From contig JACQBU010000025.1 of assembly GCA_016194375.1 (NCBI GenBank), forward strand, positions 1 to 33,581: 33,581 bases of DNA. Direction: 5' to 3'. A program made the position numbers and the translations under genes. Source of the stretch: Nitrospinota bacterium (GTDB taxonomy: Bacteria; Nitrospinota_A; UBA7883; JACRGQ01). The notes beneath the pieces were generated by a model. The model saw only the letters and a list, made by a program, of their open reading frames with translations. It ran no database searches and was not told where the DNA came from. This document shows positions 1 through 33,581 of this stretch, in pieces (within the stretch, counting starts at the first letter, position 1; every line of letters starts with the position of its first letter).

Positions 1-1
1 C

Positions 2-274
2 GGCCTGCCCGGCTATCTTTCGAGCAGGCTGTTGACCGGGATGGTGGTCGGCCTTCAGAGGCCGGACGAGACGGGGATGAGGGAGATATTGGGCAAGATG
101 GCGGACGACAGGAGCATAAGCCTCACCCCCGGGGCGAAAAGCTACGTTCTGCACAGGTGCGGACGCTCGATAGGCGACCTGCTGGCCCTGGCGGACCGCC
201 TGGAGGCCGCCATCCCGCCCGAATCAAGGCGCGTGGGTTTACAACTCCTAAGGCGCGTGATAAGTTACGATTAA
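2..274 (+). CDS. DnaA/Hda-like AAA+ protein, C-terminal part only
   Basis: An open frame enters from the left edge and ends at the TAA at 272-274, giving about 90 residues. The pattern LPGYLSSRL, then a helix ending in ILGKMADDRSISL, then VLHRCGRSIGDLLALADRLE fits the end of the AAA+ domain and the lid of DnaA and its paralogue Hda, where the L-x-SR and RD/GRS-I-LL-LD-L positions are conserved. No DnaA domain IV (DNA-binding helix-turn-helix) follows, so an Hda-like protein or a short DnaA paralogue is more likely than DnaA. In Hda proteins this region helps with DnaA-ATP inactivation on the sliding clamp. The Walker motifs lie outside the window. The next gene starts 2 bases downstream. Family assignment is fairly sure; exact role is inference. 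Confidence 0.72.
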   Translation, partial: GLPGYLSSRLLTGMVVGLQRPDETGMREILGKMADDRSISLTPGAKSYVLHRCGRSIGDLLALADRLEAAIPPESRRVGLQLLRRVISYD

Positions 275-276
275 TC

Positions 277-678
277 ATGATTCACAGGAGGGGATCCGGC
301 CGGGAGAACAAAACCGGCGGCAGGCCTGCCGCCGTGGAGTGCCGGGTCTGCGCCTGCCCCAACCGGCCCGGCGCCGCCCGATGCATGTATTGCGGCTCCG
401 CGCTCCCCGGCGCCGGCCCCGGGTTCGGCCTCCCCCGTCTCGACGGCATAAGGAGATTTTTCGGCGGCTTGTTCGGAAAAAAAAGGGGCCCGCTTTTTAA
501 GGCGTCCGTCTCCGCCCTGCTTTCGACCCTGCTTTTCGCGCTCGACGCCCATTTTTTACTCAGGGCGGCGAGGAACGGGGGGTATTTCGAATGGGCGGCC
601 GTCCTTCTTCTGGCCTTTTACGCCGGAACGCTTCTTAGGAACGCCTACCTGCTTTTGTTCGACAAGAGGCTGGATTAA
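277..678 (+). CDS. Small zinc-ribbon membrane protein, unknown function
   Basis: I do not recognise this gene. From the ATG at 277 it encodes 133 residues. Residues 22-39 hold five cysteines, CRVCAC and later CMYC, in a spacing typical of a zinc ribbon. A basic, glycine-rich linker (about 55-72) follows, and then two hydrophobic stretches (about 73-98 and 108-130) that look like membrane helices, ending in a short charged tail. It starts 2 bases after the DnaA/Hda-like stop, so the two are probably co-transcribed. No good Shine-Dalgarno precedes ATG 277. A GTG at 334 would give a shorter protein starting at the cysteine motif and is an alternative start. Zinc-ribbon plus two-helix proteins are common orphan genes; no function is assigned. 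Confidence 0.6.
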   Translation: MIHRRGSGRENKTGGRPAAVECRVCACPNRPGAARCMYCGSALPGAGPGFGLPRLDGIRRFFGGLFGKKRGPLFKASVSALLSTLLFALDAHFLLRAARNGGYFEWAAVLLLAFYAGTLLRNAYLLLFDKRLD

Positions 679-741
679 GTCCCGTCCGCCGCCGGCGCGC
701 CCGCCCCGGGAAATCCGGTCGAGCCGCCGCCAAAAACCCCG

Positions 742-2187
742 CTAGAAGGAGACGACGGCCCTTCCCGCCATCTCCAAATACGCGGAGGGGACGACGCCGA
801 TCAACAACACGCCGATGATGGACAAGGCGATCGCGACCACGAGCGCGGGGGAGGCCTTGACCGGCGGCAGTTTCTCCTCCGGCTCGTCCATGTACATGTG
901 GACCGTGAAGCGAAGATAGTAATAAATCCCCACGGCGGAGTTCAAGACCGCCGCCAGCACGAGCCAGTAAAGCCCCGCCTTGACCGCGGCCATGAGGACG
1001 TAGAACTTCGCCATGAACCCCGCCATCGGGGGTATCCCGGCGAGCGAGAACACCAGTATCGTCATCGAGACGGCCAGCACCGGGTTGGAGCGCGCAAGCC
1101 CCGCGAAATCCCTCATCTTGGTCCTTTGCTCGTTCTTCCTGGCGACTAGCGCCAGTATCCCGAACACCGCTATGTTCATCAGCGTGTAAACGAGCATGTA
1201 AACGGCGACGGAGGCGACGGCCTCCCGCGTCGCGGCGGCAAGCCCCACCATCGCGTACCCGGCGTGCGATATGGACGAGAACGCCAGCATCCGCTTGGCG
1301 TCGCTTTGGACGAGCGCGGCGACGTTCCCGACGGTCATCGTCATCACCGCCAGCACGGACAGCCAGACCAGCCAGTCCACGTGCATGAAGGAGACTGACT
1401 GCGCGTAGACGCGTATCATGACCGCCAGCACCGCCGCCTTCGGGCCGGCGGACATGAAGGCCGTCACCGGTATCGGGGCGCCCTCGTAGACGTCCGGGGT
1501 CCACTGGTGGAACGGAACGGCCGCCACCTTGAACCCCAGCCCCGTCAGAAGCATCACGGCGCCGACGACGAGGTAAAGCCTGTTGTCCGCGCCCCGGGCC
1601 GCCTCCCTGCCGATGCCGGCGAAGTCGGTGTGCCCCGTGGCCCCGTAAATCATCGCCATGCCGTAAAGAAGAAACCCGACGGCGAACCCCCCGAGCAGGA
1701 AGTATTTCAACGCGGCCTCGTTCGACCCCGGCCTGTTCCTGGCGTATCCCGCCAGCACGTAGAGGGATATCGAAAGGAGCTCCAGCCCCAAAAAGAGAGT
1801 CATCATGTCCGAGGCGGCGGCCATCAGCATCATGCCAGCCGTGGAGAAGAGCAACAACGCGTAGTATTCGCCGTTGTTCATGTTCTCCTCCTCGTTGTAC
1901 TTGACCGACACGAGCACGACGAGGCCGGTCCCGAGCAGGAAGATTATCTTGAAGAACTGGGTGAACCCGTCGGCGGCGTACATCCCGGAATAGGCCGAAC
2001 GCGGGGCGCCCTGGCAAAGCGCGAACCATCCCGCGACCGCCAGGCCGACGAGCGCGACGCACGCGTTGACCCATCCCCCCTTCCCCTTGAGGAAGACGGC
2101 GGTCATGAGCAACAGACAGGCGAACCCGGAGACGGCTATCTCCGGCGCGACCGCCAACAGGTCAATCGGCGGAATCGTAATAGGCAT
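742..2187 (-). CDS. nuoN: NADH-quinone oxidoreductase subunit N
   Basis: 481 residues. NuoN is one of the antiporter-like proton-pumping subunits in the membrane arm of complex I, next to NuoK. The key charged residues are in place: TM5 Glu136 (GLELLS), TM7 Lys220 (GLGFKVAAVPFH), TM8 Lys250 (SAGPKAAV) and a lysine in the TM12 motif PPMAGFMAKF. The sequence is almost wholly hydrophobic, with about 14 membrane helices. The ATG at 2187-2185 is chosen because it overlaps the nuoM stop by one base (TGATG) and sits behind a strong GAGGAGGGAG ribosome binding site. It is the last gene of the nuo operon. The 63 bases to the convergent neighbour are GC-rich with small palindromes but no clear T-tract terminator. 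Confidence 0.97.
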   Translation of the reverse strand: MPITIPPIDLLAVAPEIAVSGFACLLLMTAVFLKGKGGWVNACVALVGLAVAGWFALCQGAPRSAYSGMYAADGFTQFFKIIFLLGTGLVVLVSVKYNEEENMNNGEYYALLLFSTAGMMLMAAASDMMTLFLGLELLSISLYVLAGYARNRPGSNEAALKYFLLGGFAVGFLLYGMAMIYGATGHTDFAGIGREAARGADNRLYLVVGAVMLLTGLGFKVAAVPFHQWTPDVYEGAPIPVTAFMSAGPKAAVLAVMIRVYAQSVSFMHVDWLVWLSVLAVMTMTVGNVAALVQSDAKRMLAFSSISHAGYAMVGLAAATREAVASVAVYMLVYTLMNIAVFGILALVARKNEQRTKMRDFAGLARSNPVLAVSMTILVFSLAGIPPMAGFMAKFYVLMAAVKAGLYWLVLAAVLNSAVGIYYYLRFTVHMYMDEPEEKLPPVKASPALVVAIALSIIGVLLIGVVPSAYLEMAGRAVVSF

Positions 2188-3731
2188 CACTCCCTCCTCA
2201 AACCGTCGGGCGCGCGGACGCCGGCCGCCACCGCCGTCCCCCCCGACCTGGCCTTTGCGACCTGCCCGACCAAGTTGCGCACGGACGGCTCCATTTTCTT
2301 CAACACCGGGTTCGGATAGACTCCGATCAGGAAGACCAGGATGACGAACGGAGCCATGTAGGCAAGCTCGCGCGCGCTGAGGTCGGGCAGGTCCTTGTTC
2401 TTCTCGTTGGTGATCTCCCCCAACATCACGCGCTTGAAAGTCCAGAGCATGTACGCCGCCCCGAGCAGGACGCCGACGACGGCGAGCGACGCGTACACGG
2501 CGTTTGCCTCGTAAACCCCGACCAAAATCATGACCTCCCCGATGAACCCGTTGGTGAGCGGAACCCCTATCGAGGAGAGCGCGATCAACATGAATATGAA
2601 GGCGAACTTCGGCATCACCTTCCATACGCCGCCGTACTCCGCTATCAGGCGGGTGTGCCGCCTTTCGTACAGGATTCCGACGATGAGGAAGAGCGCGCCG
2701 GTGGACACCCCGTGGTTTATCATCTGCATGATCCCGCCGGAGACGCCGCGCAGGGTGAACGCGAAGGTTCCGAGCACGACGAACCCGAGGTGGCTCACGG
2801 AGGAATAGGCCACCAGCTTCTTTATGTCCTCCTGCGCCAGCGCCACGAGCGCGCCGTAGATTATCCCTATGATGGCGACCCAGCTCACCCACCAGGCGGC
2901 GGCGAGGGAGGCGTGGGGGAATATCGGCAGGGAAAACCGGAGGAACCCGTAGGTCCCCATCTTTAGCAGGATTCCCGCCAGTATGACCGAGCCGGTGGTC
3001 GGAGCCTCGACGTGGGCGTCGGGAAGCCACGTGTGGAACGGAAAGACCGGCACCTTTATCGCGAACGCGACGAAGAAGCACAGGAACATCCAAAACTGGA
3101 GGTTCTTGTCAAACGCGAACGCGTGGTATTTGAGCACGTCGAAGGTGTACACGCCGGTCGCGGAGTGGTACTGGAAGTAAAGGACGAGTATCGCGAAAAG
3201 CATCAGCACCGAGCCGGCCATCGTGTATACGAAGAACTTGACGGTGGCGTAAATCCTGTTCTTGCCCCCCCATACGCCGATGAGGAGGTACATCGGAATC
3301 AGCATCAGCTCCCAGAAGACGTAGAAGAGCACGAAGTCTAGCGCGCAGAACACCCCCACCATCGCCGTCTGCAGGACGAGCATGGATATGTTGAACTCCT
3401 TCACGTTCCTCTCCACCGCCGTCCACGTGGCGAGGTAGCAGACGACGCAGGTGACGGTGGTCAGCATGACCATGAAGAGCGAAATGCCGTCCACCCCCAT
3501 GTAGTACTCGGCGCCGAACGACTTTATCCACGGCGCCCTCTCGACGAACTGCATGGCGTGGGTCGAGTCGTCGAACCCGTAATAAAGGGCGAGCGAGAAG
3601 GCGAAGTCGACCAGGCCGGTCGCCAGCGTGATCATCCTGATGAGGTTTTCGTTTTTCGAGCCGACGAAAAGCAGGACGAGCGCCCCGGCCAGCGGGACGA
3701 AGGTTATGACCGAAAGAAGCGGGAACATCAT
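2187..3731 (-). CDS. nuoM: NADH-quinone oxidoreductase subunit M
   Basis: 514 residues, a normal length for NuoM, the middle antiporter-like proton pump of the complex I membrane arm. It shows TM5 Glu141 (FWELMLIP), TM7 Lys226 (AFAIKVPVFPFHTWLPDAH), TM8 Lys257 (GILLKMGTYG) and the NuoM-specific TM12 glutamate in LTNGFIGE, so by its TM12 residue this is a true NuoM and not an L-type subunit. Two adjacent ATG codons stand at the start (3731 and 3728). The first overlaps the stop of the upstream L-like gene as ATGA, and a G-run lies just upstream. It is translationally coupled to nuoN by a one-base overlap. Confidence 0.97.
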   Translation of the reverse strand: MMFPLLSVITFVPLAGALVLLFVGSKNENLIRMITLATGLVDFAFSLALYYGFDDSTHAMQFVERAPWIKSFGAEYYMGVDGISLFMVMLTTVTCVVCYLATWTAVERNVKEFNISMLVLQTAMVGVFCALDFVLFYVFWELMLIPMYLLIGVWGGKNRIYATVKFFVYTMAGSVLMLFAILVLYFQYHSATGVYTFDVLKYHAFAFDKNLQFWMFLCFFVAFAIKVPVFPFHTWLPDAHVEAPTTGSVILAGILLKMGTYGFLRFSLPIFPHASLAAAWWVSWVAIIGIIYGALVALAQEDIKKLVAYSSVSHLGFVVLGTFAFTLRGVSGGIMQMINHGVSTGALFLIVGILYERRHTRLIAEYGGVWKVMPKFAFIFMLIALSSIGVPLTNGFIGEVMILVGVYEANAVYASLAVVGVLLGAAYMLWTFKRVMLGEITNEKNKDLPDLSARELAYMAPFVILVFLIGVYPNPVLKKMEPSVRNLVGQVAKARSGGTAVAAGVRAPDGLRRE

Positions 3732-5488
3732 CTGCCCCCGAACAGGTAGTAGCCGGCGATCAGGACGAACGCGACGACCATGGTGAAGGCGTATCCGCGC
3801 AACAGGCCGGACTGCATGCGCCGGGCGTCCTCGCTCGTCCGCTTGAAGAACCTTCCGACTTCGTTCACGGCCCCGTCGACTACGTTGACGTCGGTCCAGC
3901 GGCCCGACTTGGAAATCCGTTTGACCGCCGCAAAGCCGGAGAGGTACAGGGTGTTCATCACGGTGTCAAGATAGTAGACGGCCGAGGTTATCTGGCGGCC
4001 CACGTAATAAAACCCCTTGCGGTAAAACCATTCGGTGTCCAGGCTGACGCCCGTGTGCGGGGTCAGGAACCTAAGCAGGACGAAGAAACCCAGCCCCGTA
4101 AACAGCAACAGCTGGAGGGAGCCGACCACGTGCCAGGGGGTGTACGACTCGAAATGAACCGGGTGGTTCGGCAACAACGCGTACAGGGGGCCCGGGAACA
4201 CGCCTATGCCGATGCACAGGACCGACATGAAGACCATCGCGGCCAGCATGTTGGAGGGCGCCTCCTTCACAGGCTCCCCCCGCCATTCCCGGTGGAAAAA
4301 CGTGTAGTAGGGAAGCTTCAGACCGACGCTGAGAAAAGTTCCGGCGGAGGCTATGTTCAACATCAGATAGATCGCCGTCAGATGCTGGTGCTCCGCGGCG
4401 GCCACTATCATGGACTTGCTGACGAAGCCGCTGAACAGGGGAAAGGCGGATATGGAAAACGCCCCGATCATGTATAGCGTCATCGTGATCGGCATGAATT
4501 TATAAACGCCGCCGAGGTCGGTCTGCTTCCTCAGGCCGGTGGAGTGGATGACCGCGCCGGCCCCCATGAACAACAGCCCCTTGTACAGGATGTGGGTGAA
4601 CGCGTGGGCTCCCGCGCCGTTGACCGCCAAATGCGAGCCCATGCCCGCGCCGGCGACCATGTATCCCACCTGGCTGATTATGTGGAACGACAACAGGCGG
4701 CGAATGTCGTTTTCCAACATCGCGTAGCCGACGCCGTAGAGCGTCATTATCGCGCCCATCCAGGCCAGAAGCTCCACGCCCGCGAACCCCCGCATGAGGC
4801 AGTACACGGCGGTCTTGGTGGTGAACGCCGAAAGGAAGACGGCCCCCACTATCGTCGCCTCGGGGTAGGCGTCCGACAGCCAGGCCGACAGGGGAGGCAC
4901 GGCCGCGTTTACCATGAAGCCGACCAGTATCAACTGCCCGCCCAGGTCCGAGACCCCGAGCCCGTCGAAGGCTATGCTTCCCGTCTTGACCGCGTGAATG
5001 GCGATGCCGCCCACCATGCAGACACCGGCAAAGATGTGCACCAGGATGTAACGGAACCCGGCCTTGAGCGCCTTGTCGGACCCCTCGAAAATTATCAAAC
5101 AAAGGGACGAGAACGCCATCAGCTCGGAAAAAATGAAGAGGGTTATCAGGTCCCCGGCGTAGACCACGCTCAGGGAGCCGCCGACGTAAAAGAACGCCGC
5201 CATCCACAGGTTGGTTCGGTGCTTCTCGTGCAGTCCGTAAAGGGCGCCGGCGAAGGACGCCAGGATGAAGACCAGCCCGAACAGGCGGCTCAGGGCGTCG
5301 GCCCTTATCATCGTAATCTGACGGCCCATGAAATCGAACGAAAGGTGGTTCCCCATCGGCAACAACAGCCAGAACAGGCCGGCCACGACCGGCACGGCCA
5401 AAAGGTAGGCCGCGCGCTGTTTTTTCACCAGCGGCATACCCAGGGCGCCCAACAGATAGACCCAGGCCGGATTCAGGTAGTCAATCAT
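3728..5488 (-). CDS. NuoL-like / MrpD-type antiporter subunit of complex I
   Basis: 586 residues from the ATG at 5488, which has an AGGAAGAAG site just upstream and overlaps the preceding small gene by 8 bases. It belongs to the proton-conducting antiporter family (NuoL/M/N, MrpA/D). Glu122 of TM5 (FSELMA), Lys225 of TM8 (AFTTKTAVY), Lys303 and Lys358 of TM12 (GFVSKS) are present. At the TM7 position usually occupied by lysine there is Asn194 (MVNAAVPP), and the usual PFH histidine is Ser201. The AYPEAT and VFLSAFTTK patterns match proteins usually called Na+/H+ antiporter subunit D, not classic NuoL. The C-terminal 110 residues, however, look like the NuoL lateral helix and last TM (VNVVDGAVNEVGRFFKR then MQSGLLRGYAF). 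I infer that it takes the NuoL position. Confidence 0.85.
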   Translation of the reverse strand: MIDYLNPAWVYLLGALGMPLVKKQRAAYLLAVPVVAGLFWLLLPMGNHLSFDFMGRQITMIRADALSRLFGLVFILASFAGALYGLHEKHRTNLWMAAFFYVGGSLSVVYAGDLITLFIFSELMAFSSLCLIIFEGSDKALKAGFRYILVHIFAGVCMVGGIAIHAVKTGSIAFDGLGVSDLGGQLILVGFMVNAAVPPLSAWLSDAYPEATIVGAVFLSAFTTKTAVYCLMRGFAGVELLAWMGAIMTLYGVGYAMLENDIRRLLSFHIISQVGYMVAGAGMGSHLAVNGAGAHAFTHILYKGLLFMGAGAVIHSTGLRKQTDLGGVYKFMPITMTLYMIGAFSISAFPLFSGFVSKSMIVAAAEHQHLTAIYLMLNIASAGTFLSVGLKLPYYTFFHREWRGEPVKEAPSNMLAAMVFMSVLCIGIGVFPGPLYALLPNHPVHFESYTPWHVVGSLQLLLFTGLGFFVLLRFLTPHTGVSLDTEWFYRKGFYYVGRQITSAVYYLDTVMNTLYLSGFAAVKRISKSGRWTDVNVVDGAVNEVGRFFKRTSEDARRMQSGLLRGYAFTMVVAFVLIAGYYLFGGR

Positions 5489-5732
5489 AATAATCTTCTT
5501 CCTTGTGTATGAACAGTTTTGACAACCCCTTCGCAACCGCGGTTATCAGGAGCGACGCCGCAAATCCGAAAAACGCGTAGAAACCGGCCCACGTGTGGCC
5601 CGGAAACGCCCCCTCCTCCTTCGGGACGAAGACGTCGCCGGCGACCAACAGGACCAGGACGGCGAAAAATAACTTCAGGCCCCGAACCTCGAGCCATTCC
5701 AGCACCGATAAAATCAGCTTGTCCGACTTCAT
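5481..5732 (-). CDS. Small two-helix membrane protein of the complex I operon
   Basis: 83 residues, ATG at 5732. It has a short polar N-terminus, a first hydrophobic helix (about 18-33), a conserved-looking loop (KEEGAFPGHTWAGFYAFFGF), a second helix running into it (about 48-68), and an acidic tail ending EEDYYD. It lies between the two MrpD-type subunits, 24 bases after the first, and overlaps the second by 8 bases. I recall, but cannot check, similar EDYYD-ended small proteins beside antiporter subunit D genes in other proteobacteria. Placement and topology suggest an accessory or assembly subunit for the extra antiporter module. It does not look like NuoK, NuoA or MrpC/E/F/G. Function is inference. 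Confidence 0.8.
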   Translation of the reverse strand: MKSDKLILSVLEWLEVRGLKLFFAVLVLLVAGDVFVPKEEGAFPGHTWAGFYAFFGFAASLLITAVAKGLSKLFIHKEEDYYD

Positions 5733-5756
5733 TTCGACCCCCCCGCCAGTCCCATG

Positions 5757-7229
5757 CTAGGCTATCCCCTTAAGCAAACCCACGATGAAATCCGAATATA
5801 TCCCCACCAAACAGGTGCCTATCGCGGTCGTGACCAGCGCGACCCTCATTATCAGGGGGGCCTCGTGCTGATGGGCCGCGTCGTCAGACTCCTCAAAATA
5901 CGCCTTCTTTATGACGGGCAGGAAGTAAGCCGCGTTCAACAGGGTGCTCCCCAGCAAAACCAACGCTATAGGGATTTGTTGGGCCTCCATCGAACCCAGC
6001 AACAGCCTCCATTTCACCGCAAAACCCGCCAACGGAGGAACCCCTATCATGCTGAAGGCGCCGACGGTGAACGCCCCCATCGTCCACGGCATCGTCTTTC
6101 CGATGCCGGCCATCTCGCTTATGTACTTTTTATGTATGCCGACGTAAATCGCCCCGGCGCAAAAGAACAGGGTGATCTTCCCAAACGCGTGGGCCACGAT
6201 CTGCAATATGCTTCCCCTGACGCCGTCGGGGGTGAGCAACATGACCCCCAACACCACGTATGCCAGCTGTGAAATCGTCGAGTAGGCCAGCCTCAGCTTT
6301 AGGTTGTCCTGTCGCAAGGCGACTACCGAGGCGCCGACGACCGTCACGGAGGCGACAAATGCCATGACAACCCCTATTCCCAGATGACTCAAAAAGTCGA
6401 CCCCGTAGACGTGCACCACGATCCTGACGACGGTGAACACCCCGGCCTTCACCACCGCGACGGCGTGCAGGAGCGCGCTCACCGGCGTGGGGGCCACCAT
6501 CGCCGAGGGGAGCCAGTTGTGGAACGGCATGAGGCCGGACTTGGCGACCCCGGCCACGAACAAGACGAGCGTCAAGCCGACCCAGAAGGGGTCGACACCC
6601 GAGAAAATCCCCGCCGACTTGAAATCCAGGGTTCCCGTCAAGCCGAACGTAAAGATTATCGCCGGAAGGAAGAACAGCTTCCCCGTCCCCATAAGATAGG
6701 TGAGGTACTTCGTGCCCGCGCTGTAGGACTCCTCCGTTTCGTCATGAACGACCAACAGGTAGGTCGACACGGTGATGAGCTCGTAAAACAAGAACAACGT
6801 CAATAAATTCGCGGAAAACGCCACACCCAGCGCGCCGGTCAGGGCGAGGGCGAAACAGACGTAATACCGGGCCTGCGAGTGTTCGTTCAAAGCGCGCATG
6901 TACCCTATCGAGTACATCGTCGTCAAAATCCAAAGAAACGACGCCACCGCGGCGAACAAGAATCCCAAGGCGTCCACCCGCAGGGCAAACCCCAGGTTGG
7001 GCATGAGTCCCGCGGGAAAGGCCACGAGGGGGCACTCGACGACGTACCCGTCCCTAATCAGGGGATACAAGGACATGACGAGGCCGAACTTCACCAGCGC
7101 CGCCGTTATGGAGCAAGCCTCCCTCCCGTTCGGAGTGTTCCGAAGGAAAAATATGCCGAACGCGGCCGCGACCGACACGAGAATAGCCAACAACGGGACT
7201 ATGGACACCACGGTTTTCAACGTCGTCAC
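5757..7229 (-). CDS. MrpD-like proton/cation antiporter subunit in the nuo operon
   Basis: 490 residues from GTG 7229, which overlaps the nuoK stop as GTGA. A TTG nine bases further on (7220) with an AAGGGG site ahead of it is an equally possible start. It belongs to the NuoL/M/N-MrpA/D family: TM5 Glu150 (LFYELI), TM7 Lys230 ([15 protein letters not shown]), TM8 Lys261 (AVVKAGVF), Lys351 (AFGKIT) and the L/D-type TM12 Lys406 (GFAVKW) are all present, so it should be able to conduct protons. It ends soon after TM14 and has no NuoL-type lateral helix. It lies at the place where nuoL normally follows nuoK. Together with the L-like protein downstream it gives this complex four antiporter-like subunits. 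Whether it moves H+ or Na+ cannot be read from the sequence. Confidence 0.88.
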
Positions 7230-7531
7230 CCCTTCAACAGGTTCACGTCGTCCACGTCCACCGACAGGCGGTTGCGAAAAACGGAGATTATTATCGCGAG
7301 CCCGACTGCCGCCTCGGCCGCCGCGACCGTCATCACCATGAAGGTGAATATCTGTCCGCCCATGTCCCCCAGCTGGCGGGCGAACGCTATGAACGTGAGG
7401 TTCACGGCGTTTAGCATCAGCTCTATGCACATGTAGACGATTATGGAGTTGCGCCTCGTGACGACGCCGACCACGCCGACGGCGAAAAGAGCCGCGCTCA
7501 ACAACAGGTAGTGGCCGACCGACACTTGCAC
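7226..7531 (-). CDS. nuoK: NADH-quinone oxidoreductase subunit K
   Basis: 101 residues, three membrane helices. This small complex I subunit carries two buried glutamates in the proton path between the quinone module and the antiporter subunits; here they are Glu37 ([12 protein letters not shown]) and Glu73 ([11 protein letters not shown]). The start is GTG at 7531, one base after the nuoJ stop, with an AAGG site upstream. Length and motifs are normal for the family. The gene order J-K is conserved, but the gene that follows is MrpD-like instead of an ordinary nuoL. Confidence 0.97.
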
Positions 7532-7532
7532 G

Positions 7533-8030
7533 TCAGACCTTGCTCTTGGCCAGCATGACGGCCCCGACTATGGCGGCCAACAACAGCACCGACGCTATCT
7601 CGAACGGAAGGACGTAGTCGGTGAAAAGAATCCTTCCGACCGCCTCCACGGTGCCGAACCCGGCGGAGGCCGCCTTGGACTTGGGGAGGGCCGCGGTGTT
7701 GAGCCTCGAAACGACCGTCATGACGAAGAAGCCGAACGCGGCGACCCCGACGACCTGCAGGCTCGCCTGATGCTTGGTGATTATCCCCTTTTTTTCCCTC
7801 AGGTTGAGGAGCATTATCACGAAAAGCACGAGCACCATAATCGCCCCCGCGTAGACCAAAAGCTGGAGGACCGCGATGAGGTGCGCGTCCAAAAGCGCGT
7901 AAAGCGCCGAGAGGCAGAACATGTTGAGTATCATCAACAGGGCCGACGTCACCGGCTGGCGCGACAAAATCATCGCGACGCCCGCGAACAGCGCGAGCAA
8001 CCCGAACCCGTAGAACATCAATAGTTCCAT
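7533..8030 (-). CDS. nuoJ: NADH-quinone oxidoreductase subunit J
   Basis: 165 residues with five hydrophobic helices and the family pattern [24 protein letters not shown] followed by [21 protein letters not shown]. NuoJ lies in the membrane arm between NuoA, NuoK and NuoH; the VYAGAIMVL helix is the one whose pi-bulge is linked to redox coupling. The ATG at 8030 overlaps the end of nuoI by 13 bases, and nuoK starts one base after its stop. Nothing unusual in length or sequence. Confidence 0.96.
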
Positions 8031-8593
8031 TTGCCGTACATCCTCCGCCTAATGTAGTCCAGCCGCCTCGTCAGTTTTTCCTCGGGCACCAACAGCGCCT
8101 CCTTGTCGTAAACCATCGGCTTCCGGTCGTATTCGCACAGCCCCTCGTACCGGTCGCTCATCACGATGGCCTCCTCCGGGCACGCCTCCTCGCAAAAACC
8201 GCAGAAGATGCAGACGGCGCCGTTGAGCACGTAGGTGACCGGATACCGCGTGCCGTCCTCCCTCTGGCCGCCGACGATGCTGATGCACTTCGGCGGGCAG
8301 GCGACCTCGCAAAGCCCGCAGGCCACGCATTTTCCCCTTCCGTCCCTCGCGCGGACCAGCACCGGCTTGCCCCGGTACGCCTCCGGCAGGACCGGCTTTT
8401 CCTCCGGGTAGTAAATCGTCATTATCTTCCTGTCGGAGGGCTTCCCCCCGAAGTAGGCCTTCGTGACGCTCACGAAGTTCGGGACGAAGTGGCCCGCCGC
8501 TATCAGCACGCCGCGTATGACCTCGGGAAAGTAAAGCCGCTCCCAAAGTGTCAGCGTCACGCCGCGGTTCACCTTCTTGTACGCGCCCGACAT
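8018..8593 (-). CDS. nuoI: NADH-quinone oxidoreductase subunit I (two [4Fe-4S])
   Basis: 191 residues. NuoI passes electrons through clusters N6a and N6b to N2 in NuoB. Two ferredoxin motifs are complete: Cys89-92-95-99 (CVACGLCEVAC followed by P) and Cys128-131-134-138 (CIFCGFCEEACP). The N-terminal third is amphipathic, as expected for the part that lies on the membrane next to NuoH. The ATG at 8593 overlaps the last base of nuoH, which supports this start over the long open frame that continues upstream. Confidence 0.96.
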   Translation of the reverse strand: MSGAYKKVNRGVTLTLWERLYFPEVIRGVLIAAGHFVPNFVSVTKAYFGGKPSDRKIMTIYYPEEKPVLPEAYRGKPVLVRARDGRGKCVACGLCEVACPPKCISIVGGQREDGTRYPVTYVLNGAVCIFCGFCEEACPEEAIVMSDRYEGLCEYDRKPMVYDKEALLVPEEKLTRRLDYIRRRMYGKWNY

Positions 8594-9711
8594 CACTTCA
8601 CCAACAACATCACCAAGCCGGTGACCAAGATGTTTATTAGGGAGAGCGGAAGTATTATCTTCCACCCCAGTTTCATGACCTGGTCGTAACGGAACCTCGG
8701 CAGGGTCCACCGTATCAGCATGAGTATGAATATCCAAAGGAGTATCTTCGCCCAGAAGACCGCGACGTGGACGAGCATCACGGCGACCTGCGCCAGGTTG
8801 GGGCCCAGAAACCCGAAGAGCCTCGCCAGGGCGGCGCCCGATACGAAGGGGATCTGCCAGCCCCCGAAGAAAAGGGCGACCAGCACGCCCGATATCGTCA
8901 CCATCTCCAGAAACTCCGCCATCCAGAACATGGCGAACTTCAGCCCGGAATACTCCGTGAAGTACCCCGCGATGAGCTCCGACTCCGCCTCCGGTATGTC
9001 GAACGGCGTCCGCTTGTTTTCCGCGAGCGCGCAGGTGATGAAAAGGATGAACCCGAGCGGCTGGAGGAAAATCCCCCAGTGCAGGAAGTTCTCCTGCGCG
9101 ACGCCGATGTCGGTGAGCCTCAGCGTGCCGTACACCATGAATATGCCGACCAGCGCGAGCCCCATCGCCACCTCGTAGGATAGCATCTGGGCGGCGACGC
9201 GGACGCCCCCCAGCAGGGACCAGTTGTTGTTCGAGGCCCAGCCCGCGATGACGGAGCCGTAGGTGGAGATGGAGGCCACCGCGAAAACAAACAACACGCC
9301 GACGTCCAGGTCGGCTATGACGAGGTTCGTCTTGTGCCCCCACAGGTCGTACTGTCCGCCGAAGGGAATCACCGCGAACGCTATGAGGGCCGGAACGACC
9401 GCTATGAACGGGGCGAGGTAATGAAGCGGCCTGTCCGCCCCCTCCGGGATGAAGTCCTCCTTCGTGAGGAGCTTTATGGCGTCCGTGAGGGTGTGGAGAA
9501 GGCCGAACACCGTGAACCCGAGTATGTCCGCCCTGTTGGCGCCGATCCGGTCCTGCATGAGCGCGGACTGCTTGCGCTCGACCCAGCCGAGCAACGGGGC
9601 GAAAACCCCCATGTTCATGGTGAATATGAAGATGATCTTCGCCATCATCTCAACGAGCGAGGGAAGCATGCCCGCGGGGAATATGTCCGGACCCGGGAAT
9701 ATGTCGGCCAT
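8593..9711 (-). CDS. nuoH: NADH-quinone oxidoreductase subunit H
   Basis: 372 residues, about eight or nine membrane helices. NuoH forms much of the quinone-access channel. Its signature loops are present: GWVERKQSALMQDRIGANRA near the N-terminus and ENKRTPFDIPEAESELIAG in the middle, which carries the acidic residues facing the quinone tunnel, followed by the EYSG helix. The ATG at 9711 overlaps the nuoD stop by one base (TAATG). The N-terminus, with several Pro, Gly and Phe residues, is slightly longer than in many homologues. Gene order D-H-I without nuoE, F or G between is notable, since nuoG here lies upstream of nuoA. Confidence 0.97.
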   Translation of the reverse strand: MADIFPGPDIFPAGMLPSLVEMMAKIIFIFTMNMGVFAPLLGWVERKQSALMQDRIGANRADILGFTVFGLLHTLTDAIKLLTKEDFIPEGADRPLHYLAPFIAVVPALIAFAVIPFGGQYDLWGHKTNLVIADLDVGVLFVFAVASISTYGSVIAGWASNNNWSLLGGVRVAAQMLSYEVAMGLALVGIFMVYGTLRLTDIGVAQENFLHWGIFLQPLGFILFITCALAENKRTPFDIPEAESELIAGYFTEYSGLKFAMFWMAEFLEMVTISGVLVALFFGGWQIPFVSGAALARLFGFLGPNLAQVAVMLVHVAVFWAKILLWIFILMLIRWTLPRFRYDQVMKLGWKIILPLSLINILVTGLVMLLVK

Positions 9712-10907
9712 TATCTGTCGCACTCCCCTCCGATAAGGTTGATCATGTCGAACGTCGGTATTATGTCCGCCAGGAAGGCGCCTTTCACCATCTCCCCCAC
9801 GCCCTGAGTCAGCGCGAAACTGGGGGGGCGGACCCGGCATTTCCACGGTTTGCCGCCGCCGACGCTCACGAGGTAGAACCCGACCTCGCCGTTGCTCCCC
9901 TCCGTGGGGACGTACACCTCGCCTGCGGGAACCGTTATCCCCTCTATGGTGTTCTTGAAGTGGTGAATCATGGACTGTATTTGGTTCTTGACGTCCTCCT
10001 TCGCGGGGTTGCGCACCGAGGCGTCGTTGATGTTTATAGGCCCCTTGGGGAGTTTGCCCAGCAGTTGCTCCACTATCCTCAGGCTTTGGTTTATCTCCTC
10101 CATGCGGACGAGGTACTTGTCGAAGTTGTCGCCGGTGGTTCCGACCGGCACGTCGAAGTCAACCCGGTCGTAAACCAAGTACGGATTCGCCTTGCGGACG
10201 TCGTACTCGACCCCGGCGGCCCTGAGGCAGGGCCCGGTGAACCCCAGCGCGATCGCGTCCTCGGCGCTTATGGCGCCGGTGTCCCTCATCCTGTCCATGA
10301 ATATCCTGTTTTTCGTCAGGAGCTTGTCGAACTGCCTCCAGTGCTCGCGGTTGGTCGCGAAGACCCTCTTCACGTGGTCCGCGAACCCCTCCGGCAGGTC
10401 GCTCGCCAGGCCGCCGATCCGCACGTAGTTGGACGTGAGGCGCGCGCCGCAGACGGACTCGATGAGGTCCCATACCAGCTCCCTGGCCTCGACGAAGTAA
10501 AGGAACGCGGTGAGCGCCCCCAGCTCGAGGGTGGCCGCGCCGAGGTTCGTGTAGTGGTCCGCCAGTCGCGCCAGCTCGCACATTATTGTGCGGACGTAGA
10601 CGGCGCGCTCCGGCATTTTGCCGGCCACGCCCAGCAGCTCCTCCGCGGCGAGCGCGTAGGCCACGTTGTTTTGCACCGCCGAGTTGTAGTTGAGCCTGTC
10701 CGTGTACGGGAACGCCTGCGTCCACGTGCCGTTTTCGCAGTGCTTCTCGAAGGCGCGGTGCAGGTACCCTATCTCCGTGTCGCAGTTGAGTATCTTCTCT
10801 CCGTCGAGCTTCAGAAGGAACCGCACGGTGCCGTGCGTGGCGGGGTGCGACGGCCCCATGCTCAGTATCATCGGCTCCGTGTGCAGGTCCATCCTCAGCT
10901 CGGACAT
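9711..10907 (-). CDS. nuoD: NADH-quinone oxidoreductase subunit D
   Basis: 398 residues, not fused to NuoC. NuoD is the hydrogenase-large-subunit-derived protein that forms the quinone-binding cavity with NuoB. Motifs seen: the GPSHPATHG loop with its quinone-contacting histidine, the EIGYLHRAFEK helix, the PYTDRLNY segment, and the C-terminal region where hydrogenases have nickel ligands, here without them (IPTFDMINLIGGECDR). The ATG at 10907 follows the nuoC stop by 2 bases. The normal GF in YLHRGFEK is AF here. The protein should sit in the peripheral arm at the membrane surface. Confidence 0.97.
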   Translation of the reverse strand: MSELRMDLHTEPMILSMGPSHPATHGTVRFLLKLDGEKILNCDTEIGYLHRAFEKHCENGTWTQAFPYTDRLNYNSAVQNNVAYALAAEELLGVAGKMPERAVYVRTIMCELARLADHYTNLGAATLELGALTAFLYFVEARELVWDLIESVCGARLTSNYVRIGGLASDLPEGFADHVKRVFATNREHWRQFDKLLTKNRIFMDRMRDTGAISAEDAIALGFTGPCLRAAGVEYDVRKANPYLVYDRVDFDVPVGTTGDNFDKYLVRMEEINQSLRIVEQLLGKLPKGPININDASVRNPAKEDVKNQIQSMIHHFKNTIEGITVPAGEVYVPTEGSNGEVGFYLVSVGGGKPWKCRVRPPSFALTQGVGEMVKGAFLADIIPTFDMINLIGGECDR

Positions 10908-10909
10908 CG

Positions 10910-11395
10910 TCAGTTCTCCGGCCCCAGGAGCGGTTGTCTTTTTCTCAGCGGGTAGTCCTTGCGAAGGGGGTGCCCGACGAACTCCTCGTAAAGGAGTATC
11001 CTCTTTAGGTTCGGGTGCCCCTTGAAGGTTATCCCGTACATGTCCCACGCCTCGCGCTCGAACCAGTCGGCGCCCCTCCACACCTGCACCACGGAATCAA
11101 TCGCCGGGTCGGCCTGCGAAACGGGCGCCTTCACCCGGACGCGGTGGTTGTGCTTGAGCGAATAGAGGTGGTAGACGACCTCGAACCTAGAGCCGGCGTC
11201 CCTTTTCCCCAGGTAGTCCACGACCGTGAGGTCCATCATGAAGTTGAACAGCATCCCCTCCTCGTCCCTGAGACGGCGCATGAACTCCAGTATCGCCTCC
11301 TTGTGGACGACGACGCACTCCTGACCCAGCGAGGAGCTGACGGACGCCACGGCGTCGGGGGACATCTTTTTTATCCTTTCGGCGAGGTCGGCCAT
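10910..11395 (-). CDS. nuoC: NADH-quinone oxidoreductase subunit C
   Basis: 161 residues. This peripheral-arm structural subunit (30-kDa type) pairs with NuoD. The family signature is clear: RFEVVYHLYSLKHNHRVRVK, then WRGADWFEREAWDMYGITFKGHPNLKRILL, ending in FVGHPLRKDYPL. The ATG at 11395 overlaps the nuoB stop by one base (TAATG). A longer open frame upstream is rejected because it would cover the end of nuoB. nuoC and nuoD are separate genes here; they are fused in some bacteria. Confidence 0.96.
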   Translation of the reverse strand: MADLAERIKKMSPDAVASVSSSLGQECVVVHKEAILEFMRRLRDEEGMLFNFMMDLTVVDYLGKRDAGSRFEVVYHLYSLKHNHRVRVKAPVSQADPAIDSVVQVWRGADWFEREAWDMYGITFKGHPNLKRILLYEEFVGHPLRKDYPLRKRQPLLGPEN

Positions 11396-11931
11396 TATAT
11401 TTTCGCCTTCGGCACGTAGGGCGCGGCCCCGCGCGGCCATTTTGAGGAGCGCTCCTTGGCGACGAGCTCCTGAAGTTTCAGCAACCCGTCAAAGACAATC
11501 TCGGGCCTCGGGGGACATCCGGGGACGTAAATGTCGACCGGCAGTATGGTGTCTATCCCCTGCACGGTCGAGTAGTTGTTGTACATCCCGCCCGAACAGA
11601 CGCACGCGCCGTAGGCGAACACCCACTTCGGCTCCGCCATCTGGTTGTAGACTTTCACCAGTATCGGGGCCTGCTTGTGGCTGATGGTGCCCACGACGAA
11701 GAGGATGTCCGCCTGCCTGGGCGAAAACCGTGGAAGCGCGGCCCCGAACCTGTCGAGGTCGTAGCGCGGGCCGGCGACCGACATGAACTCCATCCCGCAA
11801 CAGGCGGTGATGAACGGATAGAGGAAGAAGGAGTACTTCCTCCCCCAGCCTATGACCGCGTCGACCGTGCTTAGGATGACGCTGTCGCCCAGCGCGGCTT
11901 CCGGGTTCCTATCTTCCACTTCTACTCCCAT
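11395..11931 (-). CDS. nuoB: NADH-quinone oxidoreductase subunit B (cluster N2)
   Basis: 178 residues. NuoB binds [4Fe-4S] cluster N2, the direct electron donor to quinone. The four ligands are visible: the tandem Cys44-Cys45 (TACCGMEFM), Cys110 (YGACVCSGG) and Cys139 (VPGCPPRPE). An extra Cys112 sits two residues after the third ligand. The ATG at 11931 overlaps the nuoA stop region by 10 bases. The C-terminus is a lysine-rich tail typical of the family. Electrons should reach it from NuoI. Confidence 0.97.
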   Translation of the reverse strand: MGVEVEDRNPEAALGDSVILSTVDAVIGWGRKYSFFLYPFITACCGMEFMSVAGPRYDLDRFGAALPRFSPRQADILFVVGTISHKQAPILVKVYNQMAEPKWVFAYGACVCSGGMYNNYSTVQGIDTILPVDIYVPGCPPRPEIVFDGLLKLQELVAKERSSKWPRGAAPYVPKAKI

Positions 11932-12281
11932 TCCAAGGCCCCTTTTTTCCAGATGTACCCAAGCCCCACGCCCAGGACGACGATGAACACCAGCATCTCC
12001 GCGAACCCGAACATCCCCAAGCTCCTGTACACGGCCGCCCACGGAAAAAGGAAGACGGCCTCTATGTCGAACAGTATGAACAGCATCGCTATTATGTAGA
12101 ACCTGACCGAGAACCGGGACTTGGGGTTCGCTATGGGCGAAACTCCGCATTCGAACGGCTCCATCTTGTCGTCAAACTTCTTTTTCGGGCCGATTATGGA
12201 GGTCAGCAGTATCATGCCCGCCGCCGTCCCGATGGCGGCAAGGGTCATTATCAGAACCGGGAGATACTGGTTGAGTTTCAT
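11922..12281 (-). CDS. nuoA: NADH-quinone oxidoreductase subunit A
   Basis: 119 residues with three membrane helices. The conserved loop KMEPFECGVSPI, with its cysteine near the quinone site, and the RFYIIAMLFILFDIEAVFLFPWA segment identify NuoA. The ATG at 12281 overlaps the nuoG stop as ATGA, and a GGAGGGGAAAT-type site lies upstream, inside nuoG. It is the first membrane subunit in the operon. nuoG immediately before nuoA is the reverse of the usual order, in which nuoEFG follow nuoCD. Confidence 0.97.
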   Translation of the reverse strand: MKLNQYLPVLIMTLAAIGTAAGMILLTSIIGPKKKFDDKMEPFECGVSPIANPKSRFSVRFYIIAMLFILFDIEAVFLFPWAAVYRSLGMFGFAEMLVFIVVLGVGLGYIWKKGALEWE

Positions 12282-14824
12282 TTCCCCTCCATTCCGGCGC
12301 TGTTGGCGCAATCGGCCTCTCCGCCCGTTCCGACCACCCTCACGCGCGCGTATTTGTCCAGTTCCTCCGGAACGCGCATCGAGCCGACCCTCACGCCCGG
12401 GTTGATGCACACCCTGGCCTTCCATTCCTTTTTGGGATGTTTGAACAAAAGCGTGGAGTCGCCGGAGCATCCGCACCGCGCGGCGTCCTCCGGGTTCAAG
12501 TCCACGTACGGCATGCCGCCGACGTGGAAATCGGCGTAATGCTTGCCGCGCAACGCCCCGAGCGAGGGGCAGTAGTCCGTGTACACCCCGAGGCTGAAGA
12601 GCGAGTGGTCCGGCAATATCGCCATGATTTTGGAGCCCTTCAAGTCCTTCATCTCCGCCGGCGTCTCCAGTTTCAACTCCTGAGTCTGGACGGACTTAAG
12701 CGCGTAACCCGCGTACGAGGCGTCCTTTTCAACGTCCTTGTACATCGGGACCTTCGCGGCTATCTCCGCCGAAACGTCCGAGACCGAGTTGTAGCCGAAG
12801 TCGCCCCCCATCCTCTTCGCCAAATCCGCCATTATCCGCCATACGGGCCTTGACTGGCCCACCGGCTCCACCGCCTTGCGAACCCTTTGCACGCGCCCCT
12901 CCATATTGGTGAAGGAGCCGTCCATTTCCGCGGCGGTGCAGGTCGGGAGCACGACGTTGGCCGACATCGCCGTCTGGGTGTAGAACTGGTCGAACACCGC
13001 CACGAACTCCGCCTTGTCCAGCGCGGCGCGCGCCTCGAAATAATCGGGATGCCGCCGCAACGGATCCTCGTCCGCTATGATGACCGCCTTGGCCGATCCG
13101 AACAGTTCGTTTTCCTCCTTGAGCTCCGACCTCGCGTCCGCCGCGTACCCCGGGAGAACGCCGGCCGCCACGCCCATGTCGTTCGCGCCCTGAGAGTTGC
13201 AATATTCGCGAAGAAGAAGCACTCGTCCCCCCGTAATTTTCGCCAAGTTTACCACATTGCGCACAATCGCCTTAGACTGCGGGTGGTTTTGCGCCTCGAG
13301 GCCGACGAAGAAGACCGGATCGCCCCTCCTCCTCAGCAGTTGGACGACCTCGGAAACCTCCGCCTTGAGGCCGTCGTCCAAGTCGGAACCGGCGGCGGAC
13401 CTCACTTTCCGGCCGAACTCGTCCGACACGGGCGCGCCGCCCGCAAACGAGCCGTCCTTCTTGACGCCGTCTATCAGGCGGTCCAGAAGCGCCAGGAGCG
13501 TCTTGTTTAGCCGGTCGTAGTCGTAGACGATTTTTATCTTGGGCGAGGGAAGGAAGGTCGCCACCTTGCTGTATAAAAGCGCGACCTCCGCCCCCCGCTC
13601 GAAAATCGCCTCCCTTACGACGTTGCTCAGCACCGGGTTCTCGTTGCTCCCGTCGGCGCCCACGAACACGAACGCGCCCCCGCGCCTGACGTCCCCGAAA
13701 GTGCAGTTCATGGGGAAGTCACCGAACTCCTTAAAGACGGCGGACGCCGTCTCCGGCCCGTGCAGGTTTGCGAGGTTCTCCAGGTTGCCGCTTCCAAGCG
13801 CCTCGCGGAAGAATTTCTGGAACGCGTAGTCGTCCTCGTTCGTGTCCCTTTCGGAACCCAGGCCGGCCACGGCGTTTTTGGAGCCGGCGTATTTTTTCAG
13901 GTTGTGCGCGATGAAGTCCAGCGCCGTGTCCCAGTCCGTGGCCTCGAACCCGGAGCCGCGCTTTATCAGCGGCGAGGTCATCCTTTGGGGGCTTTGGACG
14001 AACTCGTACCCGAACCTGCCGCGGGCGCAAAGGTTCCCCTTGTTGTTCCCCACGGAATCGCGCGAGGTGACGCGTATCACCGCGCCCTTCTTGACGTTGT
14101 AGTAAAGCGTGCAACCCACGCCGCAGTGCGCGCAGACGGTCTGGGTCCTTTCCACCTCCCACGAGCGTGCCGAGAAATACATTCCGCTCGAAAGCGCGCC
14201 GACGGGGCAGACCGATATGCACTGCCCGCAGAAGTCGCAGTCCAGCTTTTCGCCGGTGACGGTGTTTATCCGGGCGGCGTTTCCGACCCCGTCCACCTTG
14301 TACGCGGCGCACCCCTGCACCTCGCGGCACACGTAGACGCACCTTTCGCACATGATGCAGAGGTTCCGGTCGTACTGTATCAACCCCCAGTCCACCACCG
14401 GAACCTTCTTGTGTTCGGCCGTCTGCCAGTGCGGCTTTTGTATCCCGAACTGCATGGTCAGGTTCTGCAGGGAGCATTCGCCCGACCTTTCGCACACGGG
14501 GCAGTCGGTCGGGTGGTTGACGAGTATGAATTCGACCATGTTCTTGCGAAACTCGACTATCTTCGGGGTGTCGGTATAGACCACCATGCCGTCGGCCACC
14601 GGCGTGTTGCAGGACATGACCGGCGAGGCGACCCCCTCCACCTCGACCGAGCAGACGCGGCAGGAGCCTATCGAGTGCGTCTTCGGCAGGTAGCAAAGGG
14701 TCGGCACGTTCACGCCGTTTTTTCTGGCGGCCTGCAGTATGGTCGTTCCGGGCGGAACCTCCGTGGCGCGGCCGTTTATGGTGACCGTCAGCACGGCCTT
14801 TGTCTCCGCCGTCGCGTGGCTCAT
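12278..14824 (-). CDS. nuoG: NADH-quinone oxidoreductase subunit G
   Basis: 848 residues, the large iron-sulfur subunit of the peripheral arm. In order it has the [2Fe-2S] N1b site (Cys44, 55, 58, 72), the His-Cys N5 site (His104, Cys108, 111, 117), two ferredoxin-type motifs (Cys156-159-162-166 and Cys196-199-202-206), an N7-type CxxCxxxC plus Cys27-later site (Cys231, 234, 238, 266), and a long molybdopterin-oxidoreductase-like domain that carries no cofactor in NuoG. The ATG at 14824 overlaps the upstream stop as ATGA. Its partner upstream is the NuoF-GltD fusion, so electrons probably enter NuoG from that flavoprotein through the NuoF-like [4Fe-4S] site. Confidence 0.95.
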   Translation of the reverse strand: MSHATAETKAVLTVTINGRATEVPPGTTILQAARKNGVNVPTLCYLPKTHSIGSCRVCSVEVEGVASPVMSCNTPVADGMVVYTDTPKIVEFRKNMVEFILVNHPTDCPVCERSGECSLQNLTMQFGIQKPHWQTAEHKKVPVVDWGLIQYDRNLCIMCERCVYVCREVQGCAAYKVDGVGNAARINTVTGEKLDCDFCGQCISVCPVGALSSGMYFSARSWEVERTQTVCAHCGVGCTLYYNVKKGAVIRVTSRDSVGNNKGNLCARGRFGYEFVQSPQRMTSPLIKRGSGFEATDWDTALDFIAHNLKKYAGSKNAVAGLGSERDTNEDDYAFQKFFREALGSGNLENLANLHGPETASAVFKEFGDFPMNCTFGDVRRGGAFVFVGADGSNENPVLSNVVREAIFERGAEVALLYSKVATFLPSPKIKIVYDYDRLNKTLLALLDRLIDGVKKDGSFAGGAPVSDEFGRKVRSAAGSDLDDGLKAEVSEVVQLLRRRGDPVFFVGLEAQNHPQSKAIVRNVVNLAKITGGRVLLLREYCNSQGANDMGVAAGVLPGYAADARSELKEENELFGSAKAVIIADEDPLRRHPDYFEARAALDKAEFVAVFDQFYTQTAMSANVVLPTCTAAEMDGSFTNMEGRVQRVRKAVEPVGQSRPVWRIMADLAKRMGGDFGYNSVSDVSAEIAAKVPMYKDVEKDASYAGYALKSVQTQELKLETPAEMKDLKGSKIMAILPDHSLFSLGVYTDYCPSLGALRGKHYADFHVGGMPYVDLNPEDAARCGCSGDSTLLFKHPKKEWKARVCINPGVRVGSMRVPEELDKYARVRVVGTGGEADCANSAGMEGK

Positions 14825-16827
14825 GCGCCGCCCCCGTCCGCCGGCACGCAGGCCATGCCCACGATGTAACAGCGCATGCACCGGGAGGACTCCTCGACGA
14901 CTTCCTCCAGGGAATACCCGAGCTCCACTTCCTTGAACGAGCCGATCTTGTCCTTCCGGTCGCAGATGGGCATCTCCTTGCGGGGCCACCCCTTGGCCTG
15001 CGGAACAACCTCGTCCCTGTCGTACGCGCCGATTCCGGCTATCATCTTTTCCATTATCTGCGCGTCGGCCGGGGCGACCCGCTCGCCGCGCAGGAACTGT
15101 CCCATGCCTTGGGCGGCCCGCCTTGCGTGGCCGACCGCCGTCACGAGGTTGAGCGGGCCGGACACGACGTCGCCGCCCGCGAAGACGTCCGGCACGGCGG
15201 TCTGGAAGGTCTCCTCGTCGGCGACGATGGTCCTCCACTTGGTCGTTTGTATCGCCGCCTCTTCCTTGAGGTAGTTGATGTCGCAGTCCTGCCCGATGGC
15301 GGAAATGACCATGTCCGCCGTCATCACGTGTTCGGAGCCCTTCACGGCCACCGGCTTGCGCCTGCCGCTTTCGTCCGGCGGCCCGAGCTCCATCTTCTGG
15401 CACTCGAGCCCCGCCAGTTTTCCGTTCTCCCTCACGAGCTTCGTCGGCGCAAGGAGGAAGTTGTACTTGACCCCCTCGTCCTCGGACTCGCGCACCTCGT
15501 GGGGGTCGGCGGGCATCTCCTTTTTCGTGCGGCGATAGACTATGTTCACGTCATCACACCCAAGCCGTATGTAGGAACGCACGCAGTCCATCGCCGTGTT
15601 GCCCGCGCCGACGACAAGCACCTTCTTTGGGACGGGCACCGGATGGGGCCTTACGTCCGGATTTTGTATAAAGTCCTTGGTTACGTTGTAGGTTATGTCC
15701 TTTAAAATCTGTATTCCGCCGTAGACGCCGGGAATGTTGTCCTTCTCCCCCTCCACCCCCATGTCCTTGGAAATGTCCCCGCCGGTCGCCAGGAAAAAGG
15801 CCTTGTACCCCTTCTGCCTGAGCGAGCCGAAGGTCTCGGCCTTTCCGAACTCGACGTTGAACTTGATCTCGACCCCCATGTCCCTTATGAACTCGACCTC
15901 CCGGAGCATGACCTCCTTCGGGATTCGGTATTGCGGTATGCCGGTCCAAGCCGCGCCGCCAACCGTGGGGAGCTTTTCGAAAACCGTGGGCCGAAAGCCC
16001 TGTAGCGCAAGGTAGTAGGCGCAGGAAAGTCCGGAAGGCCCGGCGCCGATGACGGCGACCTTCTCCGGCCTCGAGTGCTTGTTGGGGTTGGACGGTTTCT
16101 CCACCTCGTGCTGGTCCTCGTAATCCCACGCGAACCGCTTTATCTTGCATATGGAGATGGATTTGTCCACGTTGTCCCTCCGGCAGTTGTTTTCGCACGG
16201 GTGGAAACAGGCCCTGCCGAGCGTGCTCGCCATCGGACTCGCGTTTCGAATCGTCTTAAGCGAACCGGCGAAATCACCCTCCTTCACCTTCTCTATATAG
16301 AGGGGGATGTCCATGCCCGTCGGACACGCGGAGGTGCAGGGCGCGGTCATCTTGTACGGATAGTAAAAACCGGAGGGCTTCCTTTTTCCGCTTATGTAAT
16401 CCTCGTAATCCCCCCTGAAATATTGGAGCGACTGGACGAGCGGCTCCGGCCCCAGCTGGCCTATGCCGCATTTTGAGTTTTTCGATATGGAGTCGTAAAG
16501 TGACTCGAGCTGTTTGAGGTCGTCGGCGCCGCCGCGCCCGCCGAGTATCTTAGCGAAAACGTCCTCCCCGACCTTCGTCCCGACCCGACAGGGGAAACAT
16601 TTGGCGCAGGAGCTTTTTTGCAACGCCCCGGCGTATTTGTAGGCCATCTCGACGACGTCATAAGGCTCGTCCAAGATTACAATGCCGCCCCAACCCATGA
16701 ACGCCGTGATTTTTCTTTTGGAATCAAATGCTTGCGGAAGCTTTGCCGGAACGTCAGCCCACGCCTCCGGGGGTTTTCCCCTGTTGTCGACGAGCTTGTC
16801 CTTCCAAGTGCTGAACAGGGCCTTCAA
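14821..16827 (-). CDS. NuoF iron-sulfur stub fused to GltD-type FAD/NAD(P)H oxidoreductase
   Basis: 668 residues. Residues 1-140 match only the C-terminal end of NuoF, with the N3-type [4Fe-4S] ligands Cys74-77-80 and Cys120 (SSCAKCFPCRVG, SKCGIGQ). The FMN and NADH-binding part of NuoF is absent and no NuoE is encoded nearby. Residues 160-590 match GltD, the small subunit of glutamate synthase: cysteines 164/168 and 207/211/215, FAD motif GAGPSGL (261-267), second nucleotide motif GAGNTA (407-412) with YRRTKKEMPA, and GGDVVSG near 551. A CMRC pair (650-653) lies near the end. The likely role is feeding electrons from NAD(P)H into NuoG. Related NuoF-GltD proteins such as SfrB of Geobacter are known, so the fusion itself is not new. 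TTG 16827 has an AGAGGGG site 7 bases ahead. Confidence 0.9.
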   Translation of the reverse strand: MKALFSTWKDKLVDNRGKPPEAWADVPAKLPQAFDSKRKITAFMGWGGIVILDEPYDVVEMAYKYAGALQKSSCAKCFPCRVGTKVGEDVFAKILGGRGGADDLKQLESLYDSISKNSKCGIGQLGPEPLVQSLQYFRGDYEDYISGKRKPSGFYYPYKMTAPCTSACPTGMDIPLYIEKVKEGDFAGSLKTIRNASPMASTLGRACFHPCENNCRRDNVDKSISICKIKRFAWDYEDQHEVEKPSNPNKHSRPEKVAVIGAGPSGLSCAYYLALQGFRPTVFEKLPTVGGAAWTGIPQYRIPKEVMLREVEFIRDMGVEIKFNVEFGKAETFGSLRQKGYKAFFLATGGDISKDMGVEGEKDNIPGVYGGIQILKDITYNVTKDFIQNPDVRPHPVPVPKKVLVVGAGNTAMDCVRSYIRLGCDDVNIVYRRTKKEMPADPHEVRESEDEGVKYNFLLAPTKLVRENGKLAGLECQKMELGPPDESGRRKPVAVKGSEHVMTADMVISAIGQDCDINYLKEEAAIQTTKWRTIVADEETFQTAVPDVFAGGDVVSGPLNLVTAVGHARRAAQGMGQFLRGERVAPADAQIMEKMIAGIGAYDRDEVVPQAKGWPRKEMPICDRKDKIGSFKEVELGYSLEEVVEESSRCMRCYIVGMACVPADGGGA

Positions 16828-16834
16828 GCCGAAA

Positions 16835-16841
16835 CCCCTCT
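16835..16841 (-). promoter_or_regulatory. Ribosome binding site for the TTG start of the nuoF/gltD fusion
   Basis: On the minus strand AGAGGGG stands 7 bases before TTG 16827. It supports this non-ATG start. The frame upstream is closed by several stops, the nearest being a TAG just before this site. Confidence 0.6.
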
Positions 16842-16893
16842 AATATTCCCCGTTGTCATTGTAGAAAAGATGACGTAGGAAACCTGATTAGCG

Positions 16894-16923
16894 TTATTTG
16901 AGCACGCCAATACATCCCCCCAT
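16894..16923 (-). other. Possible 9-codon leader ORF before the nuo operon
   Basis: The minus strand has a very strong GAGGAGGGGG site at 16932-16941, 8 bases before an ATG at 16923. The frame reads M-G-G-C-I-G-V-L-K and stops at TAA (16896-16894), about 67 bases before the operon's TTG start. It lies downstream of the predicted promoter, so it would be in the 5' leader. It could be a leader peptide, a decayed start, or chance. The sequence is too short to show selection. Confidence 0.35.
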
Positions 16924-16985
16924 GTCAGTATCCCCCTCCTCAATTTGGTTTATCTAGCCAGCTTAAACCTTACCGAAGCCCGCCA

Positions 16986-17014
16986 TTTATATATGATGCG
17001 GAAATTAAAATCAA
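16986..17014 (-). promoter_or_regulatory. Sigma70-type promoter of the nuo operon
   Basis: On the minus strand TTGATT (17009-17014) and TATAAA (16986-16991) are separated by 17 bases in an AT-rich patch within otherwise GC-rich DNA. Transcription would start near 16979, leaving a leader of about 150 bases before TTG 16827. No sigma54 promoter (GG-N10-GC type) was seen in this gap, although the gene upstream encodes a sigma54-type activator. Confidence 0.55.
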
Positions 17015-17026
17015 GGAAAAACCTTT

Positions 17027-17071
17027 AAAAAAAGGCCCCGCGAAAAAAAACTTTTTTCATGAGAGCGCGGG
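17027..17071 (-). terminator. Probable rho-independent terminator of the sigma54-type regulator
   Basis: On the minus strand CCCGCG (17066-17071) pairs with CGCGGG (17037-17042). The space between can extend the stem with an A-run and a T-run. After the second arm come GCC and seven T residues (17033-17027). The position, downstream of the regulator gene and upstream of the nuo promoter, fits. Confidence 0.5.
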
Positions 17072-17177
17072 TTTCGACCGCCGCCCGCCGCGCGAGGCGA
17101 CCTCGGCGGCTTTTGCCGCGTTTTAAGGAAGGTGAAACGGAAAAAATAGTTTCCGGGGGTCGGCCGGTTTTAAGGCG

Positions 17178-18557
17178 TCAGGCCGTCTCGTCCTGCGGTT
17201 TTTTGGGCGCTATCCCGAGTTTTTTTATCTTGTACCATATGCTACGCTCGCTGATGCCCATCTCCTTCGCGGCCCTGTTTTGCCGCCAGCGGTGTCTTTC
17301 CAGCGAGTCGAGCAGTATCTTGCGCTCGAACGCGGCCACGCGCTCGTCCAGGTTCTGGCCCGCGACGGAGGCATCCGGCTCCGGCTCGGCCAAGACGCCG
17401 TCCGAGCGCACCTCGTTTTTGGTTATCGTGTCCGAGTCGGTCACGCCCACGGCGCGTTCGATGACGTTTTCAAGCTCGCGGATGTTGCCGGGCCATGCGC
17501 GTTTTTGCAGGTGTTCCAGCGCGTCAAGGTCGAGCTTTTTCGGCTCGACCCCGTTTTCCTCGCAGTATTTCTTGATGAAGTGCGCGGCGAGGAGGGGGAT
17601 GTCCTCGACCCTTTTCGAAAGGGGCGGCATGTGGATTTGAAACACGTTGAGCCTGTAGAAGAGGTCGGCGCGGAATTTTTTTTCGGCGACTGCCGCCGTG
17701 ATGTCCAAGTTGGTCGCGGCGATCACCCGGATGTCCACCTTTTTAGCCTTTGGGGAGCCGATCCGCTCCACCTCGCGCTCCTGAAGGACCCTGAGCACCT
17801 TCGCCTGGGTGGCCTGCGTCATCTCGCCTATCTCGTCCATGAAGATGGAGCCGCCGTCGGCGAGCTCTAATTTTCCGGCGCGCTGGGCAACGCCCGTGGC
17901 TATGTTCTTCTCTATGCCGAAAAGCTCCGCCTCCAGCATCGACTCGGGTATCGCGGCGCAGTTGACCTTTATGAAGGGGCCCCCGGCGCGGCTCGAGTTG
18001 TAGTGCGCCGCGCGGGCGATTAGCTCCTTGCCGGTTCCGGACTCCCCCGTTATCAATATCGTGGACTTGGTCTTTATCGCCTTGTTGAGCACTGTGAACA
18101 CGTCCTGAAGGGCGCCGGAGCGGCCGATTATGCTGTCGAACTTGTACCTCCGCCCGAGCTCCTCCCTCAGCCTTTCGTTTTCGTCCCTAAGCCGCGCCTG
18201 CTCGGCTATTTTTTCCACCAGGCTGAAGAGCTCGTCCGCCTGCACCGGCTTCGTCAGGTAGTGGTACGCGCCGGACTTGATCGCCTCGATGGCGTCGTTG
18301 ACCTCGCGCGAGGCGGTCAGTATGACCACCGGCAGTTCGGGGCGCTTTTCATGGAACCGCTTCATGAGCTCCATGCCGGTCATGACCGGCATGTAGAAGT
18401 CGATCACCGCCATGTCGGGATTGACGTCGTCAATATTGGCGAGGGCGTCCTGCGGGGAGAGGTGCGGGAAAACGGAGTGCTTTTTTAGGAGCAGAAGCTC
18501 CTCCAACGACTTCAGCACGTTGATGTCGTCGTCGACCGTCAGTATCCTTACGCCCAT
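17178..18557 (-). CDS. Sigma54-type response regulator with atypical GAFTGA loop
   Basis: 459 residues in NtrC-type order. A receiver domain (1-120) has acidic residues at 9-11, phosphoacceptor Asp53 and Lys103. A linker coiled coil follows (about 120-140), then an AAA+ domain (144-370) with Walker A GESGTGKE (171-178) and Walker B FMDEIG (239-244), and a Fis-type helix-turn-helix (about 412-448). The loop that touches sigma54, normally GAFTGA, reads NIATGV (218-223), so the critical phenylalanine is missing. Regulators with an altered loop, such as HupR or TyrR, work without sigma54. The ATG at 18557 has a GGAGA site 9 bases ahead; a GTG at 18593 is less likely. No partner kinase lies in the window. 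The nuo operon starts downstream on the same strand but looks separately promoted. Confidence 0.93.
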   Translation of the reverse strand: MGVRILTVDDDINVLKSLEELLLLKKHSVFPHLSPQDALANIDDVNPDMAVIDFYMPVMTGMELMKRFHEKRPELPVVILTASREVNDAIEAIKSGAYHYLTKPVQADELFSLVEKIAEQARLRDENERLREELGRRYKFDSIIGRSGALQDVFTVLNKAIKTKSTILITGESGTGKELIARAAHYNSSRAGGPFIKVNCAAIPESMLEAELFGIEKNIATGVAQRAGKLELADGGSIFMDEIGEMTQATQAKVLRVLQEREVERIGSPKAKKVDIRVIAATNLDITAAVAEKKFRADLFYRLNVFQIHMPPLSKRVEDIPLLAAHFIKKYCEENGVEPKKLDLDALEHLQKRAWPGNIRELENVIERAVGVTDSDTITKNEVRSDGVLAEPEPDASVAGQNLDERVAAFERKILLDSLERHRWRQNRAAKEMGISERSIWYKIKKLGIAPKKPQDETA

Positions 18558-18636
18558 CGCGGATTCTCCATTTGAGAATACCGAGTATACCACCCGGCGA
18601 ACCCGGTTTGCCGGGCTCCGCCCGAAAAAACGAAGT

Positions 18637-21273
18637 CTACGGCCCCAGCCATTTTATGGAGTCTTCCATCCCCCCCGCGCGGCGCCTTAGCTCCGACTGG
18701 CTGTTGCGGTCCTTCTCCAAAATTTCCGGCGGGGCGTTTTTCACGAAATTTTCGTCCTCGAACTTTTTGTCCAGCGCGGCGAGCTCCTTTTTCACCTTCG
18801 CGAGCTCCTTTTCAATCCGCTCCCTTTCCTTTCCTATGTCTATCAACCCCGCAAGCGGCACGTACACTTCGGAGTGGGCGTGCACGGCGGTTGCGGACTG
18901 CGGCGGCCTTTGGGCGCCGGTCGAAACTTCCAGCGACGCGGCCTTGGAAAGCGCGAGAATGGATTTCTCGTGGGCCCTCACCTTCTCCGCCCCCTGCTCG
19001 TCCCTGGGTTTGACGACCGCCCTCAACGGAACCGAGTGCGGGATGTTTAGCTCCTGCCGGATGGAGCGGACGGAGGAAATTATTTCCATCACCGTCTCCA
19101 TCTCCCCCTCGGCCTCGGCGTCGACGAATTTGGCGTCCGGCTTCGGGTAGTCGGCGATCATCAGCGATTCGCCGTGGCCGGGAAGCTTGTGGTAGATCTC
19201 CTCCGTTACGAATGGCATTATCGGGTGTAAAAGCCTCAGCACGTTGTCCAGCAGATGGACCAGCACGGCGCGCGCCGTTTCCGCGTCCCCGTTGGCGAGG
19301 CGCGGCTTGGCGAGCTCTATGTACCAGTCGCACAGTTCCCCCCACGTGAAGGAGTAAAGCGCGTTCGCAAGGTCGTTGAACCGGAAATTTTCGAGCGCGT
19401 CCTGCGCCTGCGTTATCGTTTTTTGCAACCTGCTTAATATCCACCTGTCCGCGACGGTCAGCTTCAGCTTTGTTACGTCCGCCCCCCCCTTGTAGTCGCC
19501 GACGTTCATCAGGACGAAGCGGGACGCGTTCCAAAGCTTGTTCACGAAGTTCCTGTACCCCTCTATCCTCTTCTCCGAAAGGCGGGCGTCGCGCCCCTGC
19601 GACTCCATGGCGCAGACGGCGAACCGCAGGGAGTCCGTGCCGAACTGCATCATCAGCGTAAGGGGGTCCACGACGTTTCCCTTGGACTTGCTCATCTTCT
19701 TCCCCTCGGCGTCCCTGACGAGGGCGTGTATGTAAACCTTCCTAAAGGGAGGTTCGCCGGTGAACTTGAGCCCCATCATTATCATGCGGGCCACCCAGAA
19801 GAAAATTATGTCCAGCCCCGTAACCAACACGGAAGTCGGGTAAAAAGTCTTGAGCGCCCTCGTCTCCTCCGGCCAGCCGAGCGTGGAAAACGGCCAGAGC
19901 GCCGACGAAAACCAGGTGTCCAGCACGTCGTCTTCCTGCGCTATGTTTTTCCCTTTGCACTTTGCGCACTCCGTCGCGTCCGTGCGCGAGACCGTTATGT
20001 GGCCGCAGTCGGCGCAATGCCAGGCGGGTATGCGGTGCCCCCACCACAGCTGTCTGCTTATGCACCAGTCGCGTATGTTGCGCATCCACTCGAAATATGT
20101 GTTCTCCCAGCTCTTGGGGACGAACTCGACGTCGCCCCTTTCGACCGCCCTTATCGCCGCCTCCGCGAGCGGGGCCGTCTTCACGAACCACTGCATCCCC
20201 AGGCTCGGCTCCACCGTCGTCTTGCACCTGTAGCATTCCCCGACGGCGTTTTTATGGGCGCGGGCCTCAACGAGGAAACCCTGCTCCTTCAAGTCCTCCA
20301 CGATCATTTTCCGGCATTCCTCTCGCGACTTGCCGGCGTACCTTTCCGGGACGTTCTCCATCCTGCCGTTTTTGTCTATTACGGTCATGGCTGGAAGGCC
20401 GTGCCTTTTCCCCACCTCGTAGTCGTTCGCGTCGTGTGCCGGCGTGATTTTCAACGCGCCGGTGCCGAAATCCATCGCGACGTAAGAGTCGGCGACGACG
20501 GGTATCTCCCTCCCCGCGATCGGGAGAATCACCGTCTTGCCGACGAACGCCCTGTATCGGTCGTCCTCCGGGTTGACCGCGACCGCCGCGTCCCCGAGCA
20601 TCGTTTCCGGCCTCGTGGTGGCCACGACGAGCCTGCCCTCGCCCCCCTTCACGGGGTAGGCTATTTCATAAAGGTGGGAGTTCCTCTCCGAGTATTCCAC
20701 CTCGATGTCCGACAGCGCGGTGTGGCACCGCGGGCACCAGTTCGTGATGTAATTCGCGCGGTATACGAGCCCCTCCTCGTAAAGGCGGACGAAAACCTCG
20801 CGCACGGCCCTTGAAAGCCCCTCGTCCATGGTGAACCTCGCCCGGTCCCAGTCGCACGACGCGCCCAGCTCCTTTAGCTGGCCGATTATTTTGCCGCCGT
20901 ACTCCTCCTTCCATTTCCAGGCGCGCTCGAGGAATTTTTCGCGCCCGAGCGCGTGCCTGTCCAGCCCCTCTTTTTTTAGTTCCCGCTCGACGACGTTTTG
21001 GGTGGCGATTCCGGCGTGGTCCGTCCCGGGCATCCAAAGCACGTTGAACCCAGACATCCGGCGGTGGCGCACGAGAATGTCCTGCAGGGTGTTGTCCAGC
21101 GCGTGCCCCACGTGGAGGGAGCCGGTGACGTTCGGCGGGGGTATGACGATGCAAAACGGAGGGCGCGCGTCGGCGTCCTTGGCCTTGAAATACCCCTTTT
21201 CCAGCCAGTAGTCGTACCAGCGTTTGCCGACCTCGGCCGGGTCGTAACGGGTGCTCAGCTCGGTTTCATTCAT
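18637..21273 (-). CDS. valS: Valyl-tRNA synthetase
   Basis: 878 residues, class Ia synthetase that charges tRNA-Val. Motifs: the HIGH-type GSLHVGHA near residues 51-58, the Rossmann region LWMPGTDHAGIATQ, the editing domain with TTRPETMLGDAAVAV, a cysteine pair region near HCADCGH and CAKCKG that probably binds zinc, KKMSKSKGN for ATP, and a C-terminal coiled coil (about the last 65 residues) as in other ValRS. The ATG at 21273 gives MNETELSTRYDP. The length is somewhat shorter than E. coli ValS but normal for many bacteria. It lies 79 bases upstream of the response regulator start on the same strand and may be co-transcribed with it. Confidence 0.98.
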   Translation of the reverse strand: MNETELSTRYDPAEVGKRWYDYWLEKGYFKAKDADARPPFCIVIPPPNVTGSLHVGHALDNTLQDILVRHRRMSGFNVLWMPGTDHAGIATQNVVERELKKEGLDRHALGREKFLERAWKWKEEYGGKIIGQLKELGASCDWDRARFTMDEGLSRAVREVFVRLYEEGLVYRANYITNWCPRCHTALSDIEVEYSERNSHLYEIAYPVKGGEGRLVVATTRPETMLGDAAVAVNPEDDRYRAFVGKTVILPIAGREIPVVADSYVAMDFGTGALKITPAHDANDYEVGKRHGLPAMTVIDKNGRMENVPERYAGKSREECRKMIVEDLKEQGFLVEARAHKNAVGECYRCKTTVEPSLGMQWFVKTAPLAEAAIRAVERGDVEFVPKSWENTYFEWMRNIRDWCISRQLWWGHRIPAWHCADCGHITVSRTDATECAKCKGKNIAQEDDVLDTWFSSALWPFSTLGWPEETRALKTFYPTSVLVTGLDIIFFWVARMIMMGLKFTGEPPFRKVYIHALVRDAEGKKMSKSKGNVVDPLTLMMQFGTDSLRFAVCAMESQGRDARLSEKRIEGYRNFVNKLWNASRFVLMNVGDYKGGADVTKLKLTVADRWILSRLQKTITQAQDALENFRFNDLANALYSFTWGELCDWYIELAKPRLANGDAETARAVLVHLLDNVLRLLHPIMPFVTEEIYHKLPGHGESLMIADYPKPDAKFVDAEAEGEMETVMEIISSVRSIRQELNIPHSVPLRAVVKPRDEQGAEKVRAHEKSILALSKAASLEVSTGAQRPPQSATAVHAHSEVYVPLAGLIDIGKERERIEKELAKVKKELAALDKKFEDENFVKNAPPEILEKDRNSQSELRRRAGGMEDSIKWLGP

Positions 21274-21287
21274 ATGATTCCCCGGCG

Positions 21288-21293
21288 ATTATA
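21288..21293 (-). promoter_or_regulatory. Possible -10 box of valS
   Basis: The minus strand has TATAAT preceded by ATG, within an AT-richer patch, 15 bases before the valS ATG. The matching -35 region (CTTATA at 17 bases) is poor. If used, the leader would be only about 8 bases. A GGGGA site follows the box. No T-box or other leader structure is visible. Confidence 0.35.
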
Positions 21294-21379
21294 CATTGAA
21301 AAATCCGGAATATAAGACGGTTCGGAAATCATGCGGGTGAATTGGGACGGAAGCGCCTCCGGGAATAGCGGGAGACGGA

Positions 21380-22357
21380 TTAGTTTGCCTTCCCCCCCTT
21401 GATCCGCTCAATGGCTGTTTTGATCATCTGCTCGGCGATTTTCGGGGTTATCTGCAGGGTGGCCTTTTCCATTATTTCGAGCATTTTCGGCGTCGCCTTG
21501 CCGATGCCTTCGGCCATTATTTTGCCAATCTCTTCGCGGAACACCTTTTCGAACCGGGCCTCCATCCCGCCCCCTACCTGGTCGCGAATCGCCTCGGACG
21601 CCACCTCGCGGAATATTTCCGGCGCGCGCCTGGCCATGAACTCCCGCACCTCCTCCTCGGCCAATTCTTGAAAAATTCGCCCAAGCTCGGCGAATCCGAC
21701 GGTAGGCGCGGAGCGTTCGGACGCGGAAGGCCTCTCGGCTACCGGCGCCGGAGCGGCGACCTCGGAATCCGATGCCCGCCTGCCACGCCTTTCATCGGAC
21801 GCGGGGGAAACTCCTACGTCCAAATCCCGCAGGTCCAAATTGTCCAGGTTCAACTCCAGGTCGTCCGCCTGTCCGACGGGGGTCTCGGAGCCTATTGCGA
21901 CGACCTCCATGTCGTCCTCTTCCTTGGCCTGTTCGTCCGACGCCTTTGGCTTTAATAGCTCCAGCATGGCCGGTTTTTCGGCGGCCCCGGCGTTTTCGGC
22001 GAGTTTGCGTATGGTCGCCAACAACTCCCCCGATTTGAACGGCTTCGTGATGTGCGACGCGGCGCCCGCTTCCTCCCCCTTTTTGTCGTCGTATTCCTCC
22101 ATCTCGCCGGTTATGAGCACGACGGGGATGTGGGCGGTGCCTGCGTCGGCCTTCACCTTCCTGCACAGGCTGAAACCGTCAACCCCCGGCATGTGGACGT
22201 CCGCAACGATGACGTCCGGCCTCTCCCTCTTGGCCGCGTCGAACGCCGACTCGCCGTCCCCGGCTATCGTAAGCGCCACGTTTTCGTGCTCAAGGGCGAG
22301 TTGAACCACCCTTTGCATAGTCGCGGAGTCGTCCGCGAAAAGGAGTTTTATTCCCAC
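21380..22357 (-). CDS. Response regulator with acidic linker and helical C-terminal tail
   Basis: 325 residues from GTG 22357 (AAAGGCGG upstream). Residues 1-122 are a CheY-like receiver with Asp9-Asp10, phosphoacceptor Asp53 (IVADVHMPG), the LITG threonine and the ITKPFK lysine. A low-complexity linker rich in Asp, Glu, Ala and Pro (about 130-230) follows. The last 95 residues are predicted helical, with repeated short patterns of the type EEIGKIMAEGIGK and AEQMIKTAIERIK. There is no DNA-binding or enzymatic output domain. Receiver-linker-helix proteins of this type occur in Deltaproteobacteria-like genomes; their role is not known to me. It is divergent from lipA across a palindromic promoter element and lies upstream of valS. 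Confidence 0.85.
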   Translation of the reverse strand: MGIKLLFADDSATMQRVVQLALEHENVALTIAGDGESAFDAAKRERPDVIVADVHMPGVDGFSLCRKVKADAGTAHIPVVLITGEMEEYDDKKGEEAGAASHITKPFKSGELLATIRKLAENAGAAEKPAMLELLKPKASDEQAKEEDDMEVVAIGSETPVGQADDLELNLDNLDLRDLDVGVSPASDERRGRRASDSEVAAPAPVAERPSASERSAPTVGFAELGRIFQELAEEEVREFMARRAPEIFREVASEAIRDQVGGGMEARFEKVFREEIGKIMAEGIGKATPKMLEIMEKATLQITPKIAEQMIKTAIERIKGGKAN

Positions 22358-22381
22358 GAAAAACCGCCTTTCATATCGGCA

Positions 22382-22422
22382 AGTATAACCCGCTTTGTCG
22401 CGCGGACAAAGCGGGTTAGAAT
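22382..22422. promoter_or_regulatory. Palindromic bidirectional promoter between response regulator and lipA
   Basis: A perfect 13-base inverted repeat, AACCCGCTTTGTC (22387-22399) and GACAAAGCGGGTT (22405-22417), is separated by GCGCG. It carries promoter boxes in both directions. On the plus strand TTGTCG (22395-22400) is 16 bases from TAGAAT (22417-22422), toward lipA. On the minus strand TTGTCC (22404-22409) is 16 bases from TATACT (22382-22387), toward the response regulator. A closely similar element lies at 31163-31203. The palindrome may also serve as an operator. Confidence 0.6.
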
Positions 22423-22502
22423 CCCTGCGTGAACGGAACGAGCGACGAAAAGACGGCTGGAAAAAACCCGGCGGCGGTTTGCATCGAAACGGAAACAACC
22501 CG

Positions 22503-23366
22503 ATGACGCACCGCGGCGCGACAAACAATCTCGCCGGCAAACGTAAACCCGAATGGCTGAGGAAAAAGGTGGTCTTTCGCGCGTCCGACCCCGTCAAGAA
22601 CGAGCTCAGGAAAAAGCGGCTCAACACGGTCTGCGAATCTGCCAGATGCCCCAACATGGGGGAGTGCTTTTCCCGCAACACCGCCACGTTCATGATATTG
22701 GGGGACGTCTGCACCCGCAACTGCCCCTTCTGCGCCGTTAAAACGGGAAAGCCCGCGCTCCCCGACCCGGCGGAGCCAGAAAAAGTGGCGGAAATGGCCC
22801 GGAGCATGGGGCTGGCCCACGTGGTGATAACCTCGGTCACCCGGGACGACCTTCCCGACGGTGGCGCGGGGCAGTTCGCCGCCACGGTGAGGGCCGTTAG
22901 GGAAAAGAACCCCGGCGGCAGGATAGAACTGCTCGTCCCGGACTTCGACGGCGACAATCGGCTGTTGGACGTCGTGCTTGGGGAAAAGCCGGACGTGCTA
23001 AACCACAACGTCGAGACCGTCCCCTCGCTTTACCCTCGCGTGAGGCCGCGGGGGGACTTCAAAAGGTCCCTTGGCGTGTTAAATTATGCGGCGGTATGCG
23101 GCTTCGCCGTCAAATCTGGTATCATGGTTGGCCTTGGCGAAACCGAGGAGGAACTGTTGCCTACGATGAGGCAGATCAGGGCCGCCGGCGCCGGGGCGCT
23201 GACGGTGGGGCAGTACCTGGCGCCGTCGCGCAACCACGCGCCGGTTTTTAAACACCACACGGAGGAGTTTTTTGAGATGATTTCCAGGGCCGCTTATGAA
23301 ATCGGCTTCGAGAAGGTGGCCGCCGGGCCTTTCGTGCGAAGCTCGTACATGGCGGACAGGCTGTGA
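22503..23366 (+). CDS. lipA: Lipoyl synthase
   Basis: 287 residues. LipA inserts two sulfur atoms into the octanoyl group on lipoyl-carrier domains, using radical SAM chemistry. Both clusters are visible: the auxiliary [4Fe-4S] motif Cys44-Cys49-Cys55 ([12 protein letters not shown]) and the radical SAM motif Cys70-74-77 (CTRNCPFC). The C-terminal RSSY motif (279-282), whose serine completes the auxiliary cluster, is present. The chosen ATG has only a weak ribosome site; an in-frame TTG at 22479 is possible. The gene overlaps alaC by 4 bases (GTGA). No lipB is in the window, so the octanoyl donor must come from elsewhere. Confidence 0.97.
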
Positions 23367-24538
23367 ACTTCTCGTTTCCGAGGATAAAACGGCTCCCGCC
23401 GTACATGCTGGCCGAGGTCACGCGCCTCAAGACCGAGGCGCGCCAGCGCGGCGAGGACATCATAGACTTCGGGATGGGGAACCCGGACCAGCCCACGCCG
23501 GACTTCATCGTCCAAAAAATGCTCGAGGCCACCCAAAAGTCGCAGAACCACCGCTATTCCGCCTCCAAGGGGATTAAAAAACTCCGCGTCGCCATCGCCG
23601 ACTGGTACAAGCGGCGGTACGACGTGGACCTGAACCCCGACACGGAAACGGTCGTCACCATCGGCTCGAAGGAGGGAATATCGCACCTTGCGCTGGCGGT
23701 CTTCGGGCCGGGCGACAACGTGCTGGTCCCCACGCCCACGTATTCCATCCACACCTACGCGGTGGTGATAGCGAACGCGGACGTGATAAGCGTGCCGCTT
23801 ACCGGCGACAAGGACTTTTTCGAGAGCGCGCTGGAGGCGTACAACAGGACCTGGCCGAGGCCCAAGGGGCTGGTGATAAACTTCCCCCACAACCCGACGA
23901 CCGCCTGCGTGGACCAGGGGTTCTTCGAGAAAGTGGTGGATTTCGCGAAGAAAAACGAGGTCATGATCATCCACGACATCGCATACGCGGACATAGTGTT
24001 CGACGGATACAAGGCGCCGAGCTTCCTCGCGACGCCCGGCGCGAAGGAGGTGGGCGTGGAGATTTTCACCCTCTCCAAAAGCTACAACATGCCCGGCTGG
24101 CGCGTGGGGTTCGTCTGCGGCAACAAGGAGATGGTGCAGGCGCTCACGCACCTCAAGGGGTACCTGGACTACGGGATGTTCCAGCCGATACAAATAGCGA
24201 GCATAATCGCCCTCAACAGCGGCGACTCCGTGGCGCGCGAGATAGCGGAGGGTTACAAGTCCCGAAGGGACGCGCTCGTGGACGGCCTCAACCGCATAGG
24301 CTGGCACGTCGAGAAGCCAAAGGCCACGATGTTCGTCTGGGCGCGGATACCGGAAAAATTCCGGGGCATGGGTTCCATCGAGTTCAGCAAACTGCTGTTA
24401 AAGGAGGCCAAGGTCGCGGTCTCCCCCGGCATCGGGTTCGGCAGGGAGGGGGACGACCACGTGCGGTTCGCGCTGGTGGAGAACGAACACCGGACAAGAC
24501 AGGCGGTCAGGGGCATAAAAACGGTCATAGGCTCGTAA
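23363..24538 (+). CDS. alaC: Alanine transaminase, AlaC type
   Basis: 391 residues, fold-type I PLP aminotransferase. The pattern [12 protein letters not shown] near residue 35, the NFPHNPT motif with its Asn near 178, the Asp/Tyr pair in [13 protein letters not shown], and the PLP lysine Lys239 ([12 protein letters not shown]) are all in place. The C-terminal [28 protein letters not shown] is close to E. coli AlaC, which makes alanine from pyruvate and glutamate. The start GTG overlaps the lipA stop. It precedes hom, an order I recall from Deltaproteobacteria. An LL-diaminopimelate aminotransferase role is possible for relatives but less supported. Confidence 0.9.
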
Positions 24539-24581
24539 ACAAGTCGCCGCGGACGAGCGGCGCGCGACGGGGAAAAGTTAT

Positions 24582-25883
24582 TTGAAAAAGATAGGCGTGG
24601 GGCTTCTGGGGTGCGGAGTGGTCGGCGAGGCCGTCTACCGCCGTCTGACCGAGGGCGCGGCCGTCATCTCCGCAAAGTGCGGGGCCGTAATTAAGGTCGA
24701 AAAAATCGCCGTTAGGAACCCGGCAAAAAGCAGGGGGAAAATCCCCTCGCGCCTTTTCACGAGAAAATGGAGGGACGTCGTCGCCGCCCCGGAGGTCGAC
24801 GTCGTGGTCGAGCTAATCGGCGGAGAGGACGAGGCCTACGCCGCCGTAACGGAATCCATCAGGCAAAAAAAACACGTCATAACCGCCAACAAACTTCTTC
24901 TCGCCAAGAAGGGGGAGGAGATTTTCAGGCAGGCGCGCAAGGCCGGCGTGAACGTCGGATTCGAGGCCAGCGTCGCCGGCGCCGTTCCGGTAATCCGCAC
25001 GATCAGGGAGGCGGTGGCCTCCGGAACCATAAAGTCCGTCTTTGGGATTATCAACGGCACGTCCAACTACATACTGACCGACATGATGGAAAACGGGGCG
25101 TCGTTCCGCGACGCCCTGAGCGAGGCCCAGCGGCTCGGTTACGCCGAGGCGGACCCGACGTTCGACGTGGCTGGGATAGACGCGGCGCACAAGCTCGCGA
25201 TTCTGGCGAACCTTGCATTCGGAACACCGGTGAAGCTCAGGGACATTTACGTGGAGGGGATAGCCATGCTCTCCCCCGACGACTTTCTTTTCGCGCGACA
25301 GTTCGGCAGGGTCATCAAACTCCTTGCGGTGGCGAGAAACGACGGCGGCAAACTGGACGTCAGGGTGCATCCGGCCATGGTCGCCGCCAACAGGCAGATA
25401 GCCCGCGTGGACGGAGTGACCAACGCCGTGGAGCTGGAAGTCTCGGACGCCGGACGGTTCATGCTGATCGGTCCCGGCGCGGGCGGCGACGCGACGGCCA
25501 GCGCCGTGATTGCGGATATTGTGGACACCGCCAGGGACATCGTGCGCGGCTCCGTCGGAAGAATGACCCCGACAGGGTTTCTGCCGGACTCGAGGAAACC
25601 GATGCCGCTCAAGCCGATGGACTCCATCAAAAGCGGGTACTACCTGCGGTTCACGGTCGACGACAAGCCCGGGGTGCTCGCAAAAATGGCCGGCGTCCTG
25701 GGCGCCAAGGGAATTAGCATAGACTCGGTCATCCAAAAGGGGAGGTCCGGCGGCCCCGTTCCTTTGGTAATCCTAACGCACGAGGCGACGGAAAAAAACG
25801 TGCGCGCCGCGATAAAATCCATAGACCGGCTCCCCTCCACCCGGGCGAAGACCATGTTGATACGCCTGGAAGACGGCCGCTAA
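24582..25883 (+). CDS. hom: Homoserine dehydrogenase with ACT domain
   Basis: 433 residues, the standard length. It reduces aspartate semialdehyde to homoserine for threonine and methionine synthesis. The N-terminal NAD(P) motif GLLGCGVVGEAV (7-18), the catalytic-domain patterns VGFEASVAGAVPVI and INGTSNYILTDM, and the region AEADPTFDVAGIDAAHKLAILA are clear. Residues about 350-433 form an ACT domain (YYLRFTVDDKPGVLAKMAGVL), which usually mediates threonine feedback. The TTG start at 24582 is supported by a GGGGAAAAG site. It lies 43 bases after alaC and is the last gene of the lipA-alaC-hom run. Confidence 0.96.
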   Translation: MKKIGVGLLGCGVVGEAVYRRLTEGAAVISAKCGAVIKVEKIAVRNPAKSRGKIPSRLFTRKWRDVVAAPEVDVVVELIGGEDEAYAAVTESIRQKKHVITANKLLLAKKGEEIFRQARKAGVNVGFEASVAGAVPVIRTIREAVASGTIKSVFGIINGTSNYILTDMMENGASFRDALSEAQRLGYAEADPTFDVAGIDAAHKLAILANLAFGTPVKLRDIYVEGIAMLSPDDFLFARQFGRVIKLLAVARNDGGKLDVRVHPAMVAANRQIARVDGVTNAVELEVSDAGRFMLIGPGAGGDATASAVIADIVDTARDIVRGSVGRMTPTGFLPDSRKPMPLKPMDSIKSGYYLRFTVDDKPGVLAKMAGVLGAKGISIDSVIQKGRSGGPVPLVILTHEATEKNVRAAIKSIDRLPSTRAKTMLIRLEDGR

Positions 25884-25910
25884 AAAGGGCGGAACTCCGG
25901 AAGGAAAAAG

Positions 25911-25939
25911 TCTGGATCCCCGTTTTCACGGGGATGACA
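25911..25939. repeat. Interspersed palindromic repeat (dRS3/REP-like)
   Basis: An 8-base stem, ATCCCCGT (25916-25923) and ACGGGGAT (25928-25935), with loop TTTC is flanked by TCTGG and GACA. This matches the widespread short repeat found between genes in many bacteria whose translation gives the well-known spurious peptide VIPVKTGIQ. It sits between the convergent hom and HxlR genes, where the hairpin could also act as a terminator. No second copy was seen in the window. Confidence 0.7.
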
Positions 25940-25992
25940 AGCAAGGGGACGGGGACGACGATGGCGGCGTATCCATGAAAAGTTGGAACGCC

Positions 25993-26430
25993 CTAGTCTA
26001 TGAACATAAAATCGTCCCTCTTCGGAACAGGCGACGGTTTCTTTTCTTCGGCGCGCGCCCGTAAAAACGCCTGGTTCTCCTCCCTCCACTTGGTGCCCCA
26101 AACGGCCATCGCGCCAATCAATTCCCCCAGCTGTTCCCCTTTCGGGGTGAGGCGATATTCGACCCTCGGCGGAACCTCGGGAAAAAATTCCCTATGCACC
26201 ACGCCCGCCTTCTCCAACTCCCTGAGCCTTACGGAAAGGGTTTTGGGGGTTATGCCGACGACGGCTTTTCTCAGCTCGCCAAACCGCTTTTTGCCGGGAA
26301 TAAGGTCGCGCAGTATGTGAAGGGTCCATTTACCCTGAATAATTGATATCGTCGAAAGAACCGGAGACCATTGGCCCAACTTTTCTCCGTCCGACCCGGA
26401 ATTATTTTTTGGCGCATCGTATTGTTTCAT
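25993..26430 (-). CDS. HxlR-family transcriptional regulator
   Basis: 145 residues, a winged helix-turn-helix of the HxlR/MarR-like type. The core reads GKWTLHILRDLIPGKKRFGELRKAVVGITPKTLSVRLRELEKAGVV and then the wing VEYRLTPKGEQLGELI, all typical. The protein has no cysteine, so it is unlikely to be a thiol-redox sensor like YodB or HypR. The ATG at 26430 is preferred because GAAGGTGA stands 8 bases ahead; an in-frame GTG at 26442 is the alternative. The N-terminus is longer than usual. It is divergent from a truncated epimerase gene across AT-rich DNA, and convergent with hom. Its ligand and targets are unknown. Confidence 0.88.
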   Translation of the reverse strand: MKQYDAPKNNSGSDGEKLGQWSPVLSTISIIQGKWTLHILRDLIPGKKRFGELRKAVVGITPKTLSVRLRELEKAGVVHREFFPEVPPRVEYRLTPKGEQLGELIGAMAVWGTKWREENQAFLRARAEEKKPSPVPKRDDFMFID

Positions 26431-26442
26431 ATTTATAATCAC

Positions 26443-26654
26443 CTTCTATATACCTAGTAACTAAATTATTTTAAGTTGATAAATTATACCATTGGTTACC
26501 GCTACGAGAAACAATTTTTTGTTGTATGTAAGTTTTAATTAGTATGAACCGGCTAGGAAGCGCAAACCGCAGGTTAATGCCCGTGCTACCGGGCATGCCA
26601 GTACGCCACAATCTCCTTTCAAGCGCGAGCCGCGCCGTGCGTGGTAGAATTTAA
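26443..26654. other. AT-rich gap beside the truncated epimerase
   Basis: About 210 bases without a gene. From 26430 to 26545 the DNA is strikingly AT-rich compared with the rest of the window. A 7-base hairpin, ATGCCCG (26577-26583) and CGGGCAT (26590-26596), lies nearer the epimerase remnant. No mobile-element gene or target duplication was found by eye. Confidence 0.5.
26450..26488 (-). promoter_or_regulatory. Putative promoter and operator of the HxlR-family gene
   Basis: On the minus strand a TATAAT box lies at 26483-26488. A TTAGTTACTAGGTATA segment at about 26448-26463 sits between it and the gene and resembles TTAC/TACTA-type operators described for HxlR-family proteins, so autoregulation is plausible. 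No convincing -35 box was found. Confidence 0.35.
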
Positions 26655-27350
26655 AACCTTGCGGGCGCTCCGATCATCACGCGCTGGACGAAGAGCCACA
26701 AAAAAGTGATGTACGACAGCAGGATAAACACGACCTCCCGATTGGTGCGCGCGTTTGAGATGATGCCGTCGAAACCACCCCTTTTCATCTCCACCTCCGC
26801 GGTCGGTTTTTACGCCGAGGGGGTTAAACAGACCGAGGATAACTTTAAGCGTGCCGACGATTTCCTGGGAACGCTTGCATATGATTGGGAACAGGCGGCG
26901 TTGAAGGCCGTCCCGCTCGGGGTAAGGACCGTGGTTTTCCGGTTTGGCATCGTCCTGGGCAAAGGCGGCGGCATGCTGGGCAAGATTCTTTTGCCGTTCA
27001 AGCTCGGATTGGGCGGCGTGATAGGGGACGGCTCCCAATCCTTCTCCTGGGTGCAAATCAAGGACTTGGAGCGGGCTTATATGGCCGCCATCGCCGACGA
27101 TTCGTTCAACGGAGTCTACAACCTCACCTCGCCCAACCCGACTACGAACAGGGGCCTGACCAAGGCTCTGGGCAAGGCGCTCAATAGGCCCACCGTATTG
27201 CCGCTTCCCAAATTCGCGCTGAGGCTTCTTTTCGGCGAGGGGGCGACGGCGGTCATAGGCGGTCAGGAGGTCTACCCAAAGAGGCTCGTCGAAGCCGGTT
27301 TCAAATTCGTCTATCCCGACATTGACGCGGCGGTAAAGGCGTCCGTCTAG
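26655..27350 (+). pseudogene. TIGR01777/YfcH-type epimerase, 5'-truncated
   Basis: The frame begins right after a TAA (26652-26654) and reads NLAGAPIITRWTKSHKKVMYDSRINTT, the conserved middle of the TIGR01777 family of SDR-type epimerase-like proteins. It continues intact through FISTSAVGFYA, SWVQIKDLERA and the C-terminal DUF1731-like PKRLVEAGFKFVYPD. The first 55-60 residues, which hold the GxxGxxG NAD(P)-binding motif, are missing. The DNA upstream has no frame that could encode them. In-frame GTG 26706 and ATG 26709 could still start translation, but the product would lack the cofactor site. I call it a pseudogene left by a deletion or insertion at about 26652. Confidence 0.75.
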
Positions 27351-27445
27351 CCGCCTCGCGACCAAACATAATCACAGTGCGGCCTCCTCCGATAGCCCGT
27401 GGGCCGTCATGGAAAATGATGCGACGAATTATTGTCGGCGCTATT

Positions 27446-27459
27446 TTCGTCCGGACGAA
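27446..27459. repeat. Perfect 14-base palindrome TTCGTCC/GGACGAA
   Basis: The two arms are directly adjacent, with no loop, in the gap before the DapL fusion gene, about 55 bases upstream of a possible -10 box. The layout suits a dimeric repressor site, but no partner can be named. Confidence 0.35.
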
Positions 27460-27526
27460 GTCTGGTCCGCTTCAAGGGTCAACCCGGCTCTTTTTCCCAA
27501 AGACTTATTGGGATAAGATGCAATCC

Positions 27527-27567
27527 CGCCCGTCTTACGAGGGCGGTGGAACGGGCGCGTTTTTTTT
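27527..27567 (+). terminator. Terminator or attenuator hairpin before the DapL-HPPK-dNK gene
   Basis: CGCCCGT (27527-27533) pairs with ACGGGCG (27551-27557), followed after CG by eight T residues (27560-27567). An alternative and mutually exclusive hairpin, CCGCCC with GGGCGG, uses the same left arm. The T-run ends 14 bases before the start codon. It could stop read-through from the epimerase remnant or attenuate the gene itself. A TAAGAT box at 27514-27519 lies just upstream, with a poor -35. Confidence 0.5.
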
Positions 27568-27581
27568 AAAAAGGAGCATGA

Positions 27582-29747
27582 ATGTCGGATTCTTACATAC
27601 GGAGGCTGTTCGCGGAGAGGCTCGGGGGGGCGAATTTCGGCAAGGGGGGGGAGTACAAGTTTGAAAAGATAAAACGCGCGAAGAGGGCGGCCGTCGCCGC
27701 CAACCCGGGCGTCGAGATGATAGACATGGGGGTCGGCGAGCCGGATTGGATGGCGGACAAAATCGTGGTGGACGAGCTTGCGGCGCAGGCCGCCAGGCCG
27801 GAAAACCGGGGCTACACCGACAACGGCATAGCCGAGTTCAAGGAGGCCGCCGCAAGATACATGGAAAAGGTGTACGGCGTGAGGGGGCTTGATCCCGCGA
27901 CGCAGGTGAACCACGCCATCGGCTCGAAGCCGGCGCTCGCCATGTTGCCCGCGGTTTTCATCAACCGGGGGGACGTTACTTTGATGACCGTCCCCGGATA
28001 TCCGGTGATGGGAACGCACACCGCGTACTACGGCGGGGAGGTTTACAACATGCCGCTCAACCGTTCGGCCGGCTTCCTGCCGGAGCTGGACTTGGTGCCG
28101 GAGGAGAAGCTCGCAAGGGCGAAAATGTTGTACATCAACTACCCGAACAACCCGACCGGCGCCACCGCGACCGCCAAGTTTTTCGACAAGGTCGTGGCGT
28201 TCGCAAAAAAACACAAACTTATCGTAGTGCAGGACGCCGCGTACGGCGCCCTCGTTTACGGGCAAAAACCGCTCTCCTTCCTCTCCGTGGACGGAGGCGC
28301 GGAGGTGGGCGTCGAAATGCACTCGCTGTCAAAGGCGTTCAACATGACCGGCTGGCGGCTCGCGTTCGTGGCGGGCAACAGGCTCGTCGTGTCCGGGTTC
28401 GCCCACGTGAAGGACAACTGCGATTCCGGCCAGTTCGCGGCCATACAACGGGCGGGGATCGCCGCGCTAAACGACGTCTCCATCACCGAACGCACCGTGG
28501 CGAAATACGAGAGGCGCCTCAAGGCGATGGTCGCGGCGCTAAGGTCGGTCGGGTTCGACGCGCTGGTTCCGGGCGGCACGTTTTACCTGTTCGTGCCGGC
28601 GCCAAAGGGGATAAAGGGGGGGCCGGAAAGGGCGTTCATTTCCGCGGGCTCCAACGTCGGTGACAGGCGCGCGTCGCTCAAGGCGGCGGTCTCCGAGGTC
28701 GGCCGCGTCGAGGGGACGACCGTTGAGAACGTCTCCTCCCTTTATCTTTCCAAGCCGGTCGGAATCGGCCCGACAAGGTGGTTCCTAAACTGCGTATTCG
28801 AGGTCGAGACCGGCTTGGGCCCGCTCGAACTGCTGGGCCGTCTCGAGCAGATAGAGGTGTTTCTCGGGCGCGAGGCAAAGGGGCTTAACGCCCCCAGGAC
28901 GATTGATTTGGACCTTGTTCTATACGGCGACGCGGCCTCGGACGAACCGCGGCTGACGATACCACACCCGAGAATGGCGGTCAGAAGGTTCGTGCTGGAG
29001 CCGTTGCTGGAAATCGCCCCGAGCGCCGCTCATCCGGTTTTTGGAAAAATCGCCGACCTTTTGCCGTCGGTCGCGGGGCAGGAGGTGGTCCGCGCGGAGC
29101 CGTTCAATCCGCCGGTTTCACGCCGACGGATCGCCGTGGAGGGGCCGATAGGAGCCGGCAAGACGTCGCTCGCCGAAAAACTCGCGGATTATTACGGCGC
29201 GAGGCCGGTTCACGAGATGTCCGTGGACAACCCGTTTTTGGGCCCGTTTTACGAGGAGCCGCGCAAGTTTGCTTTCGCCGTCCAGCTCTTTTTTCTCCTG
29301 TCGAGGCTCGGCATGTCGCTGGAGGCGGAAAAGGCGGGCGTTCCGACCGTCTCCGACTTCCACCCCGACAAGGACCTGTTGTTCTCGCGCCTGAACTTGG
29401 AGGGGGACGAATTAAGGCGGTATAATGACGCGCGCGGCCTGCTCGGCCAAATGCCCGCGGCGCCGGACTTGACGATTTTTCTTTCGGCGGACGACGAGGC
29501 GCTTTTCCAAAGGACTAAAAAACGCGGCAGGGCCTGCGAGACCGGCATAACGAAGAAATACGCGGCGGAGGTCGGTTCGGCATACCGCGACTGGTGCTCT
29601 AAATATGACGGGGGGCCCGCCCTGATGGTGAACGCCAAGGACGTGGATTTTGCCAACGACGAAGCGGCGTTTGGAAAACTTTTGTGGAGAATTTCCCGTC
29701 CGATACGCGGACGCGAGGCCTTCGACCCTTCCGACCCGGATTATTAA
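27582..29747 (+). CDS. Fusion: truncated LL-diaminopimelate aminotransferase / HPPK / deoxynucleoside kinase
   Basis: One uninterrupted frame of 721 residues with an AAGGAG site 6 bases before the ATG. Residues 1-346 match DapL (LL-diaminopimelate aminotransferase, lysine and peptidoglycan pathway), with YINYPNNPTGA and PLP Lys251 (HSLSKAFNMTGWR). The match breaks off at GGTFYLFVPAPKG, so the last 65-75 residues with the substrate-binding arginine are missing. Residues 349-505 are a complete HPPK (folK, folate pathway): AFISAGSNVGDR, APRTIDLDLVLYG, IPHPRM. Residues 514-715 are a deoxynucleoside kinase: P-loop GPIGAGKT (521-528) and SDFHPDKDLLF. HPPK next to or fused with dNK is, as I recall, seen elsewhere; DapL in front is not known to me. 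An internal deletion joining dapL and folK, or an assembly error, would explain it. panB follows after one base. Confidence 0.85.
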   Translation: MSDSYIRRLFAERLGGANFGKGGEYKFEKIKRAKRAAVAANPGVEMIDMGVGEPDWMADKIVVDELAAQAARPENRGYTDNGIAEFKEAAARYMEKVYGVRGLDPATQVNHAIGSKPALAMLPAVFINRGDVTLMTVPGYPVMGTHTAYYGGEVYNMPLNRSAGFLPELDLVPEEKLARAKMLYINYPNNPTGATATAKFFDKVVAFAKKHKLIVVQDAAYGALVYGQKPLSFLSVDGGAEVGVEMHSLSKAFNMTGWRLAFVAGNRLVVSGFAHVKDNCDSGQFAAIQRAGIAALNDVSITERTVAKYERRLKAMVAALRSVGFDALVPGGTFYLFVPAPKGIKGGPERAFISAGSNVGDRRASLKAAVSEVGRVEGTTVENVSSLYLSKPVGIGPTRWFLNCVFEVETGLGPLELLGRLEQIEVFLGREAKGLNAPRTIDLDLVLYGDAASDEPRLTIPHPRMAVRRFVLEPLLEIAPSAAHPVFGKIADLLPSVAGQEVVRAEPFNPPVSRRRIAVEGPIGAGKTSLAEKLADYYGARPVHEMSVDNPFLGPFYEEPRKFAFAVQLFFLLSRLGMSLEAEKAGVPTVSDFHPDKDLLFSRLNLEGDELRRYNDARGLLGQMPAAPDLTIFLSADDEALFQRTKKRGRACETGITKKYAAEVGSAYRDWCSKYDGGPALMVNAKDVDFANDEAAFGKLLWRISRPIRGREAFDPSDPDY

Positions 29748-29748
29748 C

Positions 29749-30576
29749 ATGGATGAAATAAACGTCCTTCAATTCGCGGAATACAAGCGCGAGCGGCGCA
29801 AGATAACGGCGATAACGGCTTATGACGCTCCTTTCGCAAAAATCATGGAGGAGGCCGGAATAGACCTCGTCCTGGTGGGTGATTCGGTCGGGATGGCCGT
29901 GCATGGGAGGCCGGACACGCTTTCCGTCACGATGGAGGAGATGATTCTTCACGGCCGCTCCGTGGCCTCGGCCGTCACAAGGCCGTTTGTCGCCGTCGAC
30001 ATGCCGTACATGACGTTTCAGGCCTCCAAGGAGCTTGCGGCGCAAAACGCCGTGCGGCTCGTGAAGGAAACGGGGGCGAAGGCGGTCAAGGTGGAGGGGG
30101 GCGTCAAGGTCGCTTCCGCAATCAGGGCCATCGTGGAGGCGGGCGTGCCGGTCATCGGACACGCCGGGCTTTTGCCGCAGTCGGTTCATGAGATCGGCGG
30201 GTACAAGGCGCAGGGCACGACCGCCCAATCGGCCAGGGTGGTGATGGAGGACGCGCTTGCGGCGGAGGAGGCCGGCGCGTTCATGGTCGTGCTGGAGGCG
30301 ATTCCCGCCGAACTTGGGCGGAGCATAACCGGGGCGTTGGGGATACCCGCCATAGGAATCGGCGCGGGGCCGCACTGCGACGGACAGATACTGGTCATGC
30401 ACGACATGCTCGGCCTTTCGACCGGCCGTCTACCGCGCTTCGTAAAGACTTACGCGAACCTAAGGGAGCAGGCGGTCGCCGCGGCCAGAAAATACGCCGA
30501 CGAGGTCAGATCCGGCGCGTTCCCGACGGACGAGCATTCCTACCACGCCAAGAACGAGGGCGAAGGCCGGAAGTGA
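29749..30576 (+). CDS. panB: 3-methyl-2-oxobutanoate hydroxymethyltransferase
   Basis: 275 residues. PanB makes ketopantoate from ketoisovalerate and methylenetetrahydrofolate, the first committed step toward pantothenate and CoA. The metal and substrate residues are visible in the TIM-barrel motifs: LVGDSVGM (Asp), VDMPYMTF (Asp), AVKVEGG (Lys) and VLEAIP (Glu), followed by GIGAGPHCDGQILVMHDMLG. The ATG lies one base after the upstream fusion stop, so the genes are surely co-transcribed. The link is metabolic too, since HPPK belongs to folate synthesis and PanB uses a folate cofactor. panC, often next, is absent here. Confidence 0.97.
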   Translation: MDEINVLQFAEYKRERRKITAITAYDAPFAKIMEEAGIDLVLVGDSVGMAVHGRPDTLSVTMEEMILHGRSVASAVTRPFVAVDMPYMTFQASKELAAQNAVRLVKETGAKAVKVEGGVKVASAIRAIVEAGVPVIGHAGLLPQSVHEIGGYKAQGTTAQSARVVMEDALAAEEAGAFMVVLEAIPAELGRSITGALGIPAIGIGAGPHCDGQILVMHDMLGLSTGRLPRFVKTYANLREQAVAAARKYADEVRSGAFPTDEHSYHAKNEGEGRK

Positions 30577-30736
30577 GAATTCAAAATGGATTAATCGGAC
30601 CCCTCCCGCGCCTCCCCTTTCCCCCATTCTGGGACGAGGGTCGCTGGTAAATGCGTATGCGGCCAAGGGGAGGATTAAGGCTGGGTTTTCCAATCCGTAT
30701 TTTGACTTCCGTGTTCTGAATTCTGGCTTCCAGCTT
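30577..30736. other. Convergent gap between panB and the DoxX-family gene
   Basis: 160 bases without a gene. GAATTCAAAAT near 30578-30588 and the stretch TTTTGACTTCCGTGTTCTGAATTCTG-like near 30700-30725 are loosely inverted copies of each other. A run of C-rich sequence lies between them. No clear hairpin with a T-tract was seen. Confidence 0.35.
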
Positions 30737-31141
30737 CTAGCGTCCCGCTCCTTCGTCCATGCTGTACGGGCCGGCCCCGAAGTGGAAGATGATAAGCGCC
30801 CCGCCCAGCATCGAGAGGTTCTTCAAAAACATTATCTGTTGAATCATGGCCGCCTGCGGGTCCGCGACGGACCAGAACGCGTGCATCACGAGCGTGGTGG
30901 GGACCAGAAAAAGTATTATCAACAACGCCCCGATTCTCGCCCTGAAGCCCAGAAGTATGCTCACGCCCCCCGCCAGTATCATCAACCCTGTCAATGGCAC
31001 GAGCAAGTCGGGGAACGGCACGCCTTTGCTTGCCGCGTATCCCACCGTGCCGGATTGGAAATGATGGGGCGCCGCATGGATGAAAATAATCGAGAAAAGC
31101 AGGCGACCCAAAGGCACCATGTATCTGGAAAAATCTTTCAT
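30737..31141 (-). CDS. DoxX-family membrane protein
   Basis: 134 residues with four hydrophobic segments. The sequence GRLLFSIIFIHAAPHHF near the N-terminus, AYAASKGVPFPDLLVPLTGLMILAGGVSILLGF in the middle, and MHAFWSVADPQAAMIQQIMFLKNLSMLGGALIIFHFG near the end fit the DoxX/YphA-type family. Members are small membrane proteins linked to oxidative stress and quinone or thiosulfate metabolism, but most have no proven function. The ATG at 31141 has a strong GAGGAGA site. It is divergent from the deoxyhypusine-synthase-like gene across a palindromic promoter element. Confidence 0.9.
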   Translation of the reverse strand: MKDFSRYMVPLGRLLFSIIFIHAAPHHFQSGTVGYAASKGVPFPDLLVPLTGLMILAGGVSILLGFRARIGALLIILFLVPTTLVMHAFWSVADPQAAMIQQIMFLKNLSMLGGALIIFHFGAGPYSMDEGAGR

Positions 31142-31162
31142 GATAATTTCTCCTCAGTTTTT

Positions 31163-31203
31163 ATTTTAAACCCCTTTGTTCGACGGGTAAAGCGGGTTAT
31201 ATT
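31163..31203. promoter_or_regulatory. Bidirectional promoter element between the DoxX and DHS-like genes
   Basis: This is the second, less perfect copy of the element at 22382-22422. On the plus strand TTGTTC (31176-31181) and TATATT (31198-31203) are 16 bases apart and share AAAGCGGGTTA with the other copy. On the minus strand TTTACC (31186-31191) and TAAAAT (31163-31168) are 17 bases apart, toward the DoxX gene. One arm differs from the other copy by a one-base deletion and a few changes, so the palindrome is interrupted. Confidence 0.55.
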
Positions 31204-31217
31204 GTTTTGGTTGGGTT

Positions 31218-32153
31218 ATGGGGAAAAAACACGAGCGCGCGGATTTTAGTCGGCTAAAAACTCATCCCATCGCCGAGCGCAAAAACAAGGTCTCGACCGC
31301 GGATTTCGCGGACGTGGACGAATACCGGCGCACCGGCAACATAATCGACCTGCTTCCGCGACAGCTCAAGGCGGACGACATGCGGGGGATAGCGGCGGCC
31401 GTCCGGTCGGCGCGGTCGAAAAACCGGGCGGTCATTTTCGCCATGGGCGCGCACGTCATAAAGAGCGGATGTTCCAGCATCGTCATAGACCTCGTTAAAA
31501 ACGGCGTCATAACCGGAATAGCGATGAACGGCGCCGGCGCCGTGCACGACCTCGAGGTGGCGTTCATCGGCGCGACCTCCGAGGACGTGGAGGAGGAGGT
31601 CAAGACCGGCCGGTTCGGAATGGTCGGGGAAACCGCGCACATGACGATGGAAGCCCTGCGCAGGTACCCGGACGAGGGGTTCGGCGGGTCGGTGGGCCGG
31701 TACGTCGCGGACGAAAAGATGAGGTTCGCCGACAAGAGCATCCTTGCCGCGTGCGTTTCCGCCGGGATACCCGCCACCGTGCACGCCTCCATCGGGTGCG
31801 AAATCACGCACATCCACCCCGAGGCGGACGGCGCGCTCGTCGGCGCAAAAAGTTTCGACGACTTCAAGATATTCACCGCCGCGCTCAGGCGCCTCTCCGA
31901 CGGCGGGTGTTATTTCAACGTCGGCTCGGCGGTCATACTGCCGGAGGTCTTCATCAAGGCGCTCAGCGCCGCCCGCAACCTGGGGGACGAGGTAAGGGAC
32001 TTCACCGCCGTGGACTTCGACATGATCCAGCACTATCGCCCCGGCGTGAACGTGGTGTACCGCCCCGTGACGACCGGCGGAAAGGGGTACCGCGTGACCG
32101 GCCACCACGAGCTTCTACTTCCGCTTCTCTACCACATGGTGCGGTCCGCATGA
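31218..32153 (+). CDS. Deoxyhypusine synthase-like protein
   Basis: 311 residues. The segment FAMGAHVIKSGCSSIVIDLVKNGVITGIAMNGAGAVHDLEVAF resembles the NAD-binding core of the deoxyhypusine synthase family, and ASIGCEITHIHPEADG and FNVGSAVILPEVFIKAL are the strongest patterns further on. True deoxyhypusine synthase has a GGGxxKHH segment with the catalytic lysine; I do not find it here. Bacteria have no eIF5A substrate. The enzyme is therefore probably a bacterial branch with another, unknown reaction. The ATG at 31218 has only a weak ribosome site, and its predicted leader is very short. The stop overlaps the next gene by 4 bases (ATGA), so the two are translationally coupled. Confidence 0.75.
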   Translation: MGKKHERADFSRLKTHPIAERKNKVSTADFADVDEYRRTGNIIDLLPRQLKADDMRGIAAAVRSARSKNRAVIFAMGAHVIKSGCSSIVIDLVKNGVITGIAMNGAGAVHDLEVAFIGATSEDVEEEVKTGRFGMVGETAHMTMEALRRYPDEGFGGSVGRYVADEKMRFADKSILAACVSAGIPATVHASIGCEITHIHPEADGALVGAKSFDDFKIFTAALRRLSDGGCYFNVGSAVILPEVFIKALSAARNLGDEVRDFTAVDFDMIQHYRPGVNVVYRPVTTGGKGYRVTGHHELLLPLLYHMVRSA

Positions 32154-32911
32154 AACTTTGCGTGCTGGGAAGCGGAAGCGGCGGCAACTCGACCCTTGTG
32201 TATTCCGACTCCACGGCCCTGCTGGTTGACGCCGGGTTCTCGTGCAGGGAGATCGAGAAGCGGCTCGCGGCCGCCTCGTTCCAGCCGGACAAAATAAGGG
32301 CGATTTTGATAACGCACGAGCACGGCGACCACATAAGGGGGGCCGCGCTTTTCTCCAGAAAATACGGCGTTCCGATTTATCTCACCGAGGGCACCGCGAC
32401 CGCCGACCGGAGCCTGGAAAAGGGGGACGACCTGAGGTTCATACGGCCGGAGGGGAATTTCGCGGAGGGGGACCTGGAGATACACCCGTTTTCCGTTCCG
32501 CACGACGCGGCCGACCCCGTGGCGTACATCGTCTCGAACGGCGGCAGGCGCGCAATGGTGATGACGGACCTCGGCCACGTGACGGTGCGCGCCGTGGAAA
32601 AGACGCGCATGGCCAACCTGGTCATGGTGGAGTCCAACCACGACGTCGAACTGCTTAAAATCGGCCCGTATCCGTGGAGCCTCAAGGAGCGGGTCGGCGG
32701 CAAGCTGGGGCACTTGTCGAACGACGACTGCATGGAACTGCTGGCGAACGCGGGCGGGCCGCACCTATCCACCGTCATATTCGCCCATTTGAGCAGGCAG
32801 AACAACAACCCGAACCTCGTCCGGCTGAACGCCGATGCCTTTTTCGGCGGCGGCAGGGTGGTTTTCGAAATAGCCTCGCAGGACGCCTGCGGGAAAACTT
32901 ACGAGGTCTGA
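32150..32911 (+). CDS. WalJ/YycJ-type metallo-beta-lactamase fold hydrolase
   Basis: 253 residues. The metal motif THEHGDH (His56, His58, Asp60, His61) follows an N-terminal LGSGSGGNSTLV segment typical of the WalJ/YycJ family. Further metal residues are likely in PHDAADP, VMTDLGH and the C-terminal FAHLSRQNNNP. Family members are thought to be nucleases acting in DNA repair or cell-wall coordination. The ATG at 32150 is coupled to the stop of the preceding gene, and purB starts 4 bases after its end. Length matches the family. The biological substrate here cannot be stated. Confidence 0.88.
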   Translation: MKLCVLGSGSGGNSTLVYSDSTALLVDAGFSCREIEKRLAAASFQPDKIRAILITHEHGDHIRGAALFSRKYGVPIYLTEGTATADRSLEKGDDLRFIRPEGNFAEGDLEIHPFSVPHDAADPVAYIVSNGGRRAMVMTDLGHVTVRAVEKTRMANLVMVESNHDVELLKIGPYPWSLKERVGGKLGHLSNDDCMELLANAGGPHLSTVIFAHLSRQNNNPNLVRLNADAFFGGGRVVFEIASQDACGKTYEV

Positions 32912-32915
32912 AAAA

Positions 32916-33581
32916 ATGATTCAAAGATATTCGCTGAAGGAAATGGCCGCCCTGTGGTCGGCGGAGAACAGGTACGCGACGTGGCTTGAGGTGGAGCTGG
33001 CCGCGTGCGAGGCGCACGCCGCGCTGGGCAACATCCCAAAAAAATCGCTCCGAAACATCAGGAAAAATGCGGCGTTCGATGTCCGCCGGATTGACAAAAT
33101 CGAGAGGGAGGTCCGCCACGACGTCATAGCCTTCCTCACGAACGTCGCGGAGTTCGTCGGGCCGGACTCGCGGTACGTCCACATGGGGCTGACCTCGTCC
33201 GACGTCGTGGACACGGCCCTTTGCGCGACGCTAAAGCGGGCGGGCGTGCTGATTTTGGAAAAGGTGGAGCCGCTGATGGGGTCGCTTAGGAAGCTTGCCA
33301 TGAGGCACAAGAACACTCCGTGCATGGGGAGAACCCACGGAGTCCACGCCGAGCCGACCTCGTTCGGCCTCCGGCTGGCGCTTTGGCACGCCGAGATGGG
33401 CCGAAACAGGCTTCGGCTGGAAAACGCCGTCGAGGGGATTTCCGTCGGGAAGGTTTCCGGAGCCGTCGGCACTTACGCCCACGTGGGCCCCCGGCTGGAA
33501 AGGTACGTGTGCAAGAAAATGGGGCTCGTCCCGGCGCCCGTCTCCACCCAGATAATCCAGCGCGACAGGCACGCCGAGTAT
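32916..33581 (+). CDS. purB: Adenylosuccinate lyase, N-terminal part
   Basis: The open frame runs from ATG 32916 to the right edge, 222 codons. The start MIQRYSLKEMAALWSAENRY and the motifs TSSDVVDTALC and GRTHGVHAEPTSFG are those of adenylosuccinate lyase, which acts twice in purine synthesis (SAICAR to AICAR and adenylosuccinate to AMP). The histidine in GRTHG is the expected active-site residue. The signature loop with the catalytic serine lies beyond the window. The start is 4 bases after the WalJ-type gene and the two are likely co-transcribed. Confidence 0.96.
   Translation, partial: MIQRYSLKEMAALWSAENRYATWLEVELAACEAHAALGNIPKKSLRNIRKNAAFDVRRIDKIEREVRHDVIAFLTNVAEFVGPDSRYVHMGLTSSDVVDTALCATLKRAGVLILEKVEPLMGSLRKLAMRHKNTPCMGRTHGVHAEPTSFGLRLALWHAEMGRNRLRLENAVEGISVGKVSGAVGTYAHVGPRLERYVCKKMGLVPAPVSTQIIQRDRHAEY

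Follow-up and report, generated by a model that had tools for sequence, protein, structure and literature searches.

A segment of 199 bp is absent from the assembled sequence at the boundary of dapL and folK in a Nitrospinota draft genome, and we infer that it is still present in the cell's DNA, leaning slightly toward an assembly or consensus error as the source of this local loss. The window analyzed here (33,581 nucleotides) is a whole contig of the 1.91-Mb draft genome, which has 135 contigs and 94% completeness. It carries a 721-aa open frame (27582–29747, plus strand) in which the LL-diaminopimelate (LL-DAP) aminotransferase DapL is followed by HPPK (FolK) and a deoxynucleoside kinase (dNK). 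The loss at the dapL/folK boundary appears to be confined to this single draft assembly, and a new DapL–HPPK enzyme, judged at the sequence level, was not supported. The features of the region are collected in Table 1.

Table 1. Features of the dapL–folK region, in window positions.
Feature	Position	Strand	Basis
TIGR01777/ThyD-like gene, 5'-truncated	26644..27350 (region 26443-27350)	+	TIGR01777 profile 82-292 of 292
Shine-Dalgarno-like AAGGAG	27571..27576	+	sequence; 5 bases 5' of dapL ATG
dapL codons 1-348 (LL-diaminopimelate aminotransferase), 3'-truncated	27582..28625	+	PRK06290; 85% identity with G001
junction CCG|GAA AGG, Pro348 running directly into the beginning of HPPK, no stop, spacer or start codon between	28623..28631	+	199 bp absent relative to G001
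HPPK (FolK) domain, complete	28632..29021	+	PF01288 and TIGR01498
deoxynucleoside kinase domain, fused to HPPK	29130..29693	+	PF01712; G001 386-aa open frame
panB, next gene in the conserved dapL-folK-dNK-panB order	29749..30576	+	TIGR00222, 330 bits; synteny

Domain Organization of the 721-aa Frame

The initial annotation held that DapL is joined in frame to HPPK with loss of its C-terminus, and the domain boundaries drawn from Pfam and PRK06290 within the 721-aa frame bear this out. Pfam placed Aminotran_1_2 at residues 45–338. Residues 3–348 aligned to positions 2–348 of the 410 in the PRK06290 (NF004937) profile of LL-DAP aminotransferases with 562 bits, which falls below the curated cut-off of 585 for a full-length DapL and leaves the end of the profile unmatched. 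The intact DapL of G001 (JACQEX010000076, a Nitrospinota MAG of the same genus) scored 672 bits over profile positions 2–410. The core is kept in 110 of the 112 columns that are at least 97% conserved among 79 DapLs, including the core motifs and the PLP-binding lysine region SLSKAFNMTGWR, whereas the final 63 residues typical of the family (ISTVP...LRF..TF...R) are gone.

The HPPK domain occupies residues ~351–480 (352–480 in Pfam) and is complete, covering positions 1–116 of 116 in PF01288 and 1–128 of 128 in TIGR01498 (118.6 bits against a cut-off of 54.1), with the motifs GSN.GD, R.IDLDL, and PHPRM..RRFVL. It is the single HPPK copy within the assembly; unlike other FolK proteins, it lacks its own start codon and is preceded in frame by DapL. 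The dNK domain (residues 517–704) scored 96.4 bits against the PF01712 cut-off of 27 over profile positions 1–198 of 203, and contains the P-loop GPIGAGKT.

The 199-bp Segment Absent from the Junction

The last recognizable DapL codon is that for Pro348 within GIKGGP, and homology to HPPK has begun by residue 350–351. Alignment to G001 demonstrated that GGGCCG of the window (G001 position 2391) runs straight into GAAAGG (G001 2591 on). In G001, dapL encodes 411 aa and ends with TAA at 2578–2580, and folK starts in a different frame with TTG at 2588, ~10 bases on; the loss of 199 bases happens to merge the two frames. DapL was called intact up to 'PAPKG' in the initial annotation; DapL-like codons reach about five residues beyond that point. 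A tail and a DNA segment are indeed missing, but they amount to 63 residues and 199 bp rather than the 65–75 residues and 200–250 bases that had been estimated. Also gone, as had been proposed, are the stop codon of dapL, the start codon of folK, and the spacer between the two, together with the arginine assigned to the substrate carboxylate. This residue, Arg380 in G001 numbering, is invariant (79/79) and belongs to 13 lost tail positions that are at least 97% conserved in the 79 other DapLs. Its expected role, as in fold-type I aminotransferases generally, is to hold the substrate carboxylate, so the truncated DapL should be inactive.

The junction DNA is single copy in the assembly. The G-run described at this point is real but ordinary, as the window holds 10 G/C runs of at least seven bases, two of them close to the start of the same gene; slippage in a G-tract was rejected as a special cause on the same grounds.

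The Same Locus in Relatives

Comparison with about 100 relatives confirmed the deletion of the DapL tail. The nearest relatives in the GTDB genome scan were, with one exception, Nitrospinota/Nitrospinales MAGs. The dapL tail was normal in 79 of the 80 loci from the scan, the 80th ending at a contig edge, and relatives matching the DapL of the window had a normal tail and a separate folK wherever the 3' end of dapL could be read. The same junction was sought among 36 adjacent dapL–folK pairs and none of them was fused, the spacer ranging from 8 to 248 bases with one exception of 1032. A search with the tail alone found a match in every searched relative with this DapL and none on the contigs of the assembly under study. 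Nothing on a DapL–FolK or an HPPK–dNK fusion was found in the open-access literature.

The HPPK–dNK Fusion

The second half of the frame has a different history. HPPK and dNK also share one open frame of 386 aa in G001 (28632–29693 in the window, locus L039 at 2588–3715 in G001), with the same HPPK-then-dNK order and 54% identity; the G001 copy differs in that it starts on its own, after the stop codon of an intact dapL. At the other 10 loci with adjacent folK and dNK no shared open frame was seen. Such a fusion had been suspected in G004 as well and was dismissed when a stricter test showed the genes not to be fused; the same test confirmed the fusion in G001. These comparisons show that the HPPK–dNK fusion is older than the DapL junction and common to the window genome and G001. 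Since this half is the older and shared one, the three domains reflect two events, and the proposal that a deletion created a three-domain protein stands only for the new DapL–HPPK join.

HPPK–dNK (28632–29744) is 54% identical to G001 and the adjoining DapL 85%, a sharp contrast of rates between neighboring genes in this genus. The window's HPPK–dNK is not more diverged from outsiders than that of G001 (54% identity to G005, against 52% between G001 and G005).

Constraint on DapL and the Need for It

Codons 1–348 of dapL compared with G001 gave dN of 0.100 and dS of 1.54, the latter saturating, and the last 87 DapL codons gave dN of 0.083. Relative-rate counts of unique changes were 16 in the window DapL and 22 in G001 with G004 as the outgroup, and 19 and 21, respectively, with G005. 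Relaxed selection on DapL was therefore rejected, as dN/dS and the relative-rate counts are normal up to the junction. Given this constraint and the normal divergence of HPPK–dNK, the loss, if real, would be very recent.

The assembly encodes intact LysA and DapF side by side, and an intact MurE with the DNPR motif, which is typical of meso-DAP-adding ligases. An organism that retains LysA, DapF, and a MurE of the DAP type should require LL-DAP. Neither a second DapL, as sought following the initial annotation, nor Ddh was found in the assembly, and DapD and DapH gave no match over the cut-off there. A weak generic M20 match was rejected as a DAP route since it has no DapD or DapH partner. The nearest DapL paralogue, encoded on the same contig at 23363–24535, is alanine-transaminase-like and scores under every DapL cut-off; related aminotransferases (34–37%) are present in relatives that also keep DapL. 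Hence, DapL looks like the sole source of LL-DAP as far as the gene content tells, absence being no proof at 94% completeness.

Other Observations on the Contig

Besides dapL, the contig carries a second truncated gene, a TIGR01777/ThyD-like oxidoreductase gene located 1 kb upstream. Its first ~82 residues are missing and a stop codon lies just 5' of the homology. G001 carries an intact copy, and no match was found among the other family members searched. The presence of this gene on the same contig adds to the suspicion of an artefact.

In a cluster of complex I genes, an ORF on the minus strand (14824–16827) joins a NuoF-type 4Fe-4S region to a module of Fer4_20 and pyridine-nucleotide oxidoreductase, in a GltD/SfrB-like arrangement.

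Origin of the Junction

An artefact is favored because DapL looks essential and is constrained up to the break, the junction is unique, the genome is a draft, and a second truncated gene lies nearby. Local assembly errors leading to incomplete or incorrect genes are known in uncurated MAGs (PMC7111523). The organism would then possess an intact DapL of ~411 aa with its stop codon, a short spacer, a folK–dNK fusion gene, and panB. Counted against an error are the lack of Ns at the junction and of any repeat of at least 12 bases there that a k-mer assembler would collapse, the failure to find the missing tail on any other contig, and the in-frame join, though the last has a one-in-three chance of arising. 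The clean open frame without Ns or a repeat at the join also speaks for a real and very recent deletion of ~199 bp, either among the cells sampled or in a variant dominating the consensus, that inactivated DapL and left FolK–dNK as a C-terminal extension of a dead aminotransferase. We regard such a deletion as quite possible, if somewhat short of probable. Translation starting at the dapL ribosome site would still yield the complete HPPK, and the truncated TIGR01777 gene could represent true gene decay. G001 has a 6-bp direct repeat, CGAAGT, whose copies lie 203 bp apart at almost exactly the two corresponding positions, which makes a microhomology deletion plausible. The cells may rely on imported lysine or DAP, or on the promiscuous activity of the paralogue on the same contig, or they may be a doomed minority. 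However, no other DAP route was found in the assembly, yet the DAP-using enzymes are intact; constraint on DapL is not relaxed; and the paralogue falls below all DapL cut-offs, with its kin co-occurring with DapL in relatives.

The initial annotation also raised a new fusion whose HPPK takes the place of the small-domain end of DapL. A maintained trifunctional protein of this kind, with DapL activity persisting, is extremely unlikely: the frame is open and its three domains all look well conserved, but 13 near-invariant tail positions including Arg380 are gone, HPPK is ordinary and complete without any compensating sequence, no relaxation or change of selection is seen, and no relative has such a protein. 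Very improbable, too, is a fixed and expressed DapL–HPPK–dNK protein of a groundwater-type Nitrospinota lineage with its DapL activity lost or altered, which, if true, would imply DAP scavenging or an unrecognized DAP route.

Implications

A literal reading of the record would point to a novel enzyme with three functions and to the absence of a lysine/DAP pathway. What the comparison shows instead is an isolated loss where the gene boundary is otherwise conserved, and it urges caution in fusion-based inference from draft metagenome genomes. The result that remains is a modest one, a genus-level HPPK–dNK fusion present in two separate assemblies.
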